Below are positions 1 to 55,670 of a DNA stretch of 55,670 bases, in pieces. A model generated the notes under the pieces. It made no database searches and was not told the origin of the DNA. It was given only the letters and a program-made list of their open reading frames with translations. Source of the DNA: a virus; IMG/VR virus record IMGVR_UViG_3300044858_003558, positions 1 through 55,670 of that record, one strand, 5' to 3'. The stretch's first letter is position 1; every line of letters begins with the position of its first letter. A program made the position numbers and the translations under genes.

Positions 1-1
1 T

Positions 2-892
2 GGAGCACTTGTTTTTGCTAATACACCAACACTCGTAACACCAAACATTGGTGCTGCAACTGGTACATCTTTGGTTCTTTCAGGGGACCTAACAGTTAAC
101 GGTACAACAACTACAATTAACTCAACAGAAATCACAGTTGATGACAAGAACCTTACACTTGGTGCAGTAACATCTCCAACAGATGCAGGCGCAGACGGTG
201 GTGGTATTACTCTTAAGGGTGCTACAGACAAGACTTTCTCATGGGTAGATGCAACTGATGCATGGACCTCATCTGAACACCTTAACCTTGCTTCAGGTAA
301 AGATTATTACCTAAATGGTACACTAGTAACTGGTGCAACTCAGACACTTACCAACAAGACAATTGATGGTGCAAGCAACACACTTACAGTAAGAATTGCA
401 AATGATGTTTCTGGTTTGGGAACAGGTGTTGCAACATTTTTGGGAACCCCTTCTTCAGCAAACCTTGCTTCAGCAGTAACTGATGAAACAGGAACTGGTG
501 CACTGGTATTTGCTAATACACCAACTCTTGTAACTCCAGAACTTGGAGCAGCAACAGGTACTAGCCTTGCTCTACCAGATGCTCTTATTGGATCTGCAAC
601 AGCAACTGCTGGCACTTCAGCAACAACAATTGATACATTCTCAGCAACAACATATTCTGCTGCTAAGTATGTTATTCAAATGAAAAAGTCTGGCAACATT
701 GAAGTAATTGAAATGCTTGTTGCTATAGATGGTGACAATAATGTTTATGTAACAGAGTATGCTAATGTTATAAGCAATACAGAACTTGGAACAACAAATG
801 CTGTTTATAGCGGTGGAAATGTTCTTCTTCAAGTTACTGCAGCAGCAGCAGATACTTCTGTTAAGATAAGTAAGACATACATAGAGGCATAA
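2..892 (+). CDS. Tail-fibre-like structural protein, 5' end missing
   Basis: The frame is open from base 2, so the N-terminus lies before the window. The product is rich in Thr, Ala, Gly and Ser and nearly free of Cys, as expected for a fibrous virion protein. Two copies of a unit with core ALVFANTPTLVTP are visible (bases about 2-75 and 494-570), and an LTNKT motif common in phage fibre repeats lies near base 350. The last 90 or so residues look like a compact beta-rich end domain (AKYVIQMK...EVIEMLVAIDG...VYVTEY...GGNVLLQV), a pattern I recall from the C-termini of marine and cyanophage structural proteins. A role in host adsorption is inferred from composition and from the following fibre genes. 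Confidence 0.75.
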   Translation, partial: GALVFANTPTLVTPNIGAATGTSLVLSGDLTVNGTTTTINSTEITVDDKNLTLGAVTSPTDAGADGGGITLKGATDKTFSWVDATDAWTSSEHLNLASGKDYYLNGTLVTGATQTLTNKTIDGASNTLTVRIANDVSGLGTGVATFLGTPSSANLASAVTDETGTGALVFANTPTLVTPELGAATGTSLALPDALIGSATATAGTSATTIDTFSATTYSAAKYVIQMKKSGNIEVIEMLVAIDGDNNVYVTEYANVISNTELGTTNAVYSGGNVLLQVTAAAADTSVKISKTYIEA

Positions 893-904
893 AAAGGAGA
901 TTAA

Positions 905-1363
905 ATGGCAACTGTAAACAGAGATTTTAAGGTAAAACATGGCTTAGTCGTAGCCGATGGCGGTACTTTCGGATCAACGGTTACAGTTGCCACTCCAACT
1001 CAAAATACTCACGCAGCAACAAAATTATATGTTGATACTATTGCGGGTAGCGCAGGAGTAACTGTTAGCGGAACAGCACCAACTTCTCCATCAAATGGAA
1101 ATCTTTGGTTTGACACATTAACAGAAAGAATTCATGTTTATTATGGATCTCAATGGGTAGCAATTGCAACTCTTGAAGATGCAGAAGCATTACAAGACCA
1201 CATTCACGATACCGCAATTGATGGATCTGGTCTTATTGTAAGTACATTTGTTTCTGGAGGTGCTTATAATGAACCAGGTGTTCTAGTAAGCGCAGGAGAC
1301 TATAGCACTTCATCATGGGAAAATACCTATGATGGAGGAGTTGCAACAGATAACTTTAATTAA
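905..1363 (+). CDS. Small tail-fibre-like protein
   Basis: A 152-residue protein with a good ribosome site (AAGGAG about 7 bases before ATG). The middle carries HAATKLYVDTIAG, the ATKxYVD motif common in phage tail fibres, followed by a segment of the form PTSPSNGNLWFD...RIHVYYGSQWVAI that recurs in phage virion proteins. It sits between two other fibre-like genes and ends just before an extended -10 promoter. It is probably a fibre or fibre-associated protein; no enzymatic motif is visible. The Gly- and Asn-rich tail (GGVATDNFN) could be a short tip or trimer contact, but that is a guess. Confidence 0.6.
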   Translation: MATVNRDFKVKHGLVVADGGTFGSTVTVATPTQNTHAATKLYVDTIAGSAGVTVSGTAPTSPSNGNLWFDTLTERIHVYYGSQWVAIATLEDAEALQDHIHDTAIDGSGLIVSTFVSGGAYNEPGVLVSAGDYSTSSWENTYDGGVATDNFN

Positions 1364-1368
1364 TTATC

Positions 1369-1377
1369 TGTTATAAT
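1369..1377 (+). promoter_or_regulatory. Extended -10 promoter TGtTATAAT
   Basis: The only gap between the second and third fibre genes contains TG-t-TATAAT, a perfect extended -10 element with no convincing -35. The next start codon is 35 bases downstream with a strong AGGAGG site, so this transcript would have a short leader. Confidence 0.6.
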
Positions 1378-1411
1378 GAAAATAAGAAATTTTCTGTAGG
1401 AGGAAAATAAT

Positions 1412-3601
1412 ATGGCAACAAGAATGCAGCAACGCAGAGGTACTGCAGCACAATGGACATCAGCAAACCCAATACTAAATGCTGGTGAAATGGGATGGGA
1501 GTCAGACACTAATAAGTTTAAAATTGGTGATGGCACTAACCACTGGGCAGATATTGACTACTTTATCGACCAATCTTCCACAGTAAACCCAGCATTTGGT
1601 TCTAGCATTACTTTTGAAGGTGCTACCGCCAATGATTATGAAACAACTCTTGCCGTAACAGATCCTACAGCAGATCGTACCATCACTCTTCCTAATGCTA
1701 CAGGAACTGTTGTTCTTGCAGACGGTAGCGGTAACGTAACGGTTTCTGGTAATTTAACAGTTCAAGGAACAACTACAACTATTGATAGTTCTACAATTGC
1801 AGTTACAAATTCATTTACTTTTGAAGGTTCTACTGCAGATGATTATGAAACAACCCTTACAGTTACAGACCCTACAGCAGACAGAACAATTACTTTGCCA
1901 AATGTAAGCGGTACAGTTATTACAACTGGTAATCTTTCTGGTACTGGTGCAACAGCAGTAGAATTAGGATATCTTGCTGGTGTTACTTCAGCAATCCAAA
2001 CACAGATTGACACTAAGGCTCCAACATCTACAACAACCACTTTAACTGGAACTCAAACTCTTACAAATAAAACTTTAACATCTCCAGTAATTAATACACC
2101 TACTGGAATTACAAAAACTGATGTTGGCCTTGCAAATGTTGATAATACAGCAGATGTTAATAAGCCAATTTCTTACGCAACTCAAACTGCACTTGATGCT
2201 AAAAGAGACAGTGCAGAAAGTGTTACGCTTGCAGCAACTAAAGTTATTGTTTTTGAAGGAACTACAAATGATGAGTATGAAACAACATTAAAGGTAGATG
2301 ATCCTACAGCAGATAGAGAAATAACTCTTCCAAATGCAACTGGTACAGTTGTTTTGCATGATGCAACACAAACATTAACAAATAAAACTATTACTTCCGC
2401 AAACAATACAATTTCAGTTACAGCATCAACAGTTTCTGATTTTACAGAGGCAGCACAAGACGCGATTGGAAATTCTGTTGGAACAGGATTATCATACAAT
2501 GATACAACTGGTGCAGTTTCAGTAGATACCAATGCAATTCAAACACGAGTTACAGATGTGTCTGATACAGAAATTGGATATCTAAATGGAGTAACTTCTG
2601 GTATTCAAACACAAATTGATGCAAAGGCTGCTTCATCACACACCCACGCACAAGCAGATATTACAAACCTTACAACAGATCTTGCTGCCAAAGCCGCACT
2701 TTCTGGTGCAACATTTACTGGTGCAGTAGTTCTTGCTGCAGATCCAGCAACAGCACTTGGAGCAGCAACAAAGCAGTATGTTGATTCACTTGCAGAAGGT
2801 TTGCACATACATGCTTCAGTAGTAGCAGCAACAACTGCTAATATCGCTCTTGCAACAGCGGTAGAAAATGGAGACACTCTTGATGGAGTTACTCTTGCCA
2901 CAGGAAACAGAATTCTTGTTAAGAATCAGTCAACAGCGTCTGAAAATGGTATTTATGTAGTAGCAGCATCAGGTGCTCCTTCAAGAGCAACAGATTTTGA
3001 TGCACCAGCAGAAATTGATGGTGGAGACTTTGTATTCGTAACTGGCGGTACTGTTAATGATAATACTGGCTGGGTACAAACAAATATAGTAGGAACAGTT
3101 GGAACTGATGCAATAGAATTCAATCAATTTGCTGGTTCAGGAACAGTTACAGCAGGAACAAATATTTCTGTTACTGGAAATCAAGTTTCTGTTATTAATA
3201 ATCCAACATTCTCAGGTGTTGTAACAGCATCAGCATCTGGTGTAGCCTTCTCAGACGGTACACAAACAAAAGCAGGAGTACCATCTATAACACCTAGAGT
3301 TGAAGCAAGTGATTCGTATAATCTATCAACTGGTGGTTTAACATTAAGAGACAGCATTATTGAAATAAATAAAGCATCTGCAACAACTCTTACAATTCCA
3401 ACAAATGCAACAACAGCCTTTCCAGTAGGAACATCTATTGATATTCTTCAAGTTGGAGCGGGACAAGTAACAGTTTCTGGAGCAGTAGGAGTAACATTAA
3501 ACTATACTCCTGGCAATAAGTTACGTGCCCAATGGTCTTCTGCAACTCTCTTTAAGCGAGCAACAGATACTTGGGTACTAATGGGCGACTTGTCAGCATA
3601 A
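1412..3601 (+). CDS. Large tail fibre with repeats
   Basis: A 729-residue fibre preceded by a strong AGGAGG site. The N-terminus (MQQRRGTAAQW...NPILNAGEMGWESDTNKFKIGDG) is the head domain seen in many phage tail proteins, where it probably anchors the fibre to the virion. Three related units of about 36 residues follow (bases about 1612-1719, 1816-1924 and 2249-2355), each of the form FEGxTxxxYETTLxVxDPTADRxITLPN, with LTNKT spacers. An ATKQYVD motif occurs near residue 452, followed by a longer unique region (TLDGVTLATGNRILVKNQ) that recurs in fibres. The last 90 residues form a hydrophobic beta-type end domain. Role: host recognition or adsorption, inferred from family resemblance. There are no catalytic motifs. 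Confidence 0.8.
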   Translation: MATRMQQRRGTAAQWTSANPILNAGEMGWESDTNKFKIGDGTNHWADIDYFIDQSSTVNPAFGSSITFEGATANDYETTLAVTDPTADRTITLPNATGTVVLADGSGNVTVSGNLTVQGTTTTIDSSTIAVTNSFTFEGSTADDYETTLTVTDPTADRTITLPNVSGTVITTGNLSGTGATAVELGYLAGVTSAIQTQIDTKAPTSTTTTLTGTQTLTNKTLTSPVINTPTGITKTDVGLANVDNTADVNKPISYATQTALDAKRDSAESVTLAATKVIVFEGTTNDEYETTLKVDDPTADREITLPNATGTVVLHDATQTLTNKTITSANNTISVTASTVSDFTEAAQDAIGNSVGTGLSYNDTTGAVSVDTNAIQTRVTDVSDTEIGYLNGVTSGIQTQIDAKAASSHTHAQADITNLTTDLAAKAALSGATFTGAVVLAADPATALGAATKQYVDSLAEGLHIHASVVAATTANIALATAVENGDTLDGVTLATGNRILVKNQSTASENGIYVVAASGAPSRATDFDAPAEIDGGDFVFVTGGTVNDNTGWVQTNIVGTVGTDAIEFNQFAGSGTVTAGTNISVTGNQVSVINNPTFSGVVTASASGVAFSDGTQTKAGVPSITPRVEASDSYNLSTGGLTLRDSIIEINKASATTLTIPTNATTAFPVGTSIDILQVGAGQVTVSGAVGVTLNYTPGNKLRAQWSSATLFKRATDTWVLMGDLSA

Positions 3602-3633
3602 TAAAAATTAGTATATAAGAAAAGGAGAATAAA

Positions 3634-4890
3634 ATGGCAACTAGAGGTAAAGGAATTAGATCATCCGCACAGGATAATTTTATTGCACCTGATGCACCAA
3701 CAATTGGAGCAGCAACAAACGTAGGAACAGGAAGAGCCTTTAACAATGGTTCAGCAACAGTTGCCTTTACTGCTCCTACAACAGGAAATACTGTTGGAAT
3801 TACTTCTTATACTGCCACATCTTCTCCAGGAGGATTTACTGGATCATCAGCATCGTCTCCAATAACTGTAACAGGATTGCAATCAAACACAGCATATACT
3901 TTTACAGTTACTGCAACAAATTCTTTTGGAACATCTGCAGCATCTAGCGCTTCTTCATCAATAACTGCCACTACAGTTCCAGCAACTCCAGCAGCACCAA
4001 CAGTTGCTTCTGTATTAAACACAGCAACAGATGTTGTAACTTGGACTGCCCCAGCAACTGGAGGAAGTACAATTACAGGATATACTTGGACATCTTCAGA
4101 TTCAAAAACTGGTACTACAAACGGATCAACAACATCTGCAAACGTTGCCCAAGAAGCAAACACATCACAAACATATAATGTTTATGCAACAAATGCAAAT
4201 GGAAATTCATCTACATCTTCAAACTCTGCTTTATTTACATCATTTAGTTTTGTTCCATTTGGTTTTGTTCCATTTGGTTTTACACCGTTCTCACCGTTCT
4301 CACCGTTCTCACCGTTCTCACCGTTTGCACCGTTTGCACCGTTTGCACCGTTTGCACCGTTTGCACCGTTCTCACCATTTAGCCCTTTCAATCCAGGATT
4401 TTCTGAATACTCAGTTTCAAGCAGTACTGGAATTATGACAATTAATGGAAGAAAAGATGCAAAAGATATTGCTGTAGGAGATGTTTTAATTTCAATGGAA
4501 ATTAATGATGAAGCAGTTAATGATCCAAATTTTGACTGGATTGCTTGGAGTCAAGAGGGACTTGCTTTAAATGAAACTAATATAAGAACAACAACTGTTA
4601 TTGGTGTAAGTGCCTATAATACATCACAACTATATTTACTTAATGGAGATCTTTATAGTGAGTCTCATTATATTTTAACTAAAAAAGACAATGTTTCTAA
4701 ATTTATTAGAGTTGATCAAATAGATAACTCATATATGGTATATTCTTATTCTGAATTAGGATTTATTAATATTGAATCCTTAGAGGTTGTTGAATATGAA
4801 GATACGGTGTATTCAATTAACTGTGAGCCATATGATAACTTCTTTACTGAAAATATGCTGGTATTTGATGCCAGAGACCAACAATCATAA
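3634..4890 (+). CDS. Fn3-like tail protein with Pro-Phe repeat and C-terminal Hint domain
   Basis: A 418-residue mosaic. Residues about 20-115 and 120-200 look like two fibronectin type III-like domains (APTIGAAT...SYTATSSPGG...GLQSNTAYTFTVTATN). Residues about 205-250 are a low-complexity run of Pro-Phe-Ser and Pro-Phe-Ala triplets. The final 150 or so residues look like a Hint (hedgehog/intein) fold: STGIMTINGRKDAKDIAVGDVL at the front, a SESHYIL segment with the block-B-type His, and VYSINCEPYDNFFTENMLVFD at the back, matching the usual VY.I....NFF..N.LV ending. The expected Cys nucleophile appears replaced by Ser, and the usual C-terminal His-Asn is absent, so full splicing is unlikely; N-terminal self-cleavage or ester formation is possible. 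RBS AAGGAG is present. Probably a virion surface protein. Confidence 0.7.
   Translation: MATRGKGIRSSAQDNFIAPDAPTIGAATNVGTGRAFNNGSATVAFTAPTTGNTVGITSYTATSSPGGFTGSSASSPITVTGLQSNTAYTFTVTATNSFGTSAASSASSSITATTVPATPAAPTVASVLNTATDVVTWTAPATGGSTITGYTWTSSDSKTGTTNGSTTSANVAQEANTSQTYNVYATNANGNSSTSSNSALFTSFSFVPFGFVPFGFTPFSPFSPFSPFSPFAPFAPFAPFAPFAPFSPFSPFNPGFSEYSVSSSTGIMTINGRKDAKDIAVGDVLISMEINDEAVNDPNFDWIAWSQEGLALNETNIRTTTVIGVSAYNTSQLYLLNGDLYSESHYILTKKDNVSKFIRVDQIDNSYMVYSYSELGFINIESLEVVEYEDTVYSINCEPYDNFFTENMLVFDARDQQS
4285..4383 (+). repeat. Tandem 9-base repeat encoding Pro-Phe-Ser/Ala
   Basis: Eleven consecutive 9-base units: four CCGTTCTCA, five CCGTTTGCA, one CCGTTCTCA and one diverged CCATTTAGC. It is preceded by two longer units encoding VPFGF. 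All units keep the frame, so slippage would lengthen or shorten the linker in the host protein by whole triplets of residues. Confidence 0.9.
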
Positions 4891-4899
4891 TAATTTATC

Positions 4900-4928
4900 T
4901 TGACTAACTGTTTGTTATATAGTATACT
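4900..4928 (+). promoter_or_regulatory. Near-consensus sigma-70 type promoter for a leaderless mRNA
   Basis: TTGACT, a 17-base spacer, then TATACT. The -10 box ends 6 bases before the ATG of the next gene, so transcription should start at or next to that ATG, and no Shine-Dalgarno sequence can be present. This is the best -35/-10 pair in the window. Confidence 0.75.
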
Positions 4929-4934
4929 ATTTAC

Positions 4935-5681
4935 ATGTTAAATAAATTATTGAAGTTATTAAATAAAGATCCAATTATTACATTTAACTTGGCTTATCCT
5001 AAAATGCTAAATGTATTTCCTAAACCAGTTCCAGCAGTAGCAGATATTCCAGAATGGTATAAAAAACAACCAGGATATTATAATAATGATAGAAGTGTTG
5101 TTGATGGAGTAATGCAGTTAACTGTAAAAAAATGTCAAGCAGTTTTTGATGGAATGAGCAGTGGATATTTTTTATTAGCACCAGTAGATATTTATATTGA
5201 CACAACAGAAGGAAAAACCATTGTTGATATTCCTCAAACATTTAAAAAACTGTCAGAGCCTTTAACTGGATTTCATTCAACACAACAAATATCAGAATAT
5301 CCTTTAGATAAAGAATTATATATAGACAATATTTTAAGAATACATCCAGTATGGTTAGTTTCTACTCCAAAAGAATACAGTTGTTTATTTATAATGCCAA
5401 TGCATCATAATTTACCAATTCATGCTGTTCCAGCAGTTGTTGATAGTGATAATTTTTTGGTAGATGGCCTATTGTCTTATTTTGTTAAAAAAAATTATAA
5501 AGGAACAATTAAACAAGGTACTCCTCTTATTCAGGTAATTCCTTTCAAAAGAGAAAAGTGGTCTTCAATAATTAATGAGCATTTTGATAAAAAAATTGCA
5601 ACAGAACAAAAAAATAACATACGATCTGTTTTTGAAAATGGATATCGTAAAAAACTTTGGGTAAAAAAAGAATACAAATAG
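4935..5681 (+). CDS. Conserved phage protein (DUF6065-like), function unknown
   Basis: A 248-residue protein. Landmarks are PKPVPAVADIPEWYKKQPGYY near the N-terminus, TVKKCQAVFDGMSSGYFL, a central IHPVWLVSTPKEYSCLFIMP and a C-terminal GTPLIQVIPFKREKW. I recall this set from a family spread through T4-like cyanophages and other marine phages (resembling DUF6065); its function is unknown. There is no transmembrane segment or catalytic motif I can name. It starts a new transcription unit behind a leaderless promoter and is followed by a 2OG oxygenase and a ribonucleotide reductase, so it may belong with that non-structural island rather than with the fibres upstream. Confidence 0.6.
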   Translation: MLNKLLKLLNKDPIITFNLAYPKMLNVFPKPVPAVADIPEWYKKQPGYYNNDRSVVDGVMQLTVKKCQAVFDGMSSGYFLLAPVDIYIDTTEGKTIVDIPQTFKKLSEPLTGFHSTQQISEYPLDKELYIDNILRIHPVWLVSTPKEYSCLFIMPMHHNLPIHAVPAVVDSDNFLVDGLLSYFVKKNYKGTIKQGTPLIQVIPFKREKWSSIINEHFDKKIATEQKNNIRSVFENGYRKKLWVKKEYK

Positions 5682-5707
5682 TAATATAACTACAATAAGG
5701 AGAAAAC

Positions 5708-6319
5708 ATGAAAAAGCCACACAAATTTTTTGAAAAATATTTAGATAATGATCTAGAAAAACTTTCAAAAGAATTACAGATTAGATATGACTTTATTGAT
5801 AAAAATAAAAACATAACTCCCAATGATATTTGGAAAGCATCTAATAGTGTTTCTACAATAAAATGGAGAGAATATAATGTTTTTCAATTTCATATTGATG
5901 AAATTTATAATTTATATAGTGCAGTATCAGATTTGACAAAAGAAGCCTGTGAATATTATGGGATTGATTTTTATGAACAACAATATATGATTCAGGGATG
6001 GTTTAATATAAATTATAATAAAAAAGGAAAATTAGATTGGCATGATCACGGTCCAAATGGTGCTCCAAATTTTCATGGATACTATTGTGTTAATGCAGAA
6101 CCATCAATAACTTATTATAAAATTGATGGAGTACACGAAGTAGAAAATATTAATAAAAACAATAGAGCAATACTTTCTGAAATGACTCATCCACATGCAA
6201 TGGCTGACTGGGATTGGGATGGTCCAAGAATTACGGTTGCATATGATTTATTGCCATTACAAGAAGTAAAAAAAGTTTTTTCTTTACATGATGAGCAACA
6301 CTGGATTCCATTGCTATAG
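5708..6319 (+). CDS. Putative 2OG-Fe(II) oxygenase
   Basis: A 203-residue protein that looks like a phage-type 2-oxoglutarate/Fe(II) dioxygenase (resembling the 2OG-FeII_Oxy_5 family). Visible iron-ligand candidates are H112 and H114 in LDWHDHG, then HGYYCVNAEPSITYY in place of the usual SGVYYV strand, H161/H163 in MTHPHAM and R174 in PRITVAYD, a likely 2-oxoglutarate contact. RBS AAGGAG precedes the ATG. Such enzymes hydroxylate proteins, nucleic acids or small molecules; the substrate here is unknown. The neighbouring Pro-rich repeat protein is a tempting protein substrate, but nothing in the sequence proves this. Confidence 0.65.
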   Translation: MKKPHKFFEKYLDNDLEKLSKELQIRYDFIDKNKNITPNDIWKASNSVSTIKWREYNVFQFHIDEIYNLYSAVSDLTKEACEYYGIDFYEQQYMIQGWFNINYNKKGKLDWHDHGPNGAPNFHGYYCVNAEPSITYYKIDGVHEVENINKNNRAILSEMTHPHAMADWDWDGPRITVAYDLLPLQEVKKVFSLHDEQHWIPLL

Positions 6320-6338
6320 TGAGTAATTTTGTTTTTAA

Positions 6339-6370
6339 AAAACTCTACCTAATCTAAAGATATAGAGTTT
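6339..6370. terminator. Weak hairpin, possible terminator
   Basis: AAAACTCTA (6339-6347) can pair with TAGAGTTT (6363-6370) across a 15-base loop, in the 119-base gap before the reductase gene. There is no T-run after it on the + strand; a T-rich run follows it only when read on the - strand, where there are no genes. A weak call. Confidence 0.3.
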
Positions 6371-6396
6371 ACCAAAAATAAAAACTCTGCTACAAT
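6368..6396 (+). promoter_or_regulatory. Promoter TTTACC-17-TACAAT with extended TG
   Basis: TG-c-TACAAT (6388-6396) preceded at 17 bases by TTTACC (4 of 6 to consensus). It lies 43 bases before the reductase start, which has its own AGGAG site, so it would drive the reductase with a normal leader. Confidence 0.5.
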
Positions 6397-6438
6397 TAGT
6401 TATTATTCAAATTCAATTTAATTAGGAGACTTACACTT

Positions 6439-8472
6439 ATGTCAGACGTTTTTTCTTTTCGGCTTTCCGATGATTTTGTTACAAAATATGCAGAAACAGA
6501 GCCTCCTTTTGGCTTTAAGGATGCTGGTCTTAACTCATTAGGAGAGATTACTTTTATCCGTACCTATTCCCGTGTAAAAGAGGATGGAACTAAGGAAAGA
6601 TGGCATGAGGTTTGTAAAAGAGTAATTGAGGGTATGTATTCAGTACAAAAGAATCATGCAAAGGAAAACAGACTACCTTGGAATGACTATAAAGCACAAA
6701 AATCAGCACAAGAAGCCTATGACCGTATGTTTACTTTAAAGTGGACCCCACCAGGAAGAGGTCTCTGGGCTTTTGGTACTCCGATGACAATGGAAAAGAA
6801 AAACTCTGCTTCTCTTCAGAACTGTGCAATGGTTTCAACCAGAGACATTGATCGTAATGATCCTGGATCTTTGTTTGCGTGGGTAATGGATGCTTTAATG
6901 TTAGGAATTGGAGTTGGTTTTGACACTGTAGGCCAAGATAAAGATCTTTCTATCTATTTACCAACAGAACCAGCATCTGTATATGATATTCCAGATACTC
7001 GTGAAGGTTGGGTAGAGTCTGTTAGACTTTTGCTTAATTCATTCTTAAGAGCAAACCAACCAATTCAAGAATTTAACTATGATCTGATCCGTCCTCTAGG
7101 AGCACCAATTAAAGGCTTTGGTGGGGTTGCAAGCGGTCCAAAACCATTGATTGATCTACATACAAGGATACGCAATGTTATTGGCTCTAGAGCAGGAGAG
7201 AAGTTAGATTCTAGAGCAATCGTAGATATTGTAAATCTTATTGGAACATGTGTTGTTTCTGGAAACGTTCGAAGATCTGCAACTCTTGCTCTTGGAAATC
7301 CAAATGATGAAGACTTTATTAATCTTAAAAACTCAGAAGTATTTCCTGATCGTAACTCATTTGATTCAGAAAATCCAGGATGGGCATGGATGAGTAATAA
7401 CTCAATCTCTGCTGAAGTTGGAACTCATTATGAAGACTATGTAGATTTAATTGCAGATAACGGAGAGCCTGGTTTTATTTGGCTTGATGTTGCAAGAAAT
7501 TATGGAAGATTAGCAGATCCAGCAGATGGAAAAGATTATCGTGTTATGGGTTTTAATCCTTGTGCGGAACAACCACTAGAGTCCTATGAACTTTGTACAC
7601 TTGTTGAAGTTCATTTAAATCGTCACACAGATAAAGAAGATTTTATGCGTACACTAAAGTTTGCATATCTTTATGGAAAAACTGTAACATTACTTCCAAC
7701 ACATTGGCAAATTACAAACGGTATTATGCAAAGAAACCGCAGAATTGGAACATCTTTAACTGGAATTGCATCTTTTACTGATATCAATGGAATGCCAACA
7801 ACCAGAGAGTGGATGGACGAAGGATATAAAAAGATTCGCCACTACGATAAGCAATATTCAGAATGGCTATGTGTTCGTGAGTCAATTCGTGTAACTACCG
7901 TAAAACCTTCAGGATCTGTCTCATTGCTTTCTGGAGCATCTCCAGGAGTTCATTGGTCTGTTGGTGGAGAATATTTCTTACGTGCAATTCGTTTTGGAAA
8001 TACAGATCCAATGTTGCATTTATTTAAAGCAGCAGGGTATAAAATTGAAGATGATTTAGTATCAGCAAATACTAGCGTAGTATACTTCCCAGTGTCTTCA
8101 GGACACCCAAGATCAGAAAAGGATGTAAGTCTTTTTGAAAAGATTGGTCTTGCTGCAACTACACAAAAATATTGGTCAGATAATGGAGTCTCTGTAACTT
8201 TATCTTTTGACAAAGAAACAGAAACAAAGCATATTGCTCCAGCACTTCATATGTATGAGGGTCAACTAAAAGCAGTTTCATTCCTTCCAATGGGAAATCA
8301 TACCTATCCACAACAGCCATACACACAAATCACTAAAGAAGAGTATGATGCTTATGTTGGAAAAATTGCTCACATTAACTTTGATGCAATTTATGATGGT
8401 GTTGAAAATCTTGATTCTATTGGAGAAATGTACTGTACTACAGACTATTGTGAAATTAAAACTGTTTCCTGA
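6439..8472 (+). CDS. nrdJ: Adenosylcobalamin-dependent ribonucleotide reductase (class II)
   Basis: A 677-residue enzyme resembling the monomeric Lactobacillus-type ribonucleoside-triphosphate reductase, which makes dNTPs for phage DNA synthesis using B12. Key residues are visible: C129 (LQNCAMVS) and C386 (YELCTLVEV) as the active-site dithiol pair, C375 in NPCAEQPLE as the thiyl radical site, with N373 and E377, and a C-terminal CTTDYC pair (C666/C671) that would pass electrons from thioredoxin. SGNVRRSA near residue 275 is also typical of the family. No ATP-cone is present. Length is slightly below the usual 730 or so. The start is set by AGGAG 10 bases upstream. It sits among structural genes instead of with the replication genes. 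Confidence 0.92.
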   Translation: MSDVFSFRLSDDFVTKYAETEPPFGFKDAGLNSLGEITFIRTYSRVKEDGTKERWHEVCKRVIEGMYSVQKNHAKENRLPWNDYKAQKSAQEAYDRMFTLKWTPPGRGLWAFGTPMTMEKKNSASLQNCAMVSTRDIDRNDPGSLFAWVMDALMLGIGVGFDTVGQDKDLSIYLPTEPASVYDIPDTREGWVESVRLLLNSFLRANQPIQEFNYDLIRPLGAPIKGFGGVASGPKPLIDLHTRIRNVIGSRAGEKLDSRAIVDIVNLIGTCVVSGNVRRSATLALGNPNDEDFINLKNSEVFPDRNSFDSENPGWAWMSNNSISAEVGTHYEDYVDLIADNGEPGFIWLDVARNYGRLADPADGKDYRVMGFNPCAEQPLESYELCTLVEVHLNRHTDKEDFMRTLKFAYLYGKTVTLLPTHWQITNGIMQRNRRIGTSLTGIASFTDINGMPTTREWMDEGYKKIRHYDKQYSEWLCVRESIRVTTVKPSGSVSLLSGASPGVHWSVGGEYFLRAIRFGNTDPMLHLFKAAGYKIEDDLVSANTSVVYFPVSSGHPRSEKDVSLFEKIGLAATTQKYWSDNGVSVTLSFDKETETKHIAPALHMYEGQLKAVSFLPMGNHTYPQQPYTQITKEEYDAYVGKIAHINFDAIYDGVENLDSIGEMYCTTDYCEIKTVS

Positions 8473-8478
8473 TATAAT
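8470..8478 (+). promoter_or_regulatory. Extended -10 promoter TGaTATAAT
   Basis: A perfect extended -10 overlapping the stop codon region of the reductase gene. The ATG of the next gene lies 9 bases beyond it and has no Shine-Dalgarno, so the mRNA would have at most a few leader bases. Confidence 0.6.
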
Positions 8479-8487
8479 TAGTCTATT

Positions 8488-11400
8488 ATGACAGTTTTAT
8501 CAAATCTGTATGCTGAAAAACTATATTCAGAGCATCCTATTGCCACCTGGCATTTAGACGATAATGCTGATTATATTAGTTTGATTAGTGATGAAGTTAG
8601 AACAGATTTGTTTACTGGCTACGAAGATTGGACTGTTACAAATGCAGTAACAACATATTCTCCAGCATCTGCAGTAATTAAATCAATGTCTCCGTACCCA
8701 TTTTCTGAAGAAGATATTCTTTCTGTTGAAATTACAAATGAAAGTAGTCCAATAGTATTAGAAACTCCAGGTTTTATAGGTTTTGATGATCTTGACATTA
8801 ATCTTCAAACTTTTTGTATTGGTGCCTGGGTTTATTCAGAAAGCAGACACCTAACTAAACTTTCTATTGGCTATAAGTATTCTGGTGAATCAACAGTATA
8901 TAAAGATTTAAATTTTTCTGATACACAAGAAAAAACAGGGTGGTTTTTTGTCTCTGGTACTTTCGACATACCTGCTGGAGTAACAAATGAGGCAATTGAT
9001 ATTCTTGTTAAAATAACAACAAGCACAGCAGGCTCATCATCATCAGATTACAGGTTTAGTTGGCATGGGCTAACAATGGGACAATTATGTGAAGAATACC
9101 ATGCGGAATCATTGGGTAAACAAAAAATAAATTTACCATCTTCTATAAATTTAAATTTAGATGGCGTAGTAGTTGCAGATGCATATGGCATTTCAGATCG
9201 CAATGGATACTATGTTGTAGCAAATAATAATCTTGTTGCTAGAGATGGATCAATTCCACTTGTTTTTGGATCTAGTGGTTCTATAGAATTAATACCACAC
9301 GAAGAAGTCCTTACTACTCAGTCATGGGATCAAACTGCAGAAGAAGATTGGGAATATTGGGAAGAAAACGAAACATGGCAAAGTTTAAAAGATCTTGATC
9401 AAAGTGAATTTATTATTAGTGCAAAACCATCAATTATTTTTCCAGGTTGTGGATTTTTAAATGAGGCTGGTAGAAATCAAGATTACACAGTAGAATGTTG
9501 GCTTAATATAGATTCTAATGCAACCACACCAAAAAGAATATTTGGTCCAATTAATTCGACTGATGGTTTATATGTAGAAAATGCATTTTTAACTCTAGTA
9601 GTTGGAAATAATTTTGTTTCTCATTACGTTGGCGAATGGTTTAGGCCAATGCTAGTTCATATCAGACTTATTAAAGATTCTGCTACTTTATTAGTAAATG
9701 GAGAAGAAGTTGGACAATTATCTTTTACTACAAAAGATTTAACTTTGCCAGAAGAATTTACATTAAATGATAAAAGTAATGACTGGATTGGATTTTATGC
9801 ATATAAAGATCATGTTGTAGATCCAATTATTTTGGGATCATTTTCTATCTTTCCATATTCTATGTCAACATTAGTTGCTAAATCACACTATGTTTATGGA
9901 CAAGGAATTCCACTGTCTTCTGAAGTTATTGATAGTTATTATGGAGGTACATCGGTAGAAATTGATTATTCTGTTTCTAAATATAATAATAATAAAACAT
10001 ACCCATTAAATCTATCGTGGCAACAAGCAGACATTGATAATTTAAATGCAACAGATACATCGTTAAAAACTCCAGAATATAGTTTGCCAACATTTAACTT
10101 AGGAACAAAAACTTTATCACAGTTAGAAGAAGATAGTTTCGCAATACAAGATGATGGCGAAACATTTTTTTCTCTTAACCCTAACTCAACATGGAATACG
10201 ATAAATTCTTCTATTTATTTTAATGATTTAAGTTTTATTCAATCACCAATTAATGCTATATATGGTATTTTTGAGTTTACAAGTTCTTCAACAGATCAGA
10301 CATTGATTTGTTTATTTCAAGATAGCAACAATTATTTAAAAGTTAGAAGGCTTGCAAGTAATGGAAGCATTAACTATGTATTTTGTTATAACGGAACAAT
10401 TTCTACAATTGCATCTGGTGTAATTCCATTACACGAGTTTGTTGCTGGTTTTGAATTTAATAAACTTTTAAGCAACAATATATTGGGGCTATCTCAATTT
10501 TTATCTAATTCATTATCTTTAAAAATGTATGTTGGCAATGATTTTGACGATAACAAATTTACTGGTAGGATTTATACTTTTGGAATATCAACTATTAAAA
10601 ATTCTTTAGAAATAGATCATCATTTTGCTTCTAATGGTACTGCAACAATAAATGCCTATTCTTCTTTGCTACCACATGTTGCAAGTTATACACTATCTCC
10701 ATTTAAAGAATACGGTAAATTCTTTTTAGATATTTCAGTGGCAGGATATTGGAGAGATTATCTGCCAGTATCTTCATTAATGTCTCAAGTAGCAAACTCA
10801 GAAAATAATATAGTTAATGATTTAGATTGTCTTCAGTTTAATATTGATTATCCATCTCCATCAGATATCCCAGCAGCAGGACAAACCTATTGGACTAATT
10901 CTTCTATATCAAATACATATTCTACATCTGACGCATCTGTTAGATCTTACATAGCATTTGACTATACATCAAACGGATATTCAAAACCAGATGAAGATTA
11001 TACAGATGTTTCTGCAAACCAATCAAGAGTTTTAGATTTAAATACAACATCATGGACAGATAAAAGATTTGAATTAGTAGATGGCTATTTAATATATCCA
11101 GATAAAAATGTTAATTTAGAAAATATGTCATTAATATATTTTGTTAACTTTAAAGTAAAAAGTATTTTAAAGAAAAAAGTTTTTTTAAGAAAACTAGAGT
11201 TTGCTGCAAGAACGCTAAACTATACATCTAGCACACCAATTGGAACAAAATATGGAATAGATGTTTATCCATTTAAAAAAGTTGGATTTTATACTGGACA
11301 TAAAGGAAAAAATCCATTAATTATTGATAAAGACAATACTCCATATTTATACTTAACAAGAAAGAGTGGTTTAGAATTACGAAATGGTATTAATGATATT

Positions 11401-12087
11401 GAAAGAGGAATTTCAATACCAGTTTCATCAACCCTTATAGATAAATATTCTTTAAGTGCTATACAAATGTTTACAAGATGTGACCTTTATGCATTTTCAG
11501 AAAATCCAGTTAAGATATTTGAAATTAATTATAAGGGAGATTCTTTAGATTTTTACATCCAGTCAAATTCATCAACTGCAAAACGAGGAGTTATATTTAG
11601 CAAGTTAAGATCATCTGGTACTATTTTTACAGATTTGTCATATTATTTAAATGGCAAGTTAGTTGGTCAACCAGTCATTGATATTCAGCAATGGTACTCT
11701 TTTGGAATATCATTTAACTCATCTTTAAACTTTGATAATTATTCTGGAAGTATTGTTTTAAAATATTTGATGATGTTTAACAATATTTCTTTTTATCAGG
11801 GAACAGCCTTACAGGTAGTACAACGCCTTGTTTTGAGAACTTGGCAGGAAGTTGAAGATGAAGAGGCTAGTTGGCAGGGATGGGAAAATGAAGGAGATTG
11901 GAACAATATGCTAATTAGGTCTAGAGATTCTAGATATATTGTTAATCCATCAGAAGTTTATAAGACATATACTGGAAATAGAACAACTGTCGTAGATGAC
12001 TTTAATAATGATTTTAGAATAGTGTCAAATAGCGTTGCTGCATATCAGGATACTTCCTGGCAAGAATACATTATCACTCCAGCATAA
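8488..12087 (+). CDS. Large LamG/concanavalin-like tail or adhesin protein
   Basis: A 1,199-residue structural protein, probably exposed on the virion. Segments near residues 106-190 (FCIGAWVYSES...GWFFVSGTF) and 331-430 (DYTVECWLNI...LVHIRLIKDSATLLVNGEEVG) read as LamG/concanavalin A-like carbohydrate-binding jelly rolls; more divergent beta-rich segments follow. Two Trp/acidic clusters stand out: WEYWEENETW near residue 290 and WQGWENEGDW near residue 1,135. The start at MTVLSNLYAEKLYSEHPIATWHLDDNADYI resembles the first strand of LamG repeats. It is expressed from a near-leaderless promoter. The function is probably glycan binding, inferred from the fold. No enzyme signature is visible. 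Confidence 0.65.
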   Translation: MTVLSNLYAEKLYSEHPIATWHLDDNADYISLISDEVRTDLFTGYEDWTVTNAVTTYSPASAVIKSMSPYPFSEEDILSVEITNESSPIVLETPGFIGFDDLDINLQTFCIGAWVYSESRHLTKLSIGYKYSGESTVYKDLNFSDTQEKTGWFFVSGTFDIPAGVTNEAIDILVKITTSTAGSSSSDYRFSWHGLTMGQLCEEYHAESLGKQKINLPSSINLNLDGVVVADAYGISDRNGYYVVANNNLVARDGSIPLVFGSSGSIELIPHEEVLTTQSWDQTAEEDWEYWEENETWQSLKDLDQSEFIISAKPSIIFPGCGFLNEAGRNQDYTVECWLNIDSNATTPKRIFGPINSTDGLYVENAFLTLVVGNNFVSHYVGEWFRPMLVHIRLIKDSATLLVNGEEVGQLSFTTKDLTLPEEFTLNDKSNDWIGFYAYKDHVVDPIILGSFSIFPYSMSTLVAKSHYVYGQGIPLSSEVIDSYYGGTSVEIDYSVSKYNNNKTYPLNLSWQQADIDNLNATDTSLKTPEYSLPTFNLGTKTLSQLEEDSFAIQDDGETFFSLNPNSTWNTINSSIYFNDLSFIQSPINAIYGIFEFTSSSTDQTLICLFQDSNNYLKVRRLASNGSINYVFCYNGTISTIASGVIPLHEFVAGFEFNKLLSNNILGLSQFLSNSLSLKMYVGNDFDDNKFTGRIYTFGISTIKNSLEIDHHFASNGTATINAYSSLLPHVASYTLSPFKEYGKFFLDISVAGYWRDYLPVSSLMSQVANSENNIVNDLDCLQFNIDYPSPSDIPAAGQTYWTNSSISNTYSTSDASVRSYIAFDYTSNGYSKPDEDYTDVSANQSRVLDLNTTSWTDKRFELVDGYLIYPDKNVNLENMSLIYFVNFKVKSILKKKVFLRKLEFAARTLNYTSSTPIGTKYGIDVYPFKKVGFYTGHKGKNPLIIDKDNTPYLYLTRKSGLELRNGINDIERGISIPVSSTLIDKYSLSAIQMFTRCDLYAFSENPVKIFEINYKGDSLDFYIQSNSSTAKRGVIFSKLRSSGTIFTDLSYYLNGKLVGQPVIDIQQWYSFGISFNSSLNFDNYSGSIVLKYLMMFNNISFYQGTALQVVQRLVLRTWQEVEDEEASWQGWENEGDWNNMLIRSRDSRYIVNPSEVYKTYTGNRTTVVDDFNNDFRIVSNSVAAYQDTSWQEYIITPA

Positions 12088-12098
12088 TATGGTATACT
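12071..12098 (+). promoter_or_regulatory. Leaderless promoter, TATACT with weak -35
   Basis: TATACT (12093-12098) ends 7 bases before an ATG that has no Shine-Dalgarno. TTATCA at 12071 (4 of 6) gives a 16-base spacer. It overlaps the end of the preceding gene. Confidence 0.5.
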
Positions 12099-12105
12099 TG
12101 TGGTT

Positions 12106-12471
12106 ATGAATAATTCAAAACCAGAAAAAGTTGGTAAATCTAAACTCAAAGTAGTTGAAAAAGGCTACGACTGGGGCATTTATATTTGGATGAAGCCTAA
12201 TGGAAAAGCGTTTGGAGATGGTCATGGAAACCTTCTTAACATACCATCCATGCGTGGCGATATACAAAAAATGGCTGAGTTAAGAAGATCAGCGGAATAT
12301 TATGGCTGTGAAGGTGGTCATGCAGAATTTCATGCAGGAATTAAAAGAGTAAGTGAGATGGAATATACAGAACAACTATCAAGAATGCGTGAAGGTCTTA
12401 TTCCAAATATGAACGATCTTGGTGCAGTTTATGATGCACAGCAAACATTAAAGGAACATGGTGAAGAATAA
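12106..12471 (+). CDS. Conserved hypothetical protein upstream of portal
   Basis: A 121-residue protein with no motif I can assign. It starts with a Lys-rich stretch, then KGYDWGIYIWMKPNGKAFGDGHGNLLNIPSMRGDI, then a helical half (MAELRRSAEYYGCEGGHAEF...EMEYTEQLSRMREGL). The ATG was preferred over a GTG 6 bases earlier because the -10 box places the transcript start at the ATG. Its stop codon overlaps the portal ATG (TAATG), so it is translationally coupled to portal and is probably a head-assembly or packaging accessory. That role is inferred from position only. Confidence 0.6.
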   Translation: MNNSKPEKVGKSKLKVVEKGYDWGIYIWMKPNGKAFGDGHGNLLNIPSMRGDIQKMAELRRSAEYYGCEGGHAEFHAGIKRVSEMEYTEQLSRMREGLIPNMNDLGAVYDAQQTLKEHGEE

Positions 12472-14072
12472 TGAATGAAGATTACATTATTGGCGCTTCA
12501 ATTAGCGATCCAGTAGAAAAAGATGACACCTTTAAGAAAAGCGATATTTTTGGAAAGTCTTGGGACGATTTAAAGGGTTTAGCAAATTTAGATCAAAACT
12601 TTAAAAGACGCACATCAAGAAATCTAGGCAAGGTAGATACAGCAGCAACCGCATATCTTAATAGCGCAAACTCAAGTCCAGCAGGTGTTGAAGATGCAAG
12701 ATCAAAGGCTATTAACCCTGGCGCAGTAATTAGAAATGGTTACGGATTATTTGATGTTATTACACCACCATACAATCTTTATGAATTAGCAAATTATTAT
12801 GACACTTCTTTTGCAAATCATGCTGCAATAGATGCAAAAGTAGAAAATGTTGTTGGTCTTGGATATGACTTTGTCGTTGGTTCACGTACAATGCTTAAAC
12901 TTGAAAATGTTGAAGATGAGACATCCTTGGGTAGAGCAAGAAAACGTATTGAACGTGCAAAGATTGAAATGAAAGATTGGCTTGAGGGCCTTAACGATGA
13001 TGATAGTTTTACAAAAACAATGGAAAAAATTTATGTAGATATGCAAGCAACTGGCAACGCATATATGGAAATTGGTCGTACTGTTGCTGGAGAGATTGGG
13101 TATGTTGGACACATTCCAGCCACAACTATTCGTGTTCGCAGACTAAGAGATGGCTATGTTCAAATTATTGGTCCATCTGTAATTTATTTTAGAAATTTTG
13201 GGGCAAAGAATGTAAATCCAATTACAACAGATCGTAGACCAAATGAAATTATTCACTTTAAACAATACTCACCATTAAACACATACTATGGTGTACCAGA
13301 CATTATTGCTGCATTGCCAGCACTTGTTGGAGATCAACTAGCAACACAATATAACATTGATTATTTTGAAAATAAGGCAGTTCCTAGATACATAATTACT
13401 CTTAAGGGTGCAAAGTTAAGTGCAGATGCAGAAGATAAGATGTTTAGGTTCTTGCAAACTGGATTAAAGTCACAATCACATAGAACACTTTATATTCCAC
13501 TTCCTGGAGATAGTGAAAATAATAAAGTTGAGTTTAGAATGGATCCAATTGAAAATGGAATTCAAGAGGCTTCATTTAATGAATATAGAATTAGAAATCG
13601 TGATGACATTTTGATTGCTCATCAAGTGCCTATTTCTAAACTGGGTGGATCAGATAGTGGATCAATTGCTGCTGCTTTATCACAAGATAGAACATTTAAA
13701 GAGCAGGTTGCTAGACCAGCACAGCAAGAATTAGAAAAACTTATTAACAAAGTAGTTCGTGAAAAAACAGATATTCTTGAACTTAAGTTTAACGAACTTA
13801 CATTGACTGATGAGATTGCACAATCTCAAATTCTAGAAAGATATGTCAAGACTCAAGTTATGATGCCAAACGAGGCTAGAGAGGCTATTGGCTTGCCACA
13901 AAGACCAGATGGAGATGCACCATTTGAGATGTCTGCAAGACAAGCAACAGATGCTAGAGCAAATCTTTCTGGAAATAGAGAAAGAGACTCTCAAAGAACA
14001 AATAACAATTCAGACTCTCCATCCACAATTTCTGGACGTAATCCACAAGGAGAGGGAAGGTCTTCCACATAA
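12471..14072 (+). CDS. Portal protein
   Basis: A 533-residue portal, resembling the PBSX/SPP1-type phage portal families. It would form the dodecameric ring at the capsid vertex through which DNA enters and leaves. Evidence: the YDTSFANHAAIDAKVENVVGLGY region near residue 110, DMQATGNAYMEI near 185, IIHFKQYSPLNTYYGVPDI near 260, then the helical DQLATQYNIDYFENKAVPRYII stretch, all typical portal landmarks, and a polar C-terminal tail rich in Ser, Asn and Arg (from about residue 495). It is followed directly by protease, scaffold and capsid genes, the usual head order. Translation starts by stop-start overlap. Confidence 0.9.
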   Translation: MNEDYIIGASISDPVEKDDTFKKSDIFGKSWDDLKGLANLDQNFKRRTSRNLGKVDTAATAYLNSANSSPAGVEDARSKAINPGAVIRNGYGLFDVITPPYNLYELANYYDTSFANHAAIDAKVENVVGLGYDFVVGSRTMLKLENVEDETSLGRARKRIERAKIEMKDWLEGLNDDDSFTKTMEKIYVDMQATGNAYMEIGRTVAGEIGYVGHIPATTIRVRRLRDGYVQIIGPSVIYFRNFGAKNVNPITTDRRPNEIIHFKQYSPLNTYYGVPDIIAALPALVGDQLATQYNIDYFENKAVPRYIITLKGAKLSADAEDKMFRFLQTGLKSQSHRTLYIPLPGDSENNKVEFRMDPIENGIQEASFNEYRIRNRDDILIAHQVPISKLGGSDSGSIAAALSQDRTFKEQVARPAQQELEKLINKVVREKTDILELKFNELTLTDEIAQSQILERYVKTQVMMPNEAREAIGLPQRPDGDAPFEMSARQATDARANLSGNRERDSQRTNNNSDSPSTISGRNPQGEGRSST

Positions 14073-14074
14073 TA

Positions 14075-14104
14075 TCAACAAACTGATAAAATAGTTGATA
14101 TAAT
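14075..14104 (+). promoter_or_regulatory. Promoter TCAACA-18-TATAAT before protease
   Basis: TATAAT (14099-14104) is 9 bases before the protease ATG, with TCAACA (4 of 6) at an 18-base spacing. There is no Shine-Dalgarno before that ATG, so the transcript is likely leaderless or nearly so. Confidence 0.55.
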
Positions 14105-14113
14105 GGATGTGAT

Positions 14114-15406
14114 ATGAGTATCATAAATAAAGCCCACTGGTCAACACAAGGAGACAACGTAAGGTTGTCAATGCCTTTTGCTAAAGTTGATAAGGAACGT
14201 AGAATTGTATCAGGTTTTGCGACACTTGACAATCTTGATGTACAAAATGATATTGTCACAAATGACGCTAGTTTAAAGGCTTTTTCTCAGTTTAGAGGAA
14301 ACATCCGTGAAATGCATCAGCCATCTGCAGTAGGCAAAATGGTGGCATTTAAAGAAGATAAATATTTTGATCCAGAGTCAAAGAAGTTTTATTCTGGTGT
14401 TTTTGTTTCTGCATATGTATCAAAAGGCGCACAAAATGCGTGGGAGAAAGTATTGGATGGAACATATACAGGTTTTTCAATTGGCGGAAGAATGAACAAG
14501 TGGGACGATGGCTATGATGAGAAAATGGATAAGCCAATTAGAATTATTAAAGACTATGATCTTATAGAACTTTCACTTGTTGATAACCCAGCAAATCAAT
14601 TTGCAAGCATTATTTCTGTTGAAAAAGTAAATGGGGTAAATGTTTTTAAGGGTTCCGTAACAGATATTATTGTAGAAAACGTATTTTGGGACAAAGATTC
14701 TGGCCTAGTCATGGTTTCAGAAAATGAAACAGAAGTTAGCCCCACTTCTGGACAAGCAATGAAAAATATAGGTTTTGTTGAGAAAAATGATGATGAAAAA
14801 ACAAACATGATAAAGTTCTTAGTTGATAGTGCCAAAGGTATTAGTACAACTGAGATCCAAAAGGAGGTAAGTCCTATGACAAATGAAACAACAGAAGTTG
14901 TTAAAGATGTTGAGGTCGCTCCAAAGGCAACAGATGTTGAAACTGTTACCAAGAGTGTTGAGGTTGAAGAAGCAATTGTTGCTGAAACAACTGAGGCAGC
15001 CGAAGCAGTTGTTGAGACTGAACTTGCTAAGTCAGATGAAGTTGCAAACGCAACTGAAGAGATTGTAAAATCTGACGAGGTGGTAGTCAATGCAGTTGCC
15101 GAAATTAAAGAAACTCTTGCGAGTGCCTTTGGCGATCTAGCAGCAACTATTAAGTCCTTGAATGAAGAGACCATGAAAATGGTCCAGACTCAAGTTGCTG
15201 AATTAAGCAAGTCCATTACAGACGTATCTAAAGAGGTTAAGAACGTCAAAGAAAGTAATGCTGAGTTTGGAAAGAGAGTAGATGCTGTAGAGCAAGATAC
15301 TGCTTTCCGTAAGTCTGGCGATCTAGGCGAGATCGTACAGGAGCCAGAAATGGTTCAGAAATCCTTATGGGGCGGTCGTTTCCTCGCAACTGACCTATTT
15401 AAGTAA
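14114..15406 (+). CDS. Prohead protease with fused scaffold region
   Basis: A 430-residue protein. Residues 1-165 are an HK97-type prohead protease (peptidase S78): H68 in REMHQPSAVG, S122 in TGFSIGG and the acidic partner in DLIELSLVDNPAN (E152) form the likely catalytic set. The remaining 265 residues are low-complexity, acidic and helical, rich in Glu, Val, Ala and Thr with coiled-coil character (ELSKSITDVSKEVKNVKES), as expected for a capsid scaffold or delta-like region that is degraded during maturation. A second, strong start inside the gene can produce the scaffold half alone. It lies directly before the capsid gene. Confidence is high for the protease and moderate for scaffold function. 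Confidence 0.88.
   Translation: MSIINKAHWSTQGDNVRLSMPFAKVDKERRIVSGFATLDNLDVQNDIVTNDASLKAFSQFRGNIREMHQPSAVGKMVAFKEDKYFDPESKKFYSGVFVSAYVSKGAQNAWEKVLDGTYTGFSIGGRMNKWDDGYDEKMDKPIRIIKDYDLIELSLVDNPANQFASIISVEKVNGVNVFKGSVTDIIVENVFWDKDSGLVMVSENETEVSPTSGQAMKNIGFVEKNDDEKTNMIKFLVDSAKGISTTEIQKEVSPMTNETTEVVKDVEVAPKATDVETVTKSVEVEEAIVAETTEAAEAVVETELAKSDEVANATEEIVKSDEVVVNAVAEIKETLASAFGDLAATIKSLNEETMKMVQTQVAELSKSITDVSKEVKNVKESNAEFGKRVDAVEQDTAFRKSGDLGEIVQEPEMVQKSLWGGRFLATDLFK
14861..14868 (+). promoter_or_regulatory. Strong internal Shine-Dalgarno for nested scaffold
   Basis: AAGGAGGT is complementary to the 16S anti-Shine-Dalgarno over 8 bases and lies 7 bases before an in-frame ATG at codon 255 of the protease-scaffold gene. 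It is stronger than the signal at the parent start, which has none. Confidence 0.75.
14876..15406 (+). CDS. Nested scaffold protein, in-frame internal start
   Basis: A probable separate product of 176 residues starting MTNETTEVVKDVEV, in the same frame as the protease gene and sharing its stop. The start is set by a textbook AAGGAGGT at ideal spacing. The protein is acidic, Val/Glu/Ala/Thr-rich and predicted helical, with a likely coiled coil around SLNEETMKMVQTQVAELSKSI. Nested scaffolds made this way are known in lambda (Nu3 within C). It would guide capsid protein assembly, then be removed by the protease encoded in the longer product. Function is inferred from context. Confidence 0.65.
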   Translation: MTNETTEVVKDVEVAPKATDVETVTKSVEVEEAIVAETTEAAEAVVETELAKSDEVANATEEIVKSDEVVVNAVAEIKETLASAFGDLAATIKSLNEETMKMVQTQVAELSKSITDVSKEVKNVKESNAEFGKRVDAVEQDTAFRKSGDLGEIVQEPEMVQKSLWGGRFLATDLFK

Positions 15407-15431
15407 GGAAATTCACTAGGAGGTGAACAAT

Positions 15432-16553
15432 ATGTCAGAAGAAATTATTAAGAATCAACCAGGTAGCGCAGGCGCATCAGACTCGGGTTTATATAACGCG
15501 GATGGTGGCTTTGCTTCTGGTGGAATCGGTGGTGTTTCTACTCCAGGTGCAAGCACCTTGGGTAACATCCCAACCGCACAATTCGGTGTAACAACTGGTG
15601 CAAACGCTGTAAATCCTTCGGGATCTGCTGCTAGTGGAATTCTGAGACCAGAACAGGCACGTCAATTTATTGATTATGTCTGGGATGCTACAGTTCTCGC
15701 TAAGGATGGCCGTAGAGTTACTATGCGAGCCAACACAATGGAACTTGAAAAAGTTAACGTTGGTGAGCGTGTTCTTCGCGCTGCTGCTCAAGGAGATGGT
15801 GCTTTTGCTAACGCAGGTGCAACATTTACTAAGGTAGAATTAACAACCAAGAAGATTCGTCTTGATTGGGAAGTTACTACAGAAGCACTTGAAGATAACG
15901 TTGAAGGTGCAGCACTTGAAGATCATCTTGTTCGTTTGATGACCAATGCATTCGGTAATGATATCGAAGATTTGGCTATCAACGGAGATGGTTCAACAGG
16001 AAACTTCTTGTCAATTATGGAAGGTTTCCACCACTTGGTTACAACTAATGGAGATGCACACGATTCTGTGCTTCCAGCAGTTACATCAGATAACTGGACA
16101 ACTCCAGTTATGCAAGGTATTATCAATGCAATGCCACGTAAGTATCGTGCACTTAAGCAGAACCTAAAGTTCTACGCAGGTACAGATGTCTTCCAAAGCC
16201 TTGTTCGCAACAACGGTACACTTGCTGATGCTATTTCTGAGGCTTTTTCAAGCCGTACAGGTAGCACACAAGCAAATCGTCAAGCGTATCTTGATGGTCA
16301 AGGACAAATTCTTGGCGATGCTCGTACCACTCGTATACTCGGCATTGACGTAATGGAAGTTCCTTACTATCCAGCAGATTATGTCGATTTGACATTCCCA
16401 GCAAACCGTATCTGGGGATTCCAGCGCGATATCACTGTAAACCGTCAGTATCAACCAAAGAAAGATACTATCGAATACACAGTGTTTGTCCGTTTCGGTA
16501 TCCAGATTGAAGAAGAAGATGCAATTGCCTATAAGGACATTGCTGCTTCCTAA
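15432..16553 (+). CDS. Major capsid protein (HK97 fold)
   Basis: A 373-residue capsid subunit. AGGAGGTG 6 bases upstream fixes the ATG (an in-frame GTG 9 bases earlier overlaps the Shine-Dalgarno and is unlikely). The first 55 residues are Gly/Ala/Ser-rich and flexible. The body has ILRPEQARQFIDYVWDATVLAKDGRRVTM, then TKKIRLDWEVTTEALEDN and the long-helix/P-domain region FGNDIEDLAINGDG, as in HK97-type phage capsids. The C-terminal part (RIWGFQRDITVNRQYQPKKDTIEYTVFVRFGIQIEEEDAIAYKDI) matches the A-domain end. Codons are richer in CGT, GGT and C-ending triplets than the neighbours, as expected for the most abundant protein. A strong terminator follows. Confidence 0.92.
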   Translation: MSEEIIKNQPGSAGASDSGLYNADGGFASGGIGGVSTPGASTLGNIPTAQFGVTTGANAVNPSGSAASGILRPEQARQFIDYVWDATVLAKDGRRVTMRANTMELEKVNVGERVLRAAAQGDGAFANAGATFTKVELTTKKIRLDWEVTTEALEDNVEGAALEDHLVRLMTNAFGNDIEDLAINGDGSTGNFLSIMEGFHHLVTTNGDAHDSVLPAVTSDNWTTPVMQGIINAMPRKYRALKQNLKFYAGTDVFQSLVRNNGTLADAISEAFSSRTGSTQANRQAYLDGQGQILGDARTTRILGIDVMEVPYYPADYVDLTFPANRIWGFQRDITVNRQYQPKKDTIEYTVFVRFGIQIEEEDAIAYKDIAAS

Positions 16554-16570
16554 TCACTAAGAAATTAATT

Positions 16571-16600
16571 AGGGCAGGGGATTCGTCCTCTGCCCTTTTT
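16571..16600 (+). terminator. Strong intrinsic terminator with UUCG loop
   Basis: AGGGCAGGGGA pairs with TCCTCTGCCCT (11 pairs, one of them G-T) around a TTCG loop, followed by five T residues. It sits 18 bases after the capsid stop codon and should end or attenuate the capsid transcript. Confidence 0.9.
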
Positions 16601-16607
16601 AACAATC

Positions 16608-16616
16608 TGCTATAAT
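16608..16616 (+). promoter_or_regulatory. Extended -10 promoter TGcTATAAT
   Basis: A perfect extended -10 only 7 bases after the terminator T-run, restarting transcription for the head-tail joining genes. The next ATG is 26 bases away with an AAGGAG site. Confidence 0.65.
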
Positions 16617-16642
16617 TAAGGTAACACTAAGGAGTGTAACAC

Positions 16643-16858
16643 ATGGCAACTACAAACAAAAAAGTAACATCAAAGGCTGATGTTAATGATCAAACAGTTA
16701 TTTATTCTGAAAAGAATTTATATTTTGAAGGATATGGACATGTTGATCAAGGATTTTCTATTATTAATAAAGAAAATTTAGAGGTATTTTTACAATCTAA
16801 GTCTGTACGAGAGGTTAGCGCTGTTGAATTAGCAAAATACTACGGCAAAAATAAATGA
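16643..16858 (+). CDS. Small hypothetical protein downstream of capsid
   Basis: A 71-residue protein (AAGGAG 9 bases upstream). Composition is polar; the core reads NLYFEGYGHVDQGFSIINKENLEVFLQSKSVREVSAVELAKYYG, with an alpha/beta pattern. Its position directly after the capsid and before the connector genes resembles small head-tail joining or capsid-accessory proteins of other siphophages. The stop overlaps the next ATG (ATGA). I do not recognise the family. Confidence 0.6.
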   Translation: MATTNKKVTSKADVNDQTVIYSEKNLYFEGYGHVDQGFSIINKENLEVFLQSKSVREVSAVELAKYYGKNK

Positions 16859-17769
16859 AAATACTTCGTCTTCCACCTTACCCGCTAAGCATTTCCTATG
16901 ATGTACCAGCAGCATCTACAGCATATGATTTGATTATTGAAGACGAAGATAGAGATATAGTTATTCTAGAAGAAAGAATAACATCAACAGCAGGCAAAAA
17001 AATAAACTATACGTTTGAAACAGATCAGTGGCATTTATATGATAAAGTTTATGCGTTAAGAATTCAAGAGGCTGATGAAGATATTGTTGTAGAAGATATG
17101 CTTGAAATTACAAGGCCGTATGTTGATCCAGCAAGCCTTGGCACAACAGCAACAGAAATAGCGGAAATCACTCAAAGAGAATTAACAGCAAGATTAATTA
17201 TTGATACCATTACTGGTGGATTTTATTATAAAACTGAAACAATAGAACATACTGGGCTTAACACAGACTATGCTCCAATCAAACATAGAGCACGTAAAGT
17301 ATTAAGGGTATATCAAAACAACGAACTTTGGTATGATTCTTCGTTAGAAGAGCCAGCAATTTTTGGAGTTACTTATAAGTTAAGTGACAACAAAACTGCT
17401 ATTATTCAAGAAATTACAGGTGCTTACAATAGAGCAGATCAAGCACCGCTTATGCTGCCTACCGCACAATCAGACTGGCTTGGTCCAATTGGCTGGGGCA
17501 ATACATTTTCTAAGGGTTCAGACTATACGTTTGTGGTAGAAGCAGGATATAAGGTTGTTCCTACAGATATAAAAGAAGCAACATTAATGTTAATGGATGA
17601 CATTAAGTGTGGAAAGTTAGATTATTTTAAGAGGTATGCCTCTGCATATAATACAGATCAATTTAGAATTCAGTTTGATAAGACCCTGTTTGCTGGTACT
17701 GGAAATCTTATTGTTGATAAGATTCTTGAGAGGTATGCGAGTAACATTATTGTTCCTGGGGTATTGTAA
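16855..17769 (+). CDS. Probable head-tail connector/adaptor protein
   Basis: A 304-residue protein located where siphophages encode the connector that binds the portal. The first 100 residues are beta-rich (ISYDVPAASTAYDLIIEDEDRDIVILEERI), the middle carries a Tyr-rich beta region, and the last 80 or so residues are helical: TDIKEATLMLMDDIKCGKLDYFKRYASAY, reminiscent of the helical head-tail adaptor (gp6/gp15-type) fold. No enzyme motif is seen. It is coupled at both ends (ATGA before, TAATG after). The assignment rests mainly on gene order. Confidence 0.5.
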   Translation: MKILRLPPYPLSISYDVPAASTAYDLIIEDEDRDIVILEERITSTAGKKINYTFETDQWHLYDKVYALRIQEADEDIVVEDMLEITRPYVDPASLGTTATEIAEITQRELTARLIIDTITGGFYYKTETIEHTGLNTDYAPIKHRARKVLRVYQNNELWYDSSLEEPAIFGVTYKLSDNKTAIIQEITGAYNRADQAPLMLPTAQSDWLGPIGWGNTFSKGSDYTFVVEAGYKVVPTDIKEATLMLMDDIKCGKLDYFKRYASAYNTDQFRIQFDKTLFAGTGNLIVDKILERYASNIIVPGVL

Positions 17770-18215
17770 TGTCATGCAACGAAATAGACTTTATGTACCC
17801 AATGATTGCAGATGTATATCATCCAATTGTTGAACAAGATGTCTATGGTCAAATAAAAAAAGACTGGGGATTTGACAGAACTATCGTAATTAGTTTAAAT
17901 CCAGTAGGCTCAGCATTTGAAGAAGAAGTAAAACCAAAAATATTTGTACAGTACGAAAACATGCTTGTTGGTAGAGTTAAAAATGATATTCGTATAGGAA
18001 AAGATGGAACAAATAATTCAATTACAAATATTTTAATTACTAATGTTCGTAACTGTTCTGGAGAAGTTATTTATAAAGAAACATCTGGTGCTAGAGAAGA
18101 TCGTGGAACAATATATGAAATTGCAACTCTTGAGCCATTTACTGGTCCATTTGGAAATACTGAATACTATAAAATACTTGTTAGACGAGCAGAAAATCAA
18201 GGAGTTGATGATTAA
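17769..18215 (+). CDS. Probable head-closure (stopper) protein
   Basis: A 148-residue beta-rich protein in the usual slot for the head-closure protein, third gene after the capsid. Visible segments include EQDVYGQIKKDWGFDRTIVISL, FVQYENMLVGRVKNDIRIG and YYKILVRRAENQ near the end, which fit a small beta barrel. It starts and stops by TAATG overlaps with its neighbours. No sequence motif proves the function. Confidence 0.45.
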   Translation: MSCNEIDFMYPMIADVYHPIVEQDVYGQIKKDWGFDRTIVISLNPVGSAFEEEVKPKIFVQYENMLVGRVKNDIRIGKDGTNNSITNILITNVRNCSGEVIYKETSGAREDRGTIYEIATLEPFTGPFGNTEYYKILVRRAENQGVDD

Positions 18216-18901
18216 TGGCTTTGGTTGTTCCACAAATAAAAACTAAAGATTTTTCTAGAATAATGAACAATGTTATTGATTATTCTATTGGATTTTTAGA
18301 TGGAACGCAAAAGGGTAAATCTCAGTTTTTAAAGCAACTTGGAATGTCAACAATTGAAGGTTTAAAAAGATTTATAGATGTTCAAGCAAAAATGAGTCCT
18401 GGAGCATTACATCATATTTATGAGTGGCATAAAACTGGTAGTCCAGATGCAAGATTATACTCAATATCAATGTCTGTTAAAGGAGACGCAGTAGCATTTT
18501 TTTCTAATTTCAGTCAGTCTAGATCTTTAAAAGAAGGATCAAATGTTCCATTTTATAATAAAGCAAAGATCATGGAAGAAGGAGTTTCGGTTGTTATTAA
18601 ACCAAGAAATTCCAATGTTTTGGCTTTTACGGAAGATGGACAAGATATTTTTACACCAAATCCAGTGGTTGTAAATAACCCTGGTGGAGATCAGGTTAAA
18701 GGATCTTACGAAAAAACATTTGATTCATTTTTTCAAAATTACTTTTCACAATCTTTTTTAAGATCAAGTGGAATTTTTGAATATTTAAGCAATCCAAAAG
18801 CATTTAAATCTAATTTTCAACGGGGTAGTATTGGTGGAAGACGTGTTGGATATAATACTGGATATTCTTGGATTGTTAATGCTACAATTGAGGTAGAATA
18901 G
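18215..18901 (+). CDS. Probable tail-completion/neck protein
   Basis: A 228-residue protein in the position of HK97 gp10-like neck proteins. It starts with IKTKDFSRIMNNVIDYSIGFLDGTQKGKSQFLKQLGMSTIEGLKRFIDVQA, a helical region like the N-terminal helix of gp10-type proteins, then GALHHIYEWHKTGSPDARLYSISMSV, a region of charged and beta character. The extra length compared with typical gp10 (about 120-150) suggests an extended version. Role is inferred from order. Confidence 0.45.
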   Translation: MALVVPQIKTKDFSRIMNNVIDYSIGFLDGTQKGKSQFLKQLGMSTIEGLKRFIDVQAKMSPGALHHIYEWHKTGSPDARLYSISMSVKGDAVAFFSNFSQSRSLKEGSNVPFYNKAKIMEEGVSVVIKPRNSNVLAFTEDGQDIFTPNPVVVNNPGGDQVKGSYEKTFDSFFQNYFSQSFLRSSGIFEYLSNPKAFKSNFQRGSIGGRRVGYNTGYSWIVNATIEVE

Positions 18902-18905
18902 TATT

Positions 18906-19517
18906 ATGAAAGACATAAGAGACCTCCCATTTCCACCTATCTGGATTAATGAATATATTAAAGAAGAACTAAACAAGTATGGCTTTAGTGTTCTTACAAT
19001 TCCAAGTAGTCCAAATGCAATAGATGATTTAACAAAAAACAGAGTTGATATTCCACAACAATATGATGAAAATGGAACTGCTCTTTCAGTGCAATGGGAT
19101 ATTGCTATTCAATATGATAGGCTCTTAAGATTTAGAAGAGATGCTTTTTATGCTATGAAGTGTGAACAACTTTTATACTATGTTTATTCAGTGCCAAGCA
19201 AGATCATAGATGCTGGAATTATAATTTCACAACTTCTTGATAGATCAGATGCTGCTGCAGAGGACCTAAATAGATGGTGTATGGCTAAGCAAAGCGGGGC
19301 TAGTCCAATAAGTGATTCAGCCGTACCAATTACACATAACGTATATTTTCATGATATTAAGGTTTACCAATTAGAAGAGGTTAGAGACATAACAGAACTT
19401 GCTGCTTTAAGAGGATTGACGCTCAATAAATTCGTTATTGAATATGACTACCACTCTATTAATCAACAGAAAACTGTTAATACTGCCATTCCAGATCCTG
19501 ATATTAATTATACCTAA
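18906..19517 (+). CDS. Probable tail-terminator protein
   Basis: A 203-residue protein directly before the tail tube gene, the usual place for the tail terminator that caps the finished tube. The order alpha-helix (WINEYIKEELNKYGF), beta strand, then FRRDAFYAMKCEQLLYYVYS and a C-terminal FVIEYDYHS strand fits the small alpha/beta tail-terminator fold, but I cannot prove it. No strong Shine-Dalgarno is seen; it starts 5 bases after the preceding stop. Confidence 0.45.
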   Translation: MKDIRDLPFPPIWINEYIKEELNKYGFSVLTIPSSPNAIDDLTKNRVDIPQQYDENGTALSVQWDIAIQYDRLLRFRRDAFYAMKCEQLLYYVYSVPSKIIDAGIIISQLLDRSDAAAEDLNRWCMAKQSGASPISDSAVPITHNVYFHDIKVYQLEEVRDITELAALRGLTLNKFVIEYDYHSINQQKTVNTAIPDPDINYT

Positions 19518-19523
19518 AAACAC

Positions 19524-19532
19524 TGATATACT
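19524..19532 (+). promoter_or_regulatory. Extended -10 promoter TGaTATACT
   Basis: An extended -10 in the 88-base gap before the tail tube gene. It gives a leader of roughly 65-70 bases, one of the longest here, ending in an AGAGGTGA site 8 bases before the ATG. Confidence 0.55.
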
Positions 19533-19605
19533 GGGTTTAGAGGAAACATCGCCTTGTTTGCCACTACACAACTTAATACAAAATTAAAAAAGAGGTGAAT
19601 TAAAT

Positions 19606-20247
19606 ATGCCAGCATATTCTCGTGGTACGTCCACAAATATTATCGTAGGTGCAGCAGCCCTTTTCGTTGCTGATGCCAATCTCAATACCACTACTAACGC
19701 TATTCCATCGTTTGTAAGCACAGAGTCTTACAAGTCTACTCTTTCAGCAGACCCAGACTACACAAACGTTGGTTATACAATGAACGGTATTGAACTCCAA
19801 TTCCAACCAGATTTTGGTGAGGTTCAGGTTGACCAGATTCTAGACGTTGCAAAACTCTACAAGCAGGGAATGCAAGTAAATCTTGCTACCGCTTTTGCAG
19901 AGGCAACTCTTGAGAATCTTCTTCTTGCTACCGCAGGCCAGGATTCTGACCTTTCAGGTAACAAGTCTTCATCAACAGGTCGCACTCTTAATCTCTCCGC
20001 AGGAGACATTGGAGAATGCCCAGTTGAGCGTGGTATCGTTGCAGTAGGTCCAGGAACTGGTGACTGTGAAGATTCTGGAAACGTTGAGCGTGTATACGTT
20101 GCGTATCGTGCTCTTTCCATTGAAAATGTTACAGTATCTGCTAAGCGTGACGAGGCTTCAATGTTTGAAGTTTCATTCCGTCTTCTTCCAGATGACTTGA
20201 CAGCAACATACGGCAAGATCGTTGATCGCACTCACACTGCATCATAA
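19606..20247 (+). CDS. Major tail (tube) protein
   Basis: A 213-residue protein with an abundant-protein profile: its own promoter before it and a terminator after it, AGAGGTGA site, and codons richer in CGT, GGT and C-ending forms than the neighbours. The sequence is beta-rich with a helix in the middle (DQILDVAKLYKQGMQVNLATAFAEATLENLLLATAG), the arrangement of siphophage tube proteins, and ends VEVSFRLLPDD-type (FEVSFRLLPDDLTATYGKIV). Its place between the neck genes and the tail chaperones and tape measure supports the call. Confidence 0.8.
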   Translation: MPAYSRGTSTNIIVGAAALFVADANLNTTTNAIPSFVSTESYKSTLSADPDYTNVGYTMNGIELQFQPDFGEVQVDQILDVAKLYKQGMQVNLATAFAEATLENLLLATAGQDSDLSGNKSSSTGRTLNLSAGDIGECPVERGIVAVGPGTGDCEDSGNVERVYVAYRALSIENVTVSAKRDEASMFEVSFRLLPDDLTATYGKIVDRTHTAS

Positions 20248-20262
20248 TCTTAACTGATTGAT

Positions 20263-20297
20263 AAGGCCCATCTTTTATAGATGGGCTTTGTCCTTTT
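20263..20297 (+). terminator. Intrinsic terminator after tail tube gene
   Basis: AAGGCCCATCT (20263-20273) pairs with AGATGGGCTTT (20279-20289), 11 pairs including one G-T, with a 5-base loop, followed by the T-rich GTCCTTTT. It lies 15 bases after the tube protein stop codon. Confidence 0.8.
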
Positions 20298-20298
20298 G

Positions 20299-20307
20299 TG
20301 CTAAAAT
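20299..20307 (+). promoter_or_regulatory. Extended -10 promoter TGcTAAAAT, leaderless
   Basis: TG-c-TAAAAT follows the terminator immediately and ends 6 bases before the next ATG, which has no Shine-Dalgarno. It should give a leaderless mRNA for the long chaperone. Confidence 0.55.
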
Positions 20308-20313
20308 TAATTA

Positions 20314-21000
20314 ATGGCTACCACAGTATATAATACAAAAACAATATCTTTAGTTGACGGAACTGAAATAGAAATAATTCCTCTTAAGATTAAATATTTA
20401 AGAGAATTTATGGACAGTTTTGATTTAATTAAAAACGCTTCAACAGAAGAAGAAACTATTATGGTTCTTGTTAACTGTGTTAGAGTGGCTATGAAACAAT
20501 ATTATCCTAAAATATCAAAAAGGGTAGAAGATATTGAAGATAATTTAGACTTACCAACCGTATATGAAATTTTAGATATTGCTGCCAACATTAAAATTAA
20601 TAATAAATCAGAAGAACAAGTAAAGAAACAGGCAGAAGACAGCAGCAAAAACTCTTGGGAAGATCTAGATTTGGCTAAATTAGAAGCAGAAATATTTTTA
20701 CTAGGAATTTGGAAAGATTATCAAGACTTAGAAGAGTCTATGTCTATGCCAGAGTTAATGGCTACTCTTTCTTCAAATAGGGAATTAGATTATCAAGAAA
20801 AAAAGTTTTTAGCAGCAATGCAGGGTGTAGATTTAGATAAAAATGCAGGAAAACAAAAAGAATGGGAAGATCTTAAGGCTAAGGTGTTTAGCAAAGGACA
20901 AACATCTGATAGCAATGATGTTTTGTCTTTACAAGGAGCCAATGCACAAAAATATGGTTTTGGAATTGGCATGGGCTTAGAGTACGAAAACCTTACATAA
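20314..21000 (+). CDS. Tail assembly chaperone, long form
   Basis: A 228-residue protein between tube and tape measure genes, the tail-chaperone slot. Residues about 8-95 (LVDGTEIEIIPLKIKYLREFMDSF...LDLPTVYEILDIAA) are clearly homologous to the shorter protein encoded next. Residues about 115-190 form a second domain (LEAEIFLLGIWKDYQDLEESMSMPELMATLSS...KKFLAAMQGVD) like the C-terminal extension of the long (GT-type) chaperone. In most siphophages the long form arises by frameshifting; here it is a gene of its own. These chaperones coat the tape measure during tail assembly and are absent from the virion. Confidence 0.7.
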   Translation: MATTVYNTKTISLVDGTEIEIIPLKIKYLREFMDSFDLIKNASTEEETIMVLVNCVRVAMKQYYPKISKRVEDIEDNLDLPTVYEILDIAANIKINNKSEEQVKKQAEDSSKNSWEDLDLAKLEAEIFLLGIWKDYQDLEESMSMPELMATLSSNRELDYQEKKFLAAMQGVDLDKNAGKQKEWEDLKAKVFSKGQTSDSNDVLSLQGANAQKYGFGIGMGLEYENLT

Positions 21001-21013
21001 AATTGGCTATCTA

Positions 21014-21022
21014 TGCTATAAT
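21014..21022 (+). promoter_or_regulatory. Extended -10 promoter TGcTATAAT
   Basis: A perfect extended -10 in the 48-base gap between the two chaperone genes, with a conventional leader ending in AGGAGG 7 bases before the next ATG. Confidence 0.6.
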
Positions 21023-21048
21023 TAAGTAACCTAACTAGGAGGAAAAAC

Positions 21049-21363
21049 ATGGTAGCGAAGAACGACAACACAGAAACTGTCGAACTTATTGATGGAACAA
21101 AGGTAGCAGTTAGACCACTTAAAATCTCACTTCTAAGAGAATTTTTAAAGAAGTTTGAAGGTGTTACGGCTGTTGCTGATAATAATGAAAAATCTATGGA
21201 CATTCTAATTGAGTGTGTACAGATTGCAATGCAGCAATACAAACCAGAACTAGCAAAAGACATTAAGGCTCTTGAGGAAAACATTGATCTGCCAACAGTT
21301 TATAAGATTGTTGAAGCGGCATCAGGAGTTAAACTACAAGATACTTCATTGCTAAATATGTAA
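21049..21363 (+). CDS. Tail assembly chaperone, short form (paralogue)
   Basis: A 104-residue protein that matches the first domain of the preceding protein along its whole length: VELIDGTKVAVRPLKISLLREF and NIDLPTVYKIVEAASGVKL against the equivalent segments there. It lacks the second domain, so it corresponds to the short (G-type) chaperone. A strong AGGAGG site and its own promoter suggest it is made in larger amounts than the long form. It stops just before the tape measure gene. Confidence 0.7.
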   Translation: MVAKNDNTETVELIDGTKVAVRPLKISLLREFLKKFEGVTAVADNNEKSMDILIECVQIAMQQYKPELAKDIKALEENIDLPTVYKIVEAASGVKLQDTSLLNM

Positions 21364-21381
21364 AAAAAAGAGGTGTTGTGG

Positions 21382-24300
21382 GTGGCTGATGTACAGTCAA
21401 ATATTCAGGTCAATATTGACACGACTGCAGCCCTTGCCAACCTTAAAAATCTACAAAGGCAGTTGGCAACCTTTAATGCCTCTTTTGCAAAATCAAGTAC
21501 AACAGCAGTAAAAGCACAAGCAGAGTTTTCTAATAATCTTATAAACTCAATTAATGCTACAGGTAAGTTTGCTGCTGGAATTCAAGAAATTCAAAGTTCA
21601 ACTGAAAGATTTACTCAGTCATTAGAAAAAAATAAATTTTCAACTAGAGAATATTTTAAATATGCAGCAGGATCCACTAAAGCATTTTCTAAAATGTTTT
21701 CTTCTGAGTTTAATACAATTCAAAAAGTTGCAGAAGAAAGAGTAAAAGATTTACAAACCCAGTATATTAAAATGGGTAGAGGTGCTAATGGAGCACTTAA
21801 GGCAATTGCTGTTAGACCACTTTCTTTAGATATGGACGATCTTGCTACCAAGGTTGCAATTACATCTCAAAAACAACAAATTTTTGGTCAACTATTAAAA
21901 CAGGGATCAACTAATCTTCTTAATTTTGGTAAAAATACACAGTGGGCAGGTCGCCAACTTATGGTTGGTTTTACAATTCCACTTACTATTTTTGGTACTA
22001 AAGCAGCACAAGTATTTATGGATCTTGAACTTCAAGCAATTAGATTCAAGCGTGTCTATGGCGAAATGTTTACTACTCAAGGTGAAACAACTAAAGCATT
22101 AAATGAAATTAGAAAACTAGCAGAAGAATTTACAAAATATGGTGTAGCAGTTGTGGATACCATGAAGATGGCAGCAGATGCTGCAGCACAAGGTAAACAG
22201 GGCGCAGATTTAATGGCACAGGTTGCAGAGGCAACAAGATTAGCGGTGCTAGGACAGGTAGAGCAACAACAAGCACTTGAAACAACAATGTCTTTGCAAA
22301 ATGCTTTTGGATATTCCGCAGAACAACTTGCAGGCAAAATTAACTTTCTTAACGCAGTTGAAAACCAGACTGTTGTAGGTATTGAAGATTTAACTATTGC
22401 AATTCCAAAAGCAGGTCCAGTTGTAAAGCAACTTGGTGGAGATGTAGAAGATCTAGCATTCTTCCTAACAGCAATGAAGGAAGGTGGAATTAACGCATCA
22501 GAAGGTGCTAACGCACTTAAGTCTGGTCTTGCTTCTTTAATTAATCCATCTGAAAAAGCATCAGCCATGCTCAAAGAGATGGGTGTTGATATCCAAGGAA
22601 TTGTTCAGTCAAACAAAGGCGATATTAAAGGTACTGTTATTGGCTTTGCACAAGCATTAGATACATTAGCACCACTTGAAAGAGCAAGAGCAATTGAACA
22701 GTTATTTGGAAAGTTCCAATTTGCACGTTTATCTACATTGTTTCAAAACGTAACAAAAGATGGTAATCAGGCAGCAAGAACTTTAGAATTAACAACAAAG
22801 TCTGTAGAAGAACTTGCTATTATGTCTGAACGAGAATTGGGCGCAGTAGAAGATGCAACTGGTACAAAGTTTAAGAAATCAATGGAAGATCTTAAGGTTG
22901 CGATTGCTCCAGTTGGAGAACAGTTTTTAAAAGCAGTTACTCCAATTGCAGAATTTGTTGGTAAAGTTTTAGAAAAATTTAATGGACTAAGTGATGGAGT
23001 AAAAGGCGGTATATCCAAACTTGTATTAATTGTAGGAGCGATTGGTCCAGTAGTCCTTATGACCTTTGGTTTGCTCGCTAATGGACTTGCAAACATTATT
23101 AAACTTTTTGGAGCAGTGCGTAATGGATTTTTAGGTTTAGGGAAAAACTCACAATTTTTAGGAAATCAAACAAATTATTTAACAACAGAGCAACAAGAGG
23201 CAGCAACAATCGCAGCATCATTAGATCAAGCACATTCTAAATTAATTCAAACATTTACTCTTGAACGTAACTCTATTGCATTACTTGCAGAGGCATATGG
23301 ACAGGCTGCATTAGCAGCAACTAGATTAAAAATGTCAAATCCAGGTTATTTTAGTGCAGGTGGTCCAAAACCAAAGGGATATGCAGAAGGTGTTGTATCT
23401 GTTCCTGGTCCAAAGGGTGCTGGAGATGTTGTTCCTGCAATGCTTTCTCCAGGAGAGGCAATTATTCCTGCAGATCAAAACAAAAAATATGCTCCTTTAA
23501 TTCAGGGAATTATTGCAGATAATATTCCAGGATTTGCAGGAGGAAGTTCTGGAGTTGCAAGCCATCTTGAGGGATTAACACCAGCACAACTTCCTGCGAC
23601 ATTAGCAGATCCAGTATTACAAAAAGTATTAAGCCTAATGCCAGACGTAAAAGTTGGTCTACGTGTGTTATCTACAACTACAGACGGATTGGTAACAATT
23701 GCAAAACCTTTAATTATAAGTTTAAAAGATTTAGCAACAGAATTAAGTCAAAATAATATTGAAAGTTTAACGGCAGTAGGAACAGATAGATTTTCTGGAA
23801 CAACTACTCCTGGATCTAGCGAAAGAAACTCAATGCTAAATGCTGCTGGAATTGCAGGCGAACCAAAAACATATGAAGAACTTGTTGCAGCATCAGCAAA
23901 GGCTAAAGAATATGTTAGTTCAGGCAAAGATATAGATAAGAGAAAAGAAGCCGCTGCATTAGTTTCTGAACAAGTTAATATTGAAAAACAAATGCTTGGA
24001 TTAACTGACAAACAAAGAATACAAGCAGAAATAGATTATTCAAGAGATAAGCATGCAGCAGCAATAGAAGATGCATTAATTAAAAGTAGAGTATCTGCAG
24101 GCAAAGCCTCAGTTATGGCAAGAGATCAAATTCTTGAGGCAGAAAAAGCAGTACAGCCATTATTACTACAGGCAAAGTCAGAAAAAGAAAAACAAGTTAT
24201 ATTAGAAAAAGCACATACTGCTGCATTATTAAAACATTCTACAATGTTTGCTGGATATGATGAATCAAAAACAAGTACTGAAGTATTTAATAAAACACAG

Positions 24301-27300
24301 TTAAAGATGGTCTTAAGAGATATTCCGAGAAGCCAATTACAATATGGAACTCCGTATGGGGATGACGAGATTGTGCCAGAAGATGCTGCAAAATTTAATG
24401 GTAGAGCATTTAAAGGGTTATCAGGAAGAAGATTATCAAGAAATCAAAGTGCAATTGTTGACGCAAACATTAATGCAGAATACAAACAAGATAAAGCAGA
24501 AACTTATAAAATCTTAAAAGCATCATATACGGTTGGATCTCAAGCAGCACGAGGAGCAATTGATGGATTTAAAGATACCGCAGAAATTAAATCGCCATCT
24601 AGAATTATGTATATTGCTGGAGCAGAATTAGCAAAAGGTGCTATTAAAGGTTTTAAAGATGCTGCTGCAAAACTAACAAGAAGTGGTGCTGCTGGCGAAT
24701 TGGTGCCAACAGAAAAAACAAAACAACCTAAATATAAAAGAGATGGCCTAAAAATAGTTCCAGTTGGAACTACTGCTCCTAATGTTGTGGATGAAAAAGA
24801 TGGACAACTTAGAGATGCTGAAAGACAAAAAAGAAAAATAATGCTTGCTAGAACAAACGGGGTATTATTTGGAATGTCGTCACTATCCTCTGTTCTTGGA
24901 ATGATGGGTAATGGAATTGCACAAAAGGCTGCCCCATTTATGGTTGCAATGAATGTTGCTACTATGGCAATGCAAGTGATTCAAGGACCTTGGAGTGCTC
25001 TTGCTGTTGGTGCTATTGCATTAGTTGCTGGATTTTATTATCTACTAGAAAAAAATAAACAACAGGCAAAAGCACAATCACAATATATAGAAACTATGTC
25101 TGCAACGACTGAAAAGATGAAATCAATTGGGAAATTAACTGGCAACATTGGTGCTTCTGAATTAATGGATAAACGAAGAAGTATGGGTACATTAGATAAA
25201 TATCTAACTGGCTTTGATCGAAAAGGTCAACAGTTTGGAACATCAATGATGGAGTCTGACATTGGAAAACAAATATATGAAAATTTTACTGTTGCACTTT
25301 CTTCAGATAGAGGAGGAGCAGTTAAACAATTTGGTTTACAACTAGGCTCTTATGTTGCAGATGGAGTTATGAGTTTAGAACAAGCAGAAAGTTTTGCAAG
25401 ATCTATAGGTATTTCTCTTAATGACATGACAGTTTCTTCTCAAATTGTAGGAGAACTAAGAGAACTGCTTGGCCCAAATGGAGAAAATTTATTAGAAACA
25501 CCATTACTATTAAGAACAAGAATTATTGAAGAAAATTTAGATATTGGCAAAAATTCTTTAAAAGGATTTGAAGAGTCTATAAGTAAGTTAGGTATTGCAG
25601 GTAAAACATGGAGTGGACTTAAATCCATCTTTACAGAAACAGAAGTAGAAAGATATGCAGCACAAGTAGCAGCAGTAAATGTACAAAATATTGAGGCAGT
25701 TCAGGCACAAGTAGATGCACAAAATAACCTATATAGTAAAAAAATACAAGAATTAAAAAAACAAAAAGAATTAACAAAAGACAAAGAAAAACAAGCAGCA
25801 CTTGATGAACAAATTTCAGCATTAACTACAAAACAAAAAACAGAAACTTCTCAATTAAGAAAAGGTATTGGAAAAGTTTTAGACGAACAGATGAAAGCAT
25901 ATGAACTTGCTAATGTAAATAATGTTAAATTAGGCACAGAAGTGCCATTTTTTGAATCATTAAAAGAGCAAGTTAGACAAAAATATAAAGATACTAATGC
26001 TGCAGGAGCAGAGGCATTTTTAGCAAAATCTTCAAACTTAGTTAGCGCATTTTCAACTAATGAGACTAGAGTAAAAGCACAAAGGCTAGAGGTAATAATT
26101 GACACACTTGTTGGAGGTGGCGCACTTGAAGTAGGTGCTGCAACTAATTTACTAGAAATGTTTGGTAGTGATAAAGAAAAAATGCTTAAGACAGTATCTA
26201 CAGCATTTGAAATTAATGACGCAGGCCAAGTTTCTGAAGTTTCTAACGTATTGTATACATTATTTGGAGAAAAAAATCCTGAAATTGGCGCAAAAATATT
26301 TACTGAAATTACATCTAAAAAGGGTTCTGGAAAATTTGAAGATAGAGCAGCAACCCTTGCAGCATTATTTAAACTTCAGGGCAAAGAACTCAAAGCCTCA
26401 ATGATTATTGATGATAATGGAAGTTTAGAGAAGTTAGATCAAATAATTGAACTTTCTAATAAAATTGAAAATTTACCAGACCCAATTGAAAAAAATGCCA
26501 TAATGAATATTTTAACAGAAGGCTTAGATATCCAGGCTGGAGAACAAAAAGAATTAATGGCTTTTTGGGACTATATAAGTAAGTTACCAAAAGAACAACA
26601 AAAAACTGCTATTCAGTCATTCATTCAAATTTATAAAACAATAACGCCAGAAGAAGAGAAAGCAGCAGAAGATGCTGCAATTGCAAAGGCTGGAGGAAGT
26701 ATACTTCCAGAATCTGTTCAACAAAAAATTAGAGGCGATGTTGGCAAGGTTGCAACAACTGTTGGTCAAGTAAAGCCTATATATGGTAAGACTGGCATTC
26801 TTCCAAAACCAAGCGGTAGTACACCACCACCAAAGAAAAAAGGCGATGGAAGAGATACAACATTTGATGATATGAATAAAAAATTAAAACTTTTTCAGCA
26901 AGCATCAGTTAATTCATTAAAGGGATTTAAAGAACTAAAAAGAGTTATGGATTTAGGTGGCAAAAAAGGCGGAGCCTACATGACATTTAATGGCATAACA
27001 AATCAATTGGTTGCTACCAAAAAACTTAGTACAGAATTTATAGATATGATAGAGGGCTTAAGTCCAGAAGAAATACAAAAGAAGTTTGGTAAATTTGGTT
27101 TAGAAATTGAAAAAGGTGTTGTTAAGTTTAAAAATGGTATTAAAGCAGGTGCTGAACAGATTAATAAAGCACTTGCCTCAATTGCTGCAGGAGAAATAGT
27201 TGCTAACAATGCAAAAGAAATGCAAAAACTAGAAAATAGAACTGCTGCAGTAAATAAACTTAGGAAACAAGGCATTGATTATGCTACAGCAATGGCTATT

Positions 27301-29841
27301 ACAGAAAGTGACTCAATTGCTCTTGAAATTAGAAATGGCAGACTAAAGGGTAAAGCGCTTGAGGAATTGGTTGAATCACAACAAAAGCGTAACGATCTTG
27401 AAGAATATTATAATAAAGTTGTATTGACTAAACAACAAGATGCAATTGTAAGTCAACAAACGGCAAATGAACAAATGTTGGAATTTCTTGAATTACAAAA
27501 TGCAATTGCAGAAAATCAATTTATTGTACAAAAAACAGAAATAGAAATTGCTGCTAAAAGAAATGGTTATGCATTAGAACTTATAAACTATGAAGAAGAA
27601 CTTGCCAATAAAGTTTATGATAAACAAATTCAAGCATTAGATGAAATTGTAAAACGCAATGAAGAGATTAATCGCTTGCAAGAAGGAAGATTTAGCATTG
27701 CTGAAGCGCTTGCTCGTGGAGATATGGCTGCTGCTGCAAGAGCAATTCAGTCAGTAAGACAACAAGAAATTCAGGCACAACTTGAAGCAAAACGAAAGAG
27801 TATTGAAGAGGCAAGAAAGAAAACTCTTGAAAGTATCACTGCTGATGGTAAAACAAGAAAACAAATTGAAGAAGAAAATGCTAAGAGTGCTGCAGACCTT
27901 GCTAAAATTAATTTAGATATTGTTAAAAAACAAATTGCATATGCTCAAGAGTTTACAAAAGCACTTAAAAGAACTCCAGAAGAACTTAAGGCGTATAACG
28001 ATATTGCTACAAAAATTCAAGAAATTGGTGGATTTAAACTTGACAGCCAAAGTCTACTATCAGCAATTAAAGATGCCGTTGCTGGAAAACCTCAAGCACT
28101 TTTGTCATCTGTAGCAGGTGTTATTAATGAACGAATAAAAGATTTATTTGGTGCTAAAGTAGCAGGCGTTGCAATGAACTATGATGAAAATGGTAATCCA
28201 ATAGTAAAGCCTTCTGGAAACGAAACAGATCTAACACCAATAGGAATAAATACGACTGCTACAACTGATAATACCGCAGCATTAAAAACATTAACAGAAA
28301 AAATTACAGTAGGATCTATATCTGCTAAATCTGAACAAAGCGACAGCACATCAGAGTCTGGTGCTATTGCAGATGACTGGATGTTTAATAGAGGACTTGG
28401 ATTTAATTTTACCCCAGTAAGTTCTTCATCTAAACCTTCTAAAAAGAAAACATCTAAAAAGAAAGCGTCTAATTCTTCAAAAATTACAGATGGTAAAAAA
28501 CCTACTACAAAAAAACCTACTACAAAAAAACCTACTACAAAAAAACCAGAAACTGTAAGACAAGGAGAAAAAAAGGTTGTAACTACGCCAACAGGAATAA
28601 ATGTAAGAAACGGAGATACAACAAAACCAACAACGGTAAGTGGATCAGGTATTGATATTAACGTAAGGCCATCTTCTGATGTTGTAAGGGAAACAGTTGC
28701 TTGGGTAGAACGTCAAGAACAATTAGCAGAAGAACAAAGACAAAGAAATATTGATCAACTTACTGCTTCTAAAAATGCTGAACGATCTTCAGCAAACGCA
28801 TCTGATGCAGTTGGTAGGATGAGTCCTCTGGTAGCAGAAATGATGGGTATTTATTCAAGTACAATGCAATTCCTTGGAAATAATGCAAGGGCTGAAGCCA
28901 AAAAAGAAGATGTAGCAGATGTACAAAGAATATTAAATGAAAAAGCAGCCTCTAATGCTAGAGAAGAACAAATAAAAGATAAGGCTGCTCTTACTGTTCC
29001 AGAAGCAATAGAACAAGCAAAACGGAACGCAATTGCAGAGCCAAAAGCCATAGAAGCAAGAGACAATGCAATAGCAGATAAAAAATCTTTAACGGTACCA
29101 CAAGCAATTGCTGCAGCAAATGACGCAGGAAGACTGGCGGATAGAGTAGCATCAACAGCAATTATTGCAAAAAAGGTAGCAGACGCAAATAATGAAAGTA
29201 GAATAAATGATAAAAAGTTAAGCAATACAATGTTTGAAATATATACTGGAGTTGCAGCACAGCAAGCAACGCTAAATAGAGATGCACAAGCAGCAGATAA
29301 AAAGTTTTCAAGTATATCTATTGCTTCTCAAATTAATAAACCAAGCATTAGAGCAATAGAGGGAGCAGGGGTATCTAACCCAACGCTAAATAGAGATGCA
29401 CAAGCAGCAGATAAAAAAGCAGAGTCTGCAAAAGCAACTGCCAAAGCAAATATTACATCTCCATTAAATTTAGCAGCAAGTAGAGCAACGGGAGCATGGA
29501 CGGCAATGTATAGGTCTACGGGCGGTATGGTTCCTAAATATATGAATATGGGTGGAATTGTTCCAAAATATTTTGCAGCAGGGGGATATGGTAAAGGAAC
29601 AGACACTATTCCAGCAATGCTAACTCCTGGAGAATTTGTAATACAAAAAAGAGCAGTTGATATGCTTGGCACAGGGGTAATGAATAATATTAATAATGGA
29701 GAACTTCCAGGTAACTCAGTGTATAATTATAGTCTAAGCGTCAATGTATCAAATAGCAATGCAAATCCAAATGATATTGCAAGAACTGTTATTAATCAAA
29801 TTAAACAAATTGATTCACAAAGAATTAGGGGTAATAGATAA
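21382..29841 (+). CDS. Tape measure protein
   Basis: A 2,819-residue tape measure. GTG at 21382 was chosen because AAAAGAGG lies 8 bases upstream; GTG at 21373 and TTG at 21376 are alternatives. Residues about 190-430 are a TP901-type tape-measure domain (WAGRQLMVGFTIPLTIFG...LEDLAFFLTAMKEGGINASEGANALKSGL-like). A Gly/Pro motif (VVPAMLSPGEAIIPADQNK) appears near residue 690 and again near the C-terminus (TIPAMLTPGEFVIQKRAVD, about 2,745). Hydrophobic stretches near 1,160-1,225 may insert in the host membrane. Coiled coils lie near 1,440-1,490 and 2,130-2,175. A PTTKK repeat and a duplicated NRDAQAADKK unit lie in the C-terminal quarter. No peptidase or lysozyme motif is evident. It sets tail length, and by the usual 0.15 nm per residue predicts a tail of about 420 nm. 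Confidence 0.9.
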   Translation: MADVQSNIQVNIDTTAALANLKNLQRQLATFNASFAKSSTTAVKAQAEFSNNLINSINATGKFAAGIQEIQSSTERFTQSLEKNKFSTREYFKYAAGSTKAFSKMFSSEFNTIQKVAEERVKDLQTQYIKMGRGANGALKAIAVRPLSLDMDDLATKVAITSQKQQIFGQLLKQGSTNLLNFGKNTQWAGRQLMVGFTIPLTIFGTKAAQVFMDLELQAIRFKRVYGEMFTTQGETTKALNEIRKLAEEFTKYGVAVVDTMKMAADAAAQGKQGADLMAQVAEATRLAVLGQVEQQQALETTMSLQNAFGYSAEQLAGKINFLNAVENQTVVGIEDLTIAIPKAGPVVKQLGGDVEDLAFFLTAMKEGGINASEGANALKSGLASLINPSEKASAMLKEMGVDIQGIVQSNKGDIKGTVIGFAQALDTLAPLERARAIEQLFGKFQFARLSTLFQNVTKDGNQAARTLELTTKSVEELAIMSERELGAVEDATGTKFKKSMEDLKVAIAPVGEQFLKAVTPIAEFVGKVLEKFNGLSDGVKGGISKLVLIVGAIGPVVLMTFGLLANGLANIIKLFGAVRNGFLGLGKNSQFLGNQTNYLTTEQQEAATIAASLDQAHSKLIQTFTLERNSIALLAEAYGQAALAATRLKMSNPGYFSAGGPKPKGYAEGVVSVPGPKGAGDVVPAMLSPGEAIIPADQNKKYAPLIQGIIADNIPGFAGGSSGVASHLEGLTPAQLPATLADPVLQKVLSLMPDVKVGLRVLSTTTDGLVTIAKPLIISLKDLATELSQNNIESLTAVGTDRFSGTTTPGSSERNSMLNAAGIAGEPKTYEELVAASAKAKEYVSSGKDIDKRKEAAALVSEQVNIEKQMLGLTDKQRIQAEIDYSRDKHAAAIEDALIKSRVSAGKASVMARDQILEAEKAVQPLLLQAKSEKEKQVILEKAHTAALLKHSTMFAGYDESKTSTEVFNKTQLKMVLRDIPRSQLQYGTPYGDDEIVPEDAAKFNGRAFKGLSGRRLSRNQSAIVDANINAEYKQDKAETYKILKASYTVGSQAARGAIDGFKDTAEIKSPSRIMYIAGAELAKGAIKGFKDAAAKLTRSGAAGELVPTEKTKQPKYKRDGLKIVPVGTTAPNVVDEKDGQLRDAERQKRKIMLARTNGVLFGMSSLSSVLGMMGNGIAQKAAPFMVAMNVATMAMQVIQGPWSALAVGAIALVAGFYYLLEKNKQQAKAQSQYIETMSATTEKMKSIGKLTGNIGASELMDKRRSMGTLDKYLTGFDRKGQQFGTSMMESDIGKQIYENFTVALSSDRGGAVKQFGLQLGSYVADGVMSLEQAESFARSIGISLNDMTVSSQIVGELRELLGPNGENLLETPLLLRTRIIEENLDIGKNSLKGFEESISKLGIAGKTWSGLKSIFTETEVERYAAQVAAVNVQNIEAVQAQVDAQNNLYSKKIQELKKQKELTKDKEKQAALDEQISALTTKQKTETSQLRKGIGKVLDEQMKAYELANVNNVKLGTEVPFFESLKEQVRQKYKDTNAAGAEAFLAKSSNLVSAFSTNETRVKAQRLEVIIDTLVGGGALEVGAATNLLEMFGSDKEKMLKTVSTAFEINDAGQVSEVSNVLYTLFGEKNPEIGAKIFTEITSKKGSGKFEDRAATLAALFKLQGKELKASMIIDDNGSLEKLDQIIELSNKIENLPDPIEKNAIMNILTEGLDIQAGEQKELMAFWDYISKLPKEQQKTAIQSFIQIYKTITPEEEKAAEDAAIAKAGGSILPESVQQKIRGDVGKVATTVGQVKPIYGKTGILPKPSGSTPPPKKKGDGRDTTFDDMNKKLKLFQQASVNSLKGFKELKRVMDLGGKKGGAYMTFNGITNQLVATKKLSTEFIDMIEGLSPEEIQKKFGKFGLEIEKGVVKFKNGIKAGAEQINKALASIAAGEIVANNAKEMQKLENRTAAVNKLRKQGIDYATAMAITESDSIALEIRNGRLKGKALEELVESQQKRNDLEEYYNKVVLTKQQDAIVSQQTANEQMLEFLELQNAIAENQFIVQKTEIEIAAKRNGYALELINYEEELANKVYDKQIQALDEIVKRNEEINRLQEGRFSIAEALARGDMAAAARAIQSVRQQEIQAQLEAKRKSIEEARKKTLESITADGKTRKQIEEENAKSAADLAKINLDIVKKQIAYAQEFTKALKRTPEELKAYNDIATKIQEIGGFKLDSQSLLSAIKDAVAGKPQALLSSVAGVINERIKDLFGAKVAGVAMNYDENGNPIVKPSGNETDLTPIGINTTATTDNTAALKTLTEKITVGSISAKSEQSDSTSESGAIADDWMFNRGLGFNFTPVSSSSKPSKKKTSKKKASNSSKITDGKKPTTKKPTTKKPTTKKPETVRQGEKKVVTTPTGINVRNGDTTKPTTVSGSGIDINVRPSSDVVRETVAWVERQEQLAEEQRQRNIDQLTASKNAERSSANASDAVGRMSPLVAEMMGIYSSTMQFLGNNARAEAKKEDVADVQRILNEKAASNAREEQIKDKAALTVPEAIEQAKRNAIAEPKAIEARDNAIADKKSLTVPQAIAAANDAGRLADRVASTAIIAKKVADANNESRINDKKLSNTMFEIYTGVAAQQATLNRDAQAADKKFSSISIASQINKPSIRAIEGAGVSNPTLNRDAQAADKKAESAKATAKANITSPLNLAASRATGAWTAMYRSTGGMVPKYMNMGGIVPKYFAAGGYGKGTDTIPAMLTPGEFVIQKRAVDMLGTGVMNNINNGELPGNSVYNYSLSVNVSNSNANPNDIARTVINQIKQIDSQRIRGNR
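28501..28545 (+). repeat. Three tandem 15-base repeats in tape measure gene
   Basis: Three near-identical copies of CCTACTACAAAAAAA, encoding PTTKK three times, in a Lys/Thr-rich linker of the tape measure. The frame is kept, and the A7 runs make it prone to slippage. Confidence 0.85.
29267..29303 (+). repeat. 37-base direct repeat, copy 1
   Basis: First copy of a perfect 37-base direct repeat within the tape measure gene, encoding TLNRDAQAADKK; the second copy begins 114 bases (38 codons) later. Confidence 0.9.
29381..29417 (+). repeat. 37-base direct repeat, copy 2
   Basis: Second, identical copy of the repeat that begins at 29267. Recombination between the copies would delete exactly 38 codons without breaking the frame. 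Confidence 0.9.
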
Positions 29842-30476
29842 TGGCAACAGCATCATATATTTTAGGTAGAAAAAGACATGCTAGGCCACAGGCTATAATT
29901 TGGTCAGAAAATTCTGGCACATTAGATACAACTGGTATTTATATTCCTATCGGACAAGAAATAGGTGCTGATTCATCATTAGCAACTACTGCTCAACCAG
30001 CAAATCAATTTTTAATTTTATCAGATCATAATAGATCATCAATACAATTTAAGCCAACAAGAATAGAACAACGACAAAGAATGATTAATGGAAATATGAG
30101 ATCTCATCATATTGCAGACAAAATGACTATATCTATGTCTTGGGACAATTTGCCATCAAGAGCATATTTGAGGGTTGCAGATTTTAATTCAACGGGTAAG
30201 TCTGATCTTACTGGACAGAATGAGTATACAGCAGACGGTGGCGCAGGAGGAGTTGAACTTCTTGATTGGTATGAAAACCACCAAGGTCCATTTTGGATGT
30301 TTTTATCATATGATAATTATAAAAATTTTGGATCAGATGATTCAGCATTCTTACACTTAACAAGTTATAGTGAAATTGTGCAGGTGTATATTGCAGACTT
30401 TAGTTATGATGTTGTAAAAAGAGGTAGGACCAACCACGATCTCTGGAACATTTCTGTTACTTTGGAAGAAGTGTAA
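29841..30476 (+). CDS. Probable distal tail protein
   Basis: A 211-residue protein directly after the tape measure, where siphophages encode the distal tail protein that joins the tube to the tip. It is beta-rich and aromatic (MTISMSWDNLPSRAYLRV, GPFWMFLSYDNYKNF) and ends with SYDVVKRGRTNHDLWNISVTLEEV, a pattern often seen at the end of distal tail proteins. It overlaps both neighbours by TAATG. No catalytic motif is seen. Confidence 0.55.
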   Translation: MATASYILGRKRHARPQAIIWSENSGTLDTTGIYIPIGQEIGADSSLATTAQPANQFLILSDHNRSSIQFKPTRIEQRQRMINGNMRSHHIADKMTISMSWDNLPSRAYLRVADFNSTGKSDLTGQNEYTADGGAGGVELLDWYENHQGPFWMFLSYDNYKNFGSDDSAFLHLTSYSEIVQVYIADFSYDVVKRGRTNHDLWNISVTLEEV

Positions 30477-33400
30477 TGTTTAATAATACAGCGCTAAAAA
30501 ATCATTTTCAAAATTCACCAACTATTCAGTCAAAATCAAAAATAGTTGCTGAGTGGAATATGAATATGCCAGATAATATTTTTAAGTTAGGCAACTATAG
30601 ATATCGCCCACAAAGTAGTGATACTAGATATTTAACAATTCAGTCAACATTTGATGCAAATGATGTCGGACAATTTTATACTGGTGCAACAGATGCTGAT
30701 GTTGTAGTAGATGGTGGGGTAGATGATGATGACAACCCAATATTTTATACCGCAACAAAAGAACAACTTAAACTATATTATTCTTTAGAAGATTGTATTA
30801 AGCCATTTAGACCAAGATCAGGAATCAACAAAACATCTTATATTCCAGGCAGATATGTCCCTTCGCTTACTACTGATGCATTAAATGATCAAGGTTCTTT
30901 TTTTACACAAAGGCCAAGATATTATATGCCAGATAGAAATGATGAATTTAAATACTGGACTTCTTATAGAACCGAAAAAGAATCTACTTCTTCTGCTAAT
31001 ACAACAGAACGAGGTATAGCAAATAGACTTATAGGACAATCATATTATTTAGATGATGCAGCCCCATTTGTTGTTTATAAAAATAATGTTCCATCTAATA
31101 GAGTTATTATTAAAATGCAGACCAATGTTGGTGGTGTTGATTTAGGTCCGTATAAATCTACAATTAGTACTTTATCAGATCCTTTTTATGGTATGGTAAA
31201 TAAAACAACTCCAACTATATGGAAGATTCAAGTATTAAAAGGAAATCAATGGGTAACTGTTCAAGATTTTAACTTTTCATCAACAAGACCAGACGGATCT
31301 CCAATTGTTCCAGATGATGGGTACGTAGAATTATCCTACGGATTAAAAGTTCCAGATCAATATAAATCTCGTTTTATTCATGCTGAAATTTTATCATCAA
31401 CAACCTTGCTTCCAAAAGATGCAGTAGATGGGTATGCATATTTAGTTATAACTAGTAGTTCCGATAAAGGTACATACTACATTTGGAATAATTTAGACAA
31501 TGAGTACAGTCAATTTGTTCCAGAGTATACATGGTTCTTGACTGATGAATCATTAGATCAAACAAAACATTTTGTAACTAACTTGGTTAATCCATCTTCA
31601 TATTTAGAAGCAACAACTAATCAAACTAGATATAGAGAGTTTGATTATATTCGTGGTGTTAGAATTATTGTTGACTCTATGAATAAATTTAATTCAACAT
31701 TTGACCTTATTGAGTTTTCTCCACGACTTAATGTGGACATTTCTGACAGAGTTGTTTCTTATAATGTTACAAAATCTTTAGGAGATCTTGGCTCAGGCGC
31801 ACTACCTATTGGACAATTGCTTGCATCAACTGGAACAATAAATATTTTTGATGAAGATCAGTCTTTTAATGAAAACTCAAATAGTTTGATTTCAGACTAT
31901 ATTAGAAAAAATGTTAAATTTACTTTTTATGAAAATGTTATTAATGTTTCTGGATATGACTATTTAGTTCCAATAAAAACTTTATACTCAGAAGGTTTTC
32001 CTCAAGCAGACATAACAGGTGGAACAATTTCTATTGAATTAAGAGATTTATATTTTTATTTTGAGTCAATGCCAGCACCAGAATTATTTATTACAAATGT
32101 TTCACTAAGTTATGCTGTAGCACTATTACTTGATTATGTTGGATTTAGCAATTATATTTATAAAAGAAATGTTAACGATATTGATCCAGTTATTCCATAT
32201 TTTTTTGTTAGTCCAGATAAAAATTTAGCGGAAATATTAAATGATTTAGCAATATCAACACAGACGGCAATGTTTTTTGATGAATATAATAATTTTATAG
32301 TTATGAGCAAAGAATATTTAATGCCAAGCGCATCGCAAAGACCTATTAATTATGAACTAATAGGTTCAAAAGTAACTGACACTGTCAATATTATTCAAAA
32401 CAAAATTATTGACGGAAAAAAACTTGCCAATATTATTAGTGTGGCATCTCAAGATAAAAAAATATATAATGATGGAAAGATTACTTATAAAACAAGATAC
32501 ATCGATAAGATGTATAGTCAATTAGGACAAGAAACAAGTATTAGTTCTGAAGACAAATCTTGGATATACAAACCATCTTTGTTATGGCAAATACAAGATA
32601 CACAAGAATCAAAGATTGGCAATAGTTCTGGAGGATATAGTCTTGCTGCGCTTGTTTTAAATAAAGATCTTAGCAATTTACCACCTACCGTTCAAGGTGG
32701 AGTTATTCAAAATAATGTTGTTGATTTTGGCGAAAGTGCATATTTGTTAGTTAGATATCAAGGTTATTTTTATGCAAATGGTGAAGTTATAAAATATGAT
32801 GCTGTTGAGTATAATGTCGCAGGAATTGGAAATGTTTGGATTAGTAATGATGCTGAATATAAATATTATTTATCAAATATGCCATTCAATGGAAAAATAT
32901 ATCATACTGGTAGGGTAAGAATATACTCTGAGCCATATTATGAACTTATTGCTGGAACTAGTAGAATGAAAGAAGGTGCAGTAATATCAAGTGGAAGGGC
33001 TCAGTTTGGAACACAAATTGCCTATCACACTGCTGGACTTTTACAAGAATGGTTAAGTTATGATAACAGAAAAGGCTGTGTTATGGAATCACAGTATCTT
33101 TTTGGAGGAAGTACTTTTGCTGGAAGCACAACAACTGGCCCTGCTGGTGTAGATAATGATTTGGCTAAAAAATCTACAGCCAACAGTGTTGTTAAAAAGT
33201 ATTTGGGCAAATCTAATTTAACAGAAAATGAAATATCAACAACTAATATTATTAATCCACAAAAACATAAAGGAGTTATACAATCGTCAGCACTTGTATT
33301 AAAAGGTCCAAACTTTACAAGTACTGATCCAAATGCAACAAATTTTATTACGCTTATTACTAAAAGTTTTCAAGATCGATATAATTATTTTGGTACAAGA

Positions 33401-34822
33401 ATTAGAATTATTGGTGCATCTGTTGGAGAAATTCAAGACGAAAATAATGATTCGTATAAAACACTTACACCACTAGATGGATCAATATATTATCAAATAC
33501 CAACAAGTTCTCCAAACCAACCAATTAAACTATCTGGTAATTCTGGAGGACTTGGTGTATTGGTTAATGCAGCAAATAACAATGGTTATTATTTTGAAAT
33601 TATTTCTTTAGATGGTGGAACTGAAGAGCAACCAGATATTATATTTTATAAGATTAAAAAAGATTCAGATTCTACTAAAGCAATACCAGAACTTTTGTGG
33701 AGTGGCAACGGAGATATTTTATCTGACTCTGGAAACTTTGTTGGTATTTCTAAAAAGTTTGAAGACAAATACACAACAGTTTATGATTTAGCGGTAGAGT
33801 ATGTAGATAATCTTTTGGGTCAAAATAGCAGAAGATTTTATTTGTATATAAACAATGTTTTAATTGCTACGGTTGATGACAAAGACCCACTTCCTAAAAA
33901 TTATAATACGGCACTATTTACTCGTGGCGGATCAAAGTGTATGTTTGAACATCTACTTGCCATGGGACCAAACTATTCTACTAATGGAGCAACTGCTATA
34001 ACTGAGCCAATTAGTAAAGTATTTAGTGGTAACTCAATTAATATTAAGGACTCATTAAGAAAATATGCACTAAGCGGTGTTTTACAAGATACATATTTAT
34101 CTGGTGTTGGCCCTGGGAATAATCCAAATTATAAAATTTTTTATGATGAGTTTGGATCTATTATGAGAGAGTGTGCATATTTAAATGTTAGATTTGATAA
34201 TGCATATCCAGCACTATCTTCACAGATATTAAAACCACAAGACAGAGTAAAAGATTTTACTATTTCAAATTATCAATCAAATGCTTATGGCGCAGAGTTT
34301 TTAATTTTTAATTCAACAGATTCTTTATTAGACCTAGGAACTACATCTTTTAATTTTTTAAATATTCTAGGTATTGCATTTACACAAGATAATACTAATA
34401 CATTAACTGTTGATGATTATTTTAAGAAAACTTCAAGTTTTTCAGATCAAGAACTTAAAGGAAATGCTATTGTATATTCACCTGTTACTGAAGAACAAAA
34501 ATATAATACCATTAAAAATAGCAGAATTATTTATGGAAAAAATGATTTTTCTATTGAAAGTGATTATATTCAAACATCTGACGATGCTGAAAATTTAATG
34601 GGGTGGATAATTAATAAACTAATGCAACCTAAAAAATCAGTAGGGATTGAAATGTTTGCAACTCCAATAGTTCAGTTAGGAGATATTGTTACTATTGATT
34701 ATAAAAACAATGATGATATTGATATGGTAGCAACAACAAATACAAGATTTATCGTTTATAATATTCAATACGATAGAAATGATAGTGGACCATCTATGAC
34801 AGTTTATTTGAGTGAGGTGTAA
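30476..34822 (+). CDS. Large tail-tip/hub protein
   Basis: A 1,448-residue protein, the second after the tape measure and so in the slot of the tail hub or tail-associated protein. Residues about 405-550 (DLIEFSPRLNVDISDRVVSYNVTKSLGDLG...LYSEGFPQADITGGTISIELRDL) resemble the hub core, in which reference-frame and line-element-like segments repeat. The C-terminal end (IVQLGDIVTIDY...RFIVYNIQYDRNDSGPSMTVYLSEV) resembles other phage tail-tip proteins. A concanavalin-like segment may lie around residues 1,040-1,160 (YNYFGTRIRIIG...RFYLYINNVLIATV). It may carry host-binding domains. No hydrolase motif is visible. Confidence 0.6.
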   Translation: MFNNTALKNHFQNSPTIQSKSKIVAEWNMNMPDNIFKLGNYRYRPQSSDTRYLTIQSTFDANDVGQFYTGATDADVVVDGGVDDDDNPIFYTATKEQLKLYYSLEDCIKPFRPRSGINKTSYIPGRYVPSLTTDALNDQGSFFTQRPRYYMPDRNDEFKYWTSYRTEKESTSSANTTERGIANRLIGQSYYLDDAAPFVVYKNNVPSNRVIIKMQTNVGGVDLGPYKSTISTLSDPFYGMVNKTTPTIWKIQVLKGNQWVTVQDFNFSSTRPDGSPIVPDDGYVELSYGLKVPDQYKSRFIHAEILSSTTLLPKDAVDGYAYLVITSSSDKGTYYIWNNLDNEYSQFVPEYTWFLTDESLDQTKHFVTNLVNPSSYLEATTNQTRYREFDYIRGVRIIVDSMNKFNSTFDLIEFSPRLNVDISDRVVSYNVTKSLGDLGSGALPIGQLLASTGTINIFDEDQSFNENSNSLISDYIRKNVKFTFYENVINVSGYDYLVPIKTLYSEGFPQADITGGTISIELRDLYFYFESMPAPELFITNVSLSYAVALLLDYVGFSNYIYKRNVNDIDPVIPYFFVSPDKNLAEILNDLAISTQTAMFFDEYNNFIVMSKEYLMPSASQRPINYELIGSKVTDTVNIIQNKIIDGKKLANIISVASQDKKIYNDGKITYKTRYIDKMYSQLGQETSISSEDKSWIYKPSLLWQIQDTQESKIGNSSGGYSLAALVLNKDLSNLPPTVQGGVIQNNVVDFGESAYLLVRYQGYFYANGEVIKYDAVEYNVAGIGNVWISNDAEYKYYLSNMPFNGKIYHTGRVRIYSEPYYELIAGTSRMKEGAVISSGRAQFGTQIAYHTAGLLQEWLSYDNRKGCVMESQYLFGGSTFAGSTTTGPAGVDNDLAKKSTANSVVKKYLGKSNLTENEISTTNIINPQKHKGVIQSSALVLKGPNFTSTDPNATNFITLITKSFQDRYNYFGTRIRIIGASVGEIQDENNDSYKTLTPLDGSIYYQIPTSSPNQPIKLSGNSGGLGVLVNAANNNGYYFEIISLDGGTEEQPDIIFYKIKKDSDSTKAIPELLWSGNGDILSDSGNFVGISKKFEDKYTTVYDLAVEYVDNLLGQNSRRFYLYINNVLIATVDDKDPLPKNYNTALFTRGGSKCMFEHLLAMGPNYSTNGATAITEPISKVFSGNSINIKDSLRKYALSGVLQDTYLSGVGPGNNPNYKIFYDEFGSIMRECAYLNVRFDNAYPALSSQILKPQDRVKDFTISNYQSNAYGAEFLIFNSTDSLLDLGTTSFNFLNILGIAFTQDNTNTLTVDDYFKKTSSFSDQELKGNAIVYSPVTEEQKYNTIKNSRIIYGKNDFSIESDYIQTSDDAENLMGWIINKLMQPKKSVGIEMFATPIVQLGDIVTIDYKNNDDIDMVATTNTRFIVYNIQYDRNDSGPSMTVYLSEV

Positions 34823-34823
34823 T

Positions 34824-35372
34824 ATGGGTACTTGGGAAGAAGAATGGTTAGAAATGACCAAAGATAAACCAGCAACACCACCAGTTCCACAAATAGATCA
34901 AAAGTCATCTAGTTTAGTGACAAAAGCCTCTATTAAAATAGCAACTCCCCAATATGTTGGTTTTGATGAAAACGTTATAAATCCTATAGGAGAGGGAGAA
35001 ATTGTAAATTTGTTGTTTGAACAAATTGCTGGACACGAACTTTTAATATTAAGTAATAAAAATTTTGTTAATACTAAAAATATAGATTATCAGCCTATTG
35101 CAAATATTGCAAATTTTAAAAACACCTATGATCCAAAAAAGATTATAGCCCTTCAGGATACTTCAGATGTGTATTTTTTCAATTTTGCTATTAACCTTCT
35201 CACTAGAATACCAGATGTTCCAACAGATTCTAGCACAAATGGAACTAATGTATATATAGATGCAAATGGAGACTTAATTATAGAAACAAAAGACAATGCT
35301 TCTGATGAAAGAATTCAAATTGAAATCATTTCAGGTGGTACAATATATAATGATACATTAGGGGTTGATTAG
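34824..35372 (+). CDS. Tail-associated protein of unknown function
   Basis: A 182-residue protein. ATG at 34824 is preferred because GAGGTG lies 4-9 bases upstream; a GTG 12 bases earlier would start within that site. The N-terminal 35 residues are Lys/Pro/Ser-rich (PATPPVPQIDQKSSS); the rest reads ITPQYVGF-type beta structure (VNLLFEQIAGHELLILSNK...VYFFNFAINLLTRIPDVP). It lies between the hub protein and another minor tail gene, so a baseplate or tip role is likely. I do not recognise the family. Confidence 0.5.
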   Translation: MGTWEEEWLEMTKDKPATPPVPQIDQKSSSLVTKASIKIATPQYVGFDENVINPIGEGEIVNLLFEQIAGHELLILSNKNFVNTKNIDYQPIANIANFKNTYDPKKIIALQDTSDVYFFNFAINLLTRIPDVPTDSSTNGTNVYIDANGDLIIETKDNASDERIQIEIISGGTIYNDTLGVD

Positions 35373-35374
35373 TC

Positions 35375-36502
35375 TTGATAACTAATACTGGCAAAGAAAT
35401 TGTGGCAAAGTACCTTTTAGGCACTGCCCCAGCATTCGCATCCTACATGGCTTTTGGTTCTGGACCACAACCATTAGGGTCTGCAGACTCACACAGTTTT
35501 AATACATATGCACAAAAAGAATCGTTAGACTTTGAAATGTTTAGGGTACCGATTTCATCTCGTGGTTATGTATATGAAGATGGAGTAAATAAGTTAGTGT
35601 TTACAGGAGAACTTCCTAGCCAGGAAAAATATGAAATTACTGAAATTGGAATTTATTCTGCTGGAAGCAATCCATCTGCTGCGGGATTTGATAGCAGAAA
35701 TATTGTTTTATTTTCACAAGAAGAGGCTTGGCAATCAGTAACTGCATCAACAGCAAATATACCTGTTGTAACTACTGCATTAGATCCTGGTGATGATAAT
35801 GTTATTGATGTTGCCTATGATGTTTTTCAAGCAAATTCTGATAATAGAATTTTTTATAGAAATAATAGAAATGACTATCATGAAAGATGTAGGTTTTTTA
35901 ATAATGTTATTCTTGTGGCTGGAGATTTTTCTAGTATTAAAGATGCTACATCTTCTACAAATTTATCATCGGCATATCATATTTTAAAAACTGGAACATC
36001 AATTAACTTATCTCAAAACTCTCTATCTGATAAAATTAAAATTGCCTTTTCTGTTATAAATAAGTCTGCAGCCCTAACACTCTCAACCCCCTACACTGGC
36101 CCAGATAGCGTAAAAATTATTGTTGATTTTATCAATACATCTACTAAAAAAGCAAGATTAATTTTTAATGTTGTTGATGCAGGAAACGCAAGCATTGATT
36201 TTTCAAGCAATAGATATTATACTATTGAAAAAAATATTTCAGATGTTGTACAAGAAGATGGATTTTCTTGGGCAGATGTAACATCTTTAAAAATATATGC
36301 TTGTGCAGTTACAAGTAATGCATTGACCGATAATTACTATATTGGTCTTGATGCAATTAGAATTGAAAATGTAACAACTCAAAATCCACTATATGGATTA
36401 ACAGCATATACAGTAGTAAAAAATGCTGATGAGCAACCAATACTAAAAGCATCAAACACAAATAATTATATAGAGTATAGGATGTCTGTTGGTGTTGAAT
36501 AA
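35375..36502 (+). CDS. Minor tail protein
   Basis: A 375-residue protein beginning MITNTGKEIVAKYLLGTAPAFASYMAFGSG, a start I recall from phage minor tail proteins. The TTG start lies 2 bases after the preceding stop and probably depends on coupling; no better start is present nearby. Residues about 160-335 look like a carbohydrate-binding-type beta sandwich (RCRFFNNVILVAGDFSS...ALTLSTPYTGPDSVKIIVDFIN...DNYYIGLDAIRIENV). The end (NNYIEYRMSVGVE) overlaps the next gene by TAATG. Likely part of the tail tip and possibly glycan-binding. Confidence 0.6.
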   Translation: MITNTGKEIVAKYLLGTAPAFASYMAFGSGPQPLGSADSHSFNTYAQKESLDFEMFRVPISSRGYVYEDGVNKLVFTGELPSQEKYEITEIGIYSAGSNPSAAGFDSRNIVLFSQEEAWQSVTASTANIPVVTTALDPGDDNVIDVAYDVFQANSDNRIFYRNNRNDYHERCRFFNNVILVAGDFSSIKDATSSTNLSSAYHILKTGTSINLSQNSLSDKIKIAFSVINKSAALTLSTPYTGPDSVKIIVDFINTSTKKARLIFNVVDAGNASIDFSSNRYYTIEKNISDVVQEDGFSWADVTSLKIYACAVTSNALTDNYYIGLDAIRIENVTTQNPLYGLTAYTVVKNADEQPILKASNTNNYIEYRMSVGVE

Positions 36503-36987
36503 TGGCAGATAAAAATATTAAAAAATCTATTATTAAAAACAAAGATCTTCCACCTTTTAGTGGGCAAACTGGAAAAATTAGATTAAGATATAGAGTTATT
36601 TCTGAAGATAGAAACAGAGCATCGCACTGGTCAAAAATACAAGAGGTTGCGTTGCCAACAATTGCTTCTCCATATTCATATACTTTATCTGTACAACAAC
36701 AGGGAAGCACTTCAATTTATGAAGTAATCTTACAGTGGGCTCCTTCAGGAATAGAGTTGCAATATATGAGAAATTATGATATATTTTTAAAAACAAATAC
36801 TGCGGTTGGAGAACCAGCAGTTTCAACCTATTCATATAGCAAGACCGAACAAGGATTTTTTAGTGTTAGATTTCTGTTAGATCAAAATGACGTAGACAAT
36901 TTTAATGTTATTGTTCAAAATGCAACATATGATAGGATAATAAATACCAATCAGATTTTAGTTAAAACAACTAAAGAAAATCTTTAA
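36502..36987 (+). CDS. Minor tail protein, Fn3-like
   Basis: A 161-residue protein. After a basic start it reads TGKIRLRYRVISEDRNRASHWSKIQEV, followed by a beta-rich body (YEVILQWAPSGIELQYMRNYDIFLKTN) typical of a single fibronectin III-like domain. I recall the RYRVISEDRNRxSxWS motif from tail proteins of other phages. It is coupled to the upstream minor tail gene, so it probably joins the same tip assembly. Confidence 0.55.
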   Translation: MADKNIKKSIIKNKDLPPFSGQTGKIRLRYRVISEDRNRASHWSKIQEVALPTIASPYSYTLSVQQQGSTSIYEVILQWAPSGIELQYMRNYDIFLKTNTAVGEPAVSTYSYSKTEQGFFSVRFLLDQNDVDNFNVIVQNATYDRIINTNQILVKTTKENL

Positions 36988-36996
36988 TTCGGAATG

Positions 36997-37005
36997 TGCT
37001 ATAAT
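36997..37005 (+). promoter_or_regulatory. Extended -10 promoter TGcTATAAT, leaderless
   Basis: A perfect extended -10, 8 bases before an ATG with no Shine-Dalgarno. It starts the transcription unit that runs from the last tail gene into the DNA-metabolism block. Confidence 0.65.
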
Positions 37006-37013
37006 TAAATATC

Positions 37014-37457
37014 ATGCCTGAGTTACCAATACCACAAAGAGGTCAGCCATTAGATGTTTCATACATCTCTAGCATTGTTACAACAGTTAATCAACTTTTA
37101 AGACAGTCCTCTCCAACATCTTCTAATAATACTAAAATTGTTGGGACTACCACACCAAGAACAGGTTATGAGGTTCCAACACCAGGAGCCTCTATATATG
37201 GCGAAACTGTAAACGTAACTAATGCTGCTACCACTACGGCTGGAGGAGAAGTTCCATTTAAAGTTAACTTTAGTTTTAAATATCCACCAATTGTAGTTGC
37301 AACACCATGGAATAAGGGTGGAACAGAGGCTGGTAAAAATGTTTCTGTGTTTCTTACAAATGTTACAACATCAGAGGCCAACCTTGTTGCAAAGTTTTCT
37401 TCTAATGGTGTTGCTACAATAGATGTTAATGTTCTTGTTATTGGAATTCCAAATTGA
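37014..37457 (+). CDS. Probable minor tail or virion protein
   Basis: A 147-residue protein with a Pro/Gln-rich start (MPELPIPQRGQPLDVSYI), a Ser/Thr/Pro linker and a beta-rich end with FKVNFSFKYPPIVVATPWN, the pattern of small tail spike or tip domains where a strand pair is followed by an aromatic loop (compare H-type and D-type receptor-binding ends). It is the last structural-looking gene before the replication genes. Its last 4 bases overlap the next start (TTGA). Confidence 0.5.
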   Translation: MPELPIPQRGQPLDVSYISSIVTTVNQLLRQSSPTSSNNTKIVGTTTPRTGYEVPTPGASIYGETVNVTNAATTTAGGEVPFKVNFSFKYPPIVVATPWNKGGTEAGKNVSVFLTNVTTSEANLVAKFSSNGVATIDVNVLVIGIPN

Positions 37458-37642
37458 AATGTGCAAAATGTAAAGGCAAAATCCTAGTAGACCGTCAATT
37501 TAGCACATCTGAGCATCTTGAGGTATACTGTATTATGTGTGGTAAAAGAAAATTTTATCATCCACCAGATAGTTCTAAAGAGGGATCATGGCTGCTTTCT
37601 CAGGAAAAGATAAGGGCAAAGACTACAATAGCGCCCCTGTAA
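37454..37642 (+). CDS. Small Zn-ribbon protein
   Basis: A 62-residue protein starting with TTG in a TTGA stop-start overlap. Two Cys pairs (C3/C6 and C26/C29; CAKC and CIMC) form a likely zinc ribbon. Such small phage zinc proteins often bind DNA, RNA polymerase or other proteins. The 3' end overlaps the next gene by 55 bases in another frame. Confidence 0.6.
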   Translation: MKCAKCKGKILVDRQFSTSEHLEVYCIMCGKRKFYHPPDSSKEGSWLLSQEKIRAKTTIAPL

Positions 37643-38133
37643 TTTCTGGCAGCAAAAAAATATGGTTTCTTAATGGAGACCTTGTAAGAATATATCACAA
37701 TAGCAGATCTACTGGTACTATAACTTTATACAACATTAATAAAGATCAAAATGAAATTTGTTTTTTACATGAGTTTAAAAAGAAAAGAGAGCGAGCATAT
37801 ACCGTGAGTGAAACATCACAACTATTAAATAGACATAGAAAATATATGCCACGTTTAATGAAAAAAGGTATTATTCCATCTCCTAAAGGATGTAGTAAAT
37901 ATGGAAAAGTAGGTTTTCAGATTAGATCATATTATTCTGAAAGTCAGGTTAGAGAGATGAGAGATATTCTTGCATCAATTCATCAAGGGCAACCAAGAAA
38001 AGATGGACTAATTACAAACAATAATACTCCCACTAAACAAGAGTTGACACGCAGAATGGGCGATGGTATACTTACATATACAAGAACTGAAGATGGTAGA
38101 TTTATCCCTGTTTGGAATGAAAGCATTAACTAG
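37588..38133 (+). CDS. MerR/excisionase-like DNA-binding protein
   Basis: A 181-residue basic protein. Residues about 71-100 read YTVSETSQLLNRHRKYMPRLMKKGIIPSP, a helix-turn-helix of the MerR/excisionase type (the xxxSExAxLLxxHRxTVxRLxxxGxIPxP pattern), followed by a wing-like segment with two Tyr (QIRSYYSESQVREMRDIL). An N-terminal beta domain of about 60 residues precedes it. It probably controls phage transcription, since it sits at the head of the replication block. AGAGGG precedes the ATG. Confidence 0.65.
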   Translation: MAAFSGKDKGKDYNSAPVISGSKKIWFLNGDLVRIYHNSRSTGTITLYNINKDQNEICFLHEFKKKRERAYTVSETSQLLNRHRKYMPRLMKKGIIPSPKGCSKYGKVGFQIRSYYSESQVREMRDILASIHQGQPRKDGLITNNNTPTKQELTRRMGDGILTYTRTEDGRFIPVWNESIN

Positions 38134-38148
38134 GCCTTTGGAGGACTA

Positions 38149-38358
38149 ATGGAACAAAACGAAAACACTAAGGTATCTGTTACTTTAGGATATACATTAA
38201 ATCTTGGCAATTTTCAATCGCTACGGCTTGATTTGGGAGTAGTAGATGCAAAGAGGCAGGGTGAGACAACCAACGATGCTATGGAACGCGTCTATGGCTT
38301 TGTAGAGGCTAAATTGACTGAGAAGATCAATGAGGCTAAGGCAGAAATAGAAGAATAA
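38149..38358 (+). CDS. Small conserved phage protein
   Basis: A 69-residue protein with a GGAGG site. It reads KVSVTLGYTLNLGNFQSLRLDLGVVD followed by a helical end (AMERVYGFVEAKLTEKINEAKAEIEE). I recall similar small proteins near helicase genes in actinophages and other phages. Function unknown. Its stop overlaps the next ATG (TAATG). Confidence 0.55.
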   Translation: MEQNENTKVSVTLGYTLNLGNFQSLRLDLGVVDAKRQGETTNDAMERVYGFVEAKLTEKINEAKAEIEE

Positions 38359-38666
38359 TGGCAGACCGCAAAGACCGAATGGCTTTGCTAAGCAGATATT
38401 CTAAGTATCATAACGAAAGATATCAGGCAAAGTCTACTTTAAATTTAAATGTAGAACAGTGGGCCTCAGATGCGTTAATTGAGTCCTATGGATTGCCAGC
38501 ATGTTACGATTTACTTCAATACTATTTTAAAGTGGCACAAGATCCGTCTTGGAATTATTTTGCATATAATGCTGAAAAAATTTTAAAGGCTAAACTTGAT
38601 AAAGAGCAAGATGATAAAGATCGATTAGAAAGACGTAGGAAGGCAAGGGCGTGGCTAAGTGAATAA
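38358..38666 (+). CDS. Hypothetical protein preceding helicase
   Basis: A 102-residue helical, charged protein: an N-terminal basic half, then IESYGLPACYDLLQYYFKVAQDPSWNYFAYNAEKILKAKL and a very basic end (DRLERRRKARAWLSE). It overlaps the helicase start by 8 bases. The size, helical character and position would suit a helicase partner such as a loader, but there is no motif that proves this. Confidence 0.5.
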   Translation: MADRKDRMALLSRYSKYHNERYQAKSTLNLNVEQWASDALIESYGLPACYDLLQYYFKVAQDPSWNYFAYNAEKILKAKLDKEQDDKDRLERRRKARAWLSE

Positions 38667-39885
38667 CTCAGAAGCAAAAGTAATTAATGCTGTATTAAAA
38701 GATAAGCAGATACACGTTCTATTACAGGCTAACGTTGATGGCATTCTTAGAACGCACTCAGATATCTGGAATTTTATTAGAAATTATTTTGAGCACAATA
38801 GTTCTGTTCCACCAGCATCACTTGTCGTTGAAAAGTTTAGAGACTTTGAGGTAATTGAAGATATTGGAGCAACTAAGCACCATCTAGAAGAATTACAGCA
38901 TGAATATTTAAATGATAGCCTTAAAGACATTCTGCGTTCTGCAGCAGGAGATGTTCAAAATGACAAGGGTGTAGAAGCATTAAATAATTTAATTACAAAA
39001 ACGTCAGAGTTAAAAAAGAATACATCTGCCGTTCGTGATATTGATGTTATTGATCTAGATTCTGCAATTGCTTATTTTGATCATCTCAAAAAAATGGAAG
39101 CAGCGGGCAATGTAGGAATTAAAACTGGACTACCAGGATTTGACAACTATCTACCATCTGGAATTACTGGTGGACAACTAGGAGTATTCCTTGCATATCC
39201 AGGAATTGGTAAGTCTTGGCTTGCACTTTATTTTGCGGTACAGGCTTGGAAGCAAGGCAAGACACCACTAATTATTAGTCTTGAGATGTCTGAAACAGAG
39301 GTTCGTAATCGTGTATTTACAATTATGGGTGAAGGACTTTGGTCGCATCGTAAAATTAGTCAAGGTAATATTGAGATAGACACATTAAAGGAATGGCACA
39401 AGCGCCACCTTGAAGGCAAGAACCCATTTCATATTATCTCAAATGATCAGGGTGGAGAGATTAGTCCGTCTGTTCTACGTGGCAAGATAGACCAATATAA
39501 ACCAGACTTTGTTATTGTGGATTATCTACAACTTATGACACCAAATCAAAAATCTGATAATGAAACAGTAAGAATGAAGAACTTGTCTCGTGAACTTAAA
39601 CTTATGGCTATTTCAGAAGAGGTTCCAATTATTGCTATCTCCTCTGCTACCCCAGATGATGTAAATGATCTTAGCAGTGTCCCTACGCTTGGTCAGACTG
39701 CCTGGTCTAGACAGATTGCGTACGATGCTGACTGGGTTATGGCTTTGGGTAGGGCAACTAACTCAGATATCATTGAGTGTGCCTTTAGAAAGAATCGTAA
39801 TGGTTTTATGGGTGAGTTTTTAGTGCAGGTAGACTTTGATAAAGGTTACTATCGATACAAAGACTACGAAGATAAGGCGTTATAA
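38659..39885 (+). CDS. dnaB: DnaB-type replicative helicase
   Basis: A 408-residue RecA-fold helicase. Walker A is at residues about 179-187 (AYPGIGKSW) and Walker B near 284-291 (DFVIVDYLQL). SLEMSETEVRNR at about 208-218 is the H1a-type motif and TAWSRQIAYDADWVMAL the later sensor/DNA-binding motif, with an arginine-finger-type FRKNRNG. The N-terminal 120 residues correspond to the DnaB N-terminal domain in reduced form, so the protein is somewhat shorter than the bacterial enzyme (about 450). It would unwind phage DNA at forks together with the primase encoded two genes later. GTG start inside the preceding gene. Confidence 0.9.
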   Translation: MNNSEAKVINAVLKDKQIHVLLQANVDGILRTHSDIWNFIRNYFEHNSSVPPASLVVEKFRDFEVIEDIGATKHHLEELQHEYLNDSLKDILRSAAGDVQNDKGVEALNNLITKTSELKKNTSAVRDIDVIDLDSAIAYFDHLKKMEAAGNVGIKTGLPGFDNYLPSGITGGQLGVFLAYPGIGKSWLALYFAVQAWKQGKTPLIISLEMSETEVRNRVFTIMGEGLWSHRKISQGNIEIDTLKEWHKRHLEGKNPFHIISNDQGGEISPSVLRGKIDQYKPDFVIVDYLQLMTPNQKSDNETVRMKNLSRELKLMAISEEVPIIAISSATPDDVNDLSSVPTLGQTAWSRQIAYDADWVMALGRATNSDIIECAFRKNRNGFMGEFLVQVDFDKGYYRYKDYEDKAL

Positions 39886-39886
39886 T
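39881..39886 (+). promoter_or_regulatory. -10 box TATAAT overlapping helicase stop
   Basis: TATAAT overlaps the helicase TAA and ends 5 bases before the GTG of the next gene. It could make a leaderless transcript, but no -35 or TG is present, so this is weaker than the others. Confidence 0.35.
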
Positions 39887-39891
39887 ATAAT

Positions 39892-40215
39892 GTGTCACTT
39901 CATCACAAACCGATTAAAAACTTCTATCTTGATGGCATCATCAAGGATGAATCTCACATACCTAGACTTAAAGAAGAATATCTACGTCTTTTGGTCATCC
40001 AGATGCGTGAAACTGGATATGCCCCAAGAATTGACATTGAACCAGACTTTACGCTAAAATATGATAGTGACAAAAATTATTTTGAGTTTGCCCTTACAGC
40101 ATATGGAATGCACGTTGGAAGAAAGAAGATACAGTGGATAATCGCGGTAGACGGGTACAGACCAATACATATACAGAAGAACAGATTAAAAGAGTCCTTG
40201 TTGGATCAGGCATAA
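39892..40215 (+). CDS. Hypothetical protein between helicase and primase
   Basis: A 107-residue protein starting with GTG. It has a helical first half (DGIIKDESHIPRLKEEYLRLLVIQMRETGY) and a beta-type second half (PDFTLKYDSDKNYFEFALTAYGMHVGRKKIQWIIAVDG). I recall similar proteins beside helicase/primase genes in actinophages, but no function. Its last 82 bases are shared in another frame with the start of the primase gene. The two frames both look real: the primase start is in a conserved part of that protein and the codon use here is normal. Confidence 0.55.
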   Translation: MSLHHKPIKNFYLDGIIKDESHIPRLKEEYLRLLVIQMRETGYAPRIDIEPDFTLKYDSDKNYFEFALTAYGMHVGRKKIQWIIAVDGYRPIHIQKNRLKESLLDQA

Positions 40216-41078
40216 CATTAGAATCAGAAGTTGGTTCAGACTTTATTATATTTTGTCCATATCACAATAACACAAGAACACCAGCAGGAGAAGTGTCTAA
40301 AGAAAGTGGATTGTTCTTTTGTTTTAGTTGTCAGCAAACAGCAGAACTTCAAGAACTTATTATGAAGATGACTGGTAGGTCTTATTTTGAGTCTATCAGA
40401 TTTATTAAGAGTAAAGAAAAAGAAACTAACATTGAAAATCTTATTAATAAAAAGTTATATAAACCAAAAGAGTTTATTCAATATGATGAGGTATTAATCA
40501 AAAGATTGAACAATCAAACGCTAGAGTCTCCTAGAGCAATGCGATATTTTGAAGGTAGACAAATAACAAAAAAATCTATAGAGAAGTTTAGCCTTGGCTA
40601 TTCTGAAAAACAAGATATGGTTACAATACCAGTTCAATCCCCAGAAGGAATGACCATTGGTTTTGTTGCACGAACTATTGAAAATAAAGAGTTTAAGAAT
40701 ACTCCAGGACTTCCAAAAAGTAAAATACTTTTTAATTTGCATAGAGTAAAACAGTCAAATAAAGTTTATGTCGTAGAGTCCTCATTTGATGCTATTAGAT
40801 TAGACCAGGTTGGATTTTCAGCAGTAGCAACATTAGGTGCAAATGTATCAAGTTCTCAGATAGAATTGCTTAAAAAATATTTTAATGAAGTGTGTGTGAT
40901 TGTTGACAATGATGATGCTGGAAACTCCATGGGAAGTAAAATAGTTGAAAAAATAGGCAGCAGATCACAAATCATTAGACTTGATAAAAAGTACAAAGAT
41001 ATTGGAGATATGCTAGATTCTGATATAATAGAGTTAGAAAGTGATTTTAAATCAGACATAATAGGAAGGTTACAATAA
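40134..41078 (+). CDS. dnaG: DnaG-type primase (short)
   Basis: A 314-residue primase that makes RNA primers. The CHC2-type zinc finger is visible (C41, H44, C63, C66; CPYH...CFSC). The Toprim catalytic core follows: VYVVESSFDAIRL (acidic Glu/Asp), then VCVIVDNDDAG with the metal-binding DxD, and KDIGDML near the end. It is about half the length of bacterial DnaG and lacks the C-terminal helicase-binding domain. Start GTG lies within the preceding gene. Its stop overlaps the next gene (TAATG), so the oxidoreductase cassette downstream is translationally coupled to primase. Confidence 0.88.
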   Translation: MDNRGRRVQTNTYTEEQIKRVLVGSGITLESEVGSDFIIFCPYHNNTRTPAGEVSKESGLFFCFSCQQTAELQELIMKMTGRSYFESIRFIKSKEKETNIENLINKKLYKPKEFIQYDEVLIKRLNNQTLESPRAMRYFEGRQITKKSIEKFSLGYSEKQDMVTIPVQSPEGMTIGFVARTIENKEFKNTPGLPKSKILFNLHRVKQSNKVYVVESSFDAIRLDQVGFSAVATLGANVSSSQIELLKKYFNEVCVIVDNDDAGNSMGSKIVEKIGSRSQIIRLDKKYKDIGDMLDSDIIELESDFKSDIIGRLQ

Positions 41079-41617
41079 TGGCAATTGAAAACGTATTTTC
41101 TAGTTTTAATAACAATTCTACAATTGTAGATGTATTTATGGAAAATCCAAAAAAGTATGGAACAGCATTAGTTTTGGCTCAGGAAATTTTAAGAGAGGAT
41201 AGCGCCCTTTCATCAAAAGATAGAGAGATTGTTGCTATGTTTACATCATCTTTGAATGGATGTAAATACTGCACTGGATCTCATCTTGTATTTGCAAAAT
41301 CTTTAAATGCAGATGAAGAAGAATTAAAAAATATTGTTGATCAAGATTATGAAAGTCACAAACTAAAAACAATTTTAGACTTGGTTAAAAAGTTAACTTT
41401 GACTCCTTCACAACTAACAAAATCTGATTATCAAAATGTTTTTGATGCTGGATTTTCTGAAGCAGAACTCAAGGATGCAATTTCAGTTTGTGCAATTTTT
41501 AATTTCTATAACAGAATCGTTGAAGGGCATGGAATTGTTCAAGAAAATTATGCTGAGTGGGAATTTGCAGCAGAACAAATTAATAAGGCTGGATACGATA
41601 GGAGATATTCGGTTTGA
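41078..41617 (+). CDS. AhpD/carboxymuconolactone decarboxylase-like protein
   Basis: A 179-residue protein resembling AhpD-type peroxidase-related enzymes. The signature is clear: E50 in KDREIVAM and C62/C65/H69 in NGCKYCTGSH, the redox dithiol and general-acid set of that family. The second half is helical (ELKDAISVCAIFNFYNRIVEGHGI). AhpD proteins reduce peroxides or pass electrons from a thiol system. The gene is locked between primase (TAATG) and a FAD halogenase (4-base TTGA overlap), which suggests the two oxidoreductases act together, perhaps by providing or protecting reducing power. The actual reaction is unknown. Confidence 0.75.
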   Translation: MAIENVFSSFNNNSTIVDVFMENPKKYGTALVLAQEILREDSALSSKDREIVAMFTSSLNGCKYCTGSHLVFAKSLNADEEELKNIVDQDYESHKLKTILDLVKKLTLTPSQLTKSDYQNVFDAGFSEAELKDAISVCAIFNFYNRIVEGHGIVQENYAEWEFAAEQINKAGYDRRYSV

Positions 41618-43047
41618 AAATAGTTGTAGTCGGAGGAGGAACATCTGGTTATATTGTTGCTCTAAAGATGCAAAAAAAATTCCCACATCATAATGTTACA
41701 GTTATTGAAAACTCTTCAATAGGCATTGTTGGTGTGGGAGAGGCAACCTCTGGAAATTTTTTACCAATGTTAAAAGAATTTGGTATTGATATTGGTACTT
41801 TTATGAAAGAGACTAATGCCACGATCAAGATGGGGTCTTTATTTTGCAACTGGAATGATGAAGATATTGATTTCTTTGTTCCATTAATATTACAAAATAA
41901 AATTTATAATGATAAGTATTTGTCTTTAATATCTACAGCCATAAAACAAGATGGTAGTTTAATAAACATAGATGAAAGTACAAAATATTCATTGCAAAAT
42001 AAAGTTCCTGTTTCTTTTAATAAAAAAAATGGATTACAAACAGCAATACATTTTGATACATTTTTATGTTCAAAGTTTTTAAAAAAAGTAGCCATTGATA
42101 TGGGAATAACAATAGTTGATGATTTAGTAGTAGGTTTTAAAACAGAGGGCGATGAAATTAATTCTATTCAATTATCAAACAGTTCTATGGATGTAGATTT
42201 TGTTTTTGATTGTTCTGGATTTAATAGAGTTATTGTTGGAAACTTTTATAAAGAAAAATGGATAAGCGCTAACAAAACCTTACCAATAAATAGTTCTATT
42301 GTTGGTCAAGTTCCAATGGGAGATTCTATTCCACCTTATAGTAAAATAACTGCACTAGACTATGGATGGACGTTTGAAATTCCAACTAGATCACGATATG
42401 GCATGGGATATAATTTTGATAGTAACTTTATTTCCGAAGAAGATGCAGTGCTAGAAATGAAAACTAAAATAAATAAAAACTGGGAACCAGCAAGATGTAT
42501 AAAGTATGATGCTGGATTTTATGAAAAGCAATTTATTGGTAACTGTTTAGCAGTAGGATTATCTGCTAGTTTTTTTGAACCACTAGAAGCAAGCGCATTA
42601 ATGAATGTTATTTCAGTTATGGAAGAGTTTGCAGATTCTTTTGAGGAATATCTTGTTGATAAAATCAATTTTAGAGATAAAATTAATAACTATATAAAAA
42701 ATCTAGAAGATGACATAATTGCTGCAATTTATATACATTACGTAACTAACAAAAAAAATAATAGTTTTTGGCAAGATTTTACTAAAAACAATAAAATGCC
42801 AGATAAGATATCAAACTTTTTAGAACAAATGAAAACAAACATTCCAGTTCCAAGTAAATCTGATTTTGTTAACAAGACTGGGTCTTACCTCAATGATTAT
42901 TTTATAAAAATATACTATGGAAATGGTATAAAAAATTATTCTGTAATTGATCAATATAATGAAAAATTATATTATCAATATATTGATATTATAAATAAAA
43001 AAGATATTCAATGGATTAAACACCAAGATATGCTAGAATTGTTATAG
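41614..43047 (+). CDS. FAD-dependent halogenase (tryptophan-halogenase family)
   Basis: A 477-residue flavoenzyme. The dinucleotide fold GGGTSG (G7, G9, G12), VGVGEAT (about 39-45), the catalytic-type Lys at K72 in ATIKMGSLFCNW and the GNCLAVGLSASFFEPLEASAL segment (FAD and halide site, E322/E325) match tryptophan halogenases. The diagnostic WxWxIP is present as GWTFEIP (W252, F254), with the second Trp replaced by Phe. Such enzymes use FADH2, oxygen and a halide to halogenate aromatic or other electron-rich compounds; phage relatives exist in cyanophages, one of which (VirX1) has been characterised. No flavin reductase is seen here. TTG start with AGGAGA 8 bases upstream. Codons are Arg-AGA-rich and AT-rich compared with the polymerase gene. 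Confidence 0.88.
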   Translation: MKIVVVGGGTSGYIVALKMQKKFPHHNVTVIENSSIGIVGVGEATSGNFLPMLKEFGIDIGTFMKETNATIKMGSLFCNWNDEDIDFFVPLILQNKIYNDKYLSLISTAIKQDGSLINIDESTKYSLQNKVPVSFNKKNGLQTAIHFDTFLCSKFLKKVAIDMGITIVDDLVVGFKTEGDEINSIQLSNSSMDVDFVFDCSGFNRVIVGNFYKEKWISANKTLPINSSIVGQVPMGDSIPPYSKITALDYGWTFEIPTRSRYGMGYNFDSNFISEEDAVLEMKTKINKNWEPARCIKYDAGFYEKQFIGNCLAVGLSASFFEPLEASALMNVISVMEEFADSFEEYLVDKINFRDKINNYIKNLEDDIIAAIYIHYVTNKKNNSFWQDFTKNNKMPDKISNFLEQMKTNIPVPSKSDFVNKTGSYLNDYFIKIYYGNGIKNYSVIDQYNEKLYYQYIDIINKKDIQWIKHQDMLELL

Positions 43048-43052
43048 CATAG

Positions 43053-43081
43053 TTGCACAAAACAACCATCTATGATAAACT
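43053..43081 (+). promoter_or_regulatory. Promoter TTGCAC-17-TAAACT with extended TG
   Basis: TTGCAC (43053-43058), a 17-base spacer and TAAACT (43076-43081) with TG at 43073. It drives the SSB-like, DnaE and RecA genes from a 25-30 base leader containing AAGGAG. Confidence 0.6.
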
Positions 43082-43112
43082 AAATAAATAAACAAACAAA
43101 AAGGAGAATAAT

Positions 43113-43760
43113 ATGAGCGTAGTAAAGGGACTAAAAAACATCAATGCCCTGCTCGACAAACCAAAATCAGATGGACCAAAAGTTCGTTGGCTAAAGTTAG
43201 CAGACGGACAATCAGCAAAGATTCGTTTTATTGAAGAACTTGACGAAGACTCTGCAAACTATAACGAAGGTCGTGGACTTGCACTAGTTGTCAAGGAACA
43301 CACCAACCCAAAGGACTACAAGCGTAAGGCTCTAGATACAATGGAGTCAGAAGGTCGTGATTGGGCAGAAGAGATGCATCGCAAGGATCCAAAGGCTGGC
43401 TGGAGAGCCCGTCTTCGTTTCTACTGCAATGTTCTTGTAGACGATGGCCTAGAGCCACCATATGTTGCTATCTGGTCAATGGGTATCAGCAAGCAATCAT
43501 CATTTAATACAATCAAGGAATATGCAATGGAGACTGGAAGCATTTCAAATGTTGTCTGGAAGTTGAGACGTAATGGTCAGGGAACTGAAACCAACTACAC
43601 ACTTATTCCATCTGCACCAGATAAGGAGCCATTTGATTGGACAGGCACAGAGCCATATCCACTAGAGTCTGCTCTTCGTAAGATTCCTTATGCAGAACAA
43701 GAAGCGTTCTACCTTGGCTTTGACAGCCCATCAATTACCAGCACAAATACTGACTGGTAG
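43113..43760 (+). CDS. Putative ssDNA-binding protein
   Basis: A 215-residue soluble protein with a strong promoter and AAGGAG site, and abundant-protein codons, placed between primase and polymerase. Its core reads VRWLKLADGQSAKIRFIEELDED and later WRARLRFYCNVLVDDGLEPPYVAIWSMGISKQSSFNTIKEY, similar to gp32-like phage ssDNA-binding proteins in which a basic aromatic beta barrel is followed by a WSM/WP segment. I recall that layout from SSB-like genes in other phages. It lacks the classical acidic tail and ends TSTNTDW. Function is inferred from sequence pattern and context. Confidence 0.5.
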   Translation: MSVVKGLKNINALLDKPKSDGPKVRWLKLADGQSAKIRFIEELDEDSANYNEGRGLALVVKEHTNPKDYKRKALDTMESEGRDWAEEMHRKDPKAGWRARLRFYCNVLVDDGLEPPYVAIWSMGISKQSSFNTIKEYAMETGSISNVVWKLRRNGQGTETNYTLIPSAPDKEPFDWTGTEPYPLESALRKIPYAEQEAFYLGFDSPSITSTNTDW

Positions 43761-43763
43761 GAG

Positions 43764-46700
43764 ATGAATTACGTAGGCTTACATGTCCACACCCATTTTA
43801 GTTTATTTGATGGGATTGCTACTCCAGAAGAATACGTTGACCGTGCAGTTGAGTTAGGGATGCCAGCAATAGCAATCACTGACCACGGTACTTTATCTGG
43901 GCATAGGGAACTGCACCGTATTGCAAAAGCAAAGGGCATTAAGCCAATTCTGGGTCTAGAAGGATACATGTGTGCAGACATATCTGATACACGAGATAAG
44001 TCTGAAAGAGAAGGTCAACAAGATCTTGTCTATAATCACATTATCCTTCTAGCCAAGAATCAAATTGGTTTGGAAAATCTAAACAAGATTAGTGAACTAT
44101 CTTGGACAGATGGTTTTTTTAAGAAACCAAGATTTGATTTTACTATTTTGGAAAAGTATAAAGAAGGTATTATTGTTACCTCTGCTTGTCCAAGTAGTGT
44201 GCTTGTAAAAGCATTAGAAGAAGAAGAGTTCGCTCTTGCCAAGAAGTACATATCTTGGTTTAAAGAACGCTTTGGAGATGACTATTATATTGAAGTAATG
44301 CCTCATAACGAAGCGCATATTAATAAACATTTAATAGATCTTGCAGACGAGTTTGGCATTAAAGTTATTGTTACGCCAGACTGTCACCATGTTGATACAT
44401 CACAAAAAGAAGTACAAGAGTTTAAGTTGTTAATGAATACACATGGCAAGTTTGTAAAAGATGCAACGTATGAGAAGTCAAAGAAAAAAGGCAGCATGAT
44501 GGAACGCCTAGATTATCTATATGGCGAAGACCGTCAGATTACATTTAATAAGTTTGATATTCACCTGCTCTCATACGAAGAGATTAAAGCAGCGATGGAA
44601 TCGCAGGGGATAGATAGACCTGACATCTATTCAAACACAATTCTGTTAGCAGAGACAGTAGAAGACTATGGAATCCAAGAAGGATTAGACTTACTACCAG
44701 TACAGTATAAGAGTCCTGATAAGGAACTTGCAAAGGTTGCATTAGAAGGTTTGGTAGAACGAGGTTTGTCAGAAAATCAGGAGTATCTTGATAGACTTGA
44801 AGAAGAGTTGCAGATTATTAAAGATAAAAAGTTTGCTCCGTACTTCCTTGTTGTAAGCAATATGATTAACTGGGCAAAGAAAGAAGAGATTATGGTTGGG
44901 CCTGGTCGTGGATCATCTGCTGGTTCTCTTGTTTGTTATGCACTAAAGATTACAGACATTGATCCTATTGAGCACAACCTTTTGTTTTTCCGTTTTATTA
45001 ACCCAGAGCGTAACGATTTTCCAGATATCGATACAGATATTCAAGATACTCGCCGTGAAGAAGTAAAAGACTATCTAGTTAGACAGTATCGACATGTTGC
45101 ATCTATTGCTACATTCCTTGAGTTCACTGGTAAAGGAATTGTTAGAGATATTGCACGAGTGTTGAACATTCCGCTATCAGATGTCAATAAGGTTTTGAAG
45201 ACTGTAGACTCTTGGGATGATTTCTGTAGTTCAAAATCAACAAGAGAGTTTCGTGAGAAGTATCCAGAAGTAGAAGTCTATGGAGAACAACTTCGTGGTC
45301 GCATTCGTGGTACAGGAATCCACGCAGCAGGTGTAGTAACAAGTAAGGAACCAATTTTTAGATACGCACCACTTGAAACAAGATCATCTACAGGATCTGA
45401 TGAAAGAATTCCTGTCGTTGGTGTTGATATGGAAGAGGCTGAAAGAATTGGTTTGATTAAGATTGATGCATTGGGTCTTAAGACTTTATCTGTTCTTAAG
45501 GATACAATTAACATAATCAAAGAACGAGATGGCAAAAAGATTGACCTTCTTAAGATTAAGATGGACGATGCGAATGTATATCAGATGATATCAGATGGAT
45601 ATACAAAGGGAGTGTTTCAGTGCGAAGCAGCACCATACACCAACCTTCTTGTCAAGATGGGCGTTAAGAACCTCAACGAACTAGCAGCATCAAATGCTTT
45701 GGTGCGTCCAGGTGCTGCTAACACAATTGGTAAAGATTATATTGACCGTAAGCACGGTCGTCAGAATATTAATTATCTTCACCAAATTCTAAAACCATTT
45801 ACGGAGGATACTTATGGGTGCATTCTTTACCAGGAGCAAGTTATGCAAGCATGCGTACACCTTGGCGGTATGTCCATGTCGGAAGCAGATAAAGTTAGAA
45901 AGATCATTGGCAAGAAAAAAGATGCTAAAGAGTTTAAGGAGTTCCAAGATCGTTTCGTTAGTGGTGCTAGTAAGTATATCTCCCCTAATAGTGCTTTGGA
46001 TCTTTGGCATGATTTTGAAGCGCATGCTGGGTATTCGTTCAACAAATCGCATGCCGTTGCTTACAGTACTCTCTCGTATTGGACAGCGTGGCTCAAATAC
46101 TACTACCCCCTAGAGTTTATGTTCGCACTATTAAAAAATGAAAAGGATAAAGATGCGAGAACTGAATATCTTATTGAAGCAAAAAGAATGGGCATTAGCG
46201 TTAAGTTACCTCACATTAACGATTCGGATATCGATTTTAAAATTGAGGGTAAGGGCATTAGGTTTGGGCTCACTGCTATCAAGTACATATCTGATAAAAT
46301 TGCAGAAAGATATATTTCAGCACGACCTTTTAGTTCGTACAAAGAACTTGAACAGTTCACATTTACCAAGGGGAACGGAGTAAATAGTCGTGCTCTACAA
46401 GCATTAAGGGTAATTGGTGCTGCAACATTTAATGACAACCCTAGAAATGATAAAGAGATTAAAGAGAACTTGTATGAATACTTAAACCTTCCAGAGTTTA
46501 ATATTGCAATACCTTCTCACTACTATGCATTTATTCAGGATATTGTTGACTTTGAAGAAAAGGGATCATACATTTTTATGGGTATGGTAAAATCAATTAA
46601 AAGAGGAACAGGATGGTCACGAGTTGAAATTTTGGACAAAACTGGGTCTGTGGGTATATTTGATGATGAAAATACGACTATTGAGACTGGTCGTTCTTAC

Positions 46701-47039
46701 TTGGTTCTTTGTAATGATAATAGGATTGTATCTTCCATACCTTCTGAAGAAATAAAAGAATCATCTAACGCACTTGTTAAGTTCCTTGGATACAAGCAGT
46801 TACCATACAAGGACGATCAAATGTTTGTAATATCTCTTAAGTCAAGAACTACAAAGACAGGTAAAAAGATGGCTTCTCTAACACTTGCAGATACATCTAG
46901 AGATCTTCATTCTGTCACAGTATTTCCTACGGCATTTGCAAAAGCATATATGCATATTGAAGAAGGAAAGTCCTATAAGTTTGATTTTGGAAAGACAAAA
47001 GACGGAACAGTAACATTGGAGGATGTACATGTCAGTTAG
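43764..47039 (+). CDS. dnaE: DNA polymerase III alpha subunit (DnaE-type)
   Basis: A 1,091-residue replicative polymerase. The N-terminal PHP domain has HVHTHFS, ITDHG, GLEGY and TPDCHH, so the metal-binding set of a proofreading PHP appears intact. The catalytic palm shows VGPGRGSSAGSL, PDIDTD (two Asp) and RIGLIKIDALGLKTL (third Asp), with GTGIHAAGVV between them, and the fingers carry YQEQVM...GGMSMSEADKVRKIIGKK. The C-terminal part has an OB fold (ASLTLADTSRDLHSVTVFP). No separate epsilon exonuclease is found in the window. ATG is 4 bases after the SSB-like stop, with a GGAG overlapping it. Confidence 0.95.
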   Translation: MNYVGLHVHTHFSLFDGIATPEEYVDRAVELGMPAIAITDHGTLSGHRELHRIAKAKGIKPILGLEGYMCADISDTRDKSEREGQQDLVYNHIILLAKNQIGLENLNKISELSWTDGFFKKPRFDFTILEKYKEGIIVTSACPSSVLVKALEEEEFALAKKYISWFKERFGDDYYIEVMPHNEAHINKHLIDLADEFGIKVIVTPDCHHVDTSQKEVQEFKLLMNTHGKFVKDATYEKSKKKGSMMERLDYLYGEDRQITFNKFDIHLLSYEEIKAAMESQGIDRPDIYSNTILLAETVEDYGIQEGLDLLPVQYKSPDKELAKVALEGLVERGLSENQEYLDRLEEELQIIKDKKFAPYFLVVSNMINWAKKEEIMVGPGRGSSAGSLVCYALKITDIDPIEHNLLFFRFINPERNDFPDIDTDIQDTRREEVKDYLVRQYRHVASIATFLEFTGKGIVRDIARVLNIPLSDVNKVLKTVDSWDDFCSSKSTREFREKYPEVEVYGEQLRGRIRGTGIHAAGVVTSKEPIFRYAPLETRSSTGSDERIPVVGVDMEEAERIGLIKIDALGLKTLSVLKDTINIIKERDGKKIDLLKIKMDDANVYQMISDGYTKGVFQCEAAPYTNLLVKMGVKNLNELAASNALVRPGAANTIGKDYIDRKHGRQNINYLHQILKPFTEDTYGCILYQEQVMQACVHLGGMSMSEADKVRKIIGKKKDAKEFKEFQDRFVSGASKYISPNSALDLWHDFEAHAGYSFNKSHAVAYSTLSYWTAWLKYYYPLEFMFALLKNEKDKDARTEYLIEAKRMGISVKLPHINDSDIDFKIEGKGIRFGLTAIKYISDKIAERYISARPFSSYKELEQFTFTKGNGVNSRALQALRVIGAATFNDNPRNDKEIKENLYEYLNLPEFNIAIPSHYYAFIQDIVDFEEKGSYIFMGMVKSIKRGTGWSRVEILDKTGSVGIFDDENTTIETGRSYLVLCNDNRIVSSIPSEEIKESSNALVKFLGYKQLPYKDDQMFVISLKSRTTKTGKKMASLTLADTSRDLHSVTVFPTAFAKAYMHIEEGKSYKFDFGKTKDGTVTLEDVHVS

Positions 47040-48045
47040 TATAGAAGAAGTTTTAGCACAACTTAATCCTAAATTACGTAAAAGCATAATGTCTGGAGAT
47101 TCAGTTCCAGCAACAGAATATGCAGCAACACCTAGCACTGGTCTTAATAGGGCTTTAAACGGTGGTTTGCCGTATGGTAGACAAGTCCTTATGTGGGGAT
47201 CTAAGTCTTCTGCTAAGTCCTCTTTATGCCTTCAGACAGTTGCTTTAGCACAACAAGAAGGAAAGATTTGTGCTTGGATTGATGCTGAAATGTCATATGA
47301 TAAAGAATGGTCACAAAAACTTGGTGTAGATACATCTAAATTAATTGTTTCAAAGGCTAGAACAATTAATGAAATGGTTGATGTAGGTGTGCAACTAATG
47401 GAGGCTGGAGTTGATTTAATTGTAGTTGACTCAATTACTTCATTGTTACCAGCAATATATTTTGAAAAAGATACGGATGAACTAAAACAATTAGAAAATA
47501 CTAAACAAATTGGTGCAGAATCTCGTGACTTTAGTAATGCATGGAAGATGATTAATTATGCAAACAATAAGGTTAAGCCAACTTTGTTTATTCTTATTTC
47601 ACAATCAAGAAATAATATTAGTGCAATGTATACCAGCCAACAACCAACTGGTGGTCAGGCAACAAAGTTTTACTCATCAACTGTTGTTAAACTATTTTCA
47701 TCAGAATCAGACAATCAAGCATTGAAGGGGAAGATACATGTCGGAGACAAACTCATTGAAGAAAAAGTTGGTCGTAAAGTTAGGTGGGAGTTACAGTTTT
47801 CAAAAACTTCTCCATCCTTCCAATCTGGTGAGTACGATTTTTATTTTAGAGGTGATGATCTTGGTATTGATTCCATCGCTGATTTGGTTGATACAGCAGA
47901 AAGTCTGGGGATAATCAATAGGACTGGTGCTTGGTATCAACTTGACGATGGCACAAAGATCCAGGGTAGAGATACATTTGTAAGCAGAGTAAGAGAAGAT
48001 TTAGACTTACAAGATATGATAAAGAATAAAGTTAATAATGTCTGA
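47029..48045 (+). CDS. recA: RecA-like recombinase
   Basis: A 338-residue RecA/UvsX-class protein for strand exchange in recombination-dependent replication and repair. Residues 57-65 are a Walker A variant GSKSSAKSS (Ala where RecA has Gly before Lys), followed by AWIDAEMSYD and the Walker B IVVDSIT. The L1/L2 region corresponds to LFILISQSRNNISAMYTSQQPTGGQATKFYSST, including the conserved QxR-type segment. ATG at 47029 was preferred over one 6 bases earlier because GGAGG (47018-47022) sits at proper spacing only for the later one. It overlaps the polymerase end by 11 bases. Confidence 0.9.
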   Translation: MSVSIEEVLAQLNPKLRKSIMSGDSVPATEYAATPSTGLNRALNGGLPYGRQVLMWGSKSSAKSSLCLQTVALAQQEGKICAWIDAEMSYDKEWSQKLGVDTSKLIVSKARTINEMVDVGVQLMEAGVDLIVVDSITSLLPAIYFEKDTDELKQLENTKQIGAESRDFSNAWKMINYANNKVKPTLFILISQSRNNISAMYTSQQPTGGQATKFYSSTVVKLFSSESDNQALKGKIHVGDKLIEEKVGRKVRWELQFSKTSPSFQSGEYDFYFRGDDLGIDSIADLVDTAESLGIINRTGAWYQLDDGTKIQGRDTFVSRVREDLDLQDMIKNKVNNV

Positions 48046-48214
48046 AAAGTTTAAAACTTTTACTGGTAAATTTGCATGTCAAAAATGTAGTGAAGTTATA
48101 GATGTCTGTAGGTTTTGGCTTGAAACAAAAGACGTAACTTGGATGTGTACGAAAAAACATATATCTAAAGTAAACCTACTTCCTAAATCAAAAAGGGATT
48201 ATCAAAATGAGTGA
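48038..48214 (+). CDS. Small Cys-rich protein, possible Zn finger
   Basis: A 58-residue frame that starts 8 bases before the RecA stop ends and overlaps the next start by 8 bases. It reads MSEKFKTFTGKFACQKCSEV and then C24, C37 and a His-rich basic end; C14/C17 with C24/C37 could bind zinc. No function is known to me. It is small, but the exact stop-start nesting on both sides supports it as a gene. Confidence 0.6.
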   Translation: MSEKFKTFTGKFACQKCSEVIDVCRFWLETKDVTWMCTKKHISKVNLLPKSKRDYQNE

Positions 48215-48491
48215 GCGTTCTGAGTCTAAAAGGTTAGGGGCTATACAGCATAAAAACTCTGGTAGAAATACTAAAAAGGGAGATGCTTCTTGGAATGGTT
48301 TTACTGTAGATTTTAAGGAAAGTGCAAAATCATTTACTCTTAATGCTGCTGTTTGGGCAAAAGTAGTAACAGATGCAATTAAGAATAATAGCGATCCAGC
48401 ACTTGTTATTGTTTTGGGTGAAGGCAATAAAAAAATAAGACTTGCTATAATAGAAGTAGACGTTTTAGAACAATATATGGATGGTGTATAA
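48207..48491 (+). CDS. Putative small PD-(D/E)XK nuclease
   Basis: A 94-residue protein. E6 in the first helix, D26 (KKGDASW) and D35-x-K37 (VDFKESAK) can be aligned to the PD-(D/E)XK nuclease core, in the order seen in Hjc and VRR-NUC-type resolvases, though the protein is short. It lies between recA and a set of oxygenases, and is coupled to the Cys-rich gene before it. A resolvase or repair role is plausible; the window also has a RuvC, so roles may differ. Function is inferred from motif spacing only. Confidence 0.5.
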   Translation: MSERSESKRLGAIQHKNSGRNTKKGDASWNGFTVDFKESAKSFTLNAAVWAKVVTDAIKNNSDPALVIVLGEGNKKIRLAIIEVDVLEQYMDGV

Positions 48492-48492
48492 T
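48443..48492 (+). promoter_or_regulatory. Two -10 elements before the oxygenase trio
   Basis: An extended -10 TG-c-TATAAT at 48443-48451 lies within the end of the nuclease gene, and a second TATAAT at 48487-48492 ends 6 bases before the ATG at 48499; TTTAGA at 48464 gives the second a 17-base spacer. The second should make a leaderless mRNA. Confidence 0.55.
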
Positions 48493-48498
48493 AGTATT

Positions 48499-49089
48499 AT
48501 GTATAATAACCATAAAAACTTTATCATAAATGATATATTTACAGCAAATGAAATAAATCAAATATATGAATTTATAAAAACAGTAGACAGCACCCATTTA
48601 TCCACACTGCTAGGTCAAAAAATTTATCATGCAGGTTTGCCATCAAATATTTTAGATAAAGTAACCAAAACAATGAATGATGTTTTGGATTATTCTGTTT
48701 ATTTGACAGAGCACAGTTTTGTCAGTTATACCAATGAAACTGGATACGTACCAAAACTGTTTCCTCATTTTGATGAAGTTTTTCCTAAACCAAGAATTAC
48801 GTTAGATGTTCAGTTGGGTGGCAATTTTGAATGGCCATTATTTGTAAAAGGAAAAGAGTTTGTTTTAAATAATAACGAAGCGCTTGTTTTTTCTGGAACA
48901 AATCAAATTCATTGGAGAAAAGATCAAAAAATTTTAGATGGTCAACAATTAGATATGATATTTTTTCATTTTTCTTCAGATCAATATGCTGAGTTTGATC
49001 CTGAATATAGAGAATATCTTGAGTCTGAGTGTGACTTTTGGCAAAGTGAATTAAATATGAGCAGAGAGGAAGAAAAAATAAATGAATGA
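48499..49089 (+). CDS. Putative 2OG-Fe(II) oxygenase, first of three paralogues
   Basis: A 196-residue protein with a jelly-roll dioxygenase pattern: FIINDIFTANEINQIYEFI at the N-terminus (like prolyl-4-hydroxylase types), H90-x-D92 in LFPHFDE, then a beta strand, and H138-W-R140 in NQIHWRKD, giving the HxD...H iron triad and an Arg that could bind 2-oxoglutarate. ATG at 48499 is preferred to an in-frame ATG 18 bases earlier because a -10 box lies just before it. It is clearly related to the next two genes. The substrate is unknown. Confidence 0.65.
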   Translation: MYNNHKNFIINDIFTANEINQIYEFIKTVDSTHLSTLLGQKIYHAGLPSNILDKVTKTMNDVLDYSVYLTEHSFVSYTNETGYVPKLFPHFDEVFPKPRITLDVQLGGNFEWPLFVKGKEFVLNNNEALVFSGTNQIHWRKDQKILDGQQLDMIFFHFSSDQYAEFDPEYREYLESECDFWQSELNMSREEEKINE

Positions 49090-49723
49090 AACTGTTGATT
49101 TTTTAACAAATAACAATGTTATTATTGACAAAATATTTCCAACAGATGTTTTAGAAAGTTTTGAAAAATTTTTAGATGATACAAGAAAGTTTATGCCATT
49201 AGCAGAAACAAATAATAATGAAAGTATGCGCTTTGAAGAACCGTCAGTATTGTTAAATAAAGAGTTGGGAAGAATTAGGATTAATTTAACACCAGATTTA
49301 GAAATTGTTAAATTTTTCAATAACTATATTAAACAATACTCTCCATCTTTATATTTAGGTCCAGCATTTTTTGTAGAATACAATAAAAAATATGGGACGC
49401 CATTTTTGCCACCACATCTAGACCAAACATCTTCTTTTATAACTTTTAATTATCAATTAAAATCAAATATTAATTGGCGTAGCATGGTAGAGGGCAAAGA
49501 GGTTGAGTTATTGGACGGACAAGGATTTTGGATTAATGTAAAAGATCAAGTTCACTGGAGAAGACCATATGATTTTAAAGAAGATGATTTTTTACAAATG
49601 GTTTTCTTTCATTTTTTAGATTCTAAAGATTTAAAAAATCCTCCAAATGTTAAAATGAGTGAAGTAAAAAGTAAAGTTTGGCTAGATAAAGAATTGAAAA
49701 ATGGATATAAATACTATAACTAA
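49082..49723 (+). CDS. Putative 2OG-Fe(II) oxygenase, second paralogue
   Basis: A 213-residue protein sharing layout and key residues with its neighbours: VIIDKIFPTDVLESFEKFL near the start, H112-x-D114 (PPHLDQ) and H158-W-R160 (DQVHWRR), with FNYQLKSNINWRSMVEGKE between them matching the equivalent strands. The start overlaps the preceding stop by 8 bases, so both are translated from one mRNA. It is the most diverged of the three, so it may have its own substrate. Confidence 0.6.
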   Translation: MNETVDFLTNNNVIIDKIFPTDVLESFEKFLDDTRKFMPLAETNNNESMRFEEPSVLLNKELGRIRINLTPDLEIVKFFNNYIKQYSPSLYLGPAFFVEYNKKYGTPFLPPHLDQTSSFITFNYQLKSNINWRSMVEGKEVELLDGQGFWINVKDQVHWRRPYDFKEDDFLQMVFFHFLDSKDLKNPPNVKMSEVKSKVWLDKELKNGYKYYN

Positions 49724-50333
49724 TACTAAAATTATAAAAAATATTTTTACAGAAGAAGAATTGACTTTTCTTTATAGTGAAATTAATAATATTATAAAAG
49801 AAGATTATGTTGTTCAAGAAGTATTAGGGCGTTTGTATTCAATTTTATATTGGAAAGAATACAAGGAAGAAAATAATGGATCGATAAATTTAAAAATTAA
49901 TAAAAAAATATTTGATAAAATTATTGATATAGCAGAAAAAAAATTAAACAAACAATTAGAATTAGAAAGTATTTCTTTTACTAGATATTCAAAACAATAT
50001 GGAAGTCCAAATTTACATCCACATGTTGATACAAAATTTAAAACTCCTAGATTAACTTTTGATATTCAATTAGATAGTAACCTGGATTGGGCTATTGTGG
50101 TTGAAGGAGAAAGCAGTATTTTAAAAAATAATGAGGCATTAATATTTTCTGGAACCAATGAAGTACATTGGAGAGAAAAAAAAGTTTTTAATGATGATGA
50201 ATATTTAGATATGTTGTTGTGTCAATTTTCTGAAAAAACAACCTATATCAATGAAATATCACCAGAGTTTATCAAAGAAAGAGATATAAGACAAAAAACA
50301 ATAAAGTTAAAATATGACAAAGGGATAATATAA
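49701..50333 (+). CDS. Putative 2OG-Fe(II) oxygenase, third paralogue
   Basis: A 210-residue protein closest to the first paralogue: KNIFTEEELTFLYSEI, H108-x-D110 (HPHVDTKF), FDIQLDSNLDWAIVVEG and H156-W-R158 (NEVHWREK). The block NNEALIFSGTNEVHWR is nearly the same as in the first gene, pointing to a duplication. It starts 23 bases inside the second gene and ends in a TAATG overlap with the next, so all three are tightly coupled. AT content is very high. Confidence 0.65.
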   Translation: MDINTITNTKIIKNIFTEEELTFLYSEINNIIKEDYVVQEVLGRLYSILYWKEYKEENNGSINLKINKKIFDKIIDIAEKKLNKQLELESISFTRYSKQYGSPNLHPHVDTKFKTPRLTFDIQLDSNLDWAIVVEGESSILKNNEALIFSGTNEVHWREKKVFNDDEYLDMLLCQFSEKTTYINEISPEFIKERDIRQKTIKLKYDKGII

Positions 50334-50632
50334 TGGAAAAAACAACACTAGAAATGATTAATGGTCTTTCAGAAATATCAGAATATATGGAAGATGAAGA
50401 TCTTACAACTGCACTTACTATGATTGCTAAACTTATCATTAAGCCAGATATCCCAATTCAAGTGGCAACACTAGAGATTGTCAGGCTTCAGGCTATTGCT
50501 GCTAAATTATCATTAAAGGCAACTTGGATGGCAAATGTTGACAAAAACAACAGGGCAAAGAAAAATATTTACTACACTGCAGCAGAATCAGTAAACAATT
50601 TAGTATCAGCACTAAAATATATTACGAAATAG
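50333..50632 (+). CDS. Small helical phage protein
   Basis: A 99-residue, all-helical-looking protein (ISEYMEDEDLTTALTMIAKLIIKPDIPIQVATLEIVRLQAIAAKLSLKATWMANVD) with a basic C-terminal half. It is coupled to the oxygenase trio by TAATG. I recall similar small proteins near recombination nucleases in actinophage genomes but no function. Confidence 0.5.
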   Translation: MEKTTLEMINGLSEISEYMEDEDLTTALTMIAKLIIKPDIPIQVATLEIVRLQAIAAKLSLKATWMANVDKNNRAKKNIYYTAAESVNNLVSALKYITK

Positions 50633-50634
50633 TG

Positions 50635-50640
50635 TATACT
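50635..50640 (+). promoter_or_regulatory. -10 box TATACT before Cas4-like gene
   Basis: TATACT, 2 bases after the preceding stop codon, with no good -35 and no TG one base upstream. The next ATG lies 20 bases away with an AAAGGA site. Confidence 0.45.
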
Positions 50641-50660
50641 TGTATAAACAAAGGAATATA

Positions 50661-51473
50661 ATGACTAAAAGTTTACTACAGCAAGTAATGGTTAGACCAG
50701 CAAAATCAGAAAATGATATAGATGTGAATGCAGTTATTGAAAAAATACAGTCTGGCTATATGGTCGGACAAGATCCAAAACATCAAAAGAAAAAAACATT
50801 TGCGCCATCAGGCTTAATTTATGGACATGGAGAATGTCCTAGATATTGGTATCATGCATTTGATGGTGTTGTTTTTGAAAGCACAAACACTCCGTTTTCA
50901 GTAGCAAATATGTCTAATGGATCTCTTTCTCACGGTAGAATTCAAGATGCACTACTAAAGTCTGGGATTGCCAAAAAGTTTGTAGATGAAGATGGTAAGG
51001 ACACAACAGAGTTTAAAATTCTTAGCAACGACCCTCCTATTTATGGCTGGGCAGATGGAATGATTGAGTGGAATAACGAAGAGTTTGTTATTGAAATTAA
51101 AACTGTAAGCAATGAAGGTTTTGAATATATTAAAAAAACAAACAAAGCAAAGACATATCATATTGCACAGTTGTTGATTTATATGAAGATATTGAAGATG
51201 TCTAATGGCTTAATGATCTATGAGAATAAAAATAATTATGAGTTGTTTATAGTTCCAATTAGTGTTAATGACCACTATAGAAAATGGATTGATACTACAT
51301 TTGATTGGATGAAAACCGTAAGGCAAGCATGGCAAGATAAGCAGTTACCACAAAAAAATTATAGATCAAACTCTAAAATTTGCAAAGCATGTCCAATACA
51401 AAAGGCATGCGCCCAATCGGAACCAGGGGTAATTAAAATTGGTTCGCTGGAGCAATTGAGTGAAGCCATGTGA
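50661..51473 (+). CDS. Cas4/RecB-like PD-(D/E)XK exonuclease
   Basis: A 270-residue nuclease. ATG was chosen for its AAAGGA site over an earlier TTG. Active-site residues: H91 (SHGRIQDALL), D132 (GWADGMIEW), E145-x-K147 (VIEIKTVS), then the helix YHIAQLLIYM with the Gln motif. C59 (GECPRYWY) and C241, C244, C250 (CKACPIQKAC) form the four-Cys iron-sulphur pattern of Cas4/AddB-type nucleases. No CRISPR array or other cas gene is present, so this is a phage end-processing nuclease, probably for recombination or packaging. The end overlaps the next gene by 14 bases. Confidence 0.8.
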   Translation: MTKSLLQQVMVRPAKSENDIDVNAVIEKIQSGYMVGQDPKHQKKKTFAPSGLIYGHGECPRYWYHAFDGVVFESTNTPFSVANMSNGSLSHGRIQDALLKSGIAKKFVDEDGKDTTEFKILSNDPPIYGWADGMIEWNNEEFVIEIKTVSNEGFEYIKKTNKAKTYHIAQLLIYMKILKMSNGLMIYENKNNYELFIVPISVNDHYRKWIDTTFDWMKTVRQAWQDKQLPQKNYRSNSKICKACPIQKACAQSEPGVIKIGSLEQLSEAM

Positions 51474-51753
51474 GTGGTGCGAGAATGAATTTTCTCCTAC
51501 TGTAAGTTATCAAATTTATTGTAGTCCAGAATGTCGAGTAGAGGCGACAAAGATTAAAATTGCAGAAAAGCAAGCAATTAATAAACGAAAAAAAAGACAT
51601 GGCAAAGATCGTAAATGTGCAAGAGGATGTGGAACTGTTCTTTCAGCATATAACGACTCTAACTATTGTGAAAACTGTTCTGTAGATAATAAAAAGGTTA
51701 ATAAAGCATTAAAAGATTTGAAAGGACTAATAGACTATTATGACATACGTTAG
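51460..51753 (+). CDS. Small Zn-finger protein
   Basis: A 97-residue protein starting with GTG. Two Cys-rich modules: C4/C7 and C22/C26 (CEWC...CSPEC), then CARGCG and CENC in the second half. The first resembles a common phage motif (PCEWCENEFSP...IYCSPECR). The Lys/Arg-rich middle suggests nucleic-acid binding. It lies between two nucleases and overlaps both by 14 bases. Confidence 0.6.
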   Translation: MKPCEWCENEFSPTVSYQIYCSPECRVEATKIKIAEKQAINKRKKRHGKDRKCARGCGTVLSAYNDSNYCENCSVDNKKVNKALKDLKGLIDYYDIR

Positions 51754-52309
51754 ACCAGAAAAATTTGTTGCTATTGATGCAAGCACTAATAGTTTAGCAT
51801 TTGCCCTTTTTGAGTTTGGCAATTTAAAAATGATTGGAAAGATTAATTTTGAAGGAAAAGATATTTATCAAAAATGTATTGATGCATCAAAAAAAGTGCA
51901 GTCGTTTTTAAAAGATAAATCATTTATTAATACTGATTCTATAATTATTGAACATACCGTATTTATGAATAGTCCAAAAACTGCAGCAGATCTTGCGTTG
52001 GTTCAAGGCGCTATTATTGGAGCAGCAGGAGTTTCTGGGGTGCTTAATGTAGCAAAGGTATCACCAATAACTTGGCAAAATTATATTGGAAATAAAGCAT
52101 TATCTAAAGAAGAAAAACTTGTTATTAGATCAAAAAATCCAGGTAAGTCAGATGCGTGGTATAAATCTTATGAGCGTAACATAAGAAAAGAAAGAACTAT
52201 AAAGTTTATTGAAATCAACTATGATAAGATTATAGATGACAATGATGTGGCAGATGCTTGTGGCATAGGACATTGGGGTTTAAATAATTGGGAAAAAGGG
52301 GTTGGTTAA
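51740..52309 (+). CDS. ruvC: RuvC-like Holliday junction resolvase
   Basis: A 189-residue RNase H-fold resolvase. The acidic set is visible: D13 (FVAIDASTNS), E71 (IIIEHTVF), and D169/D172 (DDNDVADACGIG) near the C-terminus. HTVFMNSPKTAADLALVQGAIIGA matches the central helix of RuvC-type enzymes. It would cut branched DNA to debranch concatemers before packaging. It is slightly longer than bacterial RuvC (about 170). Overlaps neighbours at both ends. Confidence 0.85.
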   Translation: MTYVRPEKFVAIDASTNSLAFALFEFGNLKMIGKINFEGKDIYQKCIDASKKVQSFLKDKSFINTDSIIIEHTVFMNSPKTAADLALVQGAIIGAAGVSGVLNVAKVSPITWQNYIGNKALSKEEKLVIRSKNPGKSDAWYKSYERNIRKERTIKFIEINYDKIIDDNDVADACGIGHWGLNNWEKGVG

Positions 52310-52953
52310 TGCCAGAGTTAAATGCAAACATACCACCAATTGAATGTTATGTTCGTGGAAATTTTTTAAGAGATCAATTGGATAGTCATGATCAGTATTT
52401 TCCATGTGTAATATTTGGTGTTTCAAGTATTAAAGCAAGAAGCCCACTGTTTCATTTTATGATGGAAGATGGTGGGATTTGGTGGAGAATGCCAATTAAT
52501 GCATTCTGCACTAAGCCAGGAGTTCCAGAAGAACCGATACATAATCTTGTTTTATGGAATTCTTTTAGTTCACACGTTTCTGTTACAAAGTTTCAGGCAT
52601 TAAGCAATATGAGAATGTCTTATATTGATAGAAATAAAACTAATGTTCCTGGAACTTATCTATTTACTTTAGATTGGCATAGCCCAGAAACTAATATTTT
52701 GGATGATGGGTATTCTGAAAATCCAGGGCAACATAAATGTGGACATGTTATTCAAAGAGATGATGGAAATTTTGCCGTACAGCCAAACAACAGGGTAAGA
52801 ATTAAAGAGCCATCATTTGTTACTAAAAAAGATCTAGTAATAAATAGGCTAATTAATACAAATAAGTGGGATGTTGAAAGTTACGACAAGTGGATACTTG
52901 AGGATTCCAATGCCTATAACTATGATGTTCTTGAATCTGATGGTGAAGTATGA
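52309..52953 (+). CDS. Conserved phage protein of unknown function
   Basis: A 214-residue protein whose ATG overlaps the resolvase stop (TAATG). The body reads PCVIFGVSSIKARSPLFHFMMEDGGIWWRMPINAFC, then VPGTYLFTLDWHSPETNILDDGYSENPGQHKCGHVIQRDDGNFAVQPNNRVR. I recall this kind of protein from marine and other phages but no function. Notable are a WW pair, several conserved His and a Cys-Gly-His (HKCGHV), which could bind metal. No known enzyme motif can be named. It is translated with the DNA-processing genes. Confidence 0.5.
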   Translation: MPELNANIPPIECYVRGNFLRDQLDSHDQYFPCVIFGVSSIKARSPLFHFMMEDGGIWWRMPINAFCTKPGVPEEPIHNLVLWNSFSSHVSVTKFQALSNMRMSYIDRNKTNVPGTYLFTLDWHSPETNILDDGYSENPGQHKCGHVIQRDDGNFAVQPNNRVRIKEPSFVTKKDLVINRLINTNKWDVESYDKWILEDSNAYNYDVLESDGEV

Positions 52954-53132
52954 GCGATAGAGACATGTTTTTATTTAAAGAGGAAGATTCTGACGTAATC
53001 TTAACTGTAAGAACTCTTGCTCCAACAAAGTGGATATTGATGGATCGTGAAACTGGACAGATGTATCAAGGTAGCCCTCACGGATATTGGAATAGGCTTG
53101 ATCCCGTTATTAAGGTTGACAAAGAGGCATGA
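52950..53132 (+). CDS. Small hypothetical protein
   Basis: A 60-residue protein in an ATGA overlap with the preceding gene. It reads FLFKEEDSDVILTVRTLAPTKWILMDRETGQMYQGSPHGYWNRLD, a beta-rich small fold I recall from phages without known function. It ends in a TGA overlapping the start of the next small gene. Confidence 0.55.
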   Translation: MSDRDMFLFKEEDSDVILTVRTLAPTKWILMDRETGQMYQGSPHGYWNRLDPVIKVDKEA

Positions 53133-53287
53133 TGTCTGCTAAACTTTATACTTCAGAGGTATGGCTAAAGAAAAGATTTGTTATTGACAAGAAGTCTCCA
53201 GAAGAAATTGCAAAAGAGTGTGGGGCAAGCATAGAAACAATCTATGTTTATCTTGCAAAATTTGGATTAAGGAAGTCAAAAAGATGA
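53132..53287 (+). CDS. Tiny HTH DNA-binding protein
   Basis: A 51-residue, basic protein of the form MSAKLYTSEVWLKKRFV...SPEEIAKECGASIETIYVYLAKFGLRK, a helix-turn-helix of the homeodomain-like kind. It overlaps the previous stop and the next start (ATGA), so it is well placed as a real gene despite its size. It could be a regulator or terminase partner, since it lies just before a DUF3310 gene and the terminase genes. An in-frame ATG 3 bases earlier is also possible. Confidence 0.65.
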   Translation: MSAKLYTSEVWLKKRFVIDKKSPEEIAKECGASIETIYVYLAKFGLRKSKR

Positions 53288-53523
53288 GCGATAGTCTTAA
53301 AATCACAGTAGACCAAGTAAATCACCCTGAGCATTACACGTCAGATCCATCTGGTGTTGAGTGTATTCAGATTACCCGTCATAGAAATTTTAATATTGGA
53401 AATGCATTTAAATATTTATGGAGAGCAGGATTAAAAGATGAGTATAGACATGTTGAAGATTTAAAGAAGGCTATCTTTTATATACAAGATGAAATTAATA
53501 GAATTGAAGGAAAAAATGTCTAA
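53284..53523 (+). CDS. DUF3310 family protein
   Basis: A 79-residue protein with the DUF3310 signature: VNHPEHYTSDPSGVECIQITRHRNFNIGNAFKYLWRAGLKDEYRHVEDLKKAIFYIQDEI, in which HPxHY, GNAxKYLWRAG and DLKKAxFYI are all clear. The family is common in phages and its function is not settled (it is often annotated as a nucleotide-kinase-like protein). The ATG in an ATGA overlap was preferred to far upstream starts in the same frame. It overlaps the small terminase start by 8 bases. Confidence 0.8.
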   Translation: MSDSLKITVDQVNHPEHYTSDPSGVECIQITRHRNFNIGNAFKYLWRAGLKDEYRHVEDLKKAIFYIQDEINRIEGKNV

Positions 53524-54052
53524 GGATATTGAGATAGTAGAACATCTAGATGAAATTAATAAGGTTGTTGAAGAATACTTAAAGGGTAGCGATCCAACAA
53601 AAATTTCTAAAGATTTGAGTATTCCAAGAACTCGTGTTGTTGCACATTTAAATGAATGGAAAGTTATGGTATCTGCAAATGATGCCATTCGTTCTAGGGC
53701 TAAAGAAGCACTTGCTGCTGCAGATACACATTATGGAAAACTTATTGCAAAAGCATATGAAGTTATTGATGAAGCAACAATGAACAATAACTTAGGAGCA
53801 AAAACTGCTGGAATTAAACTAGTCCTAGATATTGAAGCAAAAAGAATTGAGATGTTGCAAAAAGCAGGATTGCTTGAAAACAAAGAACTTGCAGAAGAAG
53901 TGGTTGAAATTGAAAGAAGACAAGAAGTTCTTGTTAATATATTAAAAGATATTGCAAAAGATCATCCACAGGTTCGTGATTTAATTATGCAAAGGTTGTC
54001 TGATATATCAAGATCAGACGAGGTGATTACAATTGTCCACGATGTTCAATGA
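53516..54052 (+). CDS. terS: Terminase small subunit (probable)
   Basis: A 178-residue protein next to the large subunit. An HTH at residues about 26-48 (DPTKISKDLSIPRTRVVAHLNEW) is followed by a long helical region with oligomerisation character (AADTHYGKLIAKAYEVIDEA...AGIKLVLDIEAKRIEMLQKAG) and a Leu/Ile-rich end. That is the layout of small terminases, which recognise the packaging site and feed the motor. ATG at 53516 has GAAGG 5 bases upstream and is preferred over an earlier in-frame start at 53489. Confidence 0.75.
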   Translation: MSKDIEIVEHLDEINKVVEEYLKGSDPTKISKDLSIPRTRVVAHLNEWKVMVSANDAIRSRAKEALAAADTHYGKLIAKAYEVIDEATMNNNLGAKTAGIKLVLDIEAKRIEMLQKAGLLENKELAEEVVEIERRQEVLVNILKDIAKDHPQVRDLIMQRLSDISRSDEVITIVHDVQ

Positions 54053-55670
54053 TTTTTTAGAAGCGCTACAGGATAATCCTTTTGAAGAAACTCCAGTAGA
54101 TGCAAAAACATTTGTCGAGTCATCAGACTATCTTGGACAACCACCATTGTCAGATACACAATATGAAATTGTAGAGGCAATGAGTCAAATATATAAAAAG
54201 GCAGATCTTGAATTATTAATGGGGAATGTCGAAGGAGCAAGATATTATGACAAGTACACTAAGAACGAAATTATTTTACAACTTGGGAAGGGTAGTGGCA
54301 AGGACTTCACTTCAACTGTTGCTTGTGCCTATATTGTTTATAAGTTGCTATGTCTTAAAGATCCCGCGAGGTATTTTGGCAAACCGCCTGGTGATGCAAT
54401 TGACCTTATTAACGTTGCTATCAACGCCCAACAAGCAAAAAACGTCTTCTTCAAAGGATTTAAAACAAAAATAGAAAGATCTCCTTGGTTTGCAGGAAGA
54501 TATAATGCTAAAGTAGATTCTATTGAGTTTGATAAAACTATCACAGTTTATTCTGGACATTCAGAAAGAGAATCCCATGAAGGTTTAAACTTATTGCTTG
54601 CAGTTCTTGATGAAATTTCTGGGTTTGCTAGTGAGGTTGGCACTGGAAATGAACAAGGTAAAACAGCAGACAATATATATAAGGCATTTAGAGGAACTGT
54701 AGATTCTCGTTTTCCTGATTTAGGAAAGGTTGTATTGCTATCGTTTCCAAGATATCAAGGAGACTTCATTTCTGAAAAGTACGAGAGTGTTATAGCAGAC
54801 AAAGATATTGTTCATAAATCACATAAGTTTATAATTAATCCACTGCTAGACGAAACACCAGACAATACATTACAAATTGAGTGGGAAGAAGACCATATTA
54901 TTTCTTACAAATTTCCTGGAGTATGGGCACTTAAAAGACCAACATGGGAAGTAAATCCAACTAGAAGTATTGATGATTTTAAAATTGCTTTTTATACAGA
55001 CTTAGGAGATGCAATGATGCGGTTCCTATGTATGCCAACATATTCTTCTGATGCTTTCTTTAAACAAAAGGATAAGTTAGAAAAATGTATGACCATTCGT
55101 AATCCAGTAGATGAATTTAGAAGATTTGATCAAGGGTTTGTTCCAGATCCAAATAAAACATATTACATTCACGCAGACTTAGCACAAAGACATGATAAGT
55201 GTGCTGTAGCAATTGCACACGTTGAAAAATGGGTTAACTTGCAGGTTATTAAAGACTATGAGCAAGTAGCGCCAATTGTTGTAGTAGATGCTGTTGCATG
55301 GTGGGAGCCTAAAAAAGAAGGAGCAGTCAACCTAAGTGAGGTAAAGAACTGGATTATTAATCTTAGAAGATTAGGATTTAATATTGGCAAGGTAACATTC
55401 GATAGATGGCAATCATATGATATTCAGCAAGAACTTAAGGCTGTAAATATTGATACAGACACAGTCTCAGTTGCTAAAAAACATTATGAAGATTTGGCTA
55501 TGCTTATTTATGAGGATAGAATTGTTATGCCAAGCATTCCACTTTTATTAGAAGAATTATCAGAACTTAAAATTATGAAAAATAATCGTGTAGACCATCC
55601 ACGTAAATCTTCTAAAGATTTGGCTGACGCAGTTTGCGGTGCAGCCTTTGGTGCGATATCATATACTAGT
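54033..55670 (+). CDS. terL: Terminase large subunit, 3' end missing
   Basis: 546 residues are visible and the frame is open at the window end. The ATPase has Walker A at about 84-92 (LGKGSGKDF) and Walker B at about 189-194 (LAVLDE). The RNase H-like nuclease has D382 (IHADLAQRHD), D457 (VTFDRW) and D532 (DLADAVCGAA), the expected three acidic residues. It would translocate DNA into proheads and cut concatemers. TTG at 54033 is chosen because AGGTG lies 7 bases before it; ATG at 54042 is the alternative but has no such site. It overlaps the small subunit by 20 bases. Only a short C-terminal tail should be missing. Confidence 0.92.
   Translation, partial: MSTMFNDFLEALQDNPFEETPVDAKTFVESSDYLGQPPLSDTQYEIVEAMSQIYKKADLELLMGNVEGARYYDKYTKNEIILQLGKGSGKDFTSTVACAYIVYKLLCLKDPARYFGKPPGDAIDLINVAINAQQAKNVFFKGFKTKIERSPWFAGRYNAKVDSIEFDKTITVYSGHSERESHEGLNLLLAVLDEISGFASEVGTGNEQGKTADNIYKAFRGTVDSRFPDLGKVVLLSFPRYQGDFISEKYESVIADKDIVHKSHKFIINPLLDETPDNTLQIEWEEDHIISYKFPGVWALKRPTWEVNPTRSIDDFKIAFYTDLGDAMMRFLCMPTYSSDAFFKQKDKLEKCMTIRNPVDEFRRFDQGFVPDPNKTYYIHADLAQRHDKCAVAIAHVEKWVNLQVIKDYEQVAPIVVVDAVAWWEPKKEGAVNLSEVKNWIINLRRLGFNIGKVTFDRWQSYDIQQELKAVNIDTDTVSVAKKHYEDLAMLIYEDRIVMPSIPLLLEELSELKIMKNNRVDHPRKSSKDLADAVCGAAFGAISYTS

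Follow-up and report, generated by a model that had tools for sequence, protein, structure and literature searches.

A predicted Hint domain with serine at the nucleophile position ends a putative fibre protein of an uncultured aquatic phage

The window analyzed here is the whole of a virus contig, IMGVR_UViG_3300044858_003558, which is 55,670 bases long. It belongs to a tailed phage, since genes for ribonucleotide reductase, portal and head maturation protease are found further along; this phage is uncultured and aquatic. A gene at 3634..4890, forward strand, codes for a 418 amino acid protein with an apparent Hint domain at its end, in which serine occupies the place of the nucleophile. Is this domain really a Hint domain, and what could it do in such a protein? 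An earlier note on this sequence called it a tail protein and spoke of a fibre. Fibre is retained as a putative name, from gene context and domain composition only.

The protein is built from several parts, all of them on the forward strand. The best-matching fn3 domain covers residues 37–107 (3742..3954; Pfam PF00041, E = 3e-9, in two stretches). A second, weaker fn3/PKD-like module lies at about residues 110–200, with PF19408 at 145–196 and the minor tail protein family phrog_6977 at 106–200. Then comes a low-complexity Pro-Phe linker, residues 203–258 (4240..4407), with 19 Phe and 15 Pro in 56 residues, arranged in PF/SPF/APF triplets. The Hint core has 153 residues, 260–412 (4411..4869). 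It begins with Ser260 (TCA, 4411..4413), the first Ser within EYSVSSSTG, so the putative scissile bond is Tyr259-Ser260. It contains a GDxL segment (residues 281–285), a block B Ser-Glu-Ser-His (SESH, residues 342–345, 4657..4668), whose His345 is B:10, and blocks F and G, VYSINCEPYDNFFTENMLV (residues 392–410, 4807..4863). Phe411-Asp412 (4864..4869) replaces the intein His-Asn at G:6-G:7. A six-residue tail follows (4870..4887), there is no C-extein. The three segments, the Pro-Phe linker and the missing His-Asn had all been pointed out in the earlier note and are found in this ORF. Its placing of the Hint domain at 4400-4890 was correct for the core, which is narrower (4411-4869): the last six residues are a tail.

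By sequence comparison and predicted structure, residues 260–412 are a Hint domain, as had been proposed. Pfam intein_splicing, a profile of the family compared with the gp41-1 intein and the predicted fold all agree, with a similarity well beyond chance. The Pfam match has E = 7.8e-6 for the domain alone, with 26.2 bits, below the curated cut-off of 35.8 bits. The family profile matches the gp41-1 intein (6qaz) with E = 2.9e-4; a second profile, made without jumbo-phage sequences, gives an identical register to gp41-1 with weaker E-values. A PDB search with the single sequence gave nothing useful, matches were obtained with profiles alone. The structure prediction suggested earlier, compared with Hint and Hog folds, gave a Hint fold: From 58 sequences of the family, AlphaFold2 built a model with a mean pLDDT of 90.5 and a pTM of 0.87. 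Foldseek finds 53 PDB matches for this model at E ≤ 0.001, the best with E = 5.9e-8 (BIL/intein structures). The best 50 of these 53 are BIL domains, inteins or hedgehog without exception; leading matches include BIL2 6y75, CthBIL 2lwy, gp41-1 6qaz and hedgehog 1at0. The model has the beta-fold of the Hint (hedgehog/intein) superfamily.

Ser260 is indeed at the nucleophile position. It aligns with intein residue 1: In the profile alignment it pairs with residue 4 of the 6qaz chain, the site of gp41-1 C1, which is mutated to Ala there, and it pairs without gaps with a Cys in relatives from Erwinia and Yersinia phages. Further relatives were collected from viral contigs in two ways, with the C-terminal motif, which gave about 180 matching stretches, and with residues 276–391 only, thus without Ser260 and blocks F/G. 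Ser1 is found in 59/59 unique sequences from the C-terminal-motif search and earlier loci, and in 62/62 unique family sequences reached via residues 276–391 only. Both routes together give 83 unique relatives, all of them with Ser1, and neither route used Ser260. All four TCN codons are used at this position (TCA 52, TCT 23, TCG 4, TCC 4), and the positions flanking Ser1 vary freely. The residue before Ser1 is Tyr in 31 cases, Asp in 11, Phe in 7, Asn in 7 and Glu in 6, with others in the rest; therefore no sequence specificity would be expected at the cut.

These 83 sequences, six Cys1 jumbo-phage sequences, two fragments beginning inside the domain and L166 form an alignment of 92 rows. Besides the Cys1 group, L166 (263-1429) is the sole relative without Ser1, apparently with Ala in its place (aligned by eye). 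Thr265 is missing too, as is most of the motif EPYDNFF; L166 is thus a degenerate Hint. Such a loss of Ser1 together with neighbouring invariant residues is as expected if Ser and active site go together. The N-terminus of L166 closely resembles that of the window protein.

The block-B His is as constant as Ser1. It is present in 59/59 unique relatives found by the C-terminal motif only, a search which did not use it, and in 92/92 of the later set, which includes sequences found via residues 276–391; His345 lies inside the motif of those searches, so 59/59 is the unbiased figure. Other active-site positions have changed. Thr at B:7 assists catalysis in inteins and hedgehog; the window protein has Ser-x-x-His, not the usual Thr-x-x-His, and B:7 in the 83 relatives is Ser in 66, Thr in 12 and Val in 5. 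F:4 is Ser or Thr, replacing the usual intein Asp. The strongest conservation of the domain is found in block F/G (CEPYD..FFT): Positions C, E, P, D, F, F, T and L are at least 97% conserved in the 62 relatives found without using F/G, which confirms the CEP-D-FFT-L pattern without ascertainment by that pattern. The invariant Cys397 corresponds to F:7, usually Val in inteins, and is probably a core residue.

The C-terminal half of the reaction, on the other hand, has been lost. The absence of a terminal His-Asn, noted before in this one protein, extends to the whole Ser family (0/83). The dyad is FD in 52 relatives, YD in 10, HD in 10, KD in 4, YN in 3 and ME, MD or WN in one each, with one sequence cut off. 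Similarity to block G is retained (FFTENMLV), with Phe-Asp where His-Asn is expected. In the family, the chain ends 3–13 residues beyond the dyad, with one clade at 28; the window protein has a tail of six residues and Ala at +1. Since a C-terminal flank, a +1 nucleophile and the Asn are all missing, splicing by the Ser-family Hint is impossible, judging from these sequences. The losses are one-sided: Residues for the N-terminal reaction are retained, those for the C-terminal reaction are gone.

Among cultured phages, the relatives are distant ones: jumbo phages that infect Erwinia, Dickeya and Yersinia. A family-profile search of genome contigs gave no match, hence no bacterial homologue at that sensitivity. 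The jumbo-phage Hint (fHe-Yen9-02 WOL24679.1; pEa_SNUABM_33 gp111; PHROG 38766) is C-terminal in an annotated virion structural protein, just as the window Hint is the last domain. Both align over their full length, with 22–30% identity, and have the EPYD motif in common. The jumbo-phage domain has Cys1, Thr-x-x-His, Asp at F:4 and His-Asn, whereas the window domain has Ser1, Ser-x-x-His, Ser394 and Phe-Asp. About 10 residues follow His-Asn in the jumbo-phage proteins, and their N-terminal part consists of collagen repeats, unlike the fn3 of the window protein. The same order, collagen repeats and then a Cys1/His-Asn Hint, is seen in L037 (2996-4435), L038 and L118-L122, which are virion structural or hypothetical proteins where annotated. 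A tree of the domain splits the Ser family from the Cys1 jumbo-phage group at a fully supported branch. Within the Ser family, sequences ending in HD, YN or WN, which have a His or an Asn, lie near the base, and the largest derived group has Phe-Asp. The tree was midpoint-rooted for drawing and we infer the direction of change, which suggests that the C-terminal half-reaction was lost stepwise in the Ser family.

What may be left is the first Hint step only, since Ser1, His B:10 and the fold have been retained while Asn, the penultimate His and the C-extein have been discarded. Most likely, to judge from these residues, the Hint domain has been kept for N-terminal chemistry only. The N-terminal cleavage or ester formation suggested in the earlier note would agree with this pattern of retained and lost residues. 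We therefore favour, with moderate confidence, a Ser-type N-terminal autoprocessing Hint domain which would cut the putative fibre protein before Ser260. Ser260, activated by His345, would attack the carbonyl of Tyr259 in an N-to-O acyl shift. The resulting ester would be resolved by water or another nucleophile, the Tyr259-Ser260 bond would be broken, and the fn3-linker part would come away from the Hint part, either while the tail-region structure is being assembled or afterwards. Ser1 yields an oxygen ester, which is less reactive. This counts against autoprocessing, as do the mostly Ser residues at B:7, with Val in five, the Ser or Thr at F:4 and the fact that F/G is conserved most. Block F/G may be conserved for folding or for the binding of a partner, and not for catalysis. 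Hedgehog and BIL domains are established examples of analogous chemistry, with Cys in place of Ser (PMC9163320, PMC4031507, PMC8616854). The equivalent thioester is transferred to cholesterol in hedgehog (PMC9163320) and to Lys in Tetrahymena BIL2 (PMC8616854).

The surroundings of the domain are also characteristic. The upstream gene of the window (1412-3601) contains an Mtd N-terminal domain (Pfam), and all of the 56 loci with at least 2.5 kb of upstream sequence have an Mtd-type fibre gene on that side. The modules ahead of the Hint domain vary among relatives (fn3, PASTA), the Hint domain is always the last one. Most relatives have an aromatic-rich linker: The 60 residues before Ser1 contain on average 31% Phe/Tyr/Trp (81 sequences), with a repeat unit that differs by lineage: PF, PPFF, GAF or HYAGF. 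For example, the repeat linkers upstream of Ser1 in L100, L031, L002 and L083 are SHYAGF, GAF, PPFF and PVIIAE. Several contigs contain two Hint proteins.

A phrog_7084 gene is found downstream in 63/81 loci. In the window it lies at 4935-5681; its relatives are found in about 50 records, nearly all of them haloarchaeal tailed viruses (HF2, HRTV etc.). Its product gives a confident model with weak likeness to dUTPase/dCTP deaminase (best E = 1.1e-3), which fits its position beside ribonucleotide reductase; by this model, the protein may have a diverged version of that fold. It was considered as a partner or acceptor of the Hint domain, and we propose no such link: It looks dUTPase-like and occurs in haloarchaeal viruses, in two of which, inspected for this purpose, no Hint gene adjoins the phrog_7084 homologue. 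The ORF at 5708-6319 has an HDH...H...R-like pattern and reads like a 2-oxoglutarate/Fe(II) prolyl-hydroxylase-type enzyme; it has no match in Pfam, PDB or phage searches. ORFs of this type lie near the Hint gene in 19/54 loci, and we may speculate that the product modifies the Pro-rich linker. Elsewhere in the window, the replication half of the contig has a tryptophan-halogenase-like gene (41614-43047; phrog_2928, E = 2.8e-95). There is also a very large ORF of 2822 amino acids (21373-29841).

The domain might also have no chemistry at all. It would then be a structural cap which ends the low-complexity linker and serves for oligomerisation or virion docking, with Ser260 and His345 kept for packing or hydrogen bonding. 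We regard this as possible, if rather unlikely. In its favour, the block B Thr and the F:4 Asp are not conserved, blocks F/G are the most conserved part and the Hint domain is always last and adjoins fibre genes. Nevertheless, Ser1 and the block-B His are the classical catalytic pair, invariant amid varying flanks, and the swaps to Ala, Gly or Thr expected for a structural Ser are seen in one degenerate member only (L166). Another reading is decay: An intein or BIL domain left from an ancient insertion, no longer under selection. His-Asn has been lost, there are Cys1/His-Asn relatives in jumbo phages, and HD, YN and WN endings lie near the base of the Ser family in the midpoint-rooted tree. 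Such a remnant should not be intact and strongly conserved in 83 unique sequences over long branches, nor present in two copies in some single contigs, so we consider decay very improbable.

Autoprocessing has a special case, which only differs in the resolution of the ester. In a transfer like that of hedgehog or BUBL, the Ser260 ester would be attacked by an acceptor, which might be a glycan, the hydroxyl of a lipid or a Lys on an adjacent protein of the virion. A covalent bond would then tie the fn3-linker part to the particle or to the surface of the host. A swappable N-terminal module followed by a C-terminal Hint without C-extein is the hedgehog architecture, and the top fold match, BIL2, comes from the BUBL1 locus of Tetrahymena, where a ubiquitin-like domain is joined to Lys (PMC8616854). 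On the other hand, no acceptor-binding domain is visible, the tail has 3–13 residues with no sterol-recognition region, and the usual neighbour, phrog_7084, looks dUTPase-like, not like an acceptor, and is also found in haloarchaeal viruses. We consider this transfer unlikely. The same doubt applies to its widest form, in which the Ser-based Hint of aquatic phages would be a one-shot acyl-transfer device, the phage counterpart of hedgehog or BUBL: It would activate, as an ester, the end of a swappable module of fn3 or PASTA plus aromatic repeats and pass this module on to an acceptor, either on the virion or on the surface of the host.

Our search of the open-access literature for Hint domains in phage virion proteins found only inteins in terminase and ribonucleotide reductase genes and general reviews. 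The combination suggested by these sequences, Ser-based Hint chemistry without a splicing role in a tail-region protein, was not found described there. If the domain is active, a family of tail-region proteins, with about 180 matching stretches in viral contigs, would process itself by Ser-based Hint chemistry, a simple case of such chemistry in virion maturation. This activity would also explain the free swapping of fn3, PASTA and repeat linkers with a fixed last domain. With such an activity, the domain, about 150 residues long, C-terminal and dependent on Ser by nature, would cleave at its N-terminal side and could help to make protein esters. The Cys1/His-Asn jumbo-phage proteins are a good positive control for autoprocessing.

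Among known systems, BIL domains are close in structure: The window Hint has a fold like those of 2lwy from Clostridium thermocellum (TM by target 0.81) and BIL2 6y75 from Tetrahymena (0.77). Like the window Hint, BIL domains have no +1 nucleophile and are suited to cleavage over splicing; they have Cys1, whereas the window Hint has Ser1 and a predicted activity. BIL type A is defined by a C-terminal His-Asn without a +1 nucleophile (PMC4031507) and is ruled out by the Phe-Asp end. BIL type B cleaves without splicing and has no similarity to intein block G, while the window Hint retains this similarity and has lost the dyad. Hedgehog Hog (1at0, fold match E = 3.2e-5) shares the arrangement of an N-terminal passenger and a C-terminal Hint without C-extein. 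However, Hog has Cys1 and a sterol-recognition region; the window Hint has Ser1, Ser-x-x-His and a tail of six amino acids, with no such region; tails in the family have 3–13 residues.

The gp41-1 intein (6qaz) is the best sequence-profile match to the family, aligned from residue 1. Unlike this intein, the window Hint is not inserted in an essential gene and has no C-extein, His-Asn or +1 nucleophile. A class 1 intein is ruled out by the Phe-Asp end, the +1 Ala, the six-residue tail and the 0/83 count of His-Asn. Class 3 inteins are marked by Trp-Cys-Thr at B:12, F:4 and G:5, where the window protein has Ile347, Ser394 and Val410, which rules out this class. A class 3 mechanism using the invariant Cys397 is also rejected: Cys397 occupies F:7 instead of F:4, and there is no Trp at B:12. 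The closest predicted viral structures are three proteins of uncultured Caudovirales, A0A6J5NY54, A0A6J5NYB8 and A0A6J7WKC1 (TM by query 0.79–0.89). We found no functional description of them beyond their automatic names, "PASTA", "Fibronectin type III" and "Hint domain containing". The names of their N-terminal modules match those of the window family, to which these proteins probably belong.
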